A stretch of 64,000 bases of DNA, taken from positions 62,001 to 126,000 of the forward strand of contig NZ_CSTE01000004.1 in assembly GCF_001368915.1 (NCBI RefSeq), given 5' to 3'. The stretch is from Haloferax massiliensis. Lineage in GTDB: Archaea; Halobacteriota; Halobacteria; Halobacteriales; Haloferacaceae. Below, in pieces: positions 1 to 64,000 of this stretch (position 1 is the stretch's first letter; each line of letters starts with the position of its first letter). A program made the position numbers and the translations under genes. The notes under the pieces were generated by a model. The model did no database searches and had not been told where the DNA came from. It was given only the letters and a program-made list of their open reading frames with translations.

Positions 1-501
1 GAAGTCCAAGAGACTGTGGCGCGTGAGGTCCGAGAGAAGCCGTTTTCTTACTTCTTCGGGTACAACAACGAGTATTCCGAACTCGACAAAGTAATACAGG
101 AGTCGCTACGCTTGTACCCCCCAGTCTATGGGATTTTTCGCCAACCCATCGAGGACGACCAACTGAGCGGGTTCCATGTCCCATCGGGGTCCATTATCGC
201 GCTCAATCAATGGGTTGCTCACCGGGATTCTCGTTGGTATCAATCACCGACACAGTTTAATCCAGAACGGTGGTCGAAGGAGTTCGAAAAATCAGTGCCG
301 ACAGGTGCGTATTTCCCGTTCGCTGCAGGTCCACGCCGATGTGTAGGTGAGAGATTTGCAAGGTTAGAAGCAAAACTGATCTTGATTAATGTATTGAGGG
401 AGTTTAGATTAACAAAATCAGTCGATGAGAGCCTCAACGTGATTCCGTCGTTAACTACCCAACCAGCGGAGACGGTTAGCGTCACGTTCAGAGACCGATG
501 A
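1..501 (+). CDS. Cytochrome P450, C-terminal part (gene starts outside the window)
   Basis: The reading frame is open from the first base, so the start lies upstream and about 166 residues are visible. The fragment has the P450 K-helix ExxR motif (ESLR, visible residues 34-37) and the haem-binding loop FAAGPRRCVGERFA, whose cysteine is the axial haem ligand (near residue 115). These define a haem-thiolate monooxygenase. The visible part matches the last 40 percent of a protein of usually 400-450 residues. The substrate cannot be read from the sequence. No redox partner gene follows; a short IS-derived element lies 19 bp downstream. Family assignment is secure, specific function is unknown. 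Confidence 0.93.
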   Translation, partial: EVQETVAREVREKPFSYFFGYNNEYSELDKVIQESLRLYPPVYGIFRQPIEDDQLSGFHVPSGSIIALNQWVAHRDSRWYQSPTQFNPERWSKEFEKSVPTGAYFPFAAGPRRCVGERFARLEAKLILINVLREFRLTKSVDESLNVIPSLTTQPAETVSVTFRDR

Positions 502-519
502 CGTCATGCTAGTTTGTAC

Positions 520-595
520 GGCACTGTCTAGTTAGACCGCATCAAGCGGTCGATGGACGAACGCCGGTTGAGGGAATCACTAACTAGACTGTGCC
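520..595. mobile_element. 76-bp MITE-like deletion derivative of the IS6-family ISH element
   Basis: The segment is bounded by GGCACTGTCTAGTTA (520-534) and TAACTAGACTGTGCC (581-595), the same terminal inverted repeats as the full element at 16305-17049. The interior (accgcatcaagcggtcgatgg and onward) matches the last 60 bp of that element, i.e. the end of the transposase gene. It is therefore a left terminus joined to the right end with nearly everything between lost. No clean target duplication is visible: TTGTA occurs on both sides but is offset by one base. Confidence 0.75.
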
Positions 596-655
596 TTGTA
601 AGCTGTTACCAAACAGATATTATGTGTGAAGCACCAACCGTGAGTAGACCGGTCT

Positions 656-2836
656 ATGATTGGCCCCGCTACCCTCCTCTGTGTTGATCAACCTGAATGG
701 ACGGAAACAGTTGCACGGCAAATATCGAACGAAGACGACCGGTTTGAGGTGATTTGTGAGCAATCAGCTTCTGAGGCACTCGGTCTGGTAAAGAGAAAAG
801 ATATCGATTGCATAGTCTCAGCGTACGACCTTCCAGAACGGACTGGGCTGGAATTCTTAAGATGTGTTCGTGAAAGCCATCCCGACCTGCCCTTCATTAT
901 CTTTACTGAGGAGGGGTCAGAGCAAATCGCTAGTGAAGCGATCTCCGCTGGCGTCTCGGACTATTTCATCAAAAACCAGATTGACTCCCAGTATCTGATA
1001 CTGGCGAATCGACTCAGAGATCTGGTTGAATCCCACCGGACTGAACAAATTGTCGGCTCTGTCGAGTCGGGGTGGCGAGAAGCGAAAGAAAGAGTGAACG
1101 ATATCTACTATATGTTCACGAGCAATTGGAGTGAGCTCCTGTATATCAATTCATCTTATGAGGTCATTTGGGGTGGTTCAATCGAAGAGCTTCGAGAAAA
1201 GCCGCAATCGTTCCTCGACTACATCCATCCTGACGATCGGGAGATCGCCGTTGAGTCTATGCAGAAGTTATCGGGGGGAGAGCCGACGGACATCGAATAT
1301 CGAGTCCAACCACCGAATGGTGGAATCCGGTGGGTCCGTGGTGTGAGTGAACCGATCTTCAACGCAAACGGAGACGTGATTCGGGTGATGGGTGCAGTGC
1401 GAGATATCTCGCGACTGAAGGAGCGGGAACGTCGATTTCAGGCCGTATTTGAGGACTCCTTTGATGCGATGGTCATCGCGGATGACGAGGGAACGTATAT
1501 CTCTGTAAATGACGCTGCCTGCGAATTGTTCGGACTGGAGGAGGAGGTACTCTTGGGAAGGAACGTCGCGGAGTTCGCGGCCCCCGACTTCGATGTCGAG
1601 GAAGCCTGGGATGAATTCCAATCAATAGATCACAAAACGGGGCTGTTCCCCCTTCAGCGACCAGATGGCGCGATTCGACTCGTCGAGTACGAAGCCACGA
1701 CAGATATCGTCCCAGGCGAGCATCTCTCTATTCTCCGGGACGTTACTGAGCGGGAACAGCAACGGCGAGAACTGGCGGAAAGTGAGGCCAGGTACGAGAC
1801 GCTAATCGAGGACGTGCTAGACACGTCCTCAGTTGGAACATTCATCCTCGACGAGGAGTTTAACGTTGTGTGGATTAACCACGCCATTGAGGAGTCCTTC
1901 GGGGTAGACCGCGAGGACATCCTCGGGAAAGACCAGGCTTCTCTCATTGAAGACCAACTAATGCAGAAATTCGCACAGCCGGAACAGTTCGCCGAGAGGG
2001 TGCTCCACACGTATACAGACAATACAGACACCGAACAGTTTGAGTGTAAAATCCGGGACGAAACTACCGATGGGTGGCGTTGGCTCAGACACTGGAGTCA
2101 CCCCATCCGAGGAGGGCTATACCGAGGTGGCCGAATCGAGCACTATACCGACATCACAGAGATAAAGACCCGAGATCGGCAACTACAGGTCCTTGAGCGG
2201 ATTTTCCGGCACAACCTCCAAAATAAGATGAATGTCATTTTGGGATTCGCAGAGACGATTGCTTCGAACGCCCCAGAGGAAACGAGCCAACAGGCAGCCG
2301 GGATTGCACAAGCTGGGCGTGATCTATTAGAACTGTCTGCAAAAGAAAAACGGATCGTGGAGTTAGTCCGGGAGAACCACGAACAACAGCCAATCGAGAT
2401 CGCAGAACGAGTTCAGGATATTGTTGAAGGACTTCAGACGAAGTTCTCCGGTGCTGAGATAACCACGCAGATTCGTTCTGAGGCGCAGGTCTTGGCAGTC
2501 GCTGATATTGACCGAGCGGTCGCTGAAGTAATCGAGAACGCTGTGATGCACAGCCGTGACTCGACTCAGGTAGTTGTTTCAATACACTCGACCTCAGAGG
2601 AGACTACGATCACAGTCCGTGACAACAATCCGTTCATTCCCGAACTTGAGAAGTCTGTGCTGCGTGGGGGCGTTGAGATCGACCAACTCTCGCATAGCCG
2701 AGGACTCGGCCTGTGGCTCGCTTACTGGTTAATATCTGAATCCAACGGCACCATCTCGTTCGAAAGTGTAGAGCAGGGGAATGAAGTACAGATAACCCTT
2801 CCGAGGCCCGGGACAAGAGAGGGTGGCCGCTACTAA
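656..2836 (+). CDS. PAS-domain sensor histidine kinase with degenerate N-terminal receiver
   Basis: A 726-aa cytoplasmic sensor kinase. Residues 1-120 are a CheY-like receiver in which the expected phospho-acceptor aspartate is replaced by alanine (VSAYDLP, A56), although the conserved lysine remains (DYFIK). Three PAS domains follow (about 140-255, 260-375 and 380-500), then the haloarchaeal H-box (RIFRHNLQNKMN) and a HATPase_c domain with an N-box (EVIENAVMHS) and glycine-rich lid (SRGLGLWLAYW). It should autophosphorylate on the H-box histidine in response to a PAS-sensed signal. No transmembrane segment and no partner regulator are present nearby. A TATA-like AGATATTATGT lies 30-40 nt upstream of the ATG. 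Confidence 0.9.
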   Translation: MIGPATLLCVDQPEWTETVARQISNEDDRFEVICEQSASEALGLVKRKDIDCIVSAYDLPERTGLEFLRCVRESHPDLPFIIFTEEGSEQIASEAISAGVSDYFIKNQIDSQYLILANRLRDLVESHRTEQIVGSVESGWREAKERVNDIYYMFTSNWSELLYINSSYEVIWGGSIEELREKPQSFLDYIHPDDREIAVESMQKLSGGEPTDIEYRVQPPNGGIRWVRGVSEPIFNANGDVIRVMGAVRDISRLKERERRFQAVFEDSFDAMVIADDEGTYISVNDAACELFGLEEEVLLGRNVAEFAAPDFDVEEAWDEFQSIDHKTGLFPLQRPDGAIRLVEYEATTDIVPGEHLSILRDVTEREQQRRELAESEARYETLIEDVLDTSSVGTFILDEEFNVVWINHAIEESFGVDREDILGKDQASLIEDQLMQKFAQPEQFAERVLHTYTDNTDTEQFECKIRDETTDGWRWLRHWSHPIRGGLYRGGRIEHYTDITEIKTRDRQLQVLERIFRHNLQNKMNVILGFAETIASNAPEETSQQAAGIAQAGRDLLELSAKEKRIVELVRENHEQQPIEIAERVQDIVEGLQTKFSGAEITTQIRSEAQVLAVADIDRAVAEVIENAVMHSRDSTQVVVSIHSTSEETTITVRDNNPFIPELEKSVLRGGVEIDQLSHSRGLGLWLAYWLISESNGTISFESVEQGNEVQITLPRPGTREGGRY

Positions 2837-3406
2837 CATCATCGGTCTCTCCGATTTGTAAGAAGACGTCACCCTCTATCCAGGACTCCTACCAGTAGCC
2901 CTCGATCTCACCGGACATTGTCGCATCGCGTCGACGACGTTGTCAGCTCATTTGACGAACAGCGCGGTATTCTCCTGGTTAGTAAGCAACGTTGTCACGT
3001 GCAACAGTCACCCGTGAAATCGGGTCTACTGTTATACAACCAGAATCGCGGACGGCTATTGTACAGCGCGAATCTGTGGGAACATTCCAGCACGTTTCTC
3101 AACACAGTATCGATTGTTTGCAGGACTTCAATATATTATAAGTACGTATATTGCCGAAAGTATCCCGACACTGAGTAAAACCCGATATACAACGTCAGCT
3201 ATTCGATTATTCTGGATTAGCCCACTGGCGGCATAACCAAACACGATGGCAATTACAGATAGAAGAAGTTGCCAGTTCGGGATCATGACATTGTGAATTT
3301 CTCACGTGTTGCAGCTACAAGCCTGTTTGCACTCCGACACCCCCCGAATACAGTCCATTCGTCAGTCACCACACCGCCGGACAGCGGTGTGTACTCGACG
3401 CAATAG
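2837..3406. other. Intergenic region without recognisable gene
   Basis: About 570 bp with lower GC content than the flanks. Short open frames occur but none resembles a protein family or has convincing haloarchaeal codon use. No tRNA, long inverted repeat or IS terminus was recognised. Confidence 0.5.
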
Positions 3407-3730
3407 GTGTCAGCCGCGTCGTCGACGACGAATCGAACAGCGATACTGGACGGTCGGAGCAATCGTGATCTCGGTCGTGTGCTGATGCGGGACAGGAGGC
3501 TGAAATCGCTGGGGAGAACACCCGAGCCGGCAAGCCCTGTATTCAGCGTCTTGGACGCGTTCGTGACAGGTCACTACTGGCAGTCGGGACTGGGCAGCGA
3601 GTTCTCGCTCAACATGGTGTTCTGGGGTGGGCTCTTCGCTGGCTATCTCGCTAGCGCGGCAGCGACGAAAATAGATGCTTCGAGTGGGGCAGTCCGCTTT
3701 GGTTCCGTGCCGTCGCGGTTTCGGTGTTAG
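3407..3730 (+). pseudogene. Possible remnant of a small haloarchaeal membrane protein
   Basis: The second half of this frame (from about 3550) reads like protein: a stretch containing NMVFWGGLFAGYLAS followed by an acidic, alanine-rich segment resembles the glycine-rich transmembrane hairpin of small haloarchaeal integral proteins of the DUF5518 kind. The first half does not look coding, and after 3700 the resemblance continues only in another frame (AVAVSVLALAS). No start with a TATA box is visible. A decayed gene is more likely than a live one. Confidence 0.25.
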
Positions 3731-3845
3731 CCTTGGCTTCACAACAATTCATCACTCGCACTTGGAACCGCCTCGAATCAAACGAAGGAGTACATTTCAC
3801 ACTCGACGGCTCGAACACCCGCTCGTCGAGACGCTCTCTATCAGT

Positions 3846-4793
3846 TCACTCGACCGCGTTCTTTGTTGCTCCCTCGCCAGAGAGCTTTGAATCCTCTGTC
3901 CCACCAGCCCAGTAGTCGTCTAGCGGACCGTCAACACCGGTTAGTTGGATCCACGCCTGCGAGGTAATACCGAGAATGACGATCGAGATGACCGAAGACT
4001 CCACCGAGAGTGCCACCTGAGTGAGTAAGAAGGTCGGTGAACTGAACGTCGCATCCGGCATGACCTGTCCGAGAAACATACTGAACGCCATATTGATTCC
4101 GTAGGGAACGATGAGGGCTGCACCCAGTCGGAGGCGGTTCCCAGCGACGGTGCGCCAACTTTGGACGAATGCCGTCGGGACTGTCGCGTCGCGAACGGCG
4201 ATCTCTTGGTCGACAAACGCAAACGTCAACAGGACGACCCCGACTGGCAGCAGAACCACCAATATCGCTGGAACAACGAGGATAGGTGTGTACCACGCAC
4301 CGACGAGTGTCGTCTGCAGTGATTCGGGAAGCACGGTGAAGACCCCGATAGCCCCGAGGACGACGACTATCATGACGAGGAATACCAGAACGAACATGGC
4401 CAGCACCCTGAGTAGCGTGGCGATGAACAGCCGCAGTGTCGCCCATCCAAGATTTCGAAACACCAGCTGTTCCGGGAGGTGATCGCGTCCGTCGTCGACG
4501 AGCGAGCGAACCGCAACGATCTGTATCGGTACCGTCAGCACGCCCCCAGTGAGCCCGCCGAGGAGTGCGGCGCTCGCTGATACCAGCGACGGGAGGGCCG
4601 TCCCGGGTGCCGGCGTCCCTGGTGGTGACGCCGCTCCTGGCATCCCGAGCGGGACGTACGTGGTCGCCAACAGCCAGACAAACACGCTTTGGAGAACGGT
4701 TGCAACGAAGAAGGTCGTCATGAGGAGCGCGCCATTTCGCGTGAGAACGCGTCCGAGTCCGTCGGACACGATCTGTCGGACGTGGAGGACCAT
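3846..4793 (-). CDS. Multi-pass membrane protein of a haloarchaeal DUF family
   Basis: A 315-aa protein with about six hydrophobic segments (starting MTTFFVATVLQSVFVWLLA; others contain LRVLAMFVLVFLVMIVVVLG and TPILVVPAILVVLLPVGVVL) and a short cytoplasmic-looking N-terminus, VRQIVSDGLGRVLTRN. This N-terminal pattern (amphipathic helix ending in L-x-R-N/A-P, then the membrane) is shared with the protein at 6111-6878, so the two are related and resemble the haloarchaeal family labelled DUF7847. The ATG at 4793 is preferred because the 10 residues upstream are not hydrophobic or conserved-looking. No enzymatic motif is visible. It is divergent from the winged-helix gene at 5020. Confidence 0.72.
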   Translation of the reverse strand: MVLHVRQIVSDGLGRVLTRNGALLMTTFFVATVLQSVFVWLLATTYVPLGMPGAASPPGTPAPGTALPSLVSASAALLGGLTGGVLTVPIQIVAVRSLVDDGRDHLPEQLVFRNLGWATLRLFIATLLRVLAMFVLVFLVMIVVVLGAIGVFTVLPESLQTTLVGAWYTPILVVPAILVVLLPVGVVLLTFAFVDQEIAVRDATVPTAFVQSWRTVAGNRLRLGAALIVPYGINMAFSMFLGQVMPDATFSSPTFLLTQVALSVESSVISIVILGITSQAWIQLTGVDGPLDDYWAGGTEDSKLSGEGATKNAVE

Positions 4794-5019
4794 GCACCGC
4801 GATTCTTCGTGCCGTGAGTTCAAACCCAGGGGTGCTTTTCTGGTTCGGAAAATATCGCGTGCGGGGGGTGCAGGCCCGGGGCTTGGAGCAATGGCAGGAG
4901 GGCCGGTACGGGGACCGGCACGTGGGACGATGACAGCGAGACGCTAAATTGGGGCCGTCGACTTTCTGGTTTGGAAAAAGAGTAGAGGGTATTAATTACT
5001 CCGCCCTGAAGTATCCGAC

Positions 5020-5367
5020 GTGAGTGAGGATCCCTCCACCGAGGAAATCTTCGCGCTCCTCGATGACGAGTACGCGCGTGCAATCCTCGCTCAGACGAGC
5101 ATCGAACCGATGTCCGCCAAAACCTTGAGCGATCGATGTGATGCCTCCCTGCCCACGATATACCGGCGCACGGAGAGGCTCATCAACTGTGACTTACTCG
5201 CAGAACGGACCGAAATCGGTGAGAACGGCCACCACTACAGCATCTTTGAGGCACGACTCGACAGTCTCACCGTCGAAGTGGACGAGGGAGACATCTCAGT
5301 GAGTCTCGACACGGGGCGGGCCGAAGACCCGGCCGACCGCTTCACCGACCTCTGGGAGGGAATCTGA
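5020..5367 (+). CDS. Winged-helix transcriptional regulator (ArsR-like)
   Basis: A 115-aa protein starting at GTG. Residues 7-70 form a helix-turn-helix: helix 1 EEIFALLDDEYARAIL, then SAKTLSDRCDASLPTIYRR as the turn and recognition helix, and a wing around ERTEIGENGHHYSIF. This N-terminal motif is typical of haloarchaeal one-component ArsR-like regulators. The stop codon is followed after one base by the DUF7521 gene, so the two are translated from one message; such HTH/DUF7521 pairs are common in Halobacteria. The ligand is unknown. TTAATTACT about 20 bp upstream could be the TATA-like element. Confidence 0.8.
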   Translation: MSEDPSTEEIFALLDDEYARAILAQTSIEPMSAKTLSDRCDASLPTIYRRTERLINCDLLAERTEIGENGHHYSIFEARLDSLTVEVDEGDISVSLDTGRAEDPADRFTDLWEGI

Positions 5368-5368
5368 G

Positions 5369-5692
5369 ATGGTTCAACCCAGCATGGACCTGTACGTGAA
5401 CTACCTCGTGTTGCTGGCGGTGACGTTGCTGGCGTTGGTTCTCAGCCTTGCCATCGTCTTTCAAGCCTACCGCGGGTACCGACGCAATCGAAGCCAGCCG
5501 ATGCTGTGGCTCGCGGTCGGACTGGTCCTCCTCACGGTCGTGCCGTTCGTGGTATCGTTGACGGTCGCATCGGCCGGAACCGCGCTCGGGTTCGGCCCGG
5601 TTGTGTACACGTACTACGCCCCCATACTGAACAGACTCATCGAAGTCGTCGGGCTGGTCTGTATCCTCTATTCGCTTTATAGCCGATCCTGA
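5369..5692 (+). CDS. DUF7521-type small membrane protein
   Basis: A 107-aa protein with three predicted transmembrane helices: about residues 8-32 (contains LLAVTLLALVLSLAIVF), 42-65 (MLWLAVGLVLLTVVPFVVSL) and 83-105 (NRLIEVVGLVCILYSLY). A basic loop YRGYRRNRS separates helices 1 and 2. The pattern matches haloarchaeal DUF7521 proteins, normally encoded directly behind a winged-helix regulator as here (1-bp gap). The function is unknown; the pairing suggests a membrane partner or sensor for the regulator. Confidence 0.72.
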   Translation: MVQPSMDLYVNYLVLLAVTLLALVLSLAIVFQAYRGYRRNRSQPMLWLAVGLVLLTVVPFVVSLTVASAGTALGFGPVVYTYYAPILNRLIEVVGLVCILYSLYSRS

Positions 5693-5826
5693 GCCGCTGC
5701 TATCGATTCGAGTTCCGCTCGATAGTGCCTGTAGTCGCGGAGATGTGGCGTCGTTGTATCCACCAACAGGTGATACTCCCGGAAGTCGTCCGACAGACAG
5801 AGAACGTGTCTCTTGAGAGATTTGTC

Positions 5827-5976
5827 TCAGTTATAGACAGTACGAGACGGCCACGTCAACGGAAAGAACACAATCGCAACGATAGCCGCCGGTGGAAAGA
5901 GAACGAAGAAAGCAAACACCTTCCATGAAATGGCAACGTCGCGGGACACGGCCAAAGTTCGTTCGTCGCAATACAC
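5827..5976 (-). CDS. Possible 49-aa single-span membrane protein
   Basis: Reading from a GTG at 5976, the frame gives a short polar head containing ERTLAVSRDVAISWK and then a hydrophobic helix, VFAFFVLFPPAAIVAIVFFP, ending in a polar tail. The composition looks like a real tail-anchored membrane peptide, but the start codon is uncertain, no TATA box is obvious and the frame is short. It may also be the remaining end of a longer decayed gene. Confidence 0.25.
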   Translation of the reverse strand: MYCDERTLAVSRDVAISWKVFAFFVLFPPAAIVAIVFFPLTWPSRTVYN

Positions 5977-6110
5977 ATCTTGCGGCCGATGCGCGCTTTC
6001 GAGACAGGAAATCCGTCGAAACCGCTACGCTGAGAAGATCAATAATCTGTTCCACCAGACGGGAACAGAGTTCTTGAGGGCGAACGAACGGCTGCGTAGT
6101 GCGCCGTAGT

Positions 6111-6878
6111 TCACCCGGTCAGTTCGTCGTAGACGGCGACGGAAAACGTGAGCATGAACGCCGACGCGACGCTACCGATGACCGCCGCGAGGACCCCCAC
6201 GACGATGAGTAGGGGCGTCGAGAGCGTCGGCAGGCCAGCCGTCGAAGCAGCCTCGGGACTAGCCAAGAGCGAGACGCCGGCGTAGACACCGCCGGAAAGC
6301 GCGCCGATGACCATTGTGAGAAGCATGTAACCGAACGTCGCCAGAAGGTTCTCCCGGACGACGCGATAACTCCGCTTGAACGAGTCGATTGCGGACGCAC
6401 CGTCGATGACGATGGCCTGGCCGTAGAACTGGACGAAGAACGCCACGGCGAGATACAGGAACCCCGCAATGGCCACCAGACCGATAAACACCGTCCCGAT
6501 GGAGCCGTGAGCCAGGAACGCCCCGAAGCCAGCCGCAACGCCGACTGCACCGATGACACCGTTGACGACGAGCAAGAGTACGTAGGCGATCAGCAACGAG
6601 AGATAGTTGGCCTTCCCGTCGGCGATGAAACGTGATAGCGAGCTGCGGGTGGTAAGGGCCTCGTCCGCCATCCCGAACATGCCGCCCTGGATGAAGGGTG
6701 TCACGAGGAGGAGAACTGCGGAGATGCCCAACGAGTAGAACGTCGAGATGAGTGGGTACGACGACTGCAACAGCAGTTGGGGTACTAGCAGCACGAACAC
6801 GATCAGTTGTGGGACCAACAGACCCGGAGCACGCTTGAGCGCACCCGGTGTCCGTCTGAGGGCTTGGAGGACTCCCAT
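6111..6878 (-). CDS. Multi-pass membrane protein, paralogue-like to 3846-4793
   Basis: A 255-aa membrane protein with about six hydrophobic segments. It begins MGVLQALRRTPGALKRAPGLL, an amphipathic stretch ending at the first membrane helix (VPQLIVFVLLVPQLLL), the same architecture as the product of 3846-4793. Glycine and alanine are abundant in the helices. The ATG at 6878 is chosen over the frame's upstream ATG because the conserved-looking amphipathic start begins there. The pair may belong to the family labelled DUF7847. No catalytic motif is seen. Confidence 0.7.
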   Translation of the reverse strand: MGVLQALRRTPGALKRAPGLLVPQLIVFVLLVPQLLLQSSYPLISTFYSLGISAVLLLVTPFIQGGMFGMADEALTTRSSLSRFIADGKANYLSLLIAYVLLLVVNGVIGAVGVAAGFGAFLAHGSIGTVFIGLVAIAGFLYLAVAFFVQFYGQAIVIDGASAIDSFKRSYRVVRENLLATFGYMLLTMVIGALSGGVYAGVSLLASPEAASTAGLPTLSTPLLIVVGVLAAVIGSVASAFMLTFSVAVYDELTG

Positions 6879-7106
6879 GGGTGAGAGAAAGAGGCCCGAT
6901 GGTATAACCGCCAACGCTGGTTTTCTGGCTCAGAAAATAAGTCATCAGTGCCGTTGTTTCGAGGGAGGAGAGCGCCACCGAGGAGGAAGGTGAACGGTCT
7001 CGACGTGAGTACTGTCACATGATACGGTTCAGTTTAGCTGAATTGAGGCGCTAAGCCCCCTTCCTCAGCGAGCGCCGACCGAATGGGAGGCGCGATCGGG
7101 GGGATA

Positions 7107-7167
7107 CAGCGTTCACAAGAGCAGAGCTCTTGTGTGCGGACGAGACGCAAGCGTCTCGTCAACGCTG
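7107..7167. repeat. Nested palindrome: two perfect hairpins inside an outer stem
   Basis: The outer stem CAGCGTT (7107-7113) pairs with AACGCTG (7161-7167). Directly inside lie CACAAGAGC-aga-GCTCTTGTG (7114-7134) and, after 4 nt, GACGAGACGC-aa-GCGTCTCGTC (7139-7160). All three stems are perfect and would form a three-way junction. The second hairpin shares its CGAGACGC/GCGTCTCG stem with hairpins at 31184-31202 and 50476-50494. It lies about 160 bp before the TnpB remnant, so an IS200/IS605-type origin is plausible. Confidence 0.85.
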
Positions 7168-7326
7168 CACAGTTCTCATACACAATTCGGTGGCAAGCCC
7201 ACAGGCCCGCGCAGTCGGAGTGTCTATGCAGTAGGGTATTATTGACCGAACCCAATTCATTCACGAGGTCATCAGCGGGTTCACGGACAACTATGGTGTC
7301 GAGCTTGTAGGCAACTGTAGCAACAC

Positions 7327-7680
7327 GGGTCGAACAACTACAAGAAACAACGGCGTCGGGTTGCGGAGTATCATGCGGATCTCCGACGGAAGCGCCGTGA
7401 CGTCTTGCACAAGCTCTCGAACTGCTACGCTCGGGAGTACGACCTCGTGGCGGTTGAGGACTTGAACGTGAAGGGGATGATGGAGTCGCCGTTGAACAGC
7501 CGCAACACCGCCTCTGCCGCGTGGCGGACGTTCCTCTCGCTACTGGAATAAGTGCGAGCGCGAGGGGACGCACTTCGTAGCGGTCAACCCGAGAGGGACG
7601 ACGAAAGAGTGTGCGTCACGTGGCGTCTCGACGGAGAAGCCGTTGTTCGGGTCAGCATCGGGGTGCGTGTTCGCCGCGCC
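7327..7680 (+). pseudogene. TnpB (IS200/IS605 OrfB) remnant
   Basis: Only the central part of TnpB is left. The sequence reads YKKQRRRVAEYHADLRRKR, then the RuvC-like motif YDLVAVEDLNVKGM and SRNTASAAWRTFLSLLE. A frameshift at about 7549 follows, and in the next frame CEREGTHFVAVNPRGTTKEC continues into the start of the zinc ribbon (TKECASRGVSTEKPL), where its second cysteine has become arginine. The N-terminus and the end are missing. TnpB proteins are RNA-guided nucleases of IS605-family elements; this copy cannot be functional. Confidence 0.85.
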
Positions 7681-7760
7681 GGAAGTTTTTACAGGTCCCG
7701 TGCGGACCGCTGTCACATGTACGATCACGGCGAACCCGGCAGCGCGGCGCGGAGCGTACG

Positions 7761-8615
7761 ATGACGATTACGAGCGACTGGGGCGAATGGTGGGCCCGGG
7801 AGGAACTCAACGGCGTCGACGTCGAGGAAGGGGTCTCGCTGTGGTATCTCGGGGTCGCCGGCTGGGCGATACGGACGCCGGAGACCGCCATCTACATCGA
7901 CCCCTACTTCAGTACCGAGCGGGACCGCGAGTACGTCGCGCGGATGTCGCCGGTGCCGATGGAGCCGCAGTGGGCGGACGCCTGCGACGCGGTCTTCTGC
8001 ACCCACGACCACCGCGACCACTTCTGGCCGCCCTCGTTCGGGCCGCTCCTCGACCACGGCGGCTCCGTCCACGCGCCCGCCGAGTGTTACGAGAACTTCG
8101 ACGTGAGCGCAATCGACGAGGCGAAGCGGACGGTCGTCGAACCCGGCGACAGCTACGAGGTCGGCGACCTCACGGTCCACGTCAGAGGCGGGTACGACCC
8201 AGACGCGGACGGCACGGTGACGTACGTTATCGAGCACGAGACGGGCACCGTCTTTCACGGCGGCGACAACCGACCCTGTGAGGCGTTCCACGAGACCGGT
8301 TCGGAGTTCGACATCGACCTCGGAATGCTATCTTACGGCACCGACGCCCGCCTCGTCGAAGACGGCGAGGTCGTCACGCGCAAACTCTACAACGACGCGG
8401 ACGAGATCGTCGAGGCCGCGAACGCGCTCGGCATCGACCGCCTGATTCCCGAGCACTGGCGGCGCTGGCGGTCGATTCACGCCGACCCCGGCGCACTCTC
8501 GAAGGCCGCGACGACGTTCGAGTACCCGCACGTGATCGAGGAGGTCGAAGTCGGTGATCGCTTCCGACTCGGCCGGCCGGGTGTCGTCCCACCGGCGCGC
8601 CTCGGCGGTGAGTGA
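7761..8615 (+). CDS. MBL-fold metallohydrolase (UlaG/RNase Z-like superfamily)
   Basis: A 284-aa soluble protein of the metallo-beta-lactamase fold. The metal motif HxHxDH is present in the variant THDHRDHFWP (about residues 81-90), preceded by the strand AIRTPETAIYIDPYF typical of UlaG-like proteins, and followed by later ligands in FHGGDN and a C-terminal IPEHW. It probably hydrolyses a phosphoester or lactone bond; the substrate is not predictable. The frame is open further upstream across the TnpB debris, but the ATG at 7761 starts MTITSDWGEWWAREEL, where the fold begins. The preceding TnpB remnant means its promoter region has been rearranged. Confidence 0.82.
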   Translation: MTITSDWGEWWAREELNGVDVEEGVSLWYLGVAGWAIRTPETAIYIDPYFSTERDREYVARMSPVPMEPQWADACDAVFCTHDHRDHFWPPSFGPLLDHGGSVHAPAECYENFDVSAIDEAKRTVVEPGDSYEVGDLTVHVRGGYDPDADGTVTYVIEHETGTVFHGGDNRPCEAFHETGSEFDIDLGMLSYGTDARLVEDGEVVTRKLYNDADEIVEAANALGIDRLIPEHWRRWRSIHADPGALSKAATTFEYPHVIEEVEVGDRFRLGRPGVVPPARLGGE

Positions 8616-8717
8616 ATCTCCAACCCGTCACCGCATTCTTCTGCCCTCACGGCGACGTCGCGCGGCGTCCCCACCCCAAGGGCGATGTCGTACTGTACCA
8701 CAGAAACCGCAGTCGAG

Positions 8718-9764
8718 TCAGTCGGCGCGCGGGAGTTTGACGACGAAGACGGCCCCCGTCGGTTCGTTGTCTTCGGCCCGGACCGACCCGCCGTACTGCG
8801 TGACCAGAGTGTCGACGAGGTAGAGCCCGAGGCCCGTCCCGGGGCTCCCGAGGCCTCGCTCTCCTTTCCCGAACGCGACGTCTTTCTTGTCGTCGGGGAT
8901 TCCCGGCCCGTTGTCTGCGATTCGAATCTCGACGTCGTCCGCTCGGGCCGTACACGAGACCTCGACGCGAGGCGCGTCCTTGTCGTTGTGTTGGACGGCG
9001 TTGTTCAGGAGGTTCCGAAACACGGAACTGAGCATGCTATTCCCGGCGACCTCGACGTCGGGGAGCGTTCCCTCGACTACGAACGCCGCCTCCGGGAAAG
9101 ACTCCTCGCGAAGTGATAGCTCGGTTTCGAGGACCGAGCGAAGCGGGACCGACTCGACGGTGAGACTGTCGTTCGATGCGATCGTATCCACGTAGTCGCG
9201 CGCGACCTCGGTGAGTTCGACGACGTGCTCACCGCTGTCGAGGATTTTCTGGAGGTACTGGCTCCCGCCGGCATCGACGTGGTCTTCGAGCATCTCGGCC
9301 CAGCCGAGTACGATTCCCATATCGTTGCGGATGTCGTGGCGGACGATTCGGTTCAGCAGTTCGAGTTCTCGCTCCCGGCGTTTCTGCTCCGTGATGTCCG
9401 TACAGATACCGACGACCTCCGAGACGTCGCCATCGTCATCGCGGAGGAGCACCTGTCGCGTCAGCACCCAGCGAACCGACCCGTCTGGTCGGACGACACG
9501 ACCCTCGTACGCCTCGTCGTGTGTCCCTTGGGCCGAGGCCTCGATGTTCCGTCGCACCCGGTCGCGGTCTTCTGGATGGATGCCGTCGAGCAACCGCGTG
9601 ACGTCATCCACGACGTCATCGGGGGGAATCCCCCAGATGGCTTCGAAGCCGGCACTGATGTAGTCGAACTCGCCGGGGGTGGACACCGTCCAAAGCGCGA
9701 CTCCGTCAAGCTGGTCGAACAGGTCCCGGAAATCGCGCCGGCGGCCGAGCGAGCTGTTACTCAT
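8718..9764 (-). CDS. PAS-domain sensor histidine kinase
   Basis: A 348-aa cytoplasmic kinase. A single PAS domain (about residues 15-135; WTVSTPGEFDYISAGFEAIWG, with the PAC segment VRPDGSVRWVLTRQVLL) is followed by the H-box RIVRHDIRNDMGIVLGW with the phospho-accepting histidine, then HATPase_c with N-box NLLNNAVQHN, G1 box DNGPGIPDD and G2 box GTGLGLYLV. All key ATP-binding residues are present, so it should be active. There is no membrane segment and no cognate regulator next door, the usual orphan state of haloarchaeal kinases. The ATG at 9764 opens the PAS region; longer versions lack support. Confidence 0.9.
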   Translation of the reverse strand: MSNSSLGRRRDFRDLFDQLDGVALWTVSTPGEFDYISAGFEAIWGIPPDDVVDDVTRLLDGIHPEDRDRVRRNIEASAQGTHDEAYEGRVVRPDGSVRWVLTRQVLLRDDDGDVSEVVGICTDITEQKRRERELELLNRIVRHDIRNDMGIVLGWAEMLEDHVDAGGSQYLQKILDSGEHVVELTEVARDYVDTIASNDSLTVESVPLRSVLETELSLREESFPEAAFVVEGTLPDVEVAGNSMLSSVFRNLLNNAVQHNDKDAPRVEVSCTARADDVEIRIADNGPGIPDDKKDVAFGKGERGLGSPGTGLGLYLVDTLVTQYGGSVRAEDNEPTGAVFVVKLPRAD

Positions 9765-9837
9765 GCGGTGCTGTTTCGGGCCGAGTCGAATAAGTCCCGG
9801 TCCCGGAGTAGACGGCGGAGTAACCGGCGTCAAAGTC

Positions 9838-10179
9838 ACAACGAGCCGGCGAACCTGTTCGTCGCGGGCCTCATCGGCTCACTCGATAAAATTCGCCGAG
9901 GTGACGGTCACAGAAGACTCGCTTTCGACGGCGAACTTCTCGCTCGCGTTCGATCCGGCGTCTATCGGGGCTGTCGACGTGGATGGCGAGGTAACCGTCG
10001 GAATTCGTCCCGAAGATATCTATCCCGGCGGAACGCGCGTCGAAGTGGAAGGCCCTTCTTCGCTCATTTCCACGCGCGTCGAAGTGGAAGGCCCTTCTTC
10101 GCTCATTTCCACGCGCGTCGATATCCTCGAACCGACGGCTCCCGTATCCGGGGCGGAGATGTCTCTGTTGGCCCGATAA
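9838..10179 (+). pseudogene. Remnant of a MalK/UgpC-type ABC transporter ATP-binding protein (C-terminal part)
   Basis: The sequence NEPANLFVAGLIGS is the conserved end of the nucleotide-binding domain of sugar-type ABC ATPases. A frameshift near 9890 follows, and the TOBE region continues in another frame as FAEVTVTEDSLSTANFSLAF and then VTVGIRPEDIYPGGTRVEVE. Everything before the NLFVAG motif, including both Walker motifs, is missing. A 39-bp tandem duplication sits inside the TOBE part. It abuts a glutamate dehydrogenase remnant on the opposite strand. Confidence 0.78.
10033..10110. repeat. 39-bp direct tandem duplication (two copies plus 11 bp)
   Basis: Two identical 39-bp units (10033-10071 and 10072-10110), each beginning acgcgcgtcgaagtggaagg, are followed by an 11-bp partial third (acgcgcgtcga). 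The unit is 13 codons long and in the MalK-remnant frame repeats TRVEVEGPSSLIS. Perfect identity indicates a recent slippage or duplication event in already dead DNA. Confidence 0.93.
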
Positions 10180-10229
10180 CGGCGCATTACCAGGCCATCC
10201 ACGTGCCGAGGCCGACACACTCGTCGCTG

Positions 10230-10455
10230 GTCACGCGGGGTGATACCGAAGCCCATCTTTATACGGACCTCTAACACTGTCGCGCTGAGCGCGGTAGCCC
10301 GTGAACACTTCGGCCGTCCAGTCGCTCGATGGGGATTGCCACCTCGTGGACCTTCTTAGGATAGCTGAGCCGTTCGACGATGTGCGGGTTAATATCGAGA
10401 TGGTTGGCAGCATGATGCCGCTGGCGGCGGGCGGTTTCGAGTGCCGATTCCGATT
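10230..10455 (-). pseudogene. Glutamate dehydrogenase, N-terminal fragment
   Basis: On the minus strand the sequence reads [20 protein letters not shown], then [21 protein letters not shown] frameshift near 10320 follows, and the reading continues [20 protein letters not shown] and LRYHP. These are the signature N-terminal segments of Glu/Leu/Phe dehydrogenases (GdhA/GdhB, about 420-435 aa). Only about 75 residues remain; the catalytic lysine region and the Rossmann domain are gone. It ends where the MalK remnant of the opposite strand ends, marking a rearrangement junction. Confidence 0.8.
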
Positions 10456-10506
10456 CAGTCTAATCTCCCGACTCGTCGTGGACCGTGTCGGATTTCGATG
10501 TTATAG

Positions 10507-10650
10507 TCATTCGAGCGGCATTCGTCGGTTTCGTATCGGGCCGCTACAGTCGGGACACTGGCCCGGGCTATCCTCCGCGATGATGATCTTTCCGCACTCG
10601 AAGCACTCGTAGGGCGCTTCTTCGTCTGATTCAGTGTCGACATCTCTCAT
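10507..10650 (-). CDS. 47-aa rubredoxin-like zinc/iron-binding protein (DUF7129-type)
   Basis: A short complete ORF from ATG 10650 to TGA 10507. It starts MRDVDTESDEEAPYECFECG and carries two CxxC knuckles (CFEC at 16-19 and CPDC at 32-35), the metal site of rubredoxin/rubrerythrin-like domains. It ends in a basic, conserved-looking RNRRMPLE. Haloarchaea have many such 45-60-residue proteins, often annotated as rubrerythrin-like domain proteins. It lies upstream of the glutamate dehydrogenase remnant on the same strand; the two may once have been cotranscribed. Function is probably metal binding or electron transfer, unproven. Confidence 0.8.
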   Translation of the reverse strand: MRDVDTESDEEAPYECFECGKIIIAEDSPGQCPDCSGPIRNRRMPLE

Positions 10651-10776
10651 TGTGAGTTCACGAGTACCTGCTGGGAATCGGTACTCTGTCTGGGAGTAAT
10701 AGGTGTATAAGGGAATATCTGGTTGTTAATTACCCAACTACCTCTAAAAGCCATGGTTAGTTATTCAACCCCTAAG

Positions 10777-13638
10777 TCACGGAATTGAGACGTTGTTCTC
10801 CTCGAAGAGCGTTTCGAACAGTTTGCGCTGGACGGTCCGGGAATGTTTATAAAACGCCGGCGGGGAGATTCCGAGTGTCTCCGCAACATCCTCGCCCGTG
10901 TTCTCGCGTGGTGACTCGAAGAATCCGCTGTAGTATGCCGTCTGAATGACTTCGAGTTGCCGCGAAGTCAGCTTCTCAAGGAACTTCGAGTACAAGTCGC
11001 GTTCCAAGGACTGATCCAGAGCCTGCTTCGAACGGAGTTCGACAGTGGAGAACGTGTCCCGGACGAGTTGTGTGATCGTCCGGACGTCGATACCATCCGG
11101 GATGTCGATGATGAGGGTCGTGGACGTCTGGTCGGCAGTCGCCTCGCGGAAGACGGCACCATGATCGGCCAGTTCCAGGGCAAGAAACGGCTGTGTGAGC
11201 CGAAGCCGTAGCACACCCTCCTCACCATCCACACTAATCTGTTGGACCTCATCAACCCCGACCAACTTCGAGGCAGCGTCGGCAACGGCAGTTACCGCTC
11301 CGTCGTCGACAGTCACAAACACGTAGCTTCCCTCTGTGGATTGCTGGACGCCACCCTGATACGAGAGTGTACACTCTGAATCTTGAGCGAGCCTTGAGAG
11401 GATGAATGACGAATCATCGATATCGAACTCGACACGCGTCATCGACGTCGTGAGCAGTGCATTCTTTCGTTCGATAGCACTGAGCGCAGACGCAATGGTC
11501 TCGCCGAGTTCAGCAAGGACAGCTTTCGTCGTGTCGTCGAACGCGCCTTGACGCGGTGCGTAGACAGTCAACACCCCGTATGTGAGGTCATTGTAGACGA
11601 GAGGGATACTCAATACGGAAAGGTAGTCACGAGCGAGTGCGGCCTTCCGCCACGGATCCTCACGGAGCCTGGCAGCGACGTTTGTCACCATCGTCACGTC
11701 GCCAGTGGCCGCGGTTTGGCCGGCTGGCTCTGCACCTGGCTCGCCGATGGCGAATGATTGGCTATCCAGATACCCCTGTTCGTTGCCTGCCCAGGCCCGT
11801 GGCTCGACGGTGTCGGTTATCCGGTCAATCGTGCCGATCCAGGCGAACCAGAACCGGTCCTCACCGGTCAACCGCTCGCAGACCGTATGATCGATTTCCT
11901 CTCTCGTCTCGGCTTGCACGAGCGCTTGATCGATCTCTCGAATGGTCTCGTTGATGCGATTCAGCGCGGTGAGCTGTTCGTTTTGCTCCTGAAGTGTGCG
12001 ATCTTGCTTTCGAAGTCTGGACTCCCGTGTGACGCGGTCCAGGGCCGCCTCAGCGGTTGCAGCGAGAAGGTCTGCCAGTTCCCGGGCTACGTCGTCGAAA
12101 ACGCCGACTCGGTCCGAGCCAGCGACGAACACGCCGTGGTTGCCGAGTGGAATGTAGGCTGTACTGCGAAGGTCAGTCGCCCGGTTTTCGAGCCGGTCTG
12201 CCCCGTGAACGTCGTCGAAGAACAGCGCTTCATCCTCGACGAAACTATAACTCGGTAGCGTTTCGCCGTCGGCGTGAACGATGGGGAGCGGACCGTTGAG
12301 CTCTTTCATCGTCGCCGAGCGGGCCGCGGGTTGGAGTTCATTGGCATCGGCATCGAAGAGATAGACCGCACTCGCATCCAGATCGAGAACGCCGGGTGTG
12401 CCGTCGACGACATGCTGGGCAATCTCTTGGTGCGTTTCGGCGTACAGGAAATCACGGGCGGTCTCTTGGAGGGTTGCGAGCGCCTCCTCGCGTTGCTTGC
12501 GTTTCGTGATATCCCGACAGCTAAACAGGAGCGTCCCGTCCTGAATCGAGACTTCACGAACATTGACGAGGAGGGTGTGCTCGCGACCCGCCTTGTCTGT
12601 CGCAGTCGTCTCGATGTTCTTGAGAACTCCGTCCTCTGCGAGCTCCTTACGGTCGAAGAGATCCGCACCGAGGAGATCGTCGATCGTCCTTTGCTCGTGG
12701 ATTTCTTCGGCCGTATAGCCGAAAATAAAGTGGACGTTGGGACAGACGTAGGTGTACTCGCCGTCTTCGTTCGTGATGAGAACCGTATCGGTCATATTGT
12801 TGAGCGTGACACGATGGAGCTCCTCCGATTGACGGAGGTCGCGTTCGAGATCGACACGCGCAGTGATGTCGACGCCCTCGACGACGATCGAGACGATGTC
12901 ACCACACTCGTTCTCGACTGGGTGTACGGAGAGATCGATGACGCGTGGATCCTCGACGTGTGGTGGCTGTGTGACGACGGCATTGCCGAGTTTCCCACCG
13001 AGTCCGTTCTCCACGATTTGTTGTACATCCGCGTTCGTTGAATCGGGGGCCGCCCACCACGGAAGCGTCCAGAAGGGTTCTCCAACAATCGTTTCAACGT
13101 CTGCTTCGACCATCTCTCGTGCCGTTTCGTTCACGCGGGCGAGTGAACCATCCAGATCAAGTACCCACGTCGCGGTCCGCGAATCGTTGAACATCGCGTC
13201 GAACTGTCTGGCCCGTTCCTGTTTCGTGGCCGACCGCTGTACAGTTCGGATGGCGCGTTCAGTTCGTTCGATGAGGTCATCTGCCGTCTGTTCTATCGGG
13301 TCTGTGAGTGCGACGTAATCGGTGACACCGGCTTTTATTGCCTCACTAGCGAGGGTTTCGCTCCCTGCGGCGGTACAGAGTAATACTGGAAGCGTTCTGG
13401 TTTCAGTCCGGATGTCTCTGAGAAGTTCGAGTCCGGTTGCCTCTTCGAGTACGTACTCGCTGATGAGACAGTCAGTGGTCCGCTCTCGGACCATTTCAAG
13501 CGCTTCTACCTTGGTGCCAACTGTCCGTACCGTTGCGTCAGTCCGAGACTCAAGCGTCGCGGCGAAACGCGTGAGCCAGTCGTCAGTACCGACGAGTAAC
13601 ACAGTCGACGAATCGGTGATAGGAAAGGAAGTGACCAT
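10777..13638 (-). CDS. Bat-type multidomain sensor and transcriptional regulator (receiver-PAS-PAS-GAF-GAF-HTH10)
   Basis: A 953-aa protein. Residues 10-125 are a receiver-like domain in which the phospho-acceptor position is glutamate (CLISEYVLEE, E61) and the conserved lysine is lost (DYVALTD). Two PAS domains follow (about 145-265 and 270-385), then two GAF domains (about 395-545 and 575-725), a Bat-type bacterio-opsin-activator N-like domain, and a C-terminal HTH-10 (TSRQLEVIQTAYYSGFFESP, then GISPPAFYKHSRTVQRKL). There is no kinase domain, so it is a one-component regulator sensing small molecules, redox or light through PAS/GAF. Several ACTAACTA-like AT-rich blocks lie both sides of the gene. 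Its target is unknown. Confidence 0.9.
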   Translation of the reverse strand: MVTSFPITDSSTVLLVGTDDWLTRFAATLESRTDATVRTVGTKVEALEMVRERTTDCLISEYVLEEATGLELLRDIRTETRTLPVLLCTAAGSETLASEAIKAGVTDYVALTDPIEQTADDLIERTERAIRTVQRSATKQERARQFDAMFNDSRTATWVLDLDGSLARVNETAREMVEADVETIVGEPFWTLPWWAAPDSTNADVQQIVENGLGGKLGNAVVTQPPHVEDPRVIDLSVHPVENECGDIVSIVVEGVDITARVDLERDLRQSEELHRVTLNNMTDTVLITNEDGEYTYVCPNVHFIFGYTAEEIHEQRTIDDLLGADLFDRKELAEDGVLKNIETTATDKAGREHTLLVNVREVSIQDGTLLFSCRDITKRKQREEALATLQETARDFLYAETHQEIAQHVVDGTPGVLDLDASAVYLFDADANELQPAARSATMKELNGPLPIVHADGETLPSYSFVEDEALFFDDVHGADRLENRATDLRSTAYIPLGNHGVFVAGSDRVGVFDDVARELADLLAATAEAALDRVTRESRLRKQDRTLQEQNEQLTALNRINETIREIDQALVQAETREEIDHTVCERLTGEDRFWFAWIGTIDRITDTVEPRAWAGNEQGYLDSQSFAIGEPGAEPAGQTAATGDVTMVTNVAARLREDPWRKAALARDYLSVLSIPLVYNDLTYGVLTVYAPRQGAFDDTTKAVLAELGETIASALSAIERKNALLTTSMTRVEFDIDDSSFILSRLAQDSECTLSYQGGVQQSTEGSYVFVTVDDGAVTAVADAASKLVGVDEVQQISVDGEEGVLRLRLTQPFLALELADHGAVFREATADQTSTTLIIDIPDGIDVRTITQLVRDTFSTVELRSKQALDQSLERDLYSKFLEKLTSRQLEVIQTAYYSGFFESPRENTGEDVAETLGISPPAFYKHSRTVQRKLFETLFEENNVSIP

Positions 13639-13934
13639 TATTTGTCCATAAGGCTACAGTACACAGTCATCTCGGTGCCAATTCGGACTCGCTCCCCGTC
13701 CCGCTTCGGGCCTAGGTCGGAACGCTCGCACATAGCTAATTAACTATCAAACTGGGAGAGTACAAAATGGTTCGTTATGTAACCCCAATGGGTATGGGGG
13801 CGGTACGTAATATGCTAAGACGCTCTCTGGAACGATTCTCTCAGTTCAGGTTGATCTCCAGCGCGAGGACCAAGGTTGTGAAATCCCTCTGAAGTTGAGC
13901 CGAATCGGTGCTGAATCGGCGGCGGGTGTATCTA

Positions 13935-14360
13935 TCAGTTACCCCCCACCAGCGCCTCGGCTGTTTCCTCAGCGAGAGCCGTCACTAGCTCGTCTGCTGG
14001 TTGCAGTTCTTGGGTTAACCCGACACTCTGACCCGCATAGAGCGGTAATTCCCCTACATCTCCGCTCATATCGGGGACTGCAAGTGAATCCTCATACCGC
14101 CGTACCGGATTCCCATCATCTGTTTCCGCGACAACGTCTCCCTCTCCCGGTCGGTCCATCGCAGGTTGTTCTGCCGCCTTCCATTCTGCGACAGTCTCGT
14201 TTTCGAGTACCCGGTGCGGCACGGCTGGCCATCCTTCGTCGAACAGTGTCGAGTGAACTGTGTCAGTCTCTTCCGCATCAATCACCCTTCCGATCGGTGC
14301 TTGAACAGTGGGAACATCAAGGCCGAGCGCATCGATAAGAGATGTCTTCAGTCGGGGCAT
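13935..14360 (-). pseudogene. Nitronate monooxygenase with internal deletion
   Basis: The N-terminus, MPRLKTSLIDALGLDVPTVQ followed by APIG, is the FMN-binding start of nitronate monooxygenase (2-nitropropane dioxygenase family, usually 320-370 aa). It passes directly into RVIDAEETDTVHSTLFDEGW, which belongs near the C-terminal third, ending with LYAGQSVGLTQEL. Around 200 residues covering the FMN phosphate-binding loops and catalytic histidine are missing without disturbing the frame. The 142-residue product cannot form the TIM barrel. Called a pseudogene by in-frame deletion. Confidence 0.8.
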
Positions 14361-14426
14361 CACAAATCTGGAATAAGTCGCGTATTGGTTCTTGGCTCTG
14401 ATGCTGAATACAGCTCCTTTACTGTT

Positions 14427-15116
14427 CTACGCCCTCGTGGTTTCGAGGGCGAACTGTTCGAAAAAGCCCTTCATAAAATCCCACCGGGACGCTCCAAGGC
14501 GTCGGCCTTGTTCAGTATATAACGCGTCAAGTCGCTCGCGTGCCCATTCACGTACGAGTTCGATATCCGGTAAGTCGGCGTATTCTGTACTGAACGTGGA
14601 TGCGTCATCGATAACGGCATACTGATCGCCAGTACGCCCCGAGCGTTCGCCGACGATACAGGCGAGTCGAATGAGTCCGACTGCACCGGTCGCATCGAGC
14701 TTATCAGCATCGAAGAGAAGCTTTGCTTCGATCGTTTCTGGGTCAGGAGAGCTTGCTCGGATGCTGTGTGCTCGGAGGCAGTGTTCGATGGCTGAAATCT
14801 GGTCAGCCCTCACGCCTTCAGCTTCAAGCAAGTTTGTGGTTTCGTTAGCTGCCCATCTGTCGTGGTCATCGATCTCTCCGACACGTTCGAGTGGCCGTCC
14901 GATATCGTGAAACCACGCAGCTGCTGCGAGTACGTCTCTATCAACACTTTCGGGGTGCTTGTCCGCGAGCTGTTGTGAGACATCGTGTACGCGCTTGGCA
15001 TGGAAAATATCGTGTGCGGGGAAGGCGGCCTCGTAATATGCGCGCGATAATTCTCGGGCAAGTGGACCTAGTTCGGAGGGCATATTCTCAAAAGTCACCG
15101 CAGGTCGCTTATCCAT
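14427..15116 (-). CDS. HD-domain phosphohydrolase
   Basis: A 229-aa soluble protein. The HD superfamily metal motif appears as an N-terminal histidine in HDIFHAKRVHDVSQ, the HD pair in AAAWFHDIGRP (about residues 67-77), a later histidine in IEHCLRAHS, and an aspartate in LLFDADKLDATG. This is the H...HD...H...D pattern of divalent-metal phosphohydrolases acting on nucleotides or phosphoesters. The ATG at 15116 gives MDKRPAVTFENM; the longer open frame upstream is not protein-like. No operon partner. Substrate unknown. Confidence 0.85.
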   Translation of the reverse strand: MDKRPAVTFENMPSELGPLARELSRAYYEAAFPAHDIFHAKRVHDVSQQLADKHPESVDRDVLAAAAWFHDIGRPLERVGEIDDHDRWAANETTNLLEAEGVRADQISAIEHCLRAHSIRASSPDPETIEAKLLFDADKLDATGAVGLIRLACIVGERSGRTGDQYAVIDDASTFSTEYADLPDIELVREWARERLDALYTEQGRRLGASRWDFMKGFFEQFALETTRA

Positions 15117-15868
15117 TATGGACGACACGTCTATCCGAACAGCTGGTTCAGGGCTAACCGGGTTCTTATCTGTTCGAACAGCGAGCGACCAGTGGATCGA
15201 CATCCACTCCAGAAATTCGGAGCGTCCGCTCGCTGGTGTCACGGCGACACCACGGCGGCATCTTGCAGGTCTGTGCGCTATTCGTCGTGAGCCACCGTAC
15301 CCCGACGGGATACCATTGGTGGTCGTCCCACTGGAACCGCACGGGCCGTGCCGTCGGTCTGAGCCGAACGGGTGTGTGACCGGATCGGCCTTCTCGCCGG
15401 TGGAGAACCTGTAGCTGAGGTCACACCCACACAAGTACGGGAACAAGCCGGCGTCACCTCAGAGTTGTTTCTCTCATTTAGAAATGTGAGTAGTGTACAC
15501 AAGAACTACTCAGACGGGCACAAACAGTTGGCGGCATGACGATTGGCCGAGTTCGATGATCGGAAGCGGCTACATGGCCTGTCGAGACTCAGGTGTTCAG
15601 ATAACGGTCCTCCATGCCCTCGAGATCGTCGCGTCTATCTCCACGTTTAATGTGAATCGCGCAACAATTGAAGATGCCTTCGTTGCGATATCTGAGATAC
15701 TTAATAAGAGATACCGACTCTGTTGAGATGATCTGCTGCTGATCGTTTGTTGAGGTCGTACTGAGAATAGGGCCGATGCGGTTTGTAAATGGTTCGACGG
15801 CTTTCTCGCGGCACTCAGAAGGCGTTGAGTGCGAGTATACACGATCAGCTATGAAACTTTTGTAGGGG
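15117..15868. other. Gene-poor region with a probable ABC-ATPase C-terminal scrap
   Basis: About 750 bp with no intact gene. On the plus strand at 15610-15690 one frame reads LHALEIVASISTFNVNRATI followed by EDAFVAISE. This closely matches the C-terminal end of ABC exporter ATPases such as the one at 57374-58303 (ATIRSFDVDVGTIEDAFVAM). The rest of such a gene is absent, so this looks like a decayed fragment. Nothing else was recognised. Confidence 0.4.
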
Positions 15869-16252
15869 TCATGTCTCCTGTAGGGTACGTTTTGTCAACC
15901 AGTATGCAAGCGGGATACAACACAAGAATGCTGCTGGCCACACGATCATTTGGGTCACTGGGTCTGCGGGAAATGCAATCGTACTCATGGTAAGTCCTCC
16001 AAGTCCGCTGAGAGCGATAGCTCCAGCGTAATTCTCCCGGCGAGACCGAGGACGAGTTCGATCGTGTCGGGGACGCCACCAGATTATGTAGTATAGGAGC
16101 ACAATGCCTGTGAGTGGTGCAATACTCCAAGCAAAGGGGTGAGAACTGCCGTGACCCCGTGCATCAGATATTACCCAGATAACTGCGGCGACTAATACAG
16201 CCATCTGAAGTAGGGTTCCAAGGCTGAGTAGTAGGGGACCAGCAGGGGACAT
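15869..16252 (-). CDS. Small four-helix membrane protein, unknown function
   Basis: A 127-aa protein with hydrophobic segments at about residues 5-28, 40-58, 76-95 and 100-120, and a very basic loop (RPRHDRTRPRSRR) between helices 2 and 3. The first half, with VIWVISDARGHGSSHPFAW, resembles haloarchaeal PLDc_N/superinfection-immunity-like small membrane proteins that end a helix with WV-x-x-DA-x-x-R-G, but this is only similarity of pattern. The gene ends just before the IS6 copy at 16305 and has a plausible AT-rich promoter (TTTTGATACTTG). Confidence 0.6.
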   Translation of the reverse strand: MSPAGPLLLSLGTLLQMAVLVAAVIWVISDARGHGSSHPFAWSIAPLTGIVLLYYIIWWRPRHDRTRPRSRRENYAGAIALSGLGGLTMSTIAFPADPVTQMIVWPAAFLCCIPLAYWLTKRTLQET

Positions 16253-16345
16253 ATCGAATCATTTTATTTCTCAGTTGTATTCTTTTTGATACTTGATTTC
16301 AACTGGCACTGTCTAGTTAAGCCAGTTTGAGGAACGAGCAGGTCG

Positions 16346-17041
16346 TTGAGTGTGTTTGGGATGAAGCTCGCAGACCTGCTCAGCGAGTGCTTTGCGACGG
16401 ATTTAGAAGAAACTTGGGAGCGTGAGCGGACAGCGACGCCCGTTAGGGCGTTCGCTGTCCAGCTCCACGCGACCGGATATTCGCTCAGAGAAACAAAACA
16501 GATTCTTCGATATCTCGGCGTTGAACGGTCTCATCAAGCTGTTTGGCAGTGAGTATATCGACTGGCTGACAGCGGTCACAACCCGCCTGAGGCAACGCCG
16601 AAGCGGGTTGCGGTCGACGAGACCGCTGTCAAAATCAATGGCGAGTGGTCTTGGTTGTACGCTGCAATAGACATCGAGACAAAGCTGATTCTTGACGTCG
16701 AATTGTTTGGACGACATGGTACCGATCCGGCTGCTGCGTTTCTCCATCGACTCTCGGAGAAACACGATCTCTCAGATGCTGTGTTTCTCGTTGATAGCTA
16801 CGGCTATCAGACTGCCCTCTCTCGATTAGGATTGAGCGGTCGGCTTGACTATGTAGAGCGAAACCTCATCGAAAAGTGGTTTCACACCCTCAAAATGCGA
16901 GTCGACCGCTTCCATAATTCGTGGGTGGGCAGTCACGGAAGCGTCCGCGAGTGATTCATAGAATTTGTGCAATACTACAATTTTCAGAGACCGCATCAAG
17001 CGCTCGATGGGCGAACACCGGTTGGGGAGGTCACTAACTAG
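16346..17041 (+). pseudogene. IS6-family transposase with two in-frame TGA codons
   Basis: The 231-codon frame is intact except for two TGA codons (16550-16552 and 16952-16954), both where the family has tryptophan (WQ-stop-VYRLADS, and SVRE-stop-FIEF). The product contains the DDE catalytic core: RVAVDETAVKINGEWSW, VFLVDSYGYQTALSRLG and ERNLIEKWFHTLKMR. The N-terminus ATDLEETWERERTATPVRAF and RETKQILRYLGVERSHQAVW form the HTH region. The two TGG-to-TGA changes suggest recent inactivation rather than long decay. Confidence 0.88.
16428..16460. repeat. Hairpin inside the IS6 transposase gene (unexpanded state)
   Basis: GGACAGCGACGCCC (16428-16441), loop GTTA, then GGGCGT-t-CGCTGTCC (16446-16460): a 14-bp stem with one bulged T. 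It encodes part of ERTATPVRAFAVQ. The same hairpin is disrupted by arrays of further hairpins in the copies at 30880-31337 and 49888-50716. Confidence 0.85.
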
Positions 17042-17120
17042 ACAGTGCCAACAGAGCTGAATATTCATTATTCTTCCACTATGCTATACAAGGTTATACG
17101 ACAAATCGTGAAGATGACAA

Positions 17121-17534
17121 ATGAGAAAAAATATAGCATTGCAGTCACATTTCACGATTATGATTGACTGGTTTACTAGTCAATATACCAACCCGCTGTC
17201 CGTAGCAATCATACTTGGACTCAGGTTTCTCTCATACTTTCTGTATTCCGGGCTTGTTGCCGCCGCCCGAGGGATAAAGTCAAAATTCACGATGATTAGT
17301 TTTTCGTTCGCAATATTATCTATCGCTATTACCTTCTCGGTCATTCATCCGGACGGGGTCTCAAAAGACTTCGCGCTCATTGATTTCCTTCTCCACTTTT
17401 CGTTTCCGATCATCGCCGGATACGCAGTTTCCTCAAACCCGTCCAATACTCGCTGGATTAGCTTTTCTATCTTACTGGCATCCACGTTTTTCTTCCTGAC
17501 GTTGCTAATAGTGCTCTACGGCAGTGGTCCCTGA
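17121..17534 (+). CDS. Four-helix membrane protein, unknown
   Basis: A 137-aa protein, unusually rich in Phe, Ser and Ile, from DNA with markedly lower GC than the neighbourhood. Hydrophobic segments lie at about 28-47, 55-74 (contains ISFSFAILSIAITFSVI), 83-102 and 112-133. The first ATG gives a 13-residue polar leader; MIDWFTSQYTNPLS at 17160 is an alternative start. Its position 70 bp behind an IS6 element and its base composition suggest transfer. No family recognised. Confidence 0.55.
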   Translation: MRKNIALQSHFTIMIDWFTSQYTNPLSVAIILGLRFLSYFLYSGLVAAARGIKSKFTMISFSFAILSIAITFSVIHPDGVSKDFALIDFLLHFSFPIIAGYAVSSNPSNTRWISFSILLASTFFFLTLLIVLYGSGP

Positions 17535-17656
17535 CCATCGAGAGTATTCCCATACCCGCTTCTATCAATGCGGTATTCGTTTTGATCCGAATCATAGGAA
17601 ATTAGTACTGTGCACGGTTTACAGGTTTTCACCAGAATGCCCTATATGTCTATATG

Positions 17657-18367
17657 CTATTCAGAATCTGGAAGTGGGTGTTCGAAAAGCCGTTCGCCAG
17701 ACTCCTCACAACTGACCGCGATGACCCTGTGAGAACTACAGCGCGACTCGACGACTTCCTCGCCGAGTTGGATGTCGCCACCGGTCGTCGGGCACGTTTC
17801 GAGGAACATCCGCAAACTGTTGAGAATCGGTCCTCGTTCTTCTGCGTCGAAACTGTTCCATCCCGGGACCCACGATTGAAGGACACGGCTGGCTGCAATA
17901 TCTGCGATAAGGGCTGCACGGGATGGCCACTGGCCAACCCATTCAGAGTCGGACTGAAGAATCTGCGCCTCGTCTTGCTCGATGAGTTCGAACGCCTCGT
18001 GCGTATCTGCCTCCATCCCGAAAGTCTCTGCGACCAGTTCTCCCGTGATGTCCGAGTCGAGTAGTGGGTCGGTCGCCGCAGTCCAATCTGCCTCGAACTC
18101 ATCGGTCAAACAGAGGTCATCCGCGTCCGTACAGGGTTCAAGGATATTATGCCGCAAAAAGAAGGTCTCAAGTTCCTCTTCCGGAGAATCGGATTTTGAC
18201 TCAACTGTGCGATCTGCACTACTTGTCGACTCATCGGTGACCGATGACGTGGTTTGAGTGGTTGACTGCGACTGGTTTTCTGACGGTGGCTGCGGCGCCG
18301 TGTTGCCGCCTCCAATACCAGTCGCTAACTCTGGCTCCGGGTCTTTTCCGAACCATCGGAGTACTAG
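17657..18367 (-). pseudogene. 5'-truncated secreted or lipoprotein gene
   Basis: The frame runs back from TGA 17657 to a stop at 18368-18370, but contains no ATG or GTG start; only a TTG at 18157 is available. Upstream of that TTG the frame is still clearly coding: a low-complexity Ser/Thr/Gln/Glu linker (ENQSQSTTQTTSSVTDESTS), as found after the lipobox of haloarchaeal lipoproteins. The C-terminal domain (about 165 aa, with DEFEADWTAATDPLLDSD) is unrecognised. The missing signal peptide lies exactly where transposase debris begins, so the 5' end was probably removed by IS activity. Confidence 0.6.
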
Positions 18368-18379
18368 TTAACCGAGGTT

Positions 18380-18740
18380 GGCTCATTCTAAACAAAAGGA
18401 GAGCGAACAGCGGTCTTTGCGATGAACTCCTCGGTCACTCCCAAGAAATCTGAGACGTTCCGCGGCCGCTACAGCCGTCACTGGCAGATTGAGAACGAGT
18501 ACAAGAGCATCAACTACGACTTCTTGTCGAAGACCTCCTCGAAAGATCACCGCATGCGATTATTCTACTTCGAAGTCGTGGTGCTACCGCACAATATCTG
18601 GCGGCTCACCGATTTTCTGTTGAGGACCGGTGTCAGTGGTGAAATAGACACGCGCCCGCGATAACCGCAGGAGAATGCGTCGAGTTGGTCTCTTTGGCGT
18701 ACTTCCACTTGATTAACTGAACGAACACATCGGCTTGCCT
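18380..18740 (+). pseudogene. Transposase C-terminal fragment (haloarchaeal IS4-like DDE type)
   Basis: The frame reads RYSRHWQIENEYKSINYDFL, then KTSSKDHRMRLFYFEVVVLP and HNIWRLTDFLLRTGVSGE, followed after a stop by ITAGECVELV. This is the characteristic YRxRWxIENxYK...LRLFYF...YNIWRL end of DDE transposases of ISH elements. The first two catalytic aspartates are missing. It truncates the neighbouring gene at 17657-18367. Confidence 0.78.
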
Positions 18741-19432
18741 CTCATGGGCGGTGGCACCATCTCTGGGTGGAATATTTCAGATTATTTTTGTGAATCACAG
18801 GGTGATAACTGTAATTGACAGGTATTCTAGCTCTTCCTTCCCGTATCCGTGACTAGTCCGGCGTATAGAAACAATAAAATCCCCTATCCTCAGAAACTGT
18901 GGAGCGGCACAACCTCGGAGGATGGAATCGCTGTGTGCCCCTGTATTCTCTGTCTCGACTCCCGGAACCGCTGTTAAGTGACTACTGCGAATTCATCGTT
19001 GTAGATGAGTGGATTCAGAGCACATTTTTGAATTCCACGAGTGCAAACACGATAGCAACAGCTCCGAATAGTAGACCAGTCGTGCTTAAAAGCTGATTTC
19101 GTGGAACAACAGTCGTCTGTGAGACGACCGATAGAATCTCGTCGGCGTCCGCATCCTCAAAGTCCACGAGTTTCGGATCGACATCGCGGTCAGATATTGA
19201 CTCGGTTGGCGATTTGAGGGCAGGAGCGAATTTATAAGTACGTGTGACTGACGCGGACGGAAATATAGAGTCCGCGGAGAGTCAAAGACGCCTTTGAGTC
19301 CCAGTGTGAGCGCGTCCCCAGCAGAGTCCGTCGCGGGGAGACGGCGCTTGGAACCGGAGCGGTTCGATTCGGGCGAGAAACCACGGTTGTGGTTAATTCG
19401 CACCAACGTAGCTGCCCGAAACATCGGCGGCT
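18741..19432. other. Gene-poor region with one possible small membrane-anchored ORF
   Basis: About 690 bp between transposase debris and the regulator at 19433. Apart from the short ORF at 19015-19167 no protein-like frame was recognised. TTATAAATT at about 19222 resembles an archaeal TATA box on the minus strand. Confidence 0.4.
19015..19167 (-). CDS. Possible 50-aa tail-anchored peptide
   Basis: From GTG 19167 the frame gives an acidic start (VDFEDADADEILSVVSQTTV) and one hydrophobic helix close to the C-terminus (TTGLLFGAVAIVFALVEFKN). The same frame stays open and protein-like upstream as far as the TATA-like box at 19222, without an ATG. It might be a leaderless gene with a lost start, or a fragment. 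Confidence 0.28.
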   Translation of the reverse strand: MDFEDADADEILSVVSQTTVVPRNQLLSTTGLLFGAVAIVFALVEFKNVL

Positions 19433-20095
19433 TCAGCGATCGCTGGTGCCGACGTGTAGCGACGAGAACACCGTCGCCTCGATCTTCCGGAGGTGCTCGC
19501 CGACGGTCGTCCCGGCGAGTCCGGTCGCCGCCGCGATCTCGTGGTGAGTCGCTTCGCGGGGTTCCCGGTAGTAGCCGAGGTCGATCGCCACCCGGAGTAC
19601 CTCGCGCTGTCGCTCGGTCAGGCGGGAGACGACGTGGCGTGGGCCGGGTGTGTATCGTCCTGTGCGTTCGATTTCGATCCTGACACCCTCGGGCTGTTCG
19701 GTAAGTACGTCGGCGAAGGCCGCTTCTGTTCCGATGTAGGTCGCTCTAAGGCCGCCGTCGTCGGTGTACTCGACCGGCATCTCGATGAGGGACGATGATT
19801 CACGTCGGCCCTCCATGAGTGTCCTTGTCAGGTCGTCGGCCGCGTAGCGTGTGTACGAGAAAAAACCACCGTCGTCACCGGATATCGTAAACTCGATGAC
19901 CTTAGACGACTCCGAGAGCACCCGACGGAGTCCCTCCACGTCGCCGCGCCCCTCGGCGAACATGGCGACGGTATCGTCGTCGAGGAGTTCCATGCGGTGG
20001 ATAGCGCGGTACTCAAGGTCAAGATTCATGACTCGCCGGTCGAGCCGGTTGATCCCGTCCTCGTCGGGGTAAGCCACGAGAGTGACATAGCGCAT
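19433..20095 (-). CDS. Bat-type HTH-10 transcriptional regulator
   Basis: A 220-aa regulator. Residues 1-150 form the bacterio-opsin-activator-like sensor domain, with no PAS or GAF. Residues 155-215 are the HTH-10 domain: LTERQREVLRVAIDLGYYRE, then the turn and recognition helix in THHEIAAATGLAGTTVGEHL. This size is typical of the small haloarchaeal Bat homologues that control a neighbouring operon. It is divergent from the SDR gene, and a 27-bp element repeated in front of the glycosyltransferase lies 37 bp upstream, so those genes are the likely targets. Confidence 0.85.
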   Translation of the reverse strand: MRYVTLVAYPDEDGINRLDRRVMNLDLEYRAIHRMELLDDDTVAMFAEGRGDVEGLRRVLSESSKVIEFTISGDDGGFFSYTRYAADDLTRTLMEGRRESSSLIEMPVEYTDDGGLRATYIGTEAAFADVLTEQPEGVRIEIERTGRYTPGPRHVVSRLTERQREVLRVAIDLGYYREPREATHHEIAAATGLAGTTVGEHLRKIEATVFSSLHVGTSDR

Positions 20096-20131
20096 GCGTC
20101 ACGATGGGTCGCCGCCCATAAAACCAGTGTT

Positions 20132-20158
20132 CATAAGCGTCCGTGGATCGCCGGCAGC
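20132..20158 (+). promoter_or_regulatory. 27-bp repeated element, copy A
   Basis: Begins CATAAGCGTCCGTGG and ends GCCGGCAGC. It matches copy B (21189-21215) at 25 of 27 positions. It lies in the divergent spacer between the Bat-type regulator and the short ORF at 20193, 34 bp before that ATG, the same spacing as copy B to its gene (35 bp). A promoter or operator is the best reading. Confidence 0.6.
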
Positions 20159-20192
20159 ACGCTCACCATCTCCGGGTGAAGAGATCTACCCG

Positions 20193-20363
20193 ATGGAATT
20201 CGGAGACGCGATGAGAGAGACGGTAGACTCAGTTCCCGGCGAAATGACCGAGCGAGCGAACGTCCTCGGTGCTCGTCGGACTCGGTTCCACAACCACTGT
20301 GATGGCCCTGCGCTGAGGCGTGTAAACCGTTGCAGACGAGAAATCTGTTGGGTCCGTGTATGA
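20193..20363 (+). pseudogene. Short ORF behind the repeated element, probably a gene start fragment
   Basis: From ATG 20193 the frame starts MEFGDAMRETVDSVPGEMTE and continues RANVLGARR, plausible haloarchaeal protein. After about 30 residues it turns into arginine- and cysteine-rich sequence without protein character, and ends inside the start of the SDR gene. It may be the first exon-like scrap of a deleted gene that was once driven by the element at 20132. Family not recognised. Confidence 0.3.
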
Positions 20364-21124
20364 CAATACCCACCGACGAAGAGGTTATCGTTCTCACCGG
20401 TGCGAACGAAGGGATCGGCTATCACTTGCTGACGGCGCTTGCCGAGGAAGACCGTCTGATCGCTGCACTCGACGTGGCCGGGGACAACGTGCTTGACGCC
20501 CGAGACGACGTAACCGCTCGGGTTCGATACTACGAGTGCGACGTCACCGACGCCGACGACGTGACCACGGCGGTGAACGACATCGTGGAGAGGTGGGGTC
20601 GGATCGACGTCGTGGTCAACAATGCGGGTGTCGCTCGAGCCGGGTTTTTCGAGTCACAGCCGATGGCTGAGACGCGTCGTGAGTTCGAGGTCAACTTCTT
20701 CGGCTATCAGCGTCTGATCCGGGCGGTCCTCCCGCACATGCGAGCGCAGGGGTCCGGTCTTATTCACAACATGTGCTCGGGGACAGCCGATACCGGACAC
20801 CCCGGCCTGTCCGGGTACTCCGCGACCAAGGGTGCCGTCAAGGCGTTCGTCCGCTCGCTCCGGCTCGAACTCCGTGGCACGGGCGTCACCTGTACGTTGA
20901 TGATTCCGCCGTCCACGAATACAGGGATGACCGCCGACATCGACTATCCCGAGTGGATGACGGTCGAACCCGAGGAAGTCGGCCGCAAACTGGCGGATAA
21001 GATTCACTCAACCCGACCGGTAATCACACCCGACCTGACGACGCGAGTCGGGTTGGCGCTCACCCGCTGGTTCCCGTCGATCTGGCGGCGAATGACGGCT
21101 GGAATCGTCGGCAATTCGGAGTGA
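20360..21124 (+). CDS. Short-chain dehydrogenase/reductase (SDR)
   Basis: A 254-aa classical SDR. It has the cofactor motif TGANEGIG (residues 14-21), the NNAG motif (VVNNAGVAR, near 90), the catalytic serine region MCSGTAD and the active-site YSATK (Tyr and Lys, about 155-159). An aspartate after beta-2 (ALDVAGD) favours NAD(H). It oxidises or reduces a hydroxyl/keto group of an unknown substrate. The ATG at 20360 is chosen because the Rossmann strand starts 10 residues later. It sits between the Bat-type regulator and the glycosyltransferase, suggesting a small lipid- or glycan-modifying unit. Confidence 0.88.
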   Translation: MTIPTDEEVIVLTGANEGIGYHLLTALAEEDRLIAALDVAGDNVLDARDDVTARVRYYECDVTDADDVTTAVNDIVERWGRIDVVVNNAGVARAGFFESQPMAETRREFEVNFFGYQRLIRAVLPHMRAQGSGLIHNMCSGTADTGHPGLSGYSATKGAVKAFVRSLRLELRGTGVTCTLMIPPSTNTGMTADIDYPEWMTVEPEEVGRKLADKIHSTRPVITPDLTTRVGLALTRWFPSIWRRMTAGIVGNSE

Positions 21125-21188
21125 CGACGCGTGGCTCGATGGCAATCGCCTGCGGGCGTGCGGCCGACGGGCCCCAGACGTTGTGCCC

Positions 21189-21215
21189 CATAAGCGTCCA
21201 TGGATGGCCGGCAGC
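21189..21215 (+). promoter_or_regulatory. 27-bp repeated element, copy B
   Basis: Begins CATAAGCGTCCATGG and ends GCCGGCAGC, 25 of 27 identical to copy A at 20132-20158. It ends 35 bp before the ATG of the glycosyltransferase at 21251. The same spacing at both places suggests a regulated promoter shared with the regulator at 19433. Confidence 0.6.
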
Positions 21216-21250
21216 GGATTCATCGCCATCGGTGAGGAAGAATAACGACA

Positions 21251-22172
21251 TGTCCGACCGACCGCCGACGAGCGTTCTCCTCCCGACCACGCGGTGGACC
21301 GACACATGCGCTGAGCTGGCCGCCCAACTTAACGATGGCGACGAGTTGTTGATTATTCACGATTGCCCGAACGACCCCGTCGCCGATCAGGCGCCCACCA
21401 CGAGAAAGTCCGATTCATCACTGCCGGTAAGCCGACGGGCTGTTCCGGGAAAGCCAATGCCATCGCTGCCGGGATGGGGGCGGCGCGCCATGACCGCCTC
21501 GTCTGGACGGACGACGACTATCATCACCCCCCAGACTGGCTGGCGACCCTCAACGCAGACTACGAATCCCACGGGCCGACCTCGGAAGTGCCGTACTTCA
21601 TAGGACGGGACCCCTTGTCGGTGCTGCTCGAACCACTGTACGCCTCTGCTGGCTCGTTAGGTCTCTACCTCGGCAACCAGATCTGGGGCGGCGCAGTAAT
21701 ATTCAACCGGAACGACATCGACGGGGTCGCGTTCCTCGATGAGCTTCGGCGGACCGTCAGCGACGACGGTCTCCTCATGGAATACCTTGAGGTGACGACG
21801 GTCAGTCGAACGCGCATGGTTCCCATCGGAGGGACCGTCCGTGAGGCGATTGAGCGCCCGGTCCGATGGACACAAATTCTCCGGTGGCACTTTCCCAGTG
21901 CCATCGCCGGGACGTTGGCAATCTCGCTGGTCGTCCTGACTGGTGCAATCATAGCCCCGCTCCCTACAGCGGCAGTCCTGACGGTGCTCCACCTCGCCAT
22001 CAACGAAGTGTTAGGCGTCCGTCGGTGGACGGCCGTACTCGCCTACCCGGCGGTGTTCGTGTTCGTGCCCCTTCTTTTCTATGCGCTCATCCGTCGGACG
22101 TTCGTCTGGGGTGGTCGGCGATACCGCTGGCGTGGCAAGTTCGATGTAACTGTTGTCAAGAATCAACGTTAA
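21251..22172 (+). pseudogene. Family 2 glycosyltransferase with membrane C-terminus, frameshifted
   Basis: Frame 1 starts MSDRPPTSVLLPTTRWTDTC and runs to about 21400. The protein then continues in another frame: HHEKVRFITAGKPTGCSGKA, the donor-binding WTDDDYHHPPDW (DxD motif), and GLYLGNQIWGGAVIF. It ends with two or three transmembrane helices (AIAGTLAISLVVLTGAIIAP and AVLAYPAVFVFVPLLFYAL) and a basic tail. This architecture resembles ceramide-glucosyltransferase-like GT2/GT21 enzymes. One single-nucleotide shift near 21390-21405 breaks an otherwise well-preserved gene, so it is either very recent damage or a sequencing error. Confidence 0.75.
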
Positions 22173-22205
22173 GTGAACTATCTCTCTCGCGCCGAACCAC
22201 AAGCG

Positions 22206-23411
22206 CTACGGGGCGAGCAACGATTCGAGTTGATCCCGAAGGGCATCCCTACGGACCGTCTCGGTCGTGACCTCCGCCTCGCCGGTTCCCATCTCCTTGA
22301 ACCCCGTCCCAGTCGGCACGAGAACAACGGACTCATCAGCGGCGATATCGCCTCGATCCGCGAGGCGCGACACGCCGGCTAGCGTCGTCGCGGACGCCGG
22401 CTCGACGCAGAAGCCGGCGTCGACGGCGAACCGGCGCTGAGCGGTCCGTATCTCGTCGTCGGTAACGGAGACAACGGCGCCGTTAGTGTCGCGAACCGCG
22501 GCGAGTGCGCGGGCGCCGCTCGGCGGGTCCGGGTTACCGATCGAGTGAGCGATCGTGTCGCCGGTCTCGTCGGGCGACAGCGGTGTCGGATCCGTCTCTC
22601 CGGCCTCGAACGCCCGCGTTAGCGGGTCGGCGGTCGCAGTCTGGACGAGACACAGGCGCGGCGGCTCCGCGATCAGTCCCGCGCGCTCGAGGTCCCGGAT
22701 TCCGAGCCAGACCCCCGAGGCGAATCCGCCGGAACTCACAGGGAGCGCGATCACGTCGGGCGCCGCCGGGGAGAGCGACTCGTAGATCTCGAACAGTGCC
22801 GTTTTGTACCCGCTGATGCGGGTGGGTGCATCGCTCACGAGCACGTCGATCGGGAGGTGCTCGGACAGGTCGAGCGCGTCCCCGTACAGCTTCCCGTAGT
22901 CGCCGGCGACCTGTACGATAGTCGGCTCGTACTGAGCGATGAGCTCCAGCCGCACTGACGAGGTCCGCTCCGGGACGAACACGACGCACTCCCGATCGAG
23001 GCTCGCCGCGTGGGCAGCGGTGCTGATCGCCATGTTCCCGTACGAGACCGTGCCAACGACGTCGTCGCCGGTCGCGACCGTGTGAGGAACGGCCACCGCG
23101 CTCCCGCGGTCCTTGTACGCACCAGTTGGATTCTCGCCCTCGTCTTTGACGAACACCCGAGCGCCCGCGGCGTCGTCGAGTCCGGGGCTCCTGACGAGGG
23201 GTGTGCCGCCTGCGGCCCGCGCGACGCCCTCGGGGCGATCGACCGGCAACAGCGCTTCGTACCGCCACATCCCACCCCGGTCTCGACAGTCGCCCCACGA
23301 GAATGCCGTCGGCTCCGTATCGACCCAGAGCGGCTCCCCGCAGTCACACCTGACCCGGGTGCCGTCGTCGTAGCGCTCCCCGCAACGATAACAGCTCAAC
23401 GAGAGAGACAT
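22206..23411 (-). CDS. thrC: Threonine synthase-like PLP enzyme
   Basis: A 401-aa fold-type II PLP enzyme. An N-terminal zinc ribbon (CYRCGERYDDGTRVRCDCG) is followed by the PLP lysine motif NPTGAYKDRG (about residue 105), GNMAIS and the phosphate-binding glycine loop SSGGFASG; the C-terminus has VVLVPTGTGFK. These are features of archaeal threonine synthases, which convert O-phosphohomoserine to threonine. Haloarchaea carry several ThrC paralogues and some may act on other substrates, so the exact reaction is uncertain. ATG 23411 opens the zinc ribbon. No other threonine gene is nearby. Confidence 0.8.
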   Translation of the reverse strand: MSLSLSCYRCGERYDDGTRVRCDCGEPLWVDTEPTAFSWGDCRDRGGMWRYEALLPVDRPEGVARAAGGTPLVRSPGLDDAAGARVFVKDEGENPTGAYKDRGSAVAVPHTVATGDDVVGTVSYGNMAISTAAHAASLDRECVVFVPERTSSVRLELIAQYEPTIVQVAGDYGKLYGDALDLSEHLPIDVLVSDAPTRISGYKTALFEIYESLSPAAPDVIALPVSSGGFASGVWLGIRDLERAGLIAEPPRLCLVQTATADPLTRAFEAGETDPTPLSPDETGDTIAHSIGNPDPPSGARALAAVRDTNGAVVSVTDDEIRTAQRRFAVDAGFCVEPASATTLAGVSRLADRGDIAADESVVLVPTGTGFKEMGTGEAEVTTETVRRDALRDQLESLLAP

Positions 23412-23994
23412 AGTGATGCTGCGGCGGCCGGAAACATATGCGTTCGCTTGCGGTTTCGAACCCCGACCCCTTATCTCGCCTGGAGCTCGTTGCGGAATCA
23501 ACGCACGCCATCTGGTGGCTGGTGTGGGACGATACGGCTCGCACCGCTCGCCGCCCTCCGCTTGCTCACGGTTCGCGCTGCTCGCCGTTCGCATCGAGAC
23601 GCTCTCTGCGGTCGCGTCTCGCTTCGCTCGCGACCGACCATCTCGGACTGTCGCGGTCTCGTTTCTCCGCCACTCGACCGCGTGCCGGGCTAAAGTGCAT
23701 GCGCCCTCGACGCCAGCATTAATCATCAATGGTGCGACCACTCCAACTTGGAATCTTGGAGTGAACACTCCACTGTGTGGATATTCAAAAATGATACCGA
23801 GAGTGTGACTCTAGACAGTCACCTAGTGACAGATCTCGAATTTAAGAATACCTGGCTCTGTTGAAACCCACTTCGCGTCTGTCGAGTTGCTGAGAAGCCC
23901 GTTTCTAACCGAATCGACGAAATCAGGTTGGAAGAATAGCTCTTCTAATATCAACGTTGGAGAATTTCAACGGAGTCGAATACCTATTTAGTGG
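23412..23994. other. Intergenic region with a possible 130-bp MITE
   Basis: The first 290 bp are GC-rich with strings of CGCTCGC-type repeats but no recognisable gene. At 23851 GGCTCTGTTGAAACCC resembles the terminus of haloarchaeal IS5-type elements, and GAATTTCAACGGAGTC near 23960-23977 is an imperfect inverted copy, enclosing about 130 bp of AT-rich, non-coding DNA. A similar terminus (GGCTCTGTTGAAATCC) stands at 56488. Confidence 0.35.
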
Positions 23995-24437
23995 TCTCAT
24001 CTACGAGTATTTATCCACCGAGAGCTCGGCAAGGTCTTTGAATGTTGTATATTGTACAAACCATATGAAATAGTTGCGGGCGACACCATGGCTACCAACC
24101 CACGAATTATGGAAGCGGTCGGCTCGCATCTTGAGGGTGTGAAACCACTTTCGATGAGATTTCGCTCGATGTAGTCAGGTCGACCGATCACCCTAATTGA
24201 GAGAGAACAGCAGATATCCGTAGCTATCAACGAGAATCACCGCGTCTGAGAGATCGTGTTTCTCCGAGAGTCGATGGAGAAGCGCAGCAGCCGGATCAGT
24301 ACCATGTCGTCCAAACAACTCGACGTCAAGAATCAGCTTTGTCTCGATGTCTATTGCAGCGTACAACCAAGACCATTCGTCACTGATTTTGACAGCGGTT
24401 TCGTCGACCGCAACCCGCTTCGGCGCTGCCTCGGGAT
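23995..24437 (-). pseudogene. IS6-family transposase fragment, decayed
   Basis: On the minus strand the sequence reads PKRVAVDETAVKISDEWSWL, then FGRHGTDPAAALLHRLSEKH and VILVDSYGYL, and after frameshifts and stops ERNLIES and RPCRALGG. It matches the second two-thirds of the transposase at 16346-17041. The N-terminal HTH third and both clear termini are missing. Several stops show older decay than in the 16305 copy. Confidence 0.8.
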
Positions 24438-24849
24438 GGATTCGTGAACTTCAGACCTACCGACCCCGTCGAAGTACCAATCTGTGACAGTTTTTAGAGG
24501 CCGTGCTGAACTTACAAGTCGGTCGTCATAGCCAGCGTCTCCGCACTAAGTGTAGGGGGTTTCAGTTCCTCGCATCGAGTATCAACGATAGAATATTTCT
24601 TGCCCAAACCACAACATCGACGCCTATCACTAAGATAGCAATCCCAAGTTGCTGAACCACTGCCCGTGGCGTATTAAAGCAGACGCGCCCGAGCGCCAGT
24701 AGTAGAGTGCGGGGCGGATTCCACGTTCGAAAAAGGTGCGTCGCTGCAACGACGAGACGCCGAACCGCGAGCCATGCCCAGCGACTGTCGTTGCAACGGG
24801 GTCAGAAGCTGCGTGCTGGCTTAGCGCCGTTGCGGTGTTGTCTTGCCGA
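24438..24849. other. Intergenic region, no gene seen
   Basis: About 410 bp downstream of the GH43 gene's stop codon (which lies at 24850). No protein-like frame, RNA gene or clear hairpin was recognised, apart from GTCGCTGCAACGAC at 24742, a short inverted repeat that could act as a terminator-like structure. Confidence 0.4.
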
Positions 24850-26403
24850 TCACCACGGGCGACCGTCCCAGAGGGGTTGGACGCCGCCGATGAAGTTGAA
24901 GTTCCATCGCTGCTGGTCCCCGCCGTTCCACGGCCACTGGACCACGTCGTCTCCGTCAGCGGTCCCGGCGTTGTACACCTCGGCTACATCACCAGTCGCG
25001 ACGTTTTCGATGCGGTAGGTCCCATCACCGTTGTCGATGATGTTCCACTTCTGGGCGGCACCGGTGAACCACGGCCACTGCTGGAGACTCGCGCCGTCCG
25101 TGGTCGTCCCGTCCGGCACGTCGAGTGCGCGGTTGCTGTTCTCGTTGACGATGCGGTACTCGCCGCCACCGATGTACTCGACCCACCATCGCTGGCAGGT
25201 GCAGTCGTTCGCGGTCCACTGCCGAACGTTCGCCCCGTCGCTCGTGCTGGCATCTGCGACCTCCATCACTTTCCCGCTGTTGACGTTCTGGATCTCGTAG
25301 ATGCCGTCGGCGAGGATGCCGCTGTCGTTGGTGTTCGGTTCGACCGACTGGAGACTGGGCGTCTTATCGCCGGCGATGACGGGCCAGTCGTCGTCTGTCC
25401 ACTCGACGCGGTCGATGAAGAACTGCCGGGCCGGAACGCCGTCTACGTACTCCGGACCAGTACGGTCGTAGGCGTGATACACGAACCAATCCTGCCCGTT
25501 GTCGTCCGTGGTGATGTCTCCGTGGGCGGGCGCGACGAACCGACCGTTCGAGGTGAGTTGCGCGATGCCGGCGTTGTCGCTGTTGTAGTTCATCATGTCC
25601 GTTCCGGACACGTCGGTGTACGGCCCGAAGAAGTTCGTCGAGCGCCCGACTTCCACCTCGTAGGTGCTGCTGTAGCCGTTACAGCAGGTCCCGGTTGCGA
25701 CAAACAGGTACCAGTAGCCGTTGCGGTAGAAGACCGTCGACCCCTCGTAGGCGTCACCGGCGACCTGTTGGAGCGTCCCCGGCTTCCAGTCCTGGAGGTC
25801 CGAGGTGAGCTCCACCAGATAGATTCCCTGGAAACTCCCCCAGAACAGATACGGCGTGCCGTTGTAGTCGACGAAGTACCCGTCGATGGACCCGCCGCTG
25901 GCGTGGTCGTTGTCGCCGATAATCTGGCCGTAGTCAGTGAAGGGGCCGTCCGGCGTGTCGGACTTCGCGAGGCCGATACCGAACTCACCGCTCTCCCACG
26001 GGCGGGGCGAAAGCGAGTAGAACATCACCCACTCTCCGTCGTAGTAGTGGATGTCCGGTGCCCAGATGGAGCCGTACGTCCAGCCCGGACGGGAGTCGAA
26101 GGCTTCCCCGACGTAGGTCCACTCGTGGAGGTTGTCAGAGCGCAGAATCGGGACGAGCAACTCGTCGGAGTCGCTGTTCCGATTCATGTTCGTTCCGTAG
26201 GACCACCAGGTTCCGTCTCCCGCCCGATGAATCGTGGGGTCGGGGAAGTGAGGGCCGTACAGCGCGTTGTGGTAGTGTGTCGAATCGTCCGTCGTCGCGG
26301 AGACTGACCCGCTCCCCGCAACTGCAAGAGTCGAGCCGAGAGCGCCGATACCGATGCTTTTCAAGACGTTCCGCCTGTTCACGCCACTGTCATCTTCTGG
26401 CAT
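24850..26403 (-). CDS. Secreted GH43 arabinanase-like glycoside hydrolase with ricin-type domain
   Basis: A 517-aa exported enzyme. A Tat signal (NRRNVLKSIGIGALGSTLAV) opens the protein. Residues 40-370 are a five-bladed propeller of family GH43 with the three expected acids: base in FPDPTIH, pKa modulator in SIDGYFVDY, and acid in YEGSTVFYRNGYWYLF. The segment WAPDIHYYDGEWVMFYS is typical of endo-arabinanases. The last 140 residues are a ricin-type beta-trefoil with three QxW repeats (QRWW, QKWN, QRWN), a carbohydrate-binding module. It should cleave arabinan or a related polysaccharide outside the cell. It is divergent from a paralogue at 26760. Confidence 0.88.
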   Translation of the reverse strand: MPEDDSGVNRRNVLKSIGIGALGSTLAVAGSGSVSATTDDSTHYHNALYGPHFPDPTIHRAGDGTWWSYGTNMNRNSDSDELLVPILRSDNLHEWTYVGEAFDSRPGWTYGSIWAPDIHYYDGEWVMFYSLSPRPWESGEFGIGLAKSDTPDGPFTDYGQIIGDNDHASGGSIDGYFVDYNGTPYLFWGSFQGIYLVELTSDLQDWKPGTLQQVAGDAYEGSTVFYRNGYWYLFVATGTCCNGYSSTYEVEVGRSTNFFGPYTDVSGTDMMNYNSDNAGIAQLTSNGRFVAPAHGDITTDDNGQDWFVYHAYDRTGPEYVDGVPARQFFIDRVEWTDDDWPVIAGDKTPSLQSVEPNTNDSGILADGIYEIQNVNSGKVMEVADASTSDGANVRQWTANDCTCQRWWVEYIGGGEYRIVNENSNRALDVPDGTTTDGASLQQWPWFTGAAQKWNIIDNGDGTYRIENVATGDVAEVYNAGTADGDDVVQWPWNGGDQQRWNFNFIGGVQPLWDGRPW

Positions 26404-26759
26404 GCAACTGCCAAAATATAGGCACACATACATAATGTTTTTTGCTGTTGTTGTCTGGCTCATCTCTTCTGGCTTCGGTTCTCGTTTTCTCAGCCGTAAC
26501 GACAGGGGAACCGTTGCAAACCCGGCACTGAGAGCCGAACCGGATTCTGGAGTCGGCCCGAACGTCGCAGAGCAAACAGTCGCGTCGGTATCCCCGGCTG
26601 TTCAACTCGATACCGTTCGCTGCTTCTCTCAACTGCAGTTCGGTCTGTTGTTCGGTTGCTGTTCAGCCTGCCGTTCGGTCTTCTCACCGCGGCGCTGACC
26701 GAGCCGTCACAAATGTTACCAACAAGCATTATATACCCGCCATCTGTATGCTAGAAGAC
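26404..26759. promoter_or_regulatory. Divergent promoter region of the two GH43 genes
   Basis: About 356 bp. Toward the right-hand gene CATTATATACC (TATA at 26729-26736) stands 27 nt before ATG 26760, fitting leaderless transcription from that codon. Toward the left-hand gene CATTATGTATG (about 26428-26437, minus strand) stands about 30 nt before ATG 26403. The two boxes are similar, suggesting coordinated expression. No clear operator palindrome was found between them. Confidence 0.55.
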
Positions 26760-28256
26760 ATGACTAAACGTCATGGCAGCAACAATATCGATAGACGGAC
26801 AGTACTCAAATCGCTCGGGGCGGGTGCGGTGGCGACCGTCGGCGGCCTCGGACTGAGCGGGACCGTCAGTGCGGACGAGAGTTCCACGCACTACCACAAC
26901 CCGGTCGGGCCGATCGGTTTCGGCGACGTGTCGATCATCGAGGACAACGGGACCTACTACGCCTACGGAACGGAGACGCCCCAAGACATCATCCCCATCG
27001 CGGAGTCGACGGACATGTACAACTGGTCGTACATCGCGCCGGCGCTCACGGAGACGCCGGGCTGGCACCCCACGGAATCGGACCCGGGCTGCTGGGCACC
27101 GGATATCCGATACCACGACGGCCAGTACCACCTCTACTACTCGCTGTCGGTCTGGGGGAGCGACAACGCCGGAATCGGCCTGGCCACCTCGGACACACCC
27201 GACGGTCCCTTCACCGACCAGGGACCGGTCATCGAGAGCGGCGACCTCGACCTGACGAACTGCATCGACGCGGACACGGTAATCGTCGACGGGCAACCCT
27301 GGCTAGTTTGGGGCAGTTACGAAGGCATCTACGCCGTCCAGATGAACGGCGCGATGGACGATATCGTCCCCGGCACCGAGTTCCAGATGGCGGGTCAGAT
27401 GATCGAGGGGCCGGTGATGCTCCAAGACAACGGGTACTGGTACCTCTTTTACTCCTCGGGGCAGTGCTGTGAGGGGTACGACAGCACCTACCGCCTCGAA
27501 TGCGGCCGCGCGACGTCGTTCACGGGACCGTACTACAACCAGAACGGCACGGACCTGCGGGACCTCACGGAGACCCACCAGGGCGTCCCGATTCTGGAGG
27601 GCAACAGCGAGTTCACCGGCCCGGGCCACAACGACGTCTTCCGGGGCCCCGACGGCGACTGGTGGTGTTTCTACCACGTGGAGGCGACCGCCGACGACGA
27701 GACGCGCTACATGATGCAAGACCGCATCGAGTGGGACAACAACGACTGGCCGGTCATCGCCTGCAACGGCGTGCCGAGCAGCGAGGCCCCCGTGCCCGGC
27801 GAGCCCTCGGGCTGTGAAAGCGGTCCCATTTCGGACGGCACCTACGCGATCACGAACGTCAACAGCGGCAAACTGCTCGAAGTAGCCAACGCCGGAACGG
27901 CCGACGGCGACAACGTGCGCCAGTACGCCGACACCGGGAGCGCGTGTCAAGACTGGGACGTCACGGCGAACGGCGACGGCACCTACGCGATCACGAACGT
28001 CAACAGCGGCCTCTGGCTGGAGGTCGCGAGCGCCGGCACGGCAGAGGGTGACAACATTCAGCAGTACAGCAACACCACCCACCCGACTCAGGCCTGGACT
28101 ATCGAAGACGCGGGCGGCGGTGAGTACCGCCTCGTCAACGCGAACAGCGGGCTGCTCGCCGAGGTGGCGAACGCGGGCACCGCCGACGGCGACAACGTCC
28201 AGCAGTGGAGCGACAACGGCGGTTCACACCAGCGGTGGACGTTCACCTCGGTCTGA
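26760..28256 (+). CDS. Secreted GH43 arabinanase-like glycoside hydrolase with ricin-type domain (second copy)
   Basis: A 498-aa exported enzyme with a Tat signal (DRRTVLKSLGAGAVATVGGL). The GH43 domain has the catalytic acids in GFGDVSIIEDNG, CIDADTVIVDG and IEGPVMLQDNGYWYLFYS. The C-terminal ricin-like trefoil contains three near-identical repeats, each with NVNSG or NANSG, EVANAGTADGDN or a close variant, and QxW (QDWD, QAWT, QRWT). Overall order and motifs match the divergent gene, but identity is moderate, so the duplication is old and the two may differ in substrate. ATG 26760 is preferred over 26748 because of TATA spacing. Confidence 0.88.
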   Translation: MTKRHGSNNIDRRTVLKSLGAGAVATVGGLGLSGTVSADESSTHYHNPVGPIGFGDVSIIEDNGTYYAYGTETPQDIIPIAESTDMYNWSYIAPALTETPGWHPTESDPGCWAPDIRYHDGQYHLYYSLSVWGSDNAGIGLATSDTPDGPFTDQGPVIESGDLDLTNCIDADTVIVDGQPWLVWGSYEGIYAVQMNGAMDDIVPGTEFQMAGQMIEGPVMLQDNGYWYLFYSSGQCCEGYDSTYRLECGRATSFTGPYYNQNGTDLRDLTETHQGVPILEGNSEFTGPGHNDVFRGPDGDWWCFYHVEATADDETRYMMQDRIEWDNNDWPVIACNGVPSSEAPVPGEPSGCESGPISDGTYAITNVNSGKLLEVANAGTADGDNVRQYADTGSACQDWDVTANGDGTYAITNVNSGLWLEVASAGTAEGDNIQQYSNTTHPTQAWTIEDAGGGEYRLVNANSGLLAEVANAGTADGDNVQQWSDNGGSHQRWTFTSV

Positions 28257-28466
28257 CGAGCGAGCGACCGGACCTACAGCACGGCGTCGCCGCCGGCGAC
28301 GTACAGCAGGTGGCTGGTGACGAACGACGCGCCGACGCCGTGCATCTCCGGGGTCCACAGCGGCTCACTGCCGAGCGACGGAGGAAAAAGACACCCAGAG
28401 ATTACGCGGTTGTGGTCTCGGTGCGTGCATCACTTCCGTTTGACGCTCGGTTTCGACGGCCGAAAT

Positions 28467-29861
28467 TCACGCGAGCGGAACGATAGTCGAGAAGACGAGC
28501 ACCGAAGCGATTCCCGTGACCGAGATAATCGTCGTCAGCGCCGTCCACGTTTTCAACGTCTCCATCTGCGTCAGACCGCCGATTTCCTTCATCAGCCAGA
28601 AACCGGAGTCGTTGTACCACGAACAGATGATGCCGCCCGAGCCGATTGCCATAACGAGGTATGCGGTGTGTACGTTGAGCTGGCTCGTCAGCGGTGCCAT
28701 GATACCCGCGGTCGTCAGCATCGCGGCCGTTGCCGACCCCTGTGCGATGCGGACGATAGCGGCGATAAGCCACGCGGTCACCAGCAGTCCGATGCCAATC
28801 CCGCGGAGGCTATCGGCGATGTACGGACCGATTCCCGACGCAGCGAGCAGCGCACCGAACGCGCCACCCATCGCGGTGATTGCAGCGATGTTCCCACCGC
28901 TCTTGAGTGCCTCAGTAAGCTCGTCTTCCCACAGCGAACGCGAGAGGTCAGACCAGCGAAGGTACGTGAGCGCCGCTGTAAGCCCAGCAAGCGTCATGGC
29001 GACGTTCTTGTCTCCGACGAATGCGATTCCTGGTCTGACGACCGCGAGAGACGGATAGAGCGGTTCGAGCGTGTTGAGAATCGTAAGCGAGCTCACTAAC
29101 ACGACCGCGAGGATTATCGGGAGCGCGGCCTCGAACGTCCCCGGAAGCGAGCTACTGCTCTGCTGTGCCCGTTCTTCGAGTTCTTCGGTCGTCGTCCCCA
29201 TCGAGTCTCGCAGCGGAATCTCCATCCGAGCGTTGGCCCAATGGCCGAAGACGAGCCCGGACATCGTCGCCGAGGGAATCGCGACGGCCACGCCGACAGC
29301 CATCGTCATGGCGAGGTCGGCGTGCACTTGACTAGCGACTGCCAGCGGTCCCGGAGTCGGTGGAATGAACACGTGCGCCGCAGAGCCGCCGGCGCCCACG
29401 GCGATGAGGTACAACGCGTAGTTCTTTCCGCGGCGTGCACGCATCGAGCGTGCGAGCGGAGCCAAAAGGAACAGGACGCTGTCGAAGAACACCGGAATCG
29501 AGAGGACCGTGCTGCTCCCCCACAGCGCAAATTCCGAGTTCTCCCTCCCGACGAGCGATTGGAACGTCCGCACGATACGTTGAGCGGACCCACTTTCGAG
29601 CATCGACTTGCCGATGATTGCCGCCATGAGGATCGGAATGCCGATACCTTCCATCCCGTTTCCGAACGCCGCTGCCGTTCTCGTCGCCGCATCGACGAGC
29701 GCGAAGTCCGAGACGAACACCGAGTTGACGATGCCGACGGAGAACGCGGCGAGTCCTAACCCCACGAACGCGGGGAGGTCCCACACGACGAGGAACAGTA
29801 CAACTAGTATGAGCCCGACTACGAACGTAAGTAGCGGACTATGGACGAACTCCACCGTCAT
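28467..29861 (-). CDS. GntP-family gluconate/organic acid permease
   Basis: A 464-aa integral membrane protein with about 12 hydrophobic segments. Conserved GntP features include PILMAAIIGKSMLESGSAQR, IPVFFDSVLFLLAPLARSM, HVFIPPTPGPLAVA and IICSWYNDSGFWLMKE. The family imports gluconate or related hydroxy acids with protons. The stop lies 210 bp from the end of the GH43 gene on the opposite strand. It is divergent from the UspA gene at 30015. Its substrate could be an aldonic acid, which fits a window with arabinan-degrading enzymes, but this is inference. Confidence 0.88.
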   Translation of the reverse strand: MTVEFVHSPLLTFVVGLILVVLFLVVWDLPAFVGLGLAAFSVGIVNSVFVSDFALVDAATRTAAAFGNGMEGIGIPILMAAIIGKSMLESGSAQRIVRTFQSLVGRENSEFALWGSSTVLSIPVFFDSVLFLLAPLARSMRARRGKNYALYLIAVGAGGSAAHVFIPPTPGPLAVASQVHADLAMTMAVGVAVAIPSATMSGLVFGHWANARMEIPLRDSMGTTTEELEERAQQSSSSLPGTFEAALPIILAVVLVSSLTILNTLEPLYPSLAVVRPGIAFVGDKNVAMTLAGLTAALTYLRWSDLSRSLWEDELTEALKSGGNIAAITAMGGAFGALLAASGIGPYIADSLRGIGIGLLVTAWLIAAIVRIAQGSATAAMLTTAGIMAPLTSQLNVHTAYLVMAIGSGGIICSWYNDSGFWLMKEIGGLTQMETLKTWTALTTIISVTGIASVLVFSTIVPLA

Positions 29862-30014
29862 GATCCGTCTTCCGATCAATCATGTTAGTTAATAATTGTT
29901 ACTATGTGTCACTGCTTGATTATGTGTACTGTTCGGGGAAATATATTGTTCCCTGAGGCAATCCGCGAAGTCGCTGCCCGTGGTTTCTTCAAAGAAGACC
30001 CACGTGTAGGAGGT

Positions 30015-30461
30015 ATGGAACGAGTCCTAGCCGTCGTAGACCCATCGGAGACCTCGAAGAAGGTCGTCCGCGAGGCCGGTTCGGTGGCCGAACAGATGGA
30101 TGCCGAAATGGTCCTCATCCACGTGACGACGGAAGACGAGTACAAAGCTCGACGCGGGACGATGGAGACGCTCCTGAGCGCTTCGAGGAGTTACACACAC
30201 GACGACGCGCGAGAGGGGGCGACGAAGTTCGCTCGCGACCTCGGACGCGAAGTGCTCGCTGATTTCGAGGTGGAGTACCGGGCGGTCGGGTCCCTCGGCG
30301 ACAAGGCCGCCGAAGTACTCGATACGGCAGTCGAAAACGAGTGCGACCATATCTTCCTCTCCGGACGTCAACGGTCGCCGGCGGGTAAGGCTATCTTCGG
30401 TGACACCACGCAGCGAGTCATCCTTGAGTTCGACGGATTCGTCACCGTCACTACTCGGTGA
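30015..30461 (+). CDS. Universal stress protein, UspA family
   Basis: A 148-aa single USP domain. Strand 1 is MERVLAVVDPSETSKK and the C-terminal ATP-binding loop is GRQRSPAGKAIFGDTTQRV (G-x2-G-x9-G(S/T) type). It likely binds ATP and acts as a stress-linked regulator. ATG 30015 begins the fold; the open frame upstream (from 29904) is less convincing although it has a possible TATA (AAATATATT). Divergent neighbour of the GntP permease, a common pairing of USP and transporter in haloarchaea. Confidence 0.85.
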   Translation: MERVLAVVDPSETSKKVVREAGSVAEQMDAEMVLIHVTTEDEYKARRGTMETLLSASRSYTHDDAREGATKFARDLGREVLADFEVEYRAVGSLGDKAAEVLDTAVENECDHIFLSGRQRSPAGKAIFGDTTQRVILEFDGFVTVTTR

Positions 30462-30879
30462 ACCTCGTCTCCCGGAGTCGTCAGTAAGTATCGCTTGCCC
30501 GGCGAGAGAACTCAACCACGGACTGTTCGGTTGGTGAAGTACACGTGAGCACACGGGTCACCGTCGATTCTGTTCTCCTTCGAGACCACCTCTAGCCGAC
30601 TCACGCGAAATTGAAAGCGACCCCTCGACTAGCGGCGTCGGTTGCCAACACCTCGTTTGCTATCTGAGAATTTTCATCGGCCGCACACAGGTAAGCCTTA
30701 CATAATTATGTATGTAATTTACTGGACTGATTTCATCCGAATATCGATATTTTAGGCGCTGATGAGAGCGCTGCGTCGAGAGTTCCAATACGCGCGGGAA
30801 GACAGAATACATCGGGTTCTCCGACCGCACCTATCGGCGCGCCCCCCACGAACGGCGAACTCGCTTGGTGATTCATCTC
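30462..30879. other. Intergenic region with an isolated operator-like palindrome
   Basis: About 420 bp without a recognised gene. TTACATA-ATTATG-TATGTAA (30698-30717) is a perfect 7-bp inverted repeat in AT-rich DNA that looks like an operator or promoter, but the next thing downstream is IS6 debris. The gene it served may have been lost. Confidence 0.45.
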
Positions 30880-31337
30880 AGAGATAGTGGAGTCGCGAAT
30901 AAGGCGCTACAGAGACCGGTTTCGGCCACGCGCTAACTCGTGGCCTCGGACGAAGGGTCACGGGTGGGAGCAGAGCCCCGCTCTGTGGGGTGCCGTACTC
31001 GTATCGAACCGCGGATGGTCGTTCTGAGAGGAAGAACAGTCGAGATACCGCGAGTCGGCGTGTTGTGACCCCCCAGAACGCGTACACCCACCGAGAAACT
31101 GACCGACAGGCGTCTTTCGAGCCCACAAACTCGCTCTGCGGGTTTGGGACGTCCCCAGAAATCTTTGATTTCTGGTGGGCAAACGAGACGCTGCGCGTCT
31201 CGTCGCGTCGCCGTCCGCTCACGCTCCCAAGTCTCTTCTAAATCCGCTGCAAAGCACTCGCTGAGTGGGTCTGCGAGCGTTGTCCCAAGCAAACTCAACG
31301 ACCTGCTCGCTTCTCAAACTGACTTAACTAGACAGTG
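30880..31337 (-). mobile_element. Truncated IS6-family element carrying an inserted hairpin array
   Basis: The right terminus TTAACTAGACAGTG (31324-31337) and the transposase start are present on the minus strand: TTLADPLSECFAADLEETWE and RERTAT. At 31216, inside the hairpin that the 16305 copy has intact, the gene passes into non-transposase DNA made of consecutive palindromes. The rest of the transposase and the other terminus are absent, so the left boundary is not certain. Confidence 0.72.
30924..31202. repeat. Array of perfect hairpins
   Basis: From left to right: GGCCACG/CGTGGCC (30924-30945), CAGAGC-ccc-GCTCTG (30971-30985), GTTCT/AGAAC (31021-31037), the palindrome GGGACGTCCC (31146-31155), CCAGAAATC-ttt-GATTTCTGG (31155-31175) and CGAGACGC-tgc-GCGTCTCG (31184-31202). 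The last shares its stem with hairpins at 7141-7158 and 50476-50494. The outer arm GCGTCGCCGTCC (31205-31216) is the residue of the original transposase hairpin. Confidence 0.82.
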
Positions 31338-31678
31338 ATACATTTCGGACATGTCCGCGAATTTCGGTGCGCTAGTGAGAATCGCACTGATCGAGTGCAG
31401 ATAATGGTACGCAGCGGCCGGGTTGACGGCAAACTCGTCCGAACGAGCCGACACCAGGAATCACGCAACGACCCGTGAACGTCTCGTGCCATGTTATCTG
31501 GCCAGTTCAGGACGTGTCGCGAGATAAATAGCGGTCAGAAGATTACACCAGTACTAATGTAATCTGTGTCTCGGCTACTGCGGGTGGCCGCGCGACTATC
31601 CACCGCGGCAGTAACTCGTCACGCGACTTCGGCTCGACAGCGCTCATCGGAGGTGTCGAGAGTGGATAGCGACCTCGC

Positions 31679-31695
31679 GTTTCGTGATATGAAAC
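31679..31695. promoter_or_regulatory. IclR-type operator, site 1
   Basis: GTTTCGTGATATGAAAC, an inverted repeat GTTTC/GAAAC with a 7-bp centre. It shares 14 of 17 positions with site 2 at 31826, 184 bp upstream of the IclR start. IclR regulators bind such pseudo-palindromes; the assignment to this regulator is inference. Confidence 0.6.
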
Positions 31696-31825
31696 GGCCG
31701 CGGTTGGCAGACGGGGTGATCCACAAAAGCCCCGAACCGGTCTCCGGTTAGATTGCTCGTCTGAGGACGAACACAACCGCGCCCAAGCGTGGTTTGAACT
31801 GGTGTCTCAGAACACGATGCGTCAT

Positions 31826-31842
31826 ATTTCGTGATGCGAAAC
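31826..31842. promoter_or_regulatory. IclR-type operator, site 2
   Basis: ATTTCGTGATGCGAAAC, with the perfect inverted repeat TTTCG/CGAAA, ending 31 bp before the IclR ATG. This position overlaps where a leaderless promoter should lie, so autorepression is likely. Confidence 0.62.
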
Positions 31843-31873
31843 AGTAAAGTCCCCACGAAACTGACGCTAGCAT

Positions 31874-32650
31874 ATGACACACAAAGCCAAGAATCCCATC
31901 AACTCCGATTTGACATTGCTCGAAATCCTCAACGGACTGGACGAGCTGGGCGGAGGGCGCATCCAAGACATCGCCGACGAGACGGGAATCACGAAAAGCA
32001 CGGTCCACAATCACCTCAGTACGCTCCGTCAGCAGGGATTCATCGTTAAAGACGGAGACCGGTACTACCTGGGGCTACGGTTCCTCAAACTGGGGGAGGT
32101 CGCACGAAACCGCGGGCCGCTGTTCTCGTTCGGTCGCCCGGAAGCGGACAAAGTCGCCAACGAAACAGGAGAGCTGACCAACTTATCGACCGTAGAACAC
32201 GCCCGTGGCGTCTATCTCTACCGAACTCAGAGCGAGCAAGAAGTGCGGTTTTCGACAGCCGCCGGCGAGTACCACGACCTCCACTGCTCCGCGACCGGAA
32301 AGGCGATACTCGCCTTTTCGCCGGAGTCGGTGTTAGACGAATTCGAGGACGTCCACGGCCTGACGAGATACACCCAAAACACCATCACGGACCGCGCGGA
32401 ACTCGAAGAAAGCCTCGAAACAGTTCGCGAACGCCAACTCGCGTTGGACCTTGAGGAGTACGAGAAGGGGCTTCGGTGCGTCGCCTCTCCGATTCTCGAC
32501 AAGGACGACCGCGCGCTCGGCGCAATCAGCGTCTCCGGGCCGGCGATGAAATTCACCGGGGAGTACTACCGCGAAACGCTCGCAGAAGCCGTCAAAAGCG
32601 CGGCAAACGTTATCAGCCTCAACATCACGCGGACCGAGGGAACGTACTAA
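31874..32650 (+). CDS. IclR-family transcriptional regulator
   Basis: A 258-aa regulator. Residues 10-70 are the winged HTH (LLEILNGLDELGGGRIQDIA, then ETGITKSTVHNHLSTLRQQG), and residues 80-250 the IclR effector-binding domain with its conserved YHDLHCSATGKAILAF and EEYEKGLRCVASPI. IclR proteins bind small aromatic or organic acids and control nearby catabolic operons. Two palindromes lie directly upstream, and a related site stands before the amidohydrolase gene that follows, so the downstream operon is the probable target. Confidence 0.92.
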   Translation: MTHKAKNPINSDLTLLEILNGLDELGGGRIQDIADETGITKSTVHNHLSTLRQQGFIVKDGDRYYLGLRFLKLGEVARNRGPLFSFGRPEADKVANETGELTNLSTVEHARGVYLYRTQSEQEVRFSTAAGEYHDLHCSATGKAILAFSPESVLDEFEDVHGLTRYTQNTITDRAELEESLETVRERQLALDLEEYEKGLRCVASPILDKDDRALGAISVSGPAMKFTGEYYRETLAEAVKSAANVISLNITRTEGTY

Positions 32651-32668
32651 CCGCTCGGAACCGAACCC

Positions 32669-32686
32669 GTTTCGTGTGACAAAATG
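32669..32686. promoter_or_regulatory. IclR-type operator, site 3 (before the amidohydrolase)
   Basis: GTTTCGTGTGACAAAATG shares the left half GTTTCGTG with sites 1 and 2; the right half is degenerate. It lies 70 bp before the ATG at 32756 and about 38 bp upstream of the TATA box TTTATAAC (32724-32731). Confidence 0.45.
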
Positions 32687-32755
32687 TTTCGGGGCATCTC
32701 TGGTTCGCTGTCTGAGGAGAACATTTATAACGATTGTATCCAACATTGGAACCGT

Positions 32756-33916
32756 ATGGCTGACCAAAGCAAGCGACTCGCCGAACGTAGTGAGCAAGCC
32801 AGGTCAAACCCCCTCGCAGACCAGCTCAAGGAAGTGCCGGTCATCGACATGGACGTTCACACGTCCTTCAGAAACGAGGAAATCCAGCGGGACCTACTGA
32901 AACACCTCGACGACCCGTACAAGCGGGAAATCGAGTACTACCTTCAGCCGGGGACGTCCTCGTACGATGGGATGTACCCGACGGACAATTACAACCGTGA
33001 CCTGAGTGGGAAGCTCCCGACAGAGCTAATGCAGGTGACGGAGCCGAAAGAGGACATCGACGATATCCTTTCGAAGGAGTTCCACGTCGACTATCCCATC
33101 GTCAATATGCTGCCGGAGCTCAACATGGTTCGGCAGACGGACAAGGCGGTGGCAATCAACGAGGCTGCAAACAAGGTGCTCGTCGAGCGCTTCCTCGACG
33201 GCCACGACAACATCTACGGCCTGGCGTCGGTCGTCCCACACGACCCGTCGGCCGCCGCAGAGGAGATCGACCGCTTCGCCAAGGAGGACCAGATCTGCGG
33301 CGTGTTCCTGAACTCGACGGGGACGAAGACGCCACTCGGCGACGAGAAGTACGACCCGATTTACCGTGCGGCCGAGGACAACGACCTCCCCGTCGTCTTC
33401 CACGGGGCGGCCGCTCCGGGGCTCGCTCTCGACTTCCCCACGCTCCAGCACGAACTACAGACGTACATGGCGAACCACGCGCTCGCACACGTCTACTCCC
33501 AGTTCCTGACGCTGACGAGTCTCTTCGAGAACGGGACACCGGCGAAGTTCCCCGACGTCGACTTCGTGTTCCAGGAGGCGGGAATCGCGTGGCTCTCGCT
33601 CATCTTCCGTCTGAACCGGGAGTACAAGCAGCGCCGGAGCGAGGTCCCGCTGCTGGAGAAGACGCCGGAGGAGTACGTTCGCGACCAGTTCTATTTCGCC
33701 ACGCAACCGCTCGACGAGCCGAACGACCCCGTCATGATGAAACAGCTCGTCGAGATGTGGGGTGGCGACGTGCTCATGTTCGCGACGGACCATCCCCACT
33801 TCGACATCGACAACACGGAAGCGCTGCTGAAGTACCTCGGCAACTTCTCCGAGGAAGACCGTAACAAGGTGTTGTACGGAAACTCGGCAGAAGTCTTCGA
33901 CATCGACGTCTCATGA
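32756..33916 (+). CDS. Amidohydrolase-2 family hydrolase/decarboxylase
   Basis: A 386-aa TIM-barrel metal enzyme (PF04909 type). The first metal motif is PVIDMDVHTS; others are the histidine in PVVFHGAAAPG, QEAGIAWLS, and the catalytic aspartate in MFATDHPHFDIDN. The family includes ACMSD-type and aromatic-acid decarboxylases and ring-cleavage-product hydrolases. TATA box CATTTATAAC lies about 28-30 nt before ATG 32756, which fits a leaderless message and decides this start. The stop overlaps the ATG of the Rieske gene by 4 nt, so the two products are made together. Confidence 0.86.
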   Translation: MADQSKRLAERSEQARSNPLADQLKEVPVIDMDVHTSFRNEEIQRDLLKHLDDPYKREIEYYLQPGTSSYDGMYPTDNYNRDLSGKLPTELMQVTEPKEDIDDILSKEFHVDYPIVNMLPELNMVRQTDKAVAINEAANKVLVERFLDGHDNIYGLASVVPHDPSAAAEEIDRFAKEDQICGVFLNSTGTKTPLGDEKYDPIYRAAEDNDLPVVFHGAAAPGLALDFPTLQHELQTYMANHALAHVYSQFLTLTSLFENGTPAKFPDVDFVFQEAGIAWLSLIFRLNREYKQRRSEVPLLEKTPEEYVRDQFYFATQPLDEPNDPVMMKQLVEMWGGDVLMFATDHPHFDIDNTEALLKYLGNFSEEDRNKVLYGNSAEVFDIDVS

Positions 33917-34311
33917 GCCAGAATGCACAGAATCTGCCGCTCGACGACGACGAGCACGTCGTCGCGCGGTCCGATGAACTCACCGACGGTGAGCGCGTCA
34001 TCGCGCTCCTGAATGGAAAAGAGATCGGCGTCTTCAACATCGACGGCGAGCTGTACGCCTACCCGAACTGGTGTGCTCACCAGGGCGGCCCGCTCTGTGA
34101 AGGCAGGGTGAGCGGAACCGTCGAAGCGGAACACGACCGGGACACGCTCACGACCGAACTCGAGTGGTGCCGAGAAGGAGAGATTCTCAGCTGTCCGTGG
34201 CACGGCTGGGAGTTCGACGCTACGACCGGTGACTGCCTCGTCGACGACGGCTGTAAACTCCGGTCTATTCCCGTTCGCAACGAGTCCGGCTACGTCGTCG
34301 TCACGCTGTAA
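33913..34311 (+). CDS. Rieske [2Fe-2S] ferredoxin
   Basis: A 132-aa protein with one Rieske domain. Cluster ligands are CAHQGGPLC (Cys and His, about residues 54-56) and CPWHGWEF (Cys and His, about 95-98). The spacing between the two motifs is longer than in plain oxygenase ferredoxins, with an acidic insert (VEAEHDRDTLTTELEW). It should shuttle electrons to an oxygenase. It overlaps the amidohydrolase stop (ATGA). No oxygenase alpha subunit or reductase is encoded in the window, so its partner is elsewhere or it acts with another enzyme. Confidence 0.9.
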   Translation: MSQNAQNLPLDDDEHVVARSDELTDGERVIALLNGKEIGVFNIDGELYAYPNWCAHQGGPLCEGRVSGTVEAEHDRDTLTTELEWCREGEILSCPWHGWEFDATTGDCLVDDGCKLRSIPVRNESGYVVVTL

Positions 34312-34319
34312 TCGCTATC

Positions 34320-34361
34320 CGAACACCACACCCACCAACCACACCATACCAACCCAAACCG
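34320..34361 (+). promoter_or_regulatory. C/A-rich unstructured leader before the RraA-like gene
   Basis: The 42 nt before ATG 34362 consist almost wholly of C and A (for example CACCACACCCACCAACCACA) and lack G except at the ends. Such a stretch cannot fold and has no Shine-Dalgarno sequence, so the downstream gene may depend on translation coupling or on an unstructured 5' leader. Confidence 0.4.
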
Positions 34362-35048
34362 ATGATCAACCAATCCACCTCAGAGAGAGAACGAGAAGTC
34401 GACGAGGAACTGCTCGCCAAATACGAAGACCTGTACACGCCGGCGGTGGCGGACGTGATGCACGAGTACGGGTACGAAGAGCAGACGCTCGACCCCGAAA
34501 TCACGCCGCTCGACGACGGCATGACCGTGGTCGGAAGCGCATTCCCCATCGTCGGTCGACCGAACCGAAGCGTCAACGCCGACGAGGTGCTCAAGCGCTT
34601 CCTCGAAATGCACGAGGACGTCCCCAAAGACGGCGTCATGATCTACGACACCAACGACACGAACTCGGCCCATCTCGGTGAGTTGGAGGTGACCTCACTC
34701 CAACCGTCGGGCGTGGCCGGTGCCGTCATCGACGGCGGCGTCCGCGACACGAGCGTCATCCGAGAGCGCGGCTTCCCCGTGTTCAATCGATACACGACCC
34801 CCGTAGACTGTATCTTCCGCTGGGAATTGCTCGACTGGGGAGTCGATGCCGTCGTCGGCGGCGTTCAGGTCTCGCCCGGGGACATCGTCGTCGGCGACGG
34901 CGACGGCGTCGTCGTCGTTCCCCAGGAAATCGCCGAGGACGTCGCCGACGACGCCCACGAGATGGCGTCGTCCGAAGACGCGGTTCGGGCCGCCCTCGAA
35001 GACGGCGTCGGGGCGTTCGACGCCTACGAGGAACACGAGACGTTCTAG
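34362..35048 (+). CDS. RraA-like aldolase (HMG/CHA aldolase family)
   Basis: A 228-aa protein of the RraA/dimethylmenaquinone-methyltransferase-like fold. Motifs are the N-terminal YTPAVADVMHEYG, the metal/substrate loop VIDGGVRDTSVIRERGFPVF and the strand PGDIVVGDGDGVVVVP. Enzymes of this group cleave 4-hydroxy-4-methyl-2-oxoglutarate or 4-carboxy-4-hydroxy-2-oxoadipate to pyruvate or oxaloacetate products, late steps of aromatic acid breakdown. It follows the amidohydrolase and Rieske genes by 50 bp in the same direction, so one pathway is likely. Confidence 0.86.
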   Translation: MINQSTSEREREVDEELLAKYEDLYTPAVADVMHEYGYEEQTLDPEITPLDDGMTVVGSAFPIVGRPNRSVNADEVLKRFLEMHEDVPKDGVMIYDTNDTNSAHLGELEVTSLQPSGVAGAVIDGGVRDTSVIRERGFPVFNRYTTPVDCIFRWELLDWGVDAVVGGVQVSPGDIVVGDGDGVVVVPQEIAEDVADDAHEMASSEDAVRAALEDGVGAFDAYEEHETF

Positions 35049-35390
35049 GCGTTTTCGAGACGACAGCGGAGCGTCCCATAACAACCTGCGAAGGACGACG
35101 GCGCAACCCCGAATGGGTGAGCACGGAGCAGCACGCTGCTCAGTCGCTCGGAGAGACGGAATTGCGGTCGTGAGCGAACCCGCTCCCGCGAGACCGGCTC
35201 CCGAGGTCGTCCGGCGCTGCTCCGATCCGCTGGACGGGGAGCGAGAGCGGATATTCATGTTGCTTAGCTGCTATTTCTGGATGCGCGTGCGTACATCATC
35301 TAAGACGCGCAGGATTCGCCCAGTTCGGGCGGCAAAAACTGTCTGAGGATAAATTATAAATATCTCCGACCCAGTTCATCAGGATGAATC
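35049..35390. promoter_or_regulatory. Spacer with promoter of the OpuC-type operon
   Basis: No gene is seen. The TATA box AATTATAAATAT (35352-35363) is about 30-35 nt before ATG 35391, fitting a promoter for the transporter operon with a leaderless or nearly leaderless message. ACAGCGGAGCGTCCCATAAC at 35065 resembles a sequence at 46958 (17 of 20) whose meaning is unknown. Confidence 0.5.
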
Positions 35391-36332
35391 ATGCACAACA
35401 GTAGGAGAGCGTTCCTTCAGTCAGCGGGAGCAATCGGTATCGCAAGCATGGCGGGCTGTTCCAGTATCGTAGACGGCGGCGGTAGCGGCGACAGTATCAC
35501 TATCGGTTCGAAGCAGTTCGCGGAACAGGAGATTCTCGGGCACATGGCGATTGCCGCCCTCCGGGAAAACACCGACCTGACGGTCAACGACGAGACGGGA
35601 CTCGGCGGGACCTCCCAGTGTTTCAACGCGCTCAAGAACGACGAAATCGATTGTTACTGGACGTACACCGGGACGCTCTGGCACCAGATTCTCGGGAAGT
35701 CGAACGTCATCCCCGACGGGGAGCAGATATACAGCGAGTCGAAGAGCGCCGCCGAAGAAGAGTGGGGACTGACGCTGACGGAGCCCACCGGGGCCGACGC
35801 GTCGTGGACCATCGTCGCCCGCCCCGATTGGGCGAGCGAACACGGTATCGAAACGATCAGCGACTTCGCCTCGTACGTCAACGACGGGAACACGGACATG
35901 ACGTTCGTGTCCTACACGGAATACGCGGAACGAGAGGACGGGTTGCCCGCCCTCATCGAAGACTACGGTATCGAGCAGTCCGCGTGGGACGAGGTGAAAC
36001 TGCGGAAGGTCGGATACGGCGGCCTGAACTACCAGATTCTCAACGACGGCCAGGCCGTCGCGACCTCGGGCTGGCAGACGCAGCCGCAGATATACAAGTA
36101 CGACCTGCGCATCCTCGACGACGACAAGGGTCACTTCTCGAAGTACTGGATCGTCCCCATGATACAGCAGGACGCCATCGACAGCAATCCCGCCGTCAAA
36201 GAGACGCTGGACGAGGTGGCACCGAGCGTCACCACCGAGAAGATGCAGCAGATGGCGCTTGAGGCCAGCGAAGAAGACAAGGACCCGGCGAGCATCGCTC
36301 GCGACCACCTGAGCTCCGAAGGGCTCATCTGA
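35391..36332 (+). CDS. Betaine/choline-type ABC transporter substrate-binding lipoprotein
   Basis: A 313-aa exported lipoprotein. Tat-like RRAFLQSAGAIGIASMAGC ends in a lipobox (MAGC, Cys at about 22). The mature part is the OpuAC-type binding domain: ITIGSKQFAEQEILGHM, WTYTGTLWHQIL and SWTIVARPDWASE. Aromatic residues typical of the quaternary-ammonium cage are present (Trp and Tyr in the above segments). It should capture glycine betaine, choline, carnitine or a similar cation. First gene of a four-gene operon with the permease 1 bp downstream. Confidence 0.9.
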   Translation: MHNSRRAFLQSAGAIGIASMAGCSSIVDGGGSGDSITIGSKQFAEQEILGHMAIAALRENTDLTVNDETGLGGTSQCFNALKNDEIDCYWTYTGTLWHQILGKSNVIPDGEQIYSESKSAAEEEWGLTLTEPTGADASWTIVARPDWASEHGIETISDFASYVNDGNTDMTFVSYTEYAEREDGLPALIEDYGIEQSAWDEVKLRKVGYGGLNYQILNDGQAVATSGWQTQPQIYKYDLRILDDDKGHFSKYWIVPMIQQDAIDSNPAVKETLDEVAPSVTTEKMQQMALEASEEDKDPASIARDHLSSEGLI

Positions 36333-36333
36333 C

Positions 36334-37083
36334 ATGCCATCGACGACATCCCTCGAAGCGGTCCTCACCGTCCTCACGTCGGTGACGTTGAACTCCACAC
36401 TCGGAGCGTACCAGTCGTTCGTCTCCCGGTACGCCGGCGACCTGCTCGTGTTGACGCTGGAGCACATCGATATCATCGCTATCTCGATGCTGCTCGCGAT
36501 ACCCATCGGTATCTCTCTCGGTGTCCTGATAACGTTCAACGACACAGCGGCCACGGTCGTTCTCTGGCTCGCCGGCGTCGCCATGACGGTGCCGAGCATC
36601 GCGTTGTTCGGTCTGCTCATCCCCGTCTTCGGAATCGGGGAACCGCCGGTCATCGTCTCGCTGGTGTTGTACTCGCAGCTTCCACTCGTCAGGAACACGT
36701 ACGTCGGGCTCAACGGCGTCGACGACGCGGTCATCCAATCCGGTCGGGGACTGGGCATGACCCGTATCGAGCGCCTTCGGCGGATTCAGGTTCCGATGGC
36801 GCTCCCGGTCATCATGACCGGACTGCGAAACGCCGTCGTCATCATCATCGGCGTCGCCGCCATCGGAGCGTTCGTCGGAGCCGGCGGGTTGGGGGATTTC
36901 ATCTTCCAAGGAATCCGCGAGCGCAACATCCCGATGATCGTCGTCACGACCGTCGTGCTGGTGGTGCTGACGCTGGCGTTCGATTACTGCTTCGCGGTCA
37001 GCGAGCAACTGTTCAGACTTCGTAACGGAGAGCGGATAGACCAAGCACGACCGACCCGCGCAATCTGGAGGATACTCTCATGA
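36334..37083 (+). CDS. OpuC/ProW-type ABC transporter permease
   Basis: A 249-aa permease with about six transmembrane segments and the BPD-permease EAA-like loop ESGRG-type QSGRGLGMTRIERLRRIQVP (about 130-150). The start lies 1 bp behind the binding-protein stop; the stop overlaps the ATPase ATG by 4 nt. It forms the membrane channel with the second permease at 38110. Confidence 0.9.
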   Translation: MPSTTSLEAVLTVLTSVTLNSTLGAYQSFVSRYAGDLLVLTLEHIDIIAISMLLAIPIGISLGVLITFNDTAATVVLWLAGVAMTVPSIALFGLLIPVFGIGEPPVIVSLVLYSQLPLVRNTYVGLNGVDDAVIQSGRGLGMTRIERLRRIQVPMALPVIMTGLRNAVVIIIGVAAIGAFVGAGGLGDFIFQGIRERNIPMIVVTTVVLVVLTLAFDYCFAVSEQLFRLRNGERIDQARPTRAIWRILS

Positions 37084-38117
37084 GTCAACACGCAATCGAG
37101 TTCGAAAACGTTCGGAAAGAGTACGGGCAGACGGTGGCGCTCGACGGTGTGAGTTTCAGCGTCGAAGCTGGGACAACGACTGTTCTCGTCGGGCCATCCG
37201 GCTGTGGCAAGACGACCACGATGAAACTCGTCAACCGCCTCGAAGACCCGACCGATGGGACGGTTCGGTTCGAAGGAGAAAACGTACAGAATGTAGAGAA
37301 GACGAGTCTCCGGCGAAGCATCGGCTACGTCATCCAAGACATCGGCCTGTTCGACCACATGACCGTCGCGGAGAACGTGGGAACGGTCCCGCGGCTGAAA
37401 GACTGGGACGAAGACCGCATCGAGAGCCGGGTCGACGAACTCCTGTCGCTCATGGACCTCCCGCCGGATCAGTACCGGGAGAACTACCCCCGGGAACTGT
37501 CCGGCGGCCAGCGACAGCGCGTCGGCGTCGCCCGCGCCCTCGCGGCCGACCCGGATCTGATGCTCATGGACGAGCCGTTCGGGGCGCTCGACCCCATCAC
37601 CCGCGACAACCTCCAAGACGAGTTCCTCGAGATTCAAGAGCAGATCAACACCACGATTCTGTTCGTCACCCACGATATCGACGAGGCGCTGAAGATGGGG
37701 GACAAAATCGCGATTTACGACGTGGGCGAAGTCGTCCAGTACGACACGCCCGAGAACATCCTCCAGGACCCGGCGAACGAGTTCGTCGAGGACTTCATCG
37801 GGTCGAACCGCGGCCTGAAGAAACTGCAGGTGCTACCGGTCGAAGACGTCATGGACGCGGACGACTCGCTCGTGGGGAAGTCTGTCTCCGAACTGGCTCG
37901 GGAGCGGCCGGAATTCGAAGCCGCCGCGGCGGACGGCGCGGGAACGCCGCCGTACGTCACCGCCGGGCAAAGCGCCGAGACGGCGCTGTCGGTGCTGCTC
38001 GAATCCGACTGCGACGACCTCGCGGTCGTCCGAGACGACAGCGTCGTCGGGACGGTGACCCTCGAACACCTCCGCCACAGTAACGGACCAACGCGGGAGG
38101 AACTCACGCATGAGTAA
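37080..38117 (+). CDS. OpuC/ProV-type ABC transporter ATP-binding protein
   Basis: A 345-aa ATPase. Walker A GPSGCGKTTT, Q-loop VIQDIGLF, signature LSGGQRQRVGVARALA, Walker B LMLMDEPFGALDP and switch histidine VTHDIDEA are all intact. A C-terminal domain of about 110 residues, ending with a CBS-like half (SDCDDLAVVRDDSVVGTVTL), resembles the ionic-strength-sensing CBS region of OpuA/ProV. It energises uptake of a betaine-like solute. The last 8 nt overlap the second permease gene. Confidence 0.92.
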   Translation: MSQHAIEFENVRKEYGQTVALDGVSFSVEAGTTTVLVGPSGCGKTTTMKLVNRLEDPTDGTVRFEGENVQNVEKTSLRRSIGYVIQDIGLFDHMTVAENVGTVPRLKDWDEDRIESRVDELLSLMDLPPDQYRENYPRELSGGQRQRVGVARALAADPDLMLMDEPFGALDPITRDNLQDEFLEIQEQINTTILFVTHDIDEALKMGDKIAIYDVGEVVQYDTPENILQDPANEFVEDFIGSNRGLKKLQVLPVEDVMDADDSLVGKSVSELARERPEFEAAAADGAGTPPYVTAGQSAETALSVLLESDCDDLAVVRDDSVVGTVTLEHLRHSNGPTREELTHE

Positions 38118-38781
38118 CCTGCTCGTCGAGGCGACGAACTACCTGCTCAACAACTTCGACACGTTCGTCGACCTGCTGCGCGAGCATCTCATCTTGGTGC
38201 TCGTCGCGCAGGTCGGTGCGATAGTCGTCGCGGTGACGGCAGGCATCCTCGCGACGCGAAACGAGCGAGCGAAGACGTGGGTCCTGTCGTCGGGGAACGT
38301 CTCCCAGACGGTCCCACCGCTGGCCGTCATCGCGCTCGTCTTCCCGTTCGTCGGCATCGGCTTCAACTCGGCGTTGCTCGCGATGTGGGTGTACGCGCTG
38401 TTGCCCATCATCACGAACACCATCGCCGGCATCGAGGACGTCGACGAGGGAACCATCCGAGCGGCGGAAGGGATGGGCATGACCGACCGCGAAATCCTCC
38501 GTCAGATCCAACTCCCGTTGGCCGTCCCAGTCATCTTCGCCGGCATCAGGACCAGCACCGTGATGAACGTCGGAACGGCGTACCTCGCCATCTTCATCGG
38601 TGCCGGGGGACTCGGCGACTGGGTCGTCACCGGCATCCAACTGTTCAACACGCCGCAGATTCTCGCCGGCGCGATTCCCGGCGCGGTGTTGGCGATTTCG
38701 CTCGACACCATTCTCGGCGTCGCCGAGCGGAACCTCGACACGCAGACCACGCAAAGCGGCGGTCCGGCCGCGGAAGCCTGA
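38110..38781 (+). CDS. OpuC/ProW-type ABC transporter permease, second subunit
   Basis: A 223-aa permease with six predicted helices and the EAA-type loop RAAEGMGMTDREILRQIQLP (about 117-136). Order binding protein-permease-ATPase-permease is the Gram-positive OpuC/OpuB arrangement. It ends the operon; the MFS gene beyond is on the opposite strand. Confidence 0.9.
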   Translation: MSNLLVEATNYLLNNFDTFVDLLREHLILVLVAQVGAIVVAVTAGILATRNERAKTWVLSSGNVSQTVPPLAVIALVFPFVGIGFNSALLAMWVYALLPIITNTIAGIEDVDEGTIRAAEGMGMTDREILRQIQLPLAVPVIFAGIRTSTVMNVGTAYLAIFIGAGGLGDWVVTGIQLFNTPQILAGAIPGAVLAISLDTILGVAERNLDTQTTQSGGPAAEA

Positions 38782-38881
38782 ACCGACAGCCGCCAATTGA
38801 GTCCCCCGAGACGGTTGCCCCTCGTACCCTCTTGTCACCGCATCGTTGGCAGCGACACGCAAAGCCGACGAGCCGTTCGAA

Positions 38882-40045
38882 TCAGCGTCGCCCGAGCCAC
38901 ACCAGCGGTATCGCCGCGAGCCCGAAGCCGACGAGCAGGCTCGCGAACGCCGACGTGTAGCCCAGTCGCGTGGCGGCGGTTCCGATGTACGCGGGGCCGA
39001 GACTGCCGACGGCGAAGTACACCGTTCTGAGGACGCCGAGGTCGCCGCCGATCGTCTCCGTCGCCAGCACGTCGCTGAGATAGACGTACATGACCGGCCA
39101 GATGGCGGTGATGGCGACGGCGTAGGCGACGAGTCCGACCCCGACGCCGACGGGGGAGTCGACGAGTACGAGCGTCGAGAGCCCGACGACACCGAATCCC
39201 ATCGCGGCGACGCCCATCCCGGTGGGAGACCACGCGTCGCTGAGCGCGCCGGCGACGGGCGTAACCACCATGCCGACGACGAACATGCTCGCGAAGGCGA
39301 CCGTCGCCTCGAACGACGAGAAGGACTTCACCGCCTGCAGATACGCCGGGAGGAAACTCGCGCTGCCCTGCCAGAGGAACATCGAGACGGACATGACGAC
39401 GAGGACGGCGTACGTCTCGCGCTCCCGAAAGAGCCGAGAGCACACCGCTTTGGGGTCGAGCGCCACGCGCGAGACGGCGTACTCGCCGCGGTTGTGTCTG
39501 TGCGTGCCGGCCCCGACGAGCGCCAGCAATACGACCACCGGAACGAACGCGTCTCGCCACGAGAACGTCCCGACGATGGCGACCGCGAGCACCGCCGACA
39601 GCGCGCTTCCGAGGTTGACGGCCGCGTCTCGGATACCGAAAGCGCGCCCGCGGTTCTCCTCGAAGTGAGTCTGCAGCAGGACGAATCCGGCGGGTTCGAA
39701 CAGCCCGTATCCCGCGCCGATGAGTCCGAGTCCCGCGACGAACACCGGGAACGTCGTCGCCACCGCCAAGACGAGGAACCCGAGAATCATTACGCCTTGG
39801 CTGCCGAGCAACACGACGCCGGCCGAGAGGCGGTCGGAGTACCGACCGCCGGGGAACTGCGCGGCGGCGTTGCACGCCCACATGAACGAGATGGACACGC
39901 CGGCCTCGGCCGCGCTGACCCCGAAGTAGTCGATTATCTCCGGGAGCATCGGTGCGACGACGAGGAGACCGGAGAGCGATACGACGATGCCGAGCGCGTG
40001 GAGGTTCAGTTGTCCGCCGTTGTAACCGCGAAACGTCTCTAGCAT
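38882..40045 (-). CDS. MFS transporter
   Basis: A 387-aa transporter with 12 predicted transmembrane helices in two halves. It has the MFS loop-2/3 motif as PGGRYSDRLSAG and the related one in the second half (GALSDAWSPTG). The central loop contains VALDPKAVCSRLFRERET. Substrate is unknown; it may export or import an intermediate of the neighbouring catabolic genes. It is convergent with the OpuC-type operon. A 20-bp triple repeat stands 38 bp upstream. Confidence 0.85.
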   Translation of the reverse strand: MLETFRGYNGGQLNLHALGIVVSLSGLLVVAPMLPEIIDYFGVSAAEAGVSISFMWACNAAAQFPGGRYSDRLSAGVVLLGSQGVMILGFLVLAVATTFPVFVAGLGLIGAGYGLFEPAGFVLLQTHFEENRGRAFGIRDAAVNLGSALSAVLAVAIVGTFSWRDAFVPVVVLLALVGAGTHRHNRGEYAVSRVALDPKAVCSRLFRERETYAVLVVMSVSMFLWQGSASFLPAYLQAVKSFSSFEATVAFASMFVVGMVVTPVAGALSDAWSPTGMGVAAMGFGVVGLSTLVLVDSPVGVGVGLVAYAVAITAIWPVMYVYLSDVLATETIGGDLGVLRTVYFAVGSLGPAYIGTAATRLGYTSAFASLLVGFGLAAIPLVWLGRR

Positions 40046-40082
40046 TGGTGTGGGAGTGTCATGGTGTCTGGGTGAGTCGTCG

Positions 40083-40142
40083 GGTGAGTCTCGGTCGTCA
40101 TCGGTGAGTCTCGGTCGTCATCGGTGAGTCTCGGTCGTCGTC
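40083..40142. repeat. 20-bp tandem repeat, three units
   Basis: The unit GGTGAGTCTCGGTCGTCATC occurs at 40083-40102 and 40103-40122, with a third copy at 40123-40142 differing by one base (gtcgtc for gtcatc). It lies upstream of the MFS gene start, in a spacer without other genes. Confidence 0.9.
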
Positions 40143-40311
40143 GTCGGGGGCGGGAAGCGAACTGCTCGCACGGTCGGGGAGGCGGTCCGCGCCGCGGTAG
40201 GAACTCCACCCGGAGCGTGACGAGACGGGCGACCGTCTCGGGCGCTGCTTGCAGCGCGTTATGTCCCGGTCCGCGGCGCTGGCAATTAAAATTGCCGAGT
40301 GAGACGCGCGG

Positions 40312-40656
40312 TCACTCTCGCTCGGCGACCGCGCCCTCGACGAGCGATCTGAACGACGACGACGTGATAGAGAAGACGGTGTTCGCGCTACTGTCGCGCG
40401 ACCGGTAGACCGACTCGATTGGCTCGCCGTCGAGCCGTATCTGCCACGTGCTCAGTTTCGACGGCGACGGGTCGACGAGTCGGATGTTGCAGCCGTGGCT
40501 CGCTTCGAGTTCCTCGACGACCGTGTGGACGTAGACGTCGTCTTCGAACTTCGGTGCGTCGTAGCCCGGGAGGTCGAGCTCCTCGCGAATCTCCACGTTG
40601 TCGTCCCACCACGGCGGAACGTCGTCAGGCCGGTCAGTGTCGGAGTTATCGGTCAT
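40312..40656 (-). CDS. Conserved haloarchaeal small protein, unknown
   Basis: A 114-aa acidic soluble protein, starting MTDNSDTDRPDDVPPWWDDN. The later part (LSTWQIRLDGEPIESVYRSR, then ANTVFSITSSSFRSLV) resembles a recurrent short haloarchaeal domain with the pattern W-x-V/I-x-x-D/N-G-x-x-I...R, seen in unannotated proteins. ATG 40656 is chosen because the 36 residues upstream are arginine-rich and not protein-like. It is divergent from the aldo/keto reductase. Confidence 0.6.
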   Translation of the reverse strand: MTDNSDTDRPDDVPPWWDDNVEIREELDLPGYDAPKFEDDVYVHTVVEELEASHGCNIRLVDPSPSKLSTWQIRLDGEPIESVYRSRDSSANTVFSITSSSFRSLVEGAVAERE

Positions 40657-40755
40657 ACGTATCACTGGTCGAGCGACCGCAAAGAAACTTCGCCTCGGTC
40701 CGAGGCCGCTTCCGAGGGGCAAAGCGTTATACCTCGCTCGTTGGTAGTTGGTGTC

Positions 40756-41586
40756 GTGAGTCATAGTAGCACGTTTGGGATGGGTATCGGAACCTGGTAC
40801 CCGGACCAGCGACAGCGATGCGTCGACAGCGTTCTCACCGCGCTCGACGAGGGGTATCGATACGTAGACACCGCACAGCAGTACGGTACGGAGGAATACG
40901 TCGGCGAAGCCATCCGACAGTCGGACGTTCCGCGCGAAGAGGTGTTCGTCGCGACGAAGGTGCGGCCGAGCAATCTCAGCTACGACCGCGTACTCGAAAG
41001 CACGAAAGAGAGCCTGGACGCGCTCGGCGTCGAGACGATCGACCTACTGTACGTCCACTATCCGCTGAAGGCCTACGACGTCGAAGAGACGATGGCGGCG
41101 TTCACGGAACTGCACGAGCGGGGACTCATCGACAACGTCGGTCTCAGCAATTACTCGATACCGATGCTCGACGAGGCGATGGGGGTCCTTGACGCACCCC
41201 TATTTGCTCACCAGGTCGAGATGCACCCGCTCCTGCAGCAACAGCACCTGCTCGAACACGCCCAGCGACACGACTACTGGCTGGTCGCGTATCGTCCGCT
41301 CGTCGGGGGCGAAGTGCTGGAGATACCGACGCTCGTCGATATCGCCGACAAGTACGACGCGACGCCGACACAGGTGAGTTTGGCCTGGCTGTTGAGCAAA
41401 GACCGGGTCGCGGCGATTCCGAAGGCGACGGGTGAACACGTCGCGGAGAACTGGGCCGCACGACAGTTGGAACTCGCAGCCGAGGACATCGCCGAAATCG
41501 ACGCCATCAGCGAGGAGAAGCGGACCGTCACGCGCGAGTCGAGTCTGATGATTCACGACGAGCCGATGCCCTGGGAAGAAGTGTAA
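40756..41586 (+). CDS. Aldo/keto reductase
   Basis: A 276-aa (alpha/beta)8-barrel reductase. The catalytic tetrad is visible: Asp and Tyr in YVDTAQQYGTE, Lys in VATKVRP and His in LLYVHYPLK. The NADPH-binding segment is AIPKATGEHVAEN. It reduces an aldehyde or ketone, or oxidises the alcohol. The start is GTG 40756, placed by the TATA-like GTTATACC about 25 nt upstream and a leaderless message. It heads a run of plus-strand genes including the saccharopine-dehydrogenase-like enzyme. Confidence 0.88.
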   Translation: MSHSSTFGMGIGTWYPDQRQRCVDSVLTALDEGYRYVDTAQQYGTEEYVGEAIRQSDVPREEVFVATKVRPSNLSYDRVLESTKESLDALGVETIDLLYVHYPLKAYDVEETMAAFTELHERGLIDNVGLSNYSIPMLDEAMGVLDAPLFAHQVEMHPLLQQQHLLEHAQRHDYWLVAYRPLVGGEVLEIPTLVDIADKYDATPTQVSLAWLLSKDRVAAIPKATGEHVAENWAARQLELAAEDIAEIDAISEEKRTVTRESSLMIHDEPMPWEEV

Positions 41587-41725
41587 CGGGCCTTCGAGAC
41601 GACCAGCGGGCGGATTTCGCCGATTCACGGGGGCGGGCCGGGTTCCGGTCCGTAGGAGACGCGGACTGCGGCCATCCGACACCCCATAGAATTAAGTCGG
41701 TTAATCATGCATATCCTACTGTATT

Positions 41726-42973
41726 ATGAGCGGTAAGACCGTAGTCCTTGGCGGTTCCGGAGCGATGACCTCCGCCTGCGTGTACGACCTGTACCGAACC
41801 AGCGACTTCGACGAAATCGTCGTCGCGGACGCTGACGAGAAGAACGCCCGTCGGCTCGTCGAACTAATCGACGACGACCGCGTCACGTTCGAATCCGTGG
41901 ACGCGACGAGCGCAGACGACATCGCCCGCGTCCTCGACGACGCGGCGTACGTGGTGAACGGACTCCCGTACCAGTTCGAAGAGAACGTCCTCGACGCCAT
42001 CGTCGAGGTCGGCGACCTCACCGGTGTCGACCTGAACGCCTTCGACTTCGACGCCGTACTCAGCCGGTCCGACGAGTTCGCTGAGGCGGGTTGTTCGCTG
42101 TGGTTCGCGAACGGCGGCCTCGTCAGCACGATCGCGCTCGGCATGGTCGGCTGCGACGAGTTCGACGACGTCGAGGACGTGAACTTCTACTGGGGGATGT
42201 GGCGGCTCCTCAGCCAGACGACCGCCGGCCTCACCGACACCGTTACCTACGAACACGACCCGAACGTCGACGAGCGGGCCCGCTGGGAAGACGGAGCGGT
42301 CATCAACGACCTCCCGCCGTTCTCTCAGGAGCGGACGTTCGAGTTCCCCGACCCCATCGGGGAACAGGAGACGTACGTCATCTCCCATCCCGAACCCATC
42401 ACGTTCCCGAAGGCACCCATCGCACAAGAGACGAACGTCGACCGAATCATCACCCGCGGCGTCTGGCACGACGAGTGGACCGAATACGAGCGGACGCTCC
42501 ACGCGATGGACGCGTTCGACGCCGACCCCATCGAGGTCGAAGGCGGGACCGTCGACCCCCTCGAAGTCGCCCAGTCGCAGGTCAAGCGCGCCGGCCGACA
42601 GCGAGACGCCGAGTGGCGGGCACCCGAGGAACTCTCCAGCGAGACGGAGTGGACGCCACAGACGATTCTCTCGTCGGAGGTCACGGGGACGGCGGGCGGA
42701 GAAGCGGGGACCGCGGTCTACCACTTCGAACAGCCGTTCCCGTTCTTCGACGGCAACGAAATCTCGATGATGCGGGAGTACGGCTGCTACGTCGGCGTGC
42801 CGCTGTCGGTGACGCTTCAGCTCATGGCCGAGGGTGCCGTGAACAAGGACGGCATCTTCGTGACCGAGACCAGCGGCATGGACGCCGACCGATACTTCGA
42901 GATGATGGAAGCGCGCGGCTTCGAGCTGACCGAAGAACAGACGCCGCCTAAGCAGGCCGCGACGTCCGCGTAA
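41726..42973 (+). CDS. Saccharopine dehydrogenase-like NAD(P)-binding enzyme
   Basis: A 415-aa two-domain protein. The Rossmann start is VVLGGSGAMTSACVYDLY, with an acidic residue after beta-2 (VVADADEK). The later segments GDLTGVDLNAF and FANGGLVSTIALGM match saccharopine dehydrogenase/lysine 6-dehydrogenase-like enzymes, which form or oxidise imine-linked amino acids. Real substrate unknown; in this setting it might act on an amino- or betaine-derived intermediate. It stands 140 bp behind the aldo/keto reductase. Confidence 0.82.
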   Translation: MSGKTVVLGGSGAMTSACVYDLYRTSDFDEIVVADADEKNARRLVELIDDDRVTFESVDATSADDIARVLDDAAYVVNGLPYQFEENVLDAIVEVGDLTGVDLNAFDFDAVLSRSDEFAEAGCSLWFANGGLVSTIALGMVGCDEFDDVEDVNFYWGMWRLLSQTTAGLTDTVTYEHDPNVDERARWEDGAVINDLPPFSQERTFEFPDPIGEQETYVISHPEPITFPKAPIAQETNVDRIITRGVWHDEWTEYERTLHAMDAFDADPIEVEGGTVDPLEVAQSQVKRAGRQRDAEWRAPEELSSETEWTPQTILSSEVTGTAGGEAGTAVYHFEQPFPFFDGNEISMMREYGCYVGVPLSVTLQLMAEGAVNKDGIFVTETSGMDADRYFEMMEARGFELTEEQTPPKQAATSA

Positions 42974-43065
42974 GCGAACGCGCCGAGAGTATCGGTCGCT
43001 GTCCCTCTTAATTCGACATTTGTCGTATAAAGATTTAACCTACTGTCGATACGACGTGGACCCGT

Positions 43066-43173
43066 ATGCGATGTCCAAACTGCGACGAAACCCTCGTCGC
43101 CGTCGAGACGTACCACGACAGCGAGTTCGTCTGTAGAACGTGCGGGTACTACCTCCCCCGGGGGTCGGATTGA
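43066..43173 (+). CDS. 35-aa zinc-ribbon protein
   Basis: A complete very short ORF starting MRCPNCDETLVAVETYHD, with two CxxC knuckles (CPNC at 3-6 and CRTC at 23-26), a minimal zinc ribbon. A TATA box (GTATAAAGATTTAA, 43025-43038) lies about 27-35 nt before the ATG, which fits a leaderless gene. Small zinc-finger proteins of this kind are numerous in haloarchaea and several affect growth or biofilm, but the role of this one is unknown. Confidence 0.72.
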   Translation: MRCPNCDETLVAVETYHDSEFVCRTCGYYLPRGSD

Positions 43174-43315
43174 CCCGACGAGTGACGCGTTCCTCGGCCG
43201 CCGGCCGAGCGAGGGGGAGAGAGGGACGTGAGCAGGCTTTCTTCCGGGGTGAGTTCCGTCACGGACAGCCGAAGAACCAATACCGATTGTCCCTGATATA
43301 CGGGTAACGCACGCT

Positions 43316-43726
43316 ATGTCGAAGACAGTTATCTTCGCGTTCGGGTCGATGGCGCTCTACGCGGGCTGGGCGTTTCTCGCCAAGGTCGCAACGAAGTCAC
43401 TGCCGGCGGAGCAAGCCGTCATCTACACGTACGTCGCCGGGCTCACGGCCGCCGCCTCGTATCTCCTGTGGCGCGGCGGCCCGGTCGTCGTCTCCACGGG
43501 AGGAATCGGGTTCGCGCTCGCGGGAGGACTGTTCCTCGGACTCGGAACGATCAGCTACTACCTCGCGCTCAGTCAGGGCTCCGCCGCCGTCGCGACGAGC
43601 ATCAGCGGGATGTACCTCCTCGGGACGACCCTCCTCGCGGTCGTCTTTCTGGAGGAGTCGCTCGGGCAGGTCAAAATCGCGGGTATCGCGCTGGCGGTCG
43701 GCGCGGTGATACTGCTCGCACAGTAG
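43316..43726 (+). CDS. EamA-like small multidrug/metabolite transporter (single domain)
   Basis: A 136-aa membrane protein with about five helices and one EamA repeat: GSMALYAGWAFLAKVATKSL near the start, then GLGTISYYLALSQGSAAVAT and LAVVFLEESLGQVKIAGIAL. Full DMT transporters have two such repeats; single-repeat proteins work as dimers. It could export a metabolite. It precedes a UspA gene in the same direction by 60 bp. Confidence 0.85.
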   Translation: MSKTVIFAFGSMALYAGWAFLAKVATKSLPAEQAVIYTYVAGLTAAASYLLWRGGPVVVSTGGIGFALAGGLFLGLGTISYYLALSQGSAAVATSISGMYLLGTTLLAVVFLEESLGQVKIAGIALAVGAVILLAQ

Positions 43727-43785
43727 GCGATGCGGAGCATACCGCCTCCCAAGGAAATTTGTTGTCCGACGTTCATACGTGAGAT

Positions 43786-44232
43786 ATGACGGTCGTAGCC
43801 GCAGTCGACGACTCGAACCGAGCAGCAACCGTTCTCGCGCGGGCATCGGCGCTCGCCGCGGACCTCGGCGAACCGCTTCACTCGCTTCACGTGCTCCAGC
43901 GCACGGATCTCGTTGACACCCTCGAAAAGGAGGTCGAGGGGCAGGCGGTCACCGAGAACCGCGAAGTCAGACGCGTCGGAGCCGAGATTATCGAGCGCGC
44001 GGCGGCGAACGCAGAACTCGAACACGACACAGCGGAGATCGAGAACGTCGTCCGCGTCGGCGACCCGGCGGAACAGATCACGACGTACGCCGACAGCGTC
44101 GACACCCGATACATCGTCGTCGGGGGACGACGCAGGTCGCCGACGGGGAAGGCCCTGTTCGGAAGCGTCACGCAGCGCGTGATGCTCAGTTCCGAAGTAC
44201 CGGTGCTCAACGTCCCAACGAGTTCCCAGTAG
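43786..44232 (+). CDS. Universal stress protein, UspA family
   Basis: A 148-aa USP domain. Strand 1 is MTVVAAVDDSNRAATVLAR and the ATP loop is VVGGRRRSPTGKALFGSVTQ. It resembles the USP at 30015 in length and in the loop (RSP-x-GKA-x-FG), so the two are paralogues bracketing the catabolic island, each beside a transporter gene. Confidence 0.9.
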   Translation: MTVVAAVDDSNRAATVLARASALAADLGEPLHSLHVLQRTDLVDTLEKEVEGQAVTENREVRRVGAEIIERAAANAELEHDTAEIENVVRVGDPAEQITTYADSVDTRYIVVGGRRRSPTGKALFGSVTQRVMLSSEVPVLNVPTSSQ

Positions 44233-44356
44233 CGGTACGCGCCACTCCGAAACCACCGGCGTGACCGTGAGAGAGGGTGACCGCGAACGGCCGCGACGGC
44301 GCCCGTATTGACGAGACCGACAGATATTATAATGAGGGTTCTGTGGATGAGAGTAC

Positions 44357-45805
44357 ATGCCGGTGTTCAATAACTACTGTAACGGCAAGTGGACAGGCTC
44401 TGAATCAGGCGAGACGTTCGAGGTGCGGAACCCCGCGGACCCGGACGACGTAATCGGCGAGTTCCCGTCGTCGACGGCCGACGACACCCGAGACGCGGTC
44501 GATGCCGCGGTCGCGGCTCAAGCGGCGTGGGAAGACACCCCAGCGCCCGATCGCGGTGCGATTCTCCGCCGCGCCGCGTCGCGTCTCGAATCCCGGTCCG
44601 ACGAGGTCGCCGAACTCCTCGCTCGGGAGGAAGGAAAAGCACTCCCCGAGGCGACGGGCGAAGTCGGCCGGGCCGTCGGTATCCTGTACTACTTCGCCGA
44701 GAAGGCGCTGGACCTGGGTGGCGAGGTCAAAGCGTCGAGTTCACAGGACACGCGCCTCGAAACCAAGACCGAGCCGCTGGGCACGGTCGGGTTGATTACG
44801 CCGTGGAACTACCCCATCGCCATCCCGACGTGGAAGCTCGCGCCCGCGCTCGTCACCGGCAACACCGTCGTTCTCAAGCCCGCGTCCCGAGCCCCCGCCG
44901 TCGCACACGAAGTGGCCAAGTGCCTCGACGAAGCCGGCCTTCCGGACGGCGTGCTCAACGTCATCACCGGCTCGGGCAGCGAGGTCGGCGGCACGCTCAC
45001 GACCCACGACGATATCGACGCGATTTCCTTCACCGGGAGCACGGTCGTGGGACAGCAGGTCGGCGAGACGGCCGCGGCGGACGGCAAGCGCATCCAACTT
45101 GAGATGGGCGGGAAGAACCCGACGGTCGTGATGCCGAGCGCCGACGTCAGTACCGCCGCGGAAATCGTCTCCGACGGCGCGTTCGGCGGAACCGGACAGG
45201 CCTGTACTGCGGCGTCCCGAGCTATCGTCCACGAAGACGTCTACGACGAGTTCGTCGACGAACTCGTGGCCGCTGCGGAGGACATCAGCATCGGACCAGC
45301 GCTGGACGTCTACGACATGGGGCCGCACGTCAGTAAATCCGAGCTCGAAGGCACGCTGGACTACGTCGACGTCGGCGTCTCGGAGGGTGCGACCCTCGAA
45401 ACCGGTGGGTCCGTCCCCGAAGCACCGCGCCACGAGTCGGGCTACTTCGTCGAGCCGACGGTCTTCTCGGACGTCTCCAGCGAGATGCGCATCGCACAGG
45501 AAGAGATTTTCGGGCCGGTCGTGGGTGTCATCCCCGCGAGTTCTTACGAGGAAGCGGTGACGCTCGCCAACGACACGAAATACGGGCTCTCCGCCAGTAT
45601 CGTCACGCAAGACCTCAGCGAGGCCCATCAGTTCGCCGACGACGTCGAAGCCGGCGTCGTCAAGGTCAACGAGAAGACGACTGGTCTCGAACTCCACGTG
45701 CCCTTCGGTGGCATGAAGTCGTCGTCGAGCGAGACGTGGCGCGAGCAGGGTGACGCTGGCCTCGACTTCTTCACGACGTCGAAGACGGTGTACCTCAACT
45801 ACTGA
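44357..45805 (+). CDS. Aldehyde dehydrogenase, 2-oxoglutarate-semialdehyde-dehydrogenase-like
   Basis: A 482-aa NAD(P)-dependent aldehyde dehydrogenase. Motifs include WNYPIAIPTWKLAPAL, the catalytic glutamate in LEMGGKNP, the catalytic cysteine in GGTGQACTAASR (about residue 283) and EEIFGPVVGV. The start MPVFNNYCNGKWTGSESGET resembles the XacC-type 2-oxoglutarate semialdehyde dehydrogenase of Haloferax pentose oxidation, but related enzymes oxidise other semialdehydes. TATA box ATATTATAATG stands 27 nt before the ATG (leaderless). It probably feeds carbon into the citric acid cycle. Confidence 0.88.
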   Translation: MPVFNNYCNGKWTGSESGETFEVRNPADPDDVIGEFPSSTADDTRDAVDAAVAAQAAWEDTPAPDRGAILRRAASRLESRSDEVAELLAREEGKALPEATGEVGRAVGILYYFAEKALDLGGEVKASSSQDTRLETKTEPLGTVGLITPWNYPIAIPTWKLAPALVTGNTVVLKPASRAPAVAHEVAKCLDEAGLPDGVLNVITGSGSEVGGTLTTHDDIDAISFTGSTVVGQQVGETAAADGKRIQLEMGGKNPTVVMPSADVSTAAEIVSDGAFGGTGQACTAASRAIVHEDVYDEFVDELVAAAEDISIGPALDVYDMGPHVSKSELEGTLDYVDVGVSEGATLETGGSVPEAPRHESGYFVEPTVFSDVSSEMRIAQEEIFGPVVGVIPASSYEEAVTLANDTKYGLSASIVTQDLSEAHQFADDVEAGVVKVNEKTTGLELHVPFGGMKSSSSETWREQGDAGLDFFTTSKTVYLNY

Positions 45806-45983
45806 GCCCGGTCCCGGGTTCACGCGCCCCGCACTTTTCGCCGTTTTTTCTTCCCGACCACGTAGAGCGTCGCGTCCGTATTAGACAGGGTACTAACACG
45901 ACGAGACCACGGGACGTCAACGGGGCGTTCTATGACATCGAACGGATTCGCGCCTGCCGAGCGGTCGTTTACCCGCCTGATAC

Positions 45984-46005
45984 ATTACAAGCATATATCT
46001 GTAAT
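45984..46005. promoter_or_regulatory. Palindrome upstream of the second IclR gene
   Basis: ATTACA-agcatatatc-TGTAAT, a perfect 6-bp inverted repeat around a TATA-like CATATATC. It lies 145 bp before ATG 46150. A promoter flanked by operator half-sites, or an operator for an upstream start at 46039, are both possible. Confidence 0.4.
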
Positions 46006-46149
46006 ACGCATCCGTACCAAAACAACAGCCCACCAGCGGTGTCACAAACCGTCACCAAAGGCGTCCATAATTTTTCAAACGAGCGTTCGACCACGCTGAA
46101 CGATTATCGGTTGGGAAACATTCTATGTGCTGGACGCGGGAGGAGTCAT

Positions 46150-46914
46150 ATGACCGAGAAAGCGACCCGGCCGATACGGTCGGACGAAACGCTGCTGGCG
46201 ATACTTGAGGCGCTGGAAGCGCAGACGGCCCCGAGCGTCAGCGACGTGGCCACTCACGCGGGGGTCTCGAAGAGCACGGCTCACAACCATCTGAGTACGC
46301 TCCGCGAACACGGCTACGTGGTTGACGGCGAGCGGGGCTACGAACTCAGCCTCCGTTTTCTGGAACTCGGCGAGAGCGCCCGCACGAACACGGAGATATA
46401 CGAGGTCGCTCGGCCGCACGCCGACGAGCTCTCTCGGGAGACCGGACTACTCGTCAACATCAGCGTCGAGGACCGGGGGAAGGGCGTGTACCTCTACCGG
46501 ACGAGAGGCGATGACCGCATCCGCCTGTCGACGCGGGCCGGCGAAGTCCACGAGCTACATTGCACCGCCACTGGAAAGGCGATTCTCGCGCACTTGCCGG
46601 AGCGTCGGGTCGAATCGATTCTCGACCAACACGGCCTTCCGAAGCGGTCTGAAAACACGATAACTGACCGCGAGACGCTCCGCTCGGAGTTAGCCGAGAT
46701 ACGCGACCGAGGATACTCGGAAGACAACGAGGAGTACGGACAGGGACTGCGATGCGTCGGGGTTCCGGTTCTGAACGGCGATGACGCAGTCGTCGGGGCG
46801 CTGAGCGCGTCGGGGCCCGCGACGGAGGTCGTCGGTGAGCGGTTGGCGACGGAGCTTCCCAGGCGACTCAAGCGGGTCAGAAACCGGATTGAGTTGAACC
46901 TCCGCGATTACTGA
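46150..46914 (+). CDS. IclR-family transcriptional regulator
   Basis: A 254-aa regulator: winged HTH (LLAILEALEAQTAPSVSDVA, then HAGVSKSTAHNHLSTLREHG) and IclR effector domain (VHELHCTATGKAILAHLPER and EEYGQGLRCVGVPVL). It is paralogous to the regulator at 31874 over its whole length. ATG 46150 is preferred because GGGAGGAG stands just upstream; the frame is open from 46039. The next gene, the HpcH/HpaI aldolase, has a similar GTTTCGTG-type site in its promoter. Confidence 0.92.
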   Translation: MTEKATRPIRSDETLLAILEALEAQTAPSVSDVATHAGVSKSTAHNHLSTLREHGYVVDGERGYELSLRFLELGESARTNTEIYEVARPHADELSRETGLLVNISVEDRGKGVYLYRTRGDDRIRLSTRAGEVHELHCTATGKAILAHLPERRVESILDQHGLPKRSENTITDRETLRSELAEIRDRGYSEDNEEYGQGLRCVGVPVLNGDDAVVGALSASGPATEVVGERLATELPRRLKRVRNRIELNLRDY

Positions 46915-46988
46915 CGCGGGGGTTCAGTTCCTCAATCCCTCGGGCGCGCTCGCAAGTGACAGCGGAGCGCCTCATGACGGCGAATCGT

Positions 46989-47005
46989 GTTCTATCACAC
47001 GAAAC
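46989..47005. promoter_or_regulatory. IclR-type operator, site 4 (before the HpcH/HpaI aldolase)
   Basis: On the minus strand GTTTCGTGTGATAGAAC; it matches site 1 (31679) at 13 of 17 positions including the GTTTCGTG half. A wider inverted repeat GTGTT/AACAC frames it. It lies about 60 bp before the aldolase ATG and 75 bp behind the second IclR gene. Confidence 0.5.
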
Positions 47006-47063
47006 ACGGGGGGAAATGCGGCCAGCGGCAGATTGATACTTCGGCCCTCGAAACGTGCTCGAT

Positions 47064-47822
47064 ATGCCTGGAAACTCTCTCCGAGAGCGGATCGTAGACG
47101 GCGATGCCGTCCTCGGTACGTTTCAGATCGTGAACTCGATGATGGTCTCCGAAATCGCGACCGTGGCGGGGTTCGATTTCGTCGTCATCGATCAAGAACA
47201 CGGCCCCGCGACCGCTCAGTCGACCATGCGCGCCTGTGCCGGCGCGCAGTCTCAGGGTGGGTCGGCGGTCGTCAGGGTCCGGGAGAACGCGCCGGGCGAA
47301 ATCCAGCGGGCCCTGGACGTCGGCGCCGACGGCGTGCAGGTCCCGCAGGTGGAAACCGCGGACGACGCTCAACGCGCGGTGAACGCGGCCAAGTTCCACC
47401 CGGTAGGTGAGCGCGGGCTCTCGCCTTACGGCCGCGCCGGAACGTACGAGGGGGGGCCCGAATTCGAATCGACGCAGAACGAAGAGACCGTGCTGGCGTT
47501 GCAGGTAGAGGGCGTTAAAGCGGTCGAGAACATCGATTCCATCCTCGACGTCGACGGCATCGACGTCCTGTTTCTGGGACCGTACGACCTCTCGCAATCG
47601 CTGGGCGTCCCCGGCGACGTACAGCACGATGACGTCGTCGAGACGATGCGGTCCGTCGTCCGCAAGGCCAAGGACTCCGGTACGGTCGTGGGAACGTATG
47701 CCGACACGCCAACGCAGGCGGGAAAATGGCTCGAAACGGGTGTTCAGTACGTCACGCTCGCTGAGGACGCACCCGTTCTCCGCGATGCCTTCGCAGAGTT
47801 GGCCGGCGCAGTCGAGCGCTGA
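47064..47822 (+). CDS. HpcH/HpaI-family 2-oxo acid aldolase
   Basis: A 252-aa class II pyruvate aldolase. Conserved segments are FDFVVIDQEHGPA (metal and base region, with the DxEHG motif), ALDVGADGVQVPQVETADDA, RGLSPYGRAGTY and IDVLFLGPYDLSQSLG (metal ligands and phosphate loop). The family splits 2-oxo-3-deoxy acids or 4-hydroxy-2-oxo acids into pyruvate and an aldehyde. ATG 47064 is chosen; GTG 47055 is a possible alternative three codons earlier. The aldehyde product could be taken by the dehydrogenase at 44357. Confidence 0.88.
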   Translation: MPGNSLRERIVDGDAVLGTFQIVNSMMVSEIATVAGFDFVVIDQEHGPATAQSTMRACAGAQSQGGSAVVRVRENAPGEIQRALDVGADGVQVPQVETADDAQRAVNAAKFHPVGERGLSPYGRAGTYEGGPEFESTQNEETVLALQVEGVKAVENIDSILDVDGIDVLFLGPYDLSQSLGVPGDVQHDDVVETMRSVVRKAKDSGTVVGTYADTPTQAGKWLETGVQYVTLAEDAPVLRDAFAELAGAVER

Positions 47823-47916
47823 GCGGTCTCGATACGGCGGCGGCCGCTGTGCGCGACTGCCAGTTTGAGCAGAAATCCAAAGAATTTAAATATATGAAGA
47901 TTGACCACCATAGTGT

Positions 47917-48039
47917 ATGTCAGGTATTAACAGGCAGTTTGTGGGAACTGCGGAACGCGTACTCCGTCTCCGAGTCGCGGAGACGCAGAAGATGTTCCAC
48001 CGACTCGGCCCAGCGCGCAGCAACTTCACCCGGACGTAA
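47917..48039 (+). CDS. 40-aa basic peptide encoded directly before the BCCT gene
   Basis: A complete ORF (start MSGINRQFVGTAERVLRLRV, TAA at 48037-48039). The TATA box TTTAAATATA (47885-47894) is 27 nt before the ATG, the exact leaderless distance, and no other start is placed so well. The stop lies 8 nt before the BCCT start, so the ORF is the first cistron of that message. The peptide is amphipathic and basic (seven Arg, one Lys), rather than acidic like most haloarchaeal proteins. Role unknown; a leader peptide controlling transporter translation or a small transporter-binding subunit are both possible. Confidence 0.55.
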   Translation: MSGINRQFVGTAERVLRLRVAETQKMFHRLGPARSNFTRT

Positions 48040-48047
48040 CTATTCCA

Positions 48048-49691
48048 ATGACAGGCTCACTAATCCGCGATGAGATCGCCAACCTGTACGACGAGATTGA
48101 CACACCCGTGTTCGCGATTGGAGTCTTCCTAACGGGCGTTCTCGTCTCGGCGTTAGCCTTTTACCCGAAAGCGTCGAGCACCGTGATTGGCAACGTCAAC
48201 GAGGTCATCACGACGAACCTCTCGTGGTACTTCCAGGCACTAATCTTCGCGCTCGTGATATTCTTCGTCTTCGTGATGGTCAGCCCGTGGGGGGAGATTA
48301 AATTAGGCAAGCCGGACGAGCCGCCGGAGTTCAGCTACGGTTCGTACATCATGATGGTGTTCGCGGCGACGTTCGGCGCGGGCATCGTGTTCTGGGGGGC
48401 CGCCGAGACGCTGTCTCACTACGAGACCGTCCCTCCCTTGGTCAACGCGCAGCCTCAATCGGTCGGCGCGATGATTGGCGCGATGCAGTACACGATGTTC
48501 CACTGGGGCATCTCGCCGTGGGTCAATCACATGATACTGTCGGTCCCGCTCGCGTACTACGTCCACCGCAAGGACGCCCCGATGAAGCCTTCCTCGGTGT
48601 TCGCACCGATTCTGGGCGTGAACAACTTGGATAAGACTTGGCTGAAAGTCGTCGACGTCGTCGCCGTGGTCGCCGCGGCCGGCGGCGCGACCGTCACCGT
48701 CGGCCTCGCCGCCCAGCAGTTTATCACCGGCCTCTCGTACAACTACGGCGTGTCGGTCGGCGACTTCGGGATTATCGCCCTCGTGACGGGGCTAACGGTC
48801 GGATACACCGCTTCGGCCGTGCTGGGAATCGAAAAGGGAATAAAGCGAGTGTCCACGTTCAACGTGATGCTCTTCCTGTTCATCCTCGTCTGCATTCTCG
48901 TCTTCTCACCGTTCGCGTCGATATTCAACCTCGGGACCGCGGGCATGGGGAAGTACATCGCGAACTTCGTCGATATGTCGCTGTACGTCAACGTGGGCGG
49001 CGGGCAGTCGTGGGTCGGTTCGTGGACGGTGTTCTACTGGGCGTGGTGGATTAGCTTCGCCCCGATGACCGGCATCTTCATCGCGCACATCAGCCGCGGT
49101 CGGACGCTCAAACAGGTCATCTTCGGCGCGATGGTCGGCGGTACCGCCGCGACGCTGCCGTGGTTCGTCACCATGGGCGGCTACTCCATGCTGCTCCAGC
49201 ATTCGGGGCAGGTCGACCTGCTGTCTATCATCGATTCCTACGGAATCTCGGTCGCTACGTATCCGATTCTGGCGCAACTGCCGTTCGGGGAACTGTTCGT
49301 CGCGCTGTTCTTACTGCTCGTGTTCACCTTCCTCATCACGACCATCGACTCCGCGACGATCAGCCTGGCCATCCTCACCACCAGCGGGGGAACACAGCAC
49401 CCCTCAATCGCCAACCGGTTCGTCTGGGGCGTGATTATCGGGCTTCTCACGTCGCTACTCCTGATAATCGGCGGCGTGGGAATCCTCCAGAACTTCACGA
49501 TTATCGCGGGGCTCCCGATGGCGCTTCTCGCCTTGGTGACCGTGATCGGGTTCGCATACCAGTTGGAGAAGAGCCGTCCCGTCCTACTCACGCGCGAGGA
49601 AGACTGGGGGTCGTCGAACACGCTCGTCAACTGGGTCTCGTCGGCGAAACAGTCACAAAGTAATTCTGACAAGAGCACGGACAGTGATTAA
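48048..49691 (+). CDS. BCCT-family betaine/carnitine/choline transporter
   Basis: A 547-aa transporter with 12 predicted helices. The family's aromatic substrate-binding helix is present as WTVFYWAWWISFAP (about 325-338), followed by MTGIFIAHISRGRTL, and earlier FWGAAETLSHYETVPP. BCCT proteins import trimethylammonium compounds by Na+ or H+ symport. A short acidic tail (SNSDKSTDSD) ends the protein. With the OpuC-type operon at 35391, it gives this region two independent uptake systems for quaternary amines. Confidence 0.93.
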   Translation: MTGSLIRDEIANLYDEIDTPVFAIGVFLTGVLVSALAFYPKASSTVIGNVNEVITTNLSWYFQALIFALVIFFVFVMVSPWGEIKLGKPDEPPEFSYGSYIMMVFAATFGAGIVFWGAAETLSHYETVPPLVNAQPQSVGAMIGAMQYTMFHWGISPWVNHMILSVPLAYYVHRKDAPMKPSSVFAPILGVNNLDKTWLKVVDVVAVVAAAGGATVTVGLAAQQFITGLSYNYGVSVGDFGIIALVTGLTVGYTASAVLGIEKGIKRVSTFNVMLFLFILVCILVFSPFASIFNLGTAGMGKYIANFVDMSLYVNVGGGQSWVGSWTVFYWAWWISFAPMTGIFIAHISRGRTLKQVIFGAMVGGTAATLPWFVTMGGYSMLLQHSGQVDLLSIIDSYGISVATYPILAQLPFGELFVALFLLLVFTFLITTIDSATISLAILTTSGGTQHPSIANRFVWGVIIGLLTSLLLIIGGVGILQNFTIIAGLPMALLALVTVIGFAYQLEKSRPVLLTREEDWGSSNTLVNWVSSAKQSQSNSDKSTDSD

Positions 49692-49895
49692 TCAGATTTC
49701 GATAACGAATCGGATTTGACGTCGTTCCGGACTCCGCCCAGCCCCGGTCGATTGCTTCCCAACACCATCGGGGACGAACCGACCGTACAACGACCGTGTT
49801 GTTGTTAGTATAGTCGGTGACTGTCTGGGGCTGGTGGAGTCATCACGGTCATGACTGCTCGTGGACAACTCGGAATCTGTTTAATGCGGCACTGT

Positions 49896-50669
49896 CTAGT
49901 CACCCTCCTGAGCTGGCGTTCGACCGTCGAGCGACTGATGCGGTCGCTAAAAATCATAGTAATGAATAAATTCTGCAAGACACTGGCGGACGCTCAGTCG
50001 ACTGTCCACCCACGAATTGTGGAAACGGTCAACTCTCATTTTGAATGTGTGAAACCACTTTCCAATCAGGTTTCGGTCGGTGTAGTCGATCCGACCGTTC
50101 AACCCTAATCGAGAGAAGGCAGTTCGATAGTCAAAGGCATCAGCTAGAAATACCGTCTCTGAACAGTCGTGTTTCTCACAGACTCCGTGGAGAAACGCAG
50201 CCGCCGGGTCAGTTCCATGACGCTTGAACAACGCGACGTCAAGTGTCGAGGTCTATTGCAGCACACAACCAAAACAACTCACCATTGATTTTGACCGCGG
50301 TCTCGTCGACTGCGACCCGCCTCGGCTGCGCCTTCGGCGGGTCTGCAACGCTGTCAGACAGCCGACACATTTACTGAAAAATTGCTTGAAGCGAGCGTTC
50401 TACGCCGAGCAGCCGAAGAGTCGCTTCTGTCTCTCTGAGTGAAAGCCGGCAGCATGGAGCCGGACGGCGACGCGACGAGACACTTCGCGTCTCGTTCGCA
50501 TCTCGCAGGACCGCAGGTCCTGCGGACTCGTCGAAATCCAACGGATTTCGAGACACCAGAATTCTCCGGTTTCCGGGGACGCCCGAACGGGCGTCGCCGT
50601 CCGCTCACGCTGCCAACATTCAAGCGTAGCTGTGTCCAAACGCTCGTTGAGCAGGTTTGAGAGTCGCAT
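49896..50669 (-). pseudogene. IS6-family transposase, frameshifted and with in-frame hairpin insertion
   Basis: The start reads LSNLLNERLDTATLECWQRE, then RTATPVRA. In place of one residue, about 37 codons of palindromic sequence follow in frame and without stop, and the protein resumes as AVRLHAAG. A frameshift near 50448 leads to LRLLGVERSLQAIFQ, then a stop; RRVAVDETAVKINGELFW and FKRHGTDPAAAFLHGVCEKH follow, with a further break, and end at RNLIGKWFHTFKMRVDRFHN. Confidence 0.8.
50462..50602. repeat. Nested array of perfect hairpins in the transposase gene
   Basis: Outer stem GGACGGCGACGC (50462-50473) with GCGTCGCCGTCC (50591-50602). Inside: CGAGAC/GTCTCG (50476-50494), CGCAGGAC-cgcag-GTCCTGCG (50505-50525), CGAAATCC-aac-GGATTTCG (50532-50550), AGAATTCT (50558-50565), CCGG-ttt-CCGG (50566-50576) and GACGCCCG-aa-CGGGCGTC (50578-50595). 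The last hairpin and the outer stem share GCGTC, and together correspond to the single hairpin of the unexpanded copy at 16428-16460. Confidence 0.9.
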
Positions 50670-50818
50670 AGATCACTAGCTCTTCGACCTGCTCGTCCCT
50701 TAACTAGACGGTGCCGACGTGGTCCTCGGGTAGAGACTACATAGTTAGCATGTGGAGATTGTCTGGTATTACTAATTATTGCTCTTGCTTTTGCAGATAT
50801 GGTGGCACAGTCTCATTG

Positions 50819-51364
50819 ATGCGTCGAAGAACACTCATCGCAACCGTCGGTGCCGTCGTTGGGACTGGTCTCGGAGCAGCTGCATACACAAGCGCGACTG
50901 TCACTCGTAGCGCCACGATTGGCGTCAGTGCAGACGACGCTGCGCTCGTTCAGCTCACTCCTAGTGCGGATTTCAGTCAAATCACCAAGGACGGTGGAGG
51001 ACAGCTTTCGATTAACTTCTCGTCGCTGAATGGCGGCTCAGAGTTTGTATTCGGGGATACGGTCAATCCGAATACCACGTACGCGTTCAGCATTACGCCC
51101 TCTGAAGCGAACGACGTGACGTTCTCCTACTCGCTCGGCAATGGATCCGACCCCGCGGCCAGCAATCCGAACGTGCATTTCGAGGTGTTCTCGTGGGACA
51201 ACGAGACATCGACAGCGACCTCCCAGATGACTGCTAGCGAGGAAAGTAGCGGGACGTTCACGCCAACTGCTGGCACGACCTACTACGTCGTGCTCACGAT
51301 CGACACAACGAACGTCGACACGTCCACGTCAGACCTCTCGGGTACACTCACCATCACTGCCTGA
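50819..51364 (+). CDS. Secreted DUF1102/TasA-like surface protein
   Basis: A 181-aa exported protein. The signal peptide RRRTLIATVGAVVGTGLGAA is followed directly by YTSATVTRSATIGVSADDAA, the start typical of DUF1102 and camelysin/TasA-like proteins, whose N-terminal strand is freed by a SipW-type peptidase. The remainder is beta-rich with many Ser, Thr, Asn and Asp. Such proteins assemble fibres by donor-strand exchange in bacteria and archaea. ATG 50819 opens the signal peptide. The next gene, 20 bp on, is a SipW-type signal peptidase. Confidence 0.75.
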   Translation: MRRRTLIATVGAVVGTGLGAAAYTSATVTRSATIGVSADDAALVQLTPSADFSQITKDGGGQLSINFSSLNGGSEFVFGDTVNPNTTYAFSITPSEANDVTFSYSLGNGSDPAASNPNVHFEVFSWDNETSTATSQMTASEESSGTFTPTAGTTYYVVLTIDTTNVDTSTSDLSGTLTITA

Positions 51365-51384
51365 ATCATCCACCTCCATTTTCA

Positions 51385-52377
51385 ATGAGTCGGTGGATCT
51401 ACGTCATAGCGGTGGTTTGCCTGGCCGTCTTCGTACTGCCGAGTTCGCCGGTCCAGTTGTCGTACGTATACAGCGACAGCATGGAGCCGGCAATAAGCCA
51501 GGATGACGGATATCTCCTAGTACCGGCAGGGACCGTCGAGTCCGGCGATATTATCACATTCTACTCAGAAGAGCGAGGTGAGTACGCGACCCATCGCGTT
51601 GTCTCGGTCACCGAGAGCGGGTTCGTGACGCAGGGTGACAACAATCCAACGACGGACCAACGGGTGGGATACCCGCCCGTTACCCGCGACGACGTGCTCG
51701 GAAAGGTGGCGACGGTCGGCTCCAGTCCGCTCGTCTTCCCGCGGTTAGGTATCGCTGTCGAGTTCGTCCAGAGGTACTGGAGGCTCGGTCTTGGCGGGCT
51801 GGTCGCGCTGTTCGGCCTCTCCGAGATTTCGCGGGGGACGACACGGGGCCGAGACGTGGTTCGGCTACAGACGCTACTGTTGCCGCTCGTCCTGATGGCG
51901 GTCGTTGGAACCTCGGCGGCGTTCGTCTTGGGTGCACCCGCGGCAGTGGCTACCTTCACCGTGACAGACACGCCGCCGGCGAGTGGGCTTTCAATCCCGA
52001 TCGGAGAAGCCGCGACACGCACGCTTGATGTCGAAATCGGTGAACAGCCGGCGTACACCCACCAGTTCATCGAAACGAGCGGGATGGACATCGAATCAAG
52101 CGATACTACCGCCGAGTCACCCGGGATTCGGGTTCGAATACCTGCACAGTCGGAACTCGGACCATACCGGGGTGAGATCCGCCTGTATCGGTATCCAGCA
52201 ATCTTACCGTACGGGGTCGTTGCATCGCTTCAGGCCGTTCACCCCACCGTTGCCGCACTCACAACGATGTCTACCCTATTCGGCGGGATCTACATTCTCA
52301 CGTGGGCTTTCGTCGACGGGAAGACCGTTCTGCAAATCCAGTCTCGGCGACGACCGCTTGGGAGGCGACTGAGATGA
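51385..52377 (+). CDS. SipW-type signal peptidase I with extended C-terminal region
   Basis: A 330-aa membrane protease. After the N-terminal membrane helix, the catalytic serine lies in YSDSMEPAI (about residue 31) and the archaeal/SipW-type histidine in YATHRVVSV; GDNNPTTD is the third box. Beyond residue 130 come two further membrane helices, a beta domain of about 100 residues outside, and a last helix. That is longer than the usual 180-220 residues of SipW. Context (substrate-like proteins on both sides) indicates it processes the DUF1102-like products. Overlaps the next gene by 4 nt. Confidence 0.88.
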   Translation: MSRWIYVIAVVCLAVFVLPSSPVQLSYVYSDSMEPAISQDDGYLLVPAGTVESGDIITFYSEERGEYATHRVVSVTESGFVTQGDNNPTTDQRVGYPPVTRDDVLGKVATVGSSPLVFPRLGIAVEFVQRYWRLGLGGLVALFGLSEISRGTTRGRDVVRLQTLLLPLVLMAVVGTSAAFVLGAPAAVATFTVTDTPPASGLSIPIGEAATRTLDVEIGEQPAYTHQFIETSGMDIESSDTTAESPGIRVRIPAQSELGPYRGEIRLYRYPAILPYGVVASLQAVHPTVAALTTMSTLFGGIYILTWAFVDGKTVLQIQSRRRPLGRRLR

Positions 52378-52859
52378 GGCGGAGGACCCACCCGCGTCAC
52401 CGGAACTGGTGGCGAGTGGTGCTCGTTGTGAGCATCGCTGCCCTCGTGGGAGCGACTGTCCTCCCGGCGGCGTCATTCACGACTGCGGAGGTAGATCGTG
52501 AGGCGACGGTCTCGGTGGTCGACGATTCGAACGCTATTCACAACCTCGCTGTCGCATCATCAGTCACCATCGGGCAGACGAGTCGGCTAGTGACGGTCAC
52601 GAACGACCTAGAGACTGACGTCTCGGTCGAGATCGCGCTCCGTGCCGACTCCAGCGACAAGGGAGCACTCGTCGTCGATGGCACGAGCGTTGGCGATTCG
52701 TACACGTTCTCCCTTCCGATGGGCACGTCTCGGGACATCGATATCGACGTGGTGTCGGACTCGACGCTCGATGGCGAGCGGGTCTACTTCAGCGTGAACG
52801 CGACAGGGACCGGATTGACAGTGACAGCACCGGACAGAAACGTATCACTGACCACATAG
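52374..52859 (+). CDS. Second DUF1102/TasA-like secreted protein
   Basis: A 161-aa protein with an N-terminal basic region and membrane helix (WWRVVLVVSIAALVGATVLP) followed by ASFTTAEVDREATVSVVDDS, the same post-signal pattern as the protein at 50819. The C-terminal 110 residues are a beta domain (VTVTNDLETDVSVEIAL and DSYTFSLPMGTSRDIDI). The start overlaps the peptidase stop (ATGA). Likely minor fibre subunit, anchor or cap. Confidence 0.75.
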   Translation: MRRRTHPRHRNWWRVVLVVSIAALVGATVLPAASFTTAEVDREATVSVVDDSNAIHNLAVASSVTIGQTSRLVTVTNDLETDVSVEIALRADSSDKGALVVDGTSVGDSYTFSLPMGTSRDIDIDVVSDSTLDGERVYFSVNATGTGLTVTAPDRNVSLTT

Positions 52860-53903
52860 ATGATTCCCGGAATTCACAAACTTCGGTATTTGCTCGCCAC
52901 AAGACCCAGAGCTCTCACGGGCGTCTGTCTCGCAGTTATGCTCGTCGGCCTGGTCGGGGGTGGAGTCACCGCTGTGACACCACCGACCACTGAAGCGTCG
53001 TACAGCAGTGAGATCGATCCAATATCGATGAGCCTTCACTCGCAAGCCACGGTCGAGAATACGTCTTCGTTCTATACCCTGGGTGAAACGCTCACGGACA
53101 GGCCGGTGTACCTGCGTTCGCACACACCCAACGTGACAGTCAGACTGGTGACGACCCCACCCACTGCCGATCACGTACAGATCGATCAGCGCCTGACGCT
53201 CGTCTACGAAGCTCGCACCGCTGGAAACGAGGTGTTCGTAACACAACGACAGCGACTCAACCGGACGAACACCTCAACGGCGGGCGAAACGGTGGTGACT
53301 ACCGCGAGGATGAACATCACCGAAGTTGCCCTGACCGTCGCCCGACTCGAATCTGAGATCGGCGATGCTGGACAGATTCAGGTGTATCTCGACGCTGAAT
53401 CACGATACGACACCTCAACTGGGGCTGGCTCCTTGCGCCACCGCGGACCGCTCCGAATCAGCAAAGACTCGTACCAAATCGGCCACGGGTCTGTAGAGGA
53501 CGAGCTACACCCGACGGAGAGCCTTGTCCGGGTGGACCCGGCAAAAACAAGCTCTCTTCCGTTCCCTATCCTGGGTACGGTTATCTTCCCCCACACGACA
53601 CTCGTATTTGCATTGCTCAGTCTCGGAGGGCTGGTCGGAGCAGGCCTGACCGTCGTCTTCGCCAATCGGTTCGATCCCGACCGTGAACGGGCGGCCCTCC
53701 ACAAAGCCCGCTACGCGGAATGGATCTCAGAGGGCTCACTCCCAGCACACCACCCAGTCAATACAGCACAACTCAATACGTTAGAAGACCTCGTCGACTT
53801 CGCAATCGATACCGAAAAGAGAATCCTGTACGATCCTGCACAGGGAAAGTACGCCGTGTTCGATTCACGTATCGTCTACGTCTACGTGGAGGAACGGATT
53901 TAG
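52860..53903 (+). CDS. DUF5305 membrane protein
   Basis: A 347-aa protein beginning directly after the stop of the previous gene (no gap). One membrane helix near the N-terminus (ALTGVCLAVMLVGLVGGGVT), an outside beta-rich region of about 200 residues with NxT/S sites, a second helix (TTLVFALLSLGGLVGAGLTV), and a cytoplasmic tail that ends with YDPAQGKYAVFDSRIVYVYV. This matches DUF5305, which in haloarchaea is regularly encoded with signal peptidases and DUF1102-like proteins, so it is probably an assembly or anchoring factor. Confidence 0.8.
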   Translation: MIPGIHKLRYLLATRPRALTGVCLAVMLVGLVGGGVTAVTPPTTEASYSSEIDPISMSLHSQATVENTSSFYTLGETLTDRPVYLRSHTPNVTVRLVTTPPTADHVQIDQRLTLVYEARTAGNEVFVTQRQRLNRTNTSTAGETVVTTARMNITEVALTVARLESEIGDAGQIQVYLDAESRYDTSTGAGSLRHRGPLRISKDSYQIGHGSVEDELHPTESLVRVDPAKTSSLPFPILGTVIFPHTTLVFALLSLGGLVGAGLTVVFANRFDPDRERAALHKARYAEWISEGSLPAHHPVNTAQLNTLEDLVDFAIDTEKRILYDPAQGKYAVFDSRIVYVYVEERI

Positions 53904-54066
53904 GGTCTCTCGAGCGACCCTAACCCACGTAATCATGGCAGACACCAACCGGACCCTCGTTTCTCAGGGATTTCGAGTCGAGTGAGTGTGAATTGCCGCG
54001 CTAGGCTTCGGGCCACCCCTTCGTAAGCCGGCCCTTGGGTCGAGAACCGTGGTCACCGCGTTCCCG

Positions 54067-56472
54067 TCACCTGTCGGATGTGGACTCGTCACTCGGGTCC
54101 GGCGGTCTCGCGAGGACTTCTTCGAGGATGCGCCGATGGGCATTCCGAAGGTGATTGCCGAACGTCGGCGCCGAGATACCCATCATGTCCGCGATGTCAG
54201 TCCCGCTCTTTCGGCGCGGGGTTTCGTAATAGCCCTCGTCATACGCGGTTGTGAGCGCCTCGTACTGCCGGTTCGTGAGCGTTTTGGTGATCATATCCCA
54301 CGAGGACGGGCCCAGCCGACTTGCGGCCGTTTTCTTGGCGAGTAGGTCCACGCCGCCGAAACTCGACTTGAGCTGGTTGACGAACGCCCGGCTATCGGTT
54401 CCCGGCGGAGTGGTGGCCGTGATTTCACAGTACTCCGGGTACGCAGTCAGCCCGACTAGCGTACTGCCATGGTCTGCAAGCCATTCGACTAGACCGACGT
54501 CCGTCACCTGCAACTCGACGGAGATGTCATCGCCGCCGTCCTCGTGCCGGCTCCGCGTCTCGATCGAGATGAACTGATTGCAGACTCGGGAGAGTCGTTC
54601 GGAATCTGCGACCGAGACCTGCAGACTGTAGGTGCCATCGGGTTGCGGCGTTGACTTGTCCAGCGTCACCTTCGAGTCGAGTTCAGTGGCGAATCGAACG
54701 AAGAATTCGGTCGAATCCGTTATCCGAATTCGGAGTTCTGTCCCCGGAGAAGGGTGGAGCGCCTGTTTTCGATGGGTCGCGTTGATCGCGGCCCCGATCG
54801 ACTCCCCCAACTCTCGAAGGACATCCTTTTTCAGGACTTCCTGGCCATCGTTCGTGCCGGCATAGAGGGTGAGGACCCCATACGTGGCTGATCGGTAGGT
54901 TATCGGGATCGCCGTTACGGTGCGAAAGCTGCGTGCTTCTGCGGCCTCCTGCCAACGGTCGAACTCGGGGTCGGACACGGAGAAGAACTGCACCTCACCC
55001 GTGCGAAGCGCGCGCTCAGCGGGTTCTCTGGTCGTGTCCGTGTCGATTCCAGACGCGAGTGTGTCCAGGAAATCCTCTCCCTCGCCGGCTACAGTCCGTG
55101 GAACGAATCGCTCACTTGCCTGGTTGAAATCGCCGATCCAGGCGAGTTCGTACGGCCCGGCCTCCGCGAGTTGCTCACAGACGACTCGCTCGATCTCGCG
55201 CCGATTACTCGCCCTGATCAGTTTCGCATTGATCTCTCGAACCAACCGATTCGTCTGGGCGAGTACCGACAGTTGCTCGCGTTGCGCCTTCAGCTGCTGG
55301 GTACGCCGCCTCCTGTCGGAGATGTCCCGGCCGATTCCGACCATCCCGATGAGATCTCCTTCCGTATCCGTAATCTGCTGGAGAGAGATTTCGAGCGGGA
55401 TTGCTTTCCCGGATCTGGAAACAAGCGTCGCCTCAGTGATCACCGTCCCTTCTTCGAGGGCTGTAACGACTGCCTCGGAGATGTGAGACTCGTCTGCAGC
55501 GCTCATCAGTTCAACAATGGCTTTCTCATCGAGCTCCGAGCTGGAGTACCCACTGACGTCCGAGAGGGCTGCATTCCAGCGCCTGAGCCGCCCACCTCTG
55601 TCCGTGACGAAAAATATGTCATCGAGGGCGTCCAGTGCATCTTGAACGAACTGTCGTTCGGCTCGAAGGTCGTGTTCGGTTTCACGGAGGGCCGTGACGT
55701 CGACAACCACTGCCTGACCGACAGCTTCGCCGCGGAGTTCCCCGGGTGCAGTCGAAACCTGGATGTGCCGCTCGTTGCCCTCTTCACTGACGATTCGCAT
55801 CTGCGTCGGTCCGGCTGCCTCTTCCGCGGAGATCACCCGAGCTACCTCCTCCTCCGCGATATCTGTATGCTCGGTGTCGATGAAGTCGAAGATCGATCTG
55901 CCGATCAGTTCGGACGGGCTGTCTACCTCAAGCAGGTCGGCGGTCGCCTGATTCGAGTAGCGGATTGTCCCCCCCTTGTCGAAGACGTTAATCGGTGCGG
56001 GAGAAGATTGCACCAGTTCTCGATACCGCCGCTGGCTCTCCAGTTCCTCCGCGTAACCCTCATCTCCGCTAGCAACCTCCTCTAGGGACGCGATAATCTC
56101 TCCTGACTTTTCCGGTGATGAAATCACTTCATCGGCACCAGCCACTCTGGCCGCTCTGGCACGTTCCTCGTCTGACTCCGCGATGACGACTGTCAGGTTT
56201 TCGTCGAGCAAGCGGACCACGCGTACGAAATCCGGGCTGTCCATCCCAGAGAGTGGGGCTTCAGCGAGCAGGACGTCTGGGTCGCTCTCGCGAACCCAAT
56301 CAAAGGCCTGCTCTACGCTCTGTGTCCGTTCGATATCCACGCCAGGTTGCGGTGTTCGTGCCGCAGACTCGATATCGGACGTCGCCGTGGCGCCAACAAC
56401 GACGACTGTCATTACTGCGTCCGAGTCATCCACTCCGGAATCAGTCCTATTGGTTGAGGAATGTCTTGCCAC
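54067..56472 (-). CDS. Bat-type multidomain sensor and transcriptional regulator
   Basis: An 801-aa protein. Residues 20-140 are a receiver-like domain with glutamate at the phospho-acceptor position (VLLAEAPLSG, E71). Two PAS domains (about 150-265 and 270-385), one GAF domain (about 405-560), a Bat-N-like domain and a C-terminal HTH-10 (LTNRQYEALTTAYDEGYYET, then MMGISAPTFGNHLRNAHR) follow. Like the protein at 10777 it lacks a kinase domain. ATG 56472 gives a polar 20-residue leader; MTVVVVGATA at 56412 is an alternative start. It converges on the DUF5305 gene. Confidence 0.9.
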   Translation of the reverse strand: MARHSSTNRTDSGVDDSDAVMTVVVVGATATSDIESAARTPQPGVDIERTQSVEQAFDWVRESDPDVLLAEAPLSGMDSPDFVRVVRLLDENLTVVIAESDEERARAARVAGADEVISSPEKSGEIIASLEEVASGDEGYAEELESQRRYRELVQSSPAPINVFDKGGTIRYSNQATADLLEVDSPSELIGRSIFDFIDTEHTDIAEEEVARVISAEEAAGPTQMRIVSEEGNERHIQVSTAPGELRGEAVGQAVVVDVTALRETEHDLRAERQFVQDALDALDDIFFVTDRGGRLRRWNAALSDVSGYSSSELDEKAIVELMSAADESHISEAVVTALEEGTVITEATLVSRSGKAIPLEISLQQITDTEGDLIGMVGIGRDISDRRRRTQQLKAQREQLSVLAQTNRLVREINAKLIRASNRREIERVVCEQLAEAGPYELAWIGDFNQASERFVPRTVAGEGEDFLDTLASGIDTDTTREPAERALRTGEVQFFSVSDPEFDRWQEAAEARSFRTVTAIPITYRSATYGVLTLYAGTNDGQEVLKKDVLRELGESIGAAINATHRKQALHPSPGTELRIRITDSTEFFVRFATELDSKVTLDKSTPQPDGTYSLQVSVADSERLSRVCNQFISIETRSRHEDGGDDISVELQVTDVGLVEWLADHGSTLVGLTAYPEYCEITATTPPGTDSRAFVNQLKSSFGGVDLLAKKTAASRLGPSSWDMITKTLTNRQYEALTTAYDEGYYETPRRKSGTDIADMMGISAPTFGNHLRNAHRRILEEVLARPPDPSDESTSDR

Positions 56473-56602
56473 CTCCTTATATTTTCAGGCTCTGTTGAAA
56501 TCCAATCTCTTCGACACCTTTCACGCTGAAACAGCCGTTGATTAGAACTTCCCACTCAACAGTCACACACTCACAACAAAAATTGGTAACAAAAACTCAA
56601 CT

Positions 56603-57064
56603 TCAGTTGCTGTGAATCAGTAATTCAATTAGAACAAACATAGCCCAAACCGTAGGGATCGATAGCAAGTGGGTGAATGCGAACACGGTGCTCGAACTAT
56701 GTACGAATCGACGTGGCGGTTCATTTTGACTGCGCCACTCGATTAATTTCCCGATGAGAACTGCGATGACTACGAGAGGGAGTCCATAGCCAAACAAGAG
56801 TACTGGGACTGCGGGACCGAAGAAGGAAGGACTCGCAGGAATTCCACCAATTGCGGCGAGGACAGTTCCTGCGGTGAATAGAACCGCCAAATGTCCTAGC
56901 ACGCTGATGAGCGTGAGACTTCCTGTTGAAAACGGTGGCGGTGTCTCGTATCGGGTAGCGAGTACTCGAATACAGTAGGCAATTGTTGCCGAACTACCGA
57001 AGAGACCGATAAGAGCCACGAGGGGGAGAGTTGTAACGAACCCCGGTGCTCCACCTGTTGACAT
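56603..57064 (-). CDS. Four-helix membrane protein, unknown
   Basis: A 153-aa membrane protein from ATG 57064 (start MSTGGAPGFVTTLPLVALIG). Hydrophobic segments lie at about 10-30, 45-68, 75-100 and 125-150. The frame is open further upstream, but there it encodes a different thing, an HTH fragment (57128-57208). AGACATATC about 25 nt upstream of the ATG is a plausible TATA box. No family recognised. Confidence 0.55.
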   Translation of the reverse strand: MSTGGAPGFVTTLPLVALIGLFGSSATIAYCIRVLATRYETPPPFSTGSLTLISVLGHLAVLFTAGTVLAAIGGIPASPSFFGPAVPVLLFGYGLPLVVIAVLIGKLIEWRSQNEPPRRFVHSSSTVFAFTHLLSIPTVWAMFVLIELLIHSN

Positions 57065-57127
57065 ATTTGTTTCTTTTTTGTCGAGATGATATGTCTTCTG
57101 GGTACTCTTTGGTGGAACAAAATGCAA

Positions 57128-57208
57128 TACGTAGTTCGTTGCGAGTTCAGAGACCGTCTGCTCACCGTGGAGGGCAATGAGGGCGCGAACCTCGCCTTCT
57201 GTGAGCAT
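57128..57208 (-). pseudogene. Winged-helix regulator, N-terminal fragment
   Basis: From ATG 57208 the sequence is MLTEGEVRALIALHGEQTVS followed by ELAT, a standard start of haloarchaeal HTH regulators (helix 1 and the beginning of the turn), then it leaves the family. Only about 24 residues are left. It runs in frame into the membrane protein but has nothing to do with it, so a deletion joined them. Confidence 0.5.
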
Positions 57209-57373
57209 ACTGTTGCATACTAGCGAACCAATATCTAACTCACTTCGGCACCGCACCTCGTCGCGCCGAGTACCGCGAAGACTTTTCCACGTTCACAGAA
57301 TACGGGAGCGCATGGCCCTCCAGCCCACACGCGTCGCCAGCGAACGAACGCCCAGAGCGGGCGGTGACCGGAG

Positions 57374-58303
57374 ATGACCGCCATCGAGACGCGCGGCCTC
57401 ACGAAGCGCTACGACGGCGCGCCCGCCGTCGCCGACCTCAACCTCACCGTCGACGAGGGCGAGGTGTACGGCTTCCTCGGCCCGAACGGCGCCGGGAAGT
57501 CCACGACCATTGATATGCTGATGGACTACACACGCCCGAGTACGGGGACAGCGCGGATTTTCGGGTTAGACGTCCGCGAGGAGGCAAGCACGATTCACGC
57601 CCGCACCGGCATCCTCCCGGACCGTTTCGGCGTCTACGGCTCGCTCACCGGCCGCGAACACGTCGCCTACATCCTCGACGCGAACGACGCGACCGGCGAC
57701 CCCGAGACGATCCTCGACCGTGTCGGCCTCACGGACGCCGTTGACCAACGCGCCGGGGGGTATTCGAAGGGGATGCAACAACGCCTCGGCCTGGGGATGG
57801 CCATCGCCGGTGATCCAGACCTCCTCATCCTCGACGAGCCGTTCTCCGGACTGGATCCGTATGGAGTTCGGTTAGTCCGTGAAGTCGTCTCGGACGAGCG
57901 CGACCGCGGTGCGACAATCTTCTTCTCCAGTCACGTCCTCGACCAAGTCGAGCGCGTCTGCGACCGCGTCGGCCTGCTCGCCGACGGCGAACTCGTCGCC
58001 GAAGGCGCGCCGGCAGAACTCCGCGCGACGGCAGGTGTCGAAAGCCGCCTCCGTATCGACGCCGACGCCGATGATACCGCGCTCGCGGCCGTGCGAGCCA
58101 TCGATGGCGTCACGCGTATCACGCGAACGGACGGTCGAATCGAGGTCGTCTGCGACGCCGCGACTCGCTATCGTGCGCTCGAAGCACTCGACGATTCCGG
58201 GGCGACGATTCGGTCGTTCGACGTCGATGTGGGCACGATAGAGGACGCCTTCGTCGCCATGGCCGACGGTGAGCCGACGGCGCCAAGCGAGGACGCGCCG
58301 TAA
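57374..58303 (+). CDS. ABC exporter ATP-binding protein
   Basis: A 309-aa ATPase of the ABC-2/CcmA type. Walker A GPNGAGKST, signature YSKGMQQRLGLGMAIAG, Walker B LLILDEPFSGLDP and switch histidine FSSHVLDQV are intact. The C-terminal 90 residues form the usual short domain ending VDVGTIEDAFVAMADGEP. It powers export, probably with the double permease at 58304-60184, whose gene lies convergent with no base between the two stop codons. That opposite orientation is unusual for partners. Confidence 0.92.
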   Translation: MTAIETRGLTKRYDGAPAVADLNLTVDEGEVYGFLGPNGAGKSTTIDMLMDYTRPSTGTARIFGLDVREEASTIHARTGILPDRFGVYGSLTGREHVAYILDANDATGDPETILDRVGLTDAVDQRAGGYSKGMQQRLGLGMAIAGDPDLLILDEPFSGLDPYGVRLVREVVSDERDRGATIFFSSHVLDQVERVCDRVGLLADGELVAEGAPAELRATAGVESRLRIDADADDTALAAVRAIDGVTRITRTDGRIEVVCDAATRYRALEALDDSGATIRSFDVDVGTIEDAFVAMADGEPTAPSEDAP

Positions 58304-60184
58304 TCAATCGAGTGCGCGGCGCCGATAGCTGATGAGGGCGAGCGCGACTGGGAGTGCGAACCAGCAGAGGAGTTCCCCGAGGGCGACCGCCGGATGAAGA
58401 TACCAGACAGGGACATCCGCGCCGTAGGCCGCCCGCACGACCACAATATTTGAGAAGACGTTCGACTGAAGCGCGTCGGTGAGTACCCCGGCCGCGTTCC
58501 CGGCAGAGTTCGGAACGCCGAGGAGGGCGTTCGTCACGACGTGATAGAGGCTCGCTGGTGGCGCCCACCGGAGCAGAAGGTACGTCGGGCTCGCTGGCGG
58601 GGAGAAACCGTTTACGGCCGTCCCGGTGAGCGCGCCGTAGACGATGTTCGAAATCTGGAACCACGTCAGGTAGAGGCCGGCAAGCACAAGGACGGCGACG
58701 CCCGCGACCATCTGCCGGCGTACGACTGTCGAGAGCGCGACGCCGAATCCCGTCATGCAGTAGACGAAAGCGACAGTAACCGCAAGGAACCCGACGAGTA
58801 CGTGTGGTGGGGCGACGCCGTGCTGGGGGATGGCGACGAGGCACGTTCCGAGGACGACGAGGACGAGCGAGAACGCGATTGCGCTGGCTCGTCCGATGAT
58901 AACACCGACGAGCGTCGCGGAGCGCGAAACGGCCGTCCCGGCCGTCATACGGATGCTCCCGGAGTCGCGTTCGGTGACGACCGTGCGAAATGTCAGCAGA
59001 AGCGTTCCAAATCCGCCGATAACGCTGATCGGCGATTGCAGGGCAGCAAGCGGCACGCGCGCTCCGAGGGCATCTCGAACAAGTGTTGACGGCGAGAGGC
59101 TGAGGACTCCGGCGACGAGGACTGTCGCGCCGAGTAGCCAGACGCCGGAGCCGTGCGTAAGCCGGCGGAACTCGCGTCGCGCGAGCGGCTGCCACCGTCC
59201 GGGGAGCGAATCCACCCAGCCTCCGCGGCCGACGACCGCTGTGGCCGGCGTTACGGCGACACGCGGGAGTGACGGACGGTTCGCCCACGTACGGCGGAGC
59301 CGGCCGGGGCCACCACGCGGGGTGAGGTCGCCGTAGCGGATTGCCGAGACGCCCACGAGGAGCGCGAGGGCAGGCCACGCGAGGAAGATGGGGACACCGA
59401 CCCATACCGGCAGCGGCGGGGACGCCGTGGCGAGCGTCCCGTTGTTGCGGAGCGCGTCGCTCACTTGGAGCGCGGCACTTCCGGGACCGACCGGGACCCC
59501 GAGGAGCCAATCCGTGAGCACGTAGTAGGCGCTCGGGAGAGAGAACCATTTGAGAGCAGAGAACAGCTCGGGGTGGGCCATCTCGTTACTCGGCGTGGAG
59601 CCCGTCACGAGATTCCAGAGGAGCGCAACCGTGATGTCGCTCCAGAATATCCCGAGGAGGAGCGTGACGGCGAAGACGACGCCGGCGGCGCGCGTGGTCG
59701 AGGACATCGCGGCCGAGAGCGAGACGGTGACGGTCGTCCACGCGAACGCATAGGCGGCCGCCGCGACGAGGAGGCCAGCGAGCACGGGGAGAGAGATACT
59801 CTCGTACGTGTACGTACCGTAGGCGACGAGCAGCGGCGTGGTGACGAGGACGGGAACCATGATGGCGGCTCCGCGGCCGAGAGCCTTCCCAACGACGAGG
59901 TCGGTGCGGGAGAGTTCAGTGCCAAGGAGCACGCGGGCGGTGCCGCTCTCGCGCTCGCCGACGACTGATCGGAAGCCCAGCGCGGCGGCGGCGAACGGAA
60001 CGACAATTGCGACGGCGGTCTGAGCGCGTGGAAACGCGGCGGCGTCGCCGAGGTGTCGGACGACGGCCTGTTCGGGACTCGTGGGGACGCGGCTCACGAG
60101 GAGGAGACAGAGCGCCAGAAGCCACGGCGTCTTTCCTCGGAGGCATCGCTGGAACTCTGTTCGTACGACTGACATGGAGGGCAT
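58304..60184 (-). CDS. ABC-2 type permease, tandem duplicated (two permease halves fused)
   Basis: A 626-aa protein of two similar halves. Each starts with an amphipathic N-terminus and carries R-x-V-V-x-E-R-(E/D)-S-G (SVVGERESGTARVLLG in half 1, TVVTERDSGSIRMTAG in half 2), the cytoplasmic coupling motif of NosY-like permeases, and six helices. Half 2 begins near WQPLARREFRRLTHGSG. ATG 60184 is chosen because TTCTTATAC stands about 27 nt upstream on the minus strand. It probably pairs with the ATPase at 57374. Substrate unknown. Confidence 0.88.
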   Translation of the reverse strand: MPSMSVVRTEFQRCLRGKTPWLLALCLLLVSRVPTSPEQAVVRHLGDAAAFPRAQTAVAIVVPFAAAALGFRSVVGERESGTARVLLGTELSRTDLVVGKALGRGAAIMVPVLVTTPLLVAYGTYTYESISLPVLAGLLVAAAAYAFAWTTVTVSLSAAMSSTTRAAGVVFAVTLLLGIFWSDITVALLWNLVTGSTPSNEMAHPELFSALKWFSLPSAYYVLTDWLLGVPVGPGSAALQVSDALRNNGTLATASPPLPVWVGVPIFLAWPALALLVGVSAIRYGDLTPRGGPGRLRRTWANRPSLPRVAVTPATAVVGRGGWVDSLPGRWQPLARREFRRLTHGSGVWLLGATVLVAGVLSLSPSTLVRDALGARVPLAALQSPISVIGGFGTLLLTFRTVVTERDSGSIRMTAGTAVSRSATLVGVIIGRASAIAFSLVLVVLGTCLVAIPQHGVAPPHVLVGFLAVTVAFVYCMTGFGVALSTVVRRQMVAGVAVLVLAGLYLTWFQISNIVYGALTGTAVNGFSPPASPTYLLLRWAPPASLYHVVTNALLGVPNSAGNAAGVLTDALQSNVFSNIVVVRAAYGADVPVWYLHPAVALGELLCWFALPVALALISYRRRALD

Positions 60185-60318
60185 ACTGGAGCAGGTTTTG
60201 CGCACTTGTATAAGAACTTGTGATTGGGGAGGACTGTTGATTCTGTTCAGTCTAGTAGTCGGGTATATCGAGTCAGACGTGAACAAGCGCTTGCTCAGCT
60301 TCTGTTCCTCCTGTCTCG

Positions 60319-60561
60319 TTGCGGGAACTACGGTGCCGTTCAACGAATTGTGAGGATGGACTTCCGGACTACGAAGGAGGTCTCGTCACTCACGAGTTCC
60401 TCCGAAAGCTGGCCAACCATCTCGAACCCGGTGAAGAACTCGACATCCAGACGGCGGGGTTCACGAACTGCCGCTTCCCCGTGCTTGCGAAGCGGTACGT
60501 CGTTCGCGACGGCGAAGTCCTCCACGCCGATCTCAATTCCCTCAAGCCGATCGACGAGTAG
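60319..60561 (+). CDS. Small protein of unknown function, start uncertain
   Basis: The frame from TTG 60319 contains a well-formed domain of about 60 residues (LPDYEGGLVTHEFLRKLANH, then FTNCRFPVLAKRYVVRDGEV). There is no ATG or GTG before this part in frame, so the gene either uses TTG or has lost its start. It precedes the DUF6735 gene by 67 bp in the same direction and may be cotranscribed. No family recognised. Confidence 0.45.
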   Translation: MRELRCRSTNCEDGLPDYEGGLVTHEFLRKLANHLEPGEELDIQTAGFTNCRFPVLAKRYVVRDGEVLHADLNSLKPIDE

Positions 60562-60628
60562 AGTTGTTCGTCCCCCGGGAGGGGTGCGGGGCGATCCAGT
60601 CGCGGTCGCCCCGTGAGGTGATTGCTCG

Positions 60629-61300
60629 ATGGGACACCGCGCACTCGTTGCGTACGAACGCACGGACGGACAGTACACACTCCACTACAGCCATTGGGGC
60701 GCAGCGAACCTGAAGCTCAAGCACCGAATTTCGGCTGAGTCGCCGTTCGGTGGTGACGACACCGACTCCAAGTGGGCGAAACAGCTGCTGGCTGAACTGG
60801 TCGATGGCCTCGAGGCAGATGCCGTCGACGGCTACCTCGCTGACGAGGATCGACCGTCGACGGTCGTCGAGCCGAAGCCTCGTGCCAGCGGGCTCACCCT
60901 CGACGAGATCGTCGCTGACCATCTCGACTACCTCCACCACGAGGCGTTCTTCGTGGTGTCGACGACGTTCGAGGTGACCGCCTATCGGACGCTGTGGTTC
61001 GGGCTCCAGTACGACTCGGAGACAGTCGAACAGGGAGAGACGGTCGGGAACGGCGCGCTTGCGACGGTGCGTTGGTACGACGGCGAGCCTGTTGGCGACA
61101 GCCACCTGCAGGGACAGTTCGCGGCCTTCAAAGACGTCGGCGGCGACATGCTCGACAAAGGCGTCTTCACACCGTCGACGGCGAGGCAGTATCTGAAACG
61201 GAAGCTCGCTGAGTGGGTCGGAGACCGGCAGGAGTTGCTCATTCCGACTGGGGAATTGCCCTTCGAGAAGGCGATCCTGAACCACTCCGAGAGGGGGTAA
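60629..61300 (+). CDS. DUF6735 family protein
   Basis: A 223-aa acidic soluble protein that begins MGHRALVAYERTDGQYTLHY followed by SHWGAANLKLKHRI, the hallmark of haloarchaeal DUF6735 proteins. Later segments include HHEAFFVVSTTFEVTAYRTL and STARQYLKRKLAEWVGDRQE. It occurs mostly in Halobacteria, often on plasmids or near mobile DNA. Function unknown; no catalytic motif seen. Confidence 0.8.
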   Translation: MGHRALVAYERTDGQYTLHYSHWGAANLKLKHRISAESPFGGDDTDSKWAKQLLAELVDGLEADAVDGYLADEDRPSTVVEPKPRASGLTLDEIVADHLDYLHHEAFFVVSTTFEVTAYRTLWFGLQYDSETVEQGETVGNGALATVRWYDGEPVGDSHLQGQFAAFKDVGGDMLDKGVFTPSTARQYLKRKLAEWVGDRQELLIPTGELPFEKAILNHSERG

Positions 61301-61412
61301 CCAGGGCGATTTGGCCCTGTTGGAATCCTCAACAACCAACATACTAATGAGGGTCAGTAAGTAGAGACCAGCAACTGGACGTGGGTGTACCGTCTACAAG
61401 TTCGATGCCTGC

Positions 61413-61727
61413 TTACCAAGCGTCTCGCCAGTAACCGTATCCGATGACAGCGAGGATAGTGGCGACACCGAAACTGAGGAACGTGCCGATGGACCAAACC
61501 GACGCAATCACGAATCCCCAGAGGCCAGCAACGACAACGCCGTGTTCCAAGTCGTCGATACGGCCAGTCGCGTACGCTGAACCGAAGGCGACCGTCAGAA
61601 GTAGGCCGAATATCGGTTGCTGTGCGTACAGAAACGCCCCCGCGAGGATGGAGACCACGACAATCCCCGCAAGCCCGTCGTAGAGGTTTGGAACATTGGC
61701 GGGCGTACGTGATTCTGACGTAACCAT
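61413..61727 (-). CDS. Small membrane protein, unknown
   Basis: A 104-aa protein, start MVTSESRTPANVPNLYDGLA, with three hydrophobic segments (IVVVSILAGAFLYAQQPIFG, a second with LLLTVAFGSAYATG, and a C-terminal one with WSIGTFLSFGVATILAVIGY). ATG 61727 fits the polar start; the frame continues upstream without protein character. No family recognised. Confidence 0.55.
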   Translation of the reverse strand: MVTSESRTPANVPNLYDGLAGIVVVSILAGAFLYAQQPIFGLLLTVAFGSAYATGRIDDLEHGVVVAGLWGFVIASVWSIGTFLSFGVATILAVIGYGYWRDAW

Positions 61728-62012
61728 ATGAATGCGTACAGACCTCGGTCGGAAAAATGGTTGGGCTCCGTCACTTTCGCCCCCGGTATGCGATTTCGTT
61801 ATCTGAGGCCGTTCTGACGGCAAGTAGATGGTTACTTCGCAGACCCTCCACCCGCTGTTTCGCCGCGAATAATATCTGGGTGATAGTATTTCAACAAGGC
61901 CGAAAATTTGAATTGTACCGTAGGCCGAACCCTCTGAAACAGCCACTGCAAGCACTTCGGGTGGAACGGTACGACCAAACGAACTAATTGAGTTGTTTGC
62001 CAATTCGGTATA

Positions 62013-62656
62013 ATGCCTGAGTCCCCGCGGCCTCCACAGGACGATCACGGGAACCGAACACGTCGGCAGTTCCTAGCTGCAGGAGGAGTGGTTGCCACCG
62101 GCGCTCTTGCTGGGTGTAGTGGACTACCTGGAACCGGGCCACGAACGCTTGATACCGTCGTTCACGAAAACTCGGAAGACGAACTGTCGTGGGATTTCCC
62201 GGGCCAATCCGACGCTGAGAGCATCGGGTACGTCGAAATCCGTAGGAAACCACAATTCGACTCCGAGGGCTCGATTCCGTCACTGTGGTCACCTTCAACG
62301 CGAGTATCGATCCGTCATCGTCCTACAAGCTGGATCAGTTCACGGCGACGTTCGCCACTCCGAATACCTATTTCGACCAACACGGCCAACTCACCTACCT
62401 GGTCAGCCCACCAACGCGAAGTGACAGCTTCAACACCTACTATCAGCGGGCCTGGGGTGGGACGACCCACCGGCAGTTCGTAATGGATATAGATGACATC
62501 GGCCTCGATGGGACAATCCAGTTCCCGTTTGTCATTCGAGACCCGCAAGCACTCCCATCGACGTTGCAGTGTTCGTTCTCGGTTCAGGCAACCGAATCAG
62601 GGACGTTTGGGGAGACCGTTACCGCATCGGATTCAGGCACCTTCGAGTTTGACTAA
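62013..62656 (+). pseudogene. Tat lipoprotein, frameshifted
   Basis: The N-terminus has a Tat signal and lipobox (RTRRQFLAAGGVVATGALAG followed by CSG). Frame 1 continues to KPQFDSEGS (about 62265); the protein then goes on in another frame as DSVTVVTFNASIDPSSSYKL and ends with GETVTASDSGTFEFD. One single-nucleotide change near 62260-62280 separates two well-preserved halves, so the damage is recent or a sequencing error. The restored product would be about 210 aa. Function unknown. Confidence 0.7.
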
Positions 62657-62796
62657 GAAGAGGAAGAAGGCAGTTCAGGTTGATGTCTGATACGGAGATG
62701 TGACAGAGTCAACCGGTTCGGTGCCTCTGGTGGCGAATTTATATCAACAATCGAGATGTTTGGTGATAGCACTACCTATCGGTCGCTGTCGGTGAA

Positions 62797-63975
62797 TCAT
62801 TCACAGTTCGTTCGCAGCGTCACCGTATTCCCTGACGTGTAAATCAGACCATGGCTGACAGGAACACGTCCCGTCGAAGATGCCTCGGATACAGCCCACA
62901 GCTCGCTACCGTCCTCAATGCTCAGACCGACAGTCCGGTCAGTCGTCGGAACGACGACCGACTCCCCAACGACCAATGGGGGGCCTGCGACATCAAGGGC
63001 TTGTTCCCACTGGACGTCTCCACTCTCAACGGCCAGCGCATACACGGTTTCCTTGTCCGCGCTGAAAACGCGGCGGTACCCGACCGCTGGCGCGAACAGG
63101 TCACCATCGTACATCGCTTTTGACCACTGCCGGTCTCCACTGGTGGCATCGAACGCCACGAGTTCGTAACGGTCGTAGCTCGCGAGGACGACATCCTCCG
63201 TGCGGACGAGCGGTTCCGGGATATTTGGCCCAGGGATCCCCCACTGGGTCTCACCCGTCTCGCGGTCTAGCGCGTAGATTCCTTGGGCGGCAGAGCCATC
63301 TGCCGTGATGTACACAGAGTCATTGTCGATGGCCGGCGGTGCCGGGATGCTTGCACGCTGGTGATCGTCACCGAACGACCGCGCCCACTGCGTATCGCCG
63401 GTAAACGTATCAAGAGCGGTTACATCGCCCCGATCGCTCGTGGCGACGAGGAGGTCGTCAGCGACGGTCGCCGGATTGGGTCTGCCAGCCGTATCGTGTG
63501 TCCAAGTGGTCGTCCAGCTAGCGGTGTCGAGTGCGACGATCCCGCCAGTCGATGGTTCAGTATAGTCGCCAAGTACGGGCGTAACAGCAATCGAACCTGC
63601 GAGGGCTGGCGGCCCAGTTGGACGCCGATTGAGTTCGTGGGTCGTCTCGGAGGACCCGTCGTCGAGTTGTACGGTGGTCACGATACCATTCTGCTCGCGA
63701 GGCGCGCGGCCGACGACGACAGCCGTATCATTTGTGGCAACGAGTCCGGTGATATCGATATCGTCTGCGAGGGAACTCGTCCAATAATCACCGCCAGCCG
63801 TGAGCGTCGGCTGATCGGGAACGGCGTTCGTATTGTGCGGAGAGGCACGTGTCTGTGGCCACTGCGCGACGCCAGGATCTGTCGGTGTACACGAATTGGT
63901 CTGGCAGCCGGCAGTTGCCGCGAGAACCGTCGTGGCTGAGACTACAAGGTATTCACGGCGCGATATGGAGGGCAT
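62797..63975 (-). CDS. PQQ-like beta-propeller lipoprotein
   Basis: A 392-aa exported lipoprotein. The signal [20 protein letters not shown] has the Tat RR pair and ends in the lipobox cysteine. The mature protein consists of repeated blades with the PQQ-repeat pattern G-x-(V/I)-x-A-L-D-x-x-T-G-x-x-x-W (for example [32 protein letters not shown] and [13 protein letters not shown]). Such BamB-like propellers are protein scaffolds or sugar/alcohol dehydrogenase-like domains at the cell surface; no PQQ-binding catalytic residues can be assigned. Confidence 0.86.
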
Positions 63976-64000
63976 CTGACCGAAACGTCGGATACAGAAC

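Follow-up and report, generated by a model that had tools for sequence, protein, structure and literature searches.

Double-hairpin units of one family in an interrupted IS6-type transposase gene and in frame in genes of haloarchaeal relatives

A broken IS6-type transposase gene of Haloferax massiliensis runs into an array of perfect palindromes, and this array is built from double-hairpin units of one family rather than from random palindromes. The array lies in a stretch of 64,000 nucleotides (hereafter the window), which is part of an assembly of 4.0 Mb in 8 contigs; among the matches listed, the relatives and plasmids that match the window are haloarchaeal. The identification of the array with this family is very probably correct. 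Probably, too, the array marks an IS6 gene that took in non-autonomous double-hairpin units at its coding hairpin and was truncated later. The features concerned are collected in Table 1.

Table 1 Features of the window that bear on the interrupted IS6-type copies and the double-hairpin units
Feature	Position	Strand	Evidence
IS6-type 5' end, broken copy, N-terminus to RERTA	31205..31337	-	DNA match to full-length copy (C4:93205-93337), 89%; reading frame
Double-hairpin unit of type A at the coding hairpin	31150..31207	-	R1 71.9 bits, E 7.4e-21 in window; hairpins I3, I4
Damaged double-hairpin unit of type C, next in the array	31088..31151	+	R1 29.6 bits; recognisable from ~31110
Sequence with two further palindromes, neither IS6 nor recognised unit	30880..31087	.	
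Full-length IS6-type copy, uninterrupted coding hairpin at ~16428-16460	16306..17052	+	Sequence, DNA match, frame
Degenerate IS6-type copy, other arm of the same hairpin interrupted	49892..50714	-	DNA match, reading frame
Array of the 49892-50714 copy: type A unit whose linker contains an additional two-hairpin segment	50473..50581	+	R1
Further unit in an IS605-type end, site CG^CTGTATCCCC	7110..7164	-	R1 55.6 bits; sequence; same site in relatives

The preliminary description had a transposase that reads normally to RERTAT and then enters a string of perfect palindromes, and both sequence and frame agree with it: from 31337 to 31205, the minus strand encodes the start of an IS6-type transposase up to RERTA, reads ...DLEETWERERTAT and then departs from the transposase. 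All four palindromes named there are present, namely CCAGAAATC/GATTTCTGG at 31155-31175 and ACGAGACGC/GCGTCTCGT at 31183-31203, both with 100% complementary arms, CAGAGC/GCTCTG near 30971-30985 and GGCCACG/CGTGGCC near 30925-30945. The unit family accounts for only ~31088-31207 of the array. Since the remaining segment with CAGAGC and GGCCACG (30880-31087) has no other match in the same genome and no match to the covariance model of the family (R1, see below), the window IS6 copy, in addition to its insert, breaks off into unrelated DNA. The curated Rfam models gave no match up to E 1 on window 30600-31500, and a known structured RNA was dropped as the identity of the array.

In uninterrupted IS6 copies, the coding sequence RERTATPVRAFAV forms a long hairpin by itself. 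This hairpin is uninterrupted in all four full-length or near-full-length copies of the genome (C4:78306, C4:220070, C1:515595 and C1:514606). The full-length copy at 16306-17052, which begins GGCACTGTCTAGTTAA, is not an intact gene either, because it contains an in-frame stop (WQ*VYRLAD). Genome-wide, three copies are interrupted: the one at window 30880-31337, the one at window 49892-50714 and C2:1521062-1521937. Over 106 bases (window 31110-31215 against C2:1521711-1521816), the array of this last copy matches that of the 30880-31337 copy at 97% identity. The earlier statement that a second copy is hit in the same hairpin thus holds for the 49892-50714 copy. Here the unit sits in the opposite arm and in the opposite orientation, as expected if both hairpin arms offer the same site, and the net gain at the coding hairpin is +108 nt. 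R1 scores 24.5 bits at 50473-50525 and 27.2 bits at 50526-50581 of this array, and similar arrays occur in Haladaptatus plasmids. Two short internal-deletion IS6 derivatives (C2:132478-132796 and C2:1748304-1748621; L026-L029) share one deletion junction and have kept the coding hairpin. Elsewhere in the window, a unit variant with an odd second hairpin lies in an IS605-type end beside TnpB-like remnants (7028-7250).

Each unit consists of CGTT, a stem with a 3-nt loop, a linker of 6-8 nt (GCxCA-like), a second stem-loop and GGACG, and the ends CGTT and GACG are weakly inverted. The units are 55-60 nt in size, and the net insertion is usually 57 bp (59 nt minus the shared CG), or 19 codons, stop-free in most frames. 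Several non-genic units measure 55-58 nt rather than 59 in a length table whose search patterns missed some members of every site class. The stems fall into types A, B and C, which align as one family once C is reversed, and the covariance model R1 was built from 41 units, among them the window unit at 31150-31207 itself (via L001). In the alignment A1, 95.3% of the pair cells pair, both sides vary in 13 of the 18 pairs, and the covariation score is 0.287 against 0.088 for shuffled alignments, a value reached in 0/500 shuffles; A1 mixes the types, MAFFT has shifted type B by one base in stem 1, and the shuffles retain relatedness. When units were sought by hairpin 2 alone, with hairpin 1 not demanded by the search, 69 of the 82 units had a hairpin 1 stem of at least 7 bp, compared with 0.5% of shuffled segments. 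Two Aureimonas matches in which hairpin 1 is absent were taken as chance and dropped from this count. The arms covary whereas the loops vary freely, and the covariation could stem from one arm being copied to the other.

The family occurs in nearly all sampled members of the order. R1 matches 160 of the 170 genomes of the host family and 27 of its 28 genera (E 0.01 or better), and the copy numbers of ~25-33 per genome are lower bounds, with 32 candidates scored in each; the H. massiliensis genome has 11 matches, one site being counted on both strands. With window 31104-31345 as query, 104/170 genomes match, many over the array part only and mostly at 85-95% identity. At the matched sites, one and the same two-hairpin sequence recurs in surroundings that are otherwise unrelated. 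In a sample of the phylum, R1 matches 84/392 genomes: 80 of the 81 listed members of the Halobacteriales, from nine families (the 81 being counted from the listing on the assumption that its non-matching rows are sorted by kinship), and 4 of the 311 genomes outside the order, which match weakly (1.4e-6 to 8e-4). The sole listed member of the order without a match is G141. The spread over 160/170 genomes, the hairpin 1 stems and the stem covariation together rule out random palindromes.

The preliminary description spoke of a broken copy. That the hairpins must always disrupt their gene is not supported, as full-length transposases and TnpB proteins of relatives carry units in frame; this explains why, among seemingly "broken" copies of IS6 and TnpB, some turn out to be open reading frames with inserts. 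In one IS6 transposase (L127 of G038), the frame stays open across the unit and for 199 codons further. The TnpB C-terminus reads ...SES-TPVETALP... without an insert in 8 distinct sequences, and 18 distinct sequences have exactly 19 more residues at that point (a tally by eye: 22 strings of the insert class minus the empty L177 and minus 3 with another insert). Two different kinds of insert thus occur at the SES/TP point, the non-unit kind in 3 distinct sequences. This other insert (peptide TSSE...SDGLRKSL.DFR; L183, L298, L301 and L334) lies at the exact TnpB unit point and perhaps represents a second in-frame element family.

Cellular genes carry units as well. In seven genomes of one genus, the RlmE/FtsJ gene has no unit in five, a single unit in G050 and two units in G053. 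The G053 gene resembles the one-unit gene of G050 with additional sequence between the linkers that the two share, which suggests that hairpin modules may have been exchanged; the copying between hairpins raised in the preliminary description is suggested by this mosaic. An FAA hydrolase of G053 is longer by exactly 19 residues, which its six orthologues lack. Units are placed by an open frame and a family match only in DnaG primase, a GH3 glycosidase, an S9 peptidase (two units), an HHH_5 protein (two species), shikimate kinase (at the C-terminal end), a PGM/PMM protein, a proton-antiporter-type protein (in the C-terminal tail), a DUF58 protein (two units) and DnaK of Halarchaeum nitratireducens (in the C-terminal tail). 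Pfam assigned no family to 3/10 unit-containing open reading frames in one set and to 3/9 in another. The acidic 3' end of a dnaK or dnaK-like gene bears units in three genomes (L118, L283 and L349), and in L118 and L349 the reading frame stops inside the unit. At L118, where the dnaK identity was assigned by eye only, the left arm of hairpin 1 resembles the host's own GAC/GAG codons. Many units are intergenic, and the one at L246 lies upstream of a ribokinase gene.

Filled and empty sites were compared between species or between copies throughout. In the filled/empty IS6 pair of G092 (L114/L122), both flanks agree and the unit is added with zero host bases lost, at the junction ...GGCGACG^CCCGTCAGGG.... 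The empty-site comparison proposed in the preliminary description thus shows insertion and no block replacement in this pair, whereas the far side of the window copy enters unrelated DNA. Because CG (GACG at the IS6 site) is common to unit and target, the cut could lie anywhere in this overlap, and with CG at both unit ends as well as in the target, a 2-nt duplication is indistinguishable from none. TnpB-linked hairpin sites share less with the unit, e.g., CCCGCG^TCTTCAGG. The guide sequence of 4-5 nt that had been anticipated beside the hairpins was not identified, both ends sharing only CG. The unit contains no terminal inverted repeats of the kind found in MITEs of DDE transposons, and a MITE of a DDE transposon was rejected for lack of such transposon-related repeats.

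The preferred target suggested in the preliminary description stands for particular sites, namely the IS6 coding hairpin in several genera and the SES/TP point of TnpB. A general preference for hairpins is not supported: in the joined flanks of 50 distinct sites, enclosing pairs number 6.56, fewer than the 8.08 at control CG sites of the same loci, and this reading was dropped. The joined flanks of these 50 sites are slightly more stable in fold energy than the control CG sites (p = 0.047). The units are abundant in IS ends, hence the impression of hairpin seeking. CG occurs at -3,-2 in 21/50 sites (background 18%) and at +2,+3 in 15/50 (background 20%). This excess may reflect codon periodicity, and the target motif that we claim is CG alone.

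We consider that a unit enters at a CG dinucleotide with no host base lost, and that new units land beside or within earlier ones, producing the arrays; truncation of the IS6-type gene followed the insertion. Movement may proceed through a single DNA strand that folds into the hairpins, with a putative HUH-type enzyme, supplied in trans, cutting and joining it at CG. We propose this mode of movement tentatively, because recombination of a 57-bp double-stranded circle would be difficult and because CG stands at both unit ends. Units are found near tnpA of IS200/IS605 elements, yet within the ends of those elements. Since Y1_Tnp is present in 117/160 carriers and missing from 43/160, it is not required in every carrier today, and a Y1 transposase was rejected as an obligatory partner. 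It is also present in 4/10 unit-free genomes, and its association with the units is at most weak.

The main rival to single-strand movement is that the units do not transpose themselves but spread by homologous recombination, gene conversion or template switching between hairpins, with the arms kept identical by quasi-palindrome correction in replication. Such a process needs no enzyme, and genomes without Y1_Tnp bear many units; the mixed RlmE modules, with common outer parts flanking one linker in both G053 and G050, the nesting of units in the linkers of others, and the covarying arms with freely varying loops are also consistent with it. However, short homology would be needed for each new site, whereas the 57-bp units in unrelated genes share only CG, and no host bases were lost at the filled site of the G092 pair. 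We regard recombination as rather unlikely to be the main route. Still less credible is a single ancient insertion inherited by an IS6 lineage, with the differences between copies due to later decay. A tree was built from the transposase sequence that follows the hairpin, using 32/43 rows (14 with a unit and 18 empty, labelled by hand); 11 rows with long branches, truncations or no assignable state were left out, including L083 and L085, which look empty. On this tree, the unit state needs 7 changes, of which at least 4 are forced by well-supported (starred) branches, and one clade of the 14 unit-bearing copies is rejected (p-AU = 5e-33). The IS6 site therefore underwent repeated gain, loss or exchange, and the unit of the 49892-50714 copy, in the other arm and orientation, also speaks against one insertion. 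The tree gives no count of insertions, because losses, recombination and horizontal exchange register as changes too, and losses and exchange between copies could still lower the number. The A-C-B order common to the H. massiliensis copy at C2:1521650, G025 (L112) and Haloferax mediterranei pHME132 fits a shared ancestry, and inheritance or exchange within this lineage is its probable origin. Units, mostly of type B, also occupy another site of IS6 transposases, immediately ahead of (Q/P)xRVAVDE (L187, L328, L097, L087 and L335).

The closest known kinds of element are the Haloquadratum SMRs, REPINs and the Rickettsia palindromic elements, and SMR-A is the nearest archaeal description. The units might be SMR-A in a short form, or remnants of IS200/IS605 ends that resemble REPINs and are moved by TnpA, a reading that we hold possible but doubtful. 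According to the accessible part of the report on Haloquadratum walsbyi (PMC3119063), SMR-A is likewise haloarchaeal, very short, without a transposase and often found in IS605-type or PATE palindromes; many of our units lie in IS605-type ends near tnpA. SMR-A leaves no target duplication; for the units, a 2-nt CG duplication cannot be told from none. As described there, however, SMR-A is ~110 bp long, has prominent terminal inverted repeats and occurs in mobile elements only, whereas the units are ~57 bp, comprise two unequal hairpins and occur in frame in cellular genes as well. In addition, a search of the Haloquadratum plasmid PL47 with R1 gave no hit at E values up to 1, and the 43 carriers without Y1_Tnp argue against mobilisation by TnpA.

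The presence of the family in nearly all sampled Halobacteriales, and of RlmE genes with 0, 1 or 2 units as natural replicates in one genus, makes several questions testable in hosts that are cultivable and partly genetically tractable: how a DNA element is able to spread within important genes, which factor mobilises it, and whether selection or arm-to-arm copying maintains its stems.

Mitochondrial double-hairpin elements are likewise dispersed units of two adjacent hairpins; they are organellar, and their likeness to the haloarchaeal units lies in the two-hairpin plan, as judged from description. The units also have the plan of a REPIN, with two inverted hairpins, outer tags (CGTT/CGTC-like) and a non-autonomous nature, as outlined in the available text of PMC3733652, which records CGTC-tagged REPs in five bacterial phyla. 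They differ from these in stems, loops and the 57-bp in-frame insertion. Unlike REPINs, they lack a constant Y1/RAYT transposase partner, given the 43/160 carriers without Y1_Tnp, and they are not confined to extragenic sites, lying in frame in RlmE, FAA hydrolase, TnpB and IS6 genes, with many others intergenic. PATE elements are fused IS605 ends, with terminal-only haloarchaeal copies of ~52 bp in the portion of PMC3119063 at hand; PATE ends belong to IS605 elements, whereas the units sit within such ends as a separate sequence. In the open literature, judged by titles and the first lines of abstracts, we recognised no paper that describes palindromic elements lying in frame in haloarchaeal genes; this scope does not include most subscription journals or any supplements. 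In-frame mobile palindromes are reported mainly for Rickettsia in the consulted part of a review (PMC10969869), which describes alphaproteobacterial elements of ~150 bp, in frame in many unrelated protein genes and coding a conserved peptide. The units share in-frame insertion in unrelated protein genes with them and differ in length (~57 bp) and in being archaeal; this is a likeness by description, and a sequence relation is not expected. There is about an even chance that the units constitute an order-wide archaeal family of coding-compatible mobile hairpins, 57 bp long, moving as single strands, landing at CG, with covarying stems and in-frame peptides of 19 residues in proteins of replication (DnaG) and translation (RlmE), in a chaperone (DnaK) and in transposases, which would be an archaeal counterpart of the Rickettsia palindromic elements with a putative mobiliser of its own.

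Follow-up and report, generated by a model that had tools for sequence, protein, structure and literature searches.

We examined how a palindrome within an IS6-family transposase gene came to be split by a run of further palindromes. The window (the whole 64,000-nt stretch of DNA that was analysed) holds at 50462-50602, on the minus strand, an IS6-transposase hairpin split by an insert of four near-perfect hairpins. The first-pass annotation had described this run, had compared it with the single hairpin of an unexpanded IS6 copy at 16428-16460, and had proposed a stepwise insertion of small hairpins into existing ones. Both descriptions were borne out, and the run is far beyond chance: the DNA fold of the block reached -58.2 kcal/mol vs. 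-35.9 +/- 3.3 for shuffled sequences (z = -6.88; 0/200 shuffles as good). The proposed manner of insertion stood only in part, as set out below.

The split IS6 hairpin of the window

The features are listed by position, R1 being a covariance model of unit A, the two-hairpin unit described beneath the list.

7110..7165, plus strand: hybrid unit, left hairpin of type A2 and right hairpin of type A (R1 47.6 bits)
16428..16460, plus strand: empty allele, the unexpanded IS6 hairpin (GGACAGCGACGCCCGTTAGGGCGTTCGCTGTCC), one hairpin
31150..31209, plus strand: second unit A of the window, in an IS6 remnant (R1 74.7 bits)
49888..50715, minus strand: degenerate IS6-family element, the host (tblastn, residues 5-223 of the DL31/ISHme1 transposase in a single frame)
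50462..50470, minus strand: distal section of the host hairpin's 3' arm (TCGCCGTCC), cut off from its partner by the insert (compare empty alleles L146, L147, L148)
50473..50581, minus strand: net insert (about 108-109 bp), unit A with block B inside (class-wide search and empty/occupied comparison)
50475..50495, minus strand: unit A hairpin 2 (ACGAGACGC-GAA-GTGTCTCGT)
50501..50553, minus strand: block B (53 nt), placed at GGTG^TGCG of unit A, with one 9/3/9 hairpin at 50531-50551 and another at 50504-50524
50556..50576, minus strand: unit A hairpin 1 (9-bp stem, 3-nt loop)
50582..50602, minus strand: the host hairpin's 5' arm and loop, with the proximal part of its 3' arm (GGACGGCGACGCCCGTTCGGG)

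The host IS6 element has the termini GGCACTGTCTAGT / ACTAGACGGTGCC. Its hairpin on the minus strand, GGACGGCGACGCCC-GTTC-GGGCG...TCGCCGTCC, is broken directly after GGGCG, and CG is present on both flanks of the insert (50580-50581 and 50471-50472). Outer arms of 13 bp (50461-50473/50591-50603; 100% paired) enclose the insert hairpins, among them 50504-50524 (CGCAGGACC/GGTCCTGCG), 50531-50551 (TCGAAATCC/GGATTTCGA) and 50475-50495 (ACGAGAC/GTCTCGT); the hairpin at 50574-50599 (GACGCCCG/CGGGCGTC) is the old IS6 hairpin and lies outside the insert. The lengths give a net insert of 141 - 33 = 108 bp, i.e., 36 codons, which is stop-free and keeps the frame as annotated, but the transposase frame around it has three internal stops besides the terminal one and the gene is a pseudogene. 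The open frame of the insert therefore says nothing on function in that copy: the three stops rule out a functional meaning, and the reading frame here is incidental. IS6 copies with inserts are mostly broken. The empty allele occurs also in IS6 transposases annotated in Haloferax mediterranei (ISHme1), Halorussus limi, archaeon DL31 and Natrinema. Another IS6 transposase fragment lies at 24037-24435 (minus strand) of the window.

In a class-wide DNA search, query positions 21-129 recurred as one block at unrelated loci with 79-86% identity, and a shorter block without query positions 51-102 was far commoner than the full one. Unit A reads CGTCC-[9-bp stem, 3-nt loop]-TGTGCGA-[9-bp stem, 3-nt loop]-CAACG, and block B (TC-[9/3/9]-TGAGTC-[9/3/9]-AGA) always sits at GGTG^TGCG, between the two unit A hairpins, so that the window insert is unit A carrying block B inside. 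Ten of the ten exact places of block B in 391 genomes were inside unit A at this same junction and no independent copy was seen, by which block B was rejected as an independent mobile unit; a different two-hairpin block of 51 nt occupies the same junction at locus L022. Single-hairpin insertions were likewise ruled out, the unit being always a pair. A census of 720 kb of loci gave 121 distinct CGTY-hairpin-hairpin-RACG units vs. 0 in a Markov shuffle, which together with the fold score (z = -6.9) rules out chance hairpins; 93 of the 121 were exactly 57 bp, and 105 carried CGTC and CGTT as their two end tags. The unit ends CGTCC/CAACG differ from the IS6 ends and do not equal the IS6 terminal inverted repeats, so a MITE of IS6 was rejected.

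Insertion sites, empty alleles and spread

Joined flanks were used as queries, and the uninterrupted host sequences found in plasmids were aligned with the occupied ones. The two states differed by 57 bp net, with CG at either boundary (56 bp for one pair), at four tnpB-transposon sites, i.e., ~200 bp upstream of tnpB, in a tnpB-transposon end hairpin (CCCG^CCGTGAACGGCGGG), and at two positions inside tnpB genes. The occupied layout is X-CG-[TCCCC...GTCAA]-CG-Y, and the IS6 hairpin gives the same layout if the empty hairpin is taken in the matching orientation, GGACGGCGAACGCCCTGACGGG-CG-TCGCCGTCC. Unit A thus appears to be mobile, by precise 57-bp insertion at CG, as judged from unrelated occupied copies and their empty counterparts. 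IS6 copies compared at the insert position differed in hairpin content, from empty through +57, +108, +112, +138 and +167 to +219 bp, the last allele (Haloferax elongans) being a tandem of A+B, one C-type and one A2-type unit; the empty alleles, and the location of most copies outside IS6, rule out that the insert is a property of IS6 itself. Five tandem units lie within one tnpB-transposon end hairpin of genome G021, the second unit A of the window is directly 3' of a unit-C type hairpin pair (about 31110-31151), and the hybrid unit at 7110..7165 is at ATACAG^CG, a site used also upstream of tnpB elsewhere. In Haloquadratum a different 46-bp hairpin-pair unit (CGTTCACCAGACTCCGTCTGGTGGGCTGTCAGACGCAGTCTGACAACG) follows the same CG rule; among the copies of one host element in genome G014 it occupies those at loci L186 and L177, and the one at locus L167 is empty. 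The annotated stepwise insertion is upheld insofar as small palindromic units enter an existing palindrome repeatedly at the same IS6 position and five-unit arrays exist elsewhere, but the inserted unit is a fixed 57-bp two-hairpin cassette rather than a single hairpin of 11-21 bp, and the 110-bp A+B block recurs conserved, as a single unit, at unrelated loci, which goes part of the way towards the annotation's own refuting case.

In genome G021 (loci L193, L194, L195, L196; 1.9 Mb) R1 matched 62 times, and many hairpin pairs belonging to several families form arrays there, which may reflect an active or runaway state. At L014 and L020 an A2-type unit is found at a second insertion position of the IS6 transposase, between ..DPP and PKRVAVDET.

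Hairpins as targets, also part of the earlier reading, account for about half of the distinct sites, which have a strong hairpin no more than 8 nt away, but CG is the constant part. Hairpins with a stem of at least 7 were enriched within 8 nt of the CG (17/36 non-redundant junctions vs. 86/600, p = 6e-6), an enrichment due in part to neighbouring cassettes, which are hairpins themselves; in the strict test, a hairpin spanning the CG at the insertion point, it was not significant (p = 0.14). A hairpin at every site is thus only partly true, and the target rule is CG always, palindromic surroundings often.

Unit A is a palindromic repeat of more than 90% of the sampled haloarchaeal genomes (one genome per species) that has no Rfam entry: at E <= 0.001 R1, whose E-values are rough, had matches in 362 of the 391 Halobacteria genomes and in 83 of the 86 genera. 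Five genomes scored deeply gave 20-62 matches each, counting reverse-strand matches of the same copies, with 27 in H. walsbyi C23 (G014). Outside Halobacteria, a phylum-wide sample had matches in five genomes only, none better than 5.8e-6. Three genomes of family f18 (G450, G459, G466), outside Halobacteria, had 4-8 weak matches each, the best about 6e-6, which perhaps represent a related double-hairpin family. Among 117 copies, extracted by means of patterns taken from unit A itself, 14 were inside tnpB, 44 were 5' and 5 were 3' of tnpB, 12 were in or beside IS6, and 41 had neither with the limited queries used; IS6, the setting of the first-pass annotation, is a minor host, and tnpB (IS605/IS1341-type) transposons are the main one. 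Unit divergence was 0.07-0.15 within a site vs. 0.12-0.18 between sites; the site-lineages therefore share ancestry, and much of the spread of unit A may have been along with the host transposon. No description of unit A was found in the open-access papers searched.

Paired stems, inverted loops and a proposed mode of movement

The stems of unit A were paired in 98% of cells, with 22 double-change cells vs. 6.3 shuffled, and those of block B had 13 vs. 4.5. Over 107 distinct copies, 1893 of 1926 pairs were Watson-Crick, 14 were G-T and 19 were mismatched, which is more in keeping with DNA palindromes than with RNA stems that change by way of G-U. The loop-closing base pair was C-G in 107/107 copies for hairpin 1 and in 104/107 for hairpin 2, and the triloops were GNA or the complement TNC in 94/119 (79%) and 66/133 (50%), respectively, with 12.5% expected by chance. 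C(GNA)G is an extraordinarily stable, nuclease-resistant DNA mini-hairpin, of which CGCGAAGCG is one textbook form (PMC4686876); CGCGAAGCG is present in many units. Triloop frequencies correlated with those of their reverse complements (r = 0.92 and 0.83) and not with the reverse or complement alone (about 0), clearly the mark of hairpin-tip inversion, and unit A offers a clean natural example of it. The whole 33-bp IS6 hairpin likewise occurs in opposite orientations, RTATPVRAFAVR vs. RTANALTGVAVR (16428-16460; L146, L147, L148), open in frame both ways in annotated IS6 transposases, i.e., a natural in-gene inversion.

Such inversions, and the two orientations of the 33-bp hairpin, show that hairpin-templated events do happen here, and the extra hairpins could have arisen locally, by replication that slipped or switched template at a hairpin already present, with no transposition; we consider this very improbable, since one sequence-conserved 57-bp unit at unrelated loci across the class largely refutes it, and the unrelated empty sites are unlike the unit. 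The strong stem covariation and the many copies 5' of or inside tnpB would also suit a structured RNA module (such as an accessory omega-RNA domain of tnpB or a hairpin in an mRNA) that is selected at the RNA level and spread with tnpB transposons, as would sub-threshold Rfam matches to sot0042 and HgcC near some copies. We regard this as distinctly unlikely: G-U pairs are nearly absent (14/1926 cells), loops are about as common as their reverse complements, which is unexpected for a one-strand RNA, copies reside also in IS6 and point either way with respect to genes, and no Rfam family reached its gathering score for unit A. The sub-threshold matches are at L004, L008 and L028-L031, near tnpB-type loci with unit A.

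The scarcity of G-T pairs, the DNA-stable triloops and the tip inversion together favour a folded single-stranded-DNA intermediate. The insert is thus probably, in our judgement, a non-autonomous mobile double-hairpin cassette that moves as folded single-stranded DNA, in trans, by a hairpin-acting enzyme. The cassette has two hairpins and is tagged outside them by CGTC at one end and, on the opposite strand, by CGTT at the other. It enters at CG, mostly in IS6 palindromes and, within tnpB transposons, in coding sequence or in or beside the terminal palindromes. The CG left on both sides of each insertion permits further cassettes (A, A2, C and D types) to stack, and the window case is one cassette with a second hairpin pair (B) between its own hairpins. 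Movement would be as a folded single strand handled in trans, most plausibly by an HUH/Y1 (IS200/IS605 TnpA-like) transposase, and an excised single-strand circle of unit A would have the junction ...GTCAACGTCCCC... The cassette is best read as a selfish element, tolerated because 57 bp is 19 codons.

A Y1 transposase was matched in 25/30 unit-rich vs. 9/20 unit-free genomes (p = 0.006), a difference confounded with the much higher tnpB load of the unit-rich genomes, five of which had no Y1 match; no transposase gene flanked by unit A ends was found. The usual IS200/IS605 targets differ from CG, and a 5-nt terminus leaves little room for IS200/IS605 guide sequences. The CG that flanks every clean insertion on both sides is also the expected trace of a 2-bp core, and hence of a double-strand site-specific recombinase (IS607 serine type, tyrosine type, or IS110 DEDD). 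This is an unlikely source of the insert. At 57 bp, or 46 bp in Haloquadratum, a synaptic loop or circle of double-stranded DNA would be far below the persistence length, such a circle being mechanically unlikely, and what is conserved is a pair of hairpins with DNA-stable triloops rather than the half-sites of a recombinase.

Related repeats and in-frame copies

The closest described kind is the head-head dimers of CGTC-tagged REPs. These REPs, described from five bacterial phyla and including Rickettsia RPE-4 and RPE-6, have a CGTC/TGTC tag, an 8-9 bp stem that starts with AT, a 4-5 nt loop and a CCA tail; they are mostly head-head dimers, sometimes inside palindromes or genes, and have no transposase (Di Nocera et al. 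2013, PMC3733652). Unit A shares the unpaired outer CGTC (or TGTC) tag beside the stem, the stem length (9 bp in both hairpins), the tags outside with a conserved spacer, the location of some copies inside larger palindromes or genes, and the want of a known dedicated transposase. It differs in its 3-nt loops, in a first stem that starts CC(A), in the linker TGTGCGA with no CCA tail, in the second tag CGTT, in being archaeal and of fixed 57 bp at CG, and in being often tandem-stacked with other transposons as hosts. Since loop length, tail and first stem bases do not agree, unit A is not classed as a member. Unit A carries CGTC-type palindromic repeats over into the Archaea, and its unit, its target and its empty sites are precisely defined, so that the old question of what moves CGTC REPs and SMRs becomes directly testable in model haloarchaea.

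SMR-A of Haloquadratum walsbyi (HqIRS42/43/55; about 110 bp, prominent inverted terminal repeats, >95% identity; mobiliser unknown) has its preferred location within the palindromes close to the ends of PATEs and of IS605-type elements (Dyall-Smith et al. 2011, PMC3119063). Unit A resembles it in being very small and in inserting in IS605-type elements with no target duplication beyond CG, and A+B (110 bp) matches it in size; unit A is set apart from SMR-A, by its description, in its 57 bp and in ends that share only CGTY, and A+B has no long terminal repeats. PATEs and terminal-only IS605 derivatives (PMC3119063) are likewise small, with near-terminal palindromes and no inverted terminal repeats, and unit A might be a minimal PATE, i.e., the fused left and right terminal hairpins of a core-deleted IS200/IS605 element with block B as core remnant. 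Haloquadratum has a described PATE of 52 bp that consists of termini only and whose insertions are strain-specific (PMC3119063), and unit A has a hairpin near each end and no target duplication beyond CG. We think this improbable, to the same degree as the double-strand recombinase: no unpaired half-unit was among the matches listed for the five deeply scored genomes (one-hairpin sensitivity being borderline), each single-hairpin match was a full unit read in reverse complement, no parent was seen that had separated ends or the ends of unit A, and PATEs are targets, not inserts, in the SMR-A picture.

Rickettsia palindromic elements (RPE), about 150 bp, are reported in metabolic genes (review PMC10969869). 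Unit A is like them a palindromic mobile unit kept in frame within protein genes, but its in-frame copies are in transposon genes. Integron cassettes, with their attC sites, are folded-DNA units with a single bulged hairpin; unit A likewise stacks in tandem, at the junction AACGTY, yet it is gene-free and has two hairpins.

Unit A (57 bp, 19 codons) is in frame at several tnpB positions in genes that are otherwise open: before the RuvC motif GIDLGVN in L101/L139 (436 codons), after the RuvC-III motif in L114/L120/L121/L134, and in the C-terminal part of TnpB in L109 and L142. Unit copies were found in both orientations relative to genes. All four TnpB proteins tested (4/4) matched Cas12f1-like_TNB, and two passed the OrfB_IS605 cut-off. 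Pairs of insert-bearing tnpB genes had a host dN/dS of 0.07-0.31 at dS 0.10-0.66; the insert-bearing TnpBs have therefore stayed under selection, and they are a natural case of TnpB nucleases that carry 19 inserted residues in frame while purifying selection acts on them. For most pairs, synonymous divergence was 0.06-0.13 in the insert vs. 0.29-0.44 in the host gene (the exception was L109/L023). This may represent constraint on structure, or it could represent later arrival of the insert, and the values fit either. In its widest form, the folded-strand reading would be of a class-wide haloarchaeal hairpin-cassette system, i.e., several families of folded single-stranded-DNA units with CGTY tags, captured serially at CG by a putative enzyme (integron-like stacking with no integron) and taken in frame into functional RNA-guided nucleases (TnpB); we offer this tentatively as rather doubtful, a shade above the recombinase and minimal-PATE explanations.

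At L129 (about 1001) an in-frame unit A was observed at another IS6 hairpin (CCGCCGCGGGACTGACCCCGCGGCGG), close to the catalytic region, in an open partial frame.
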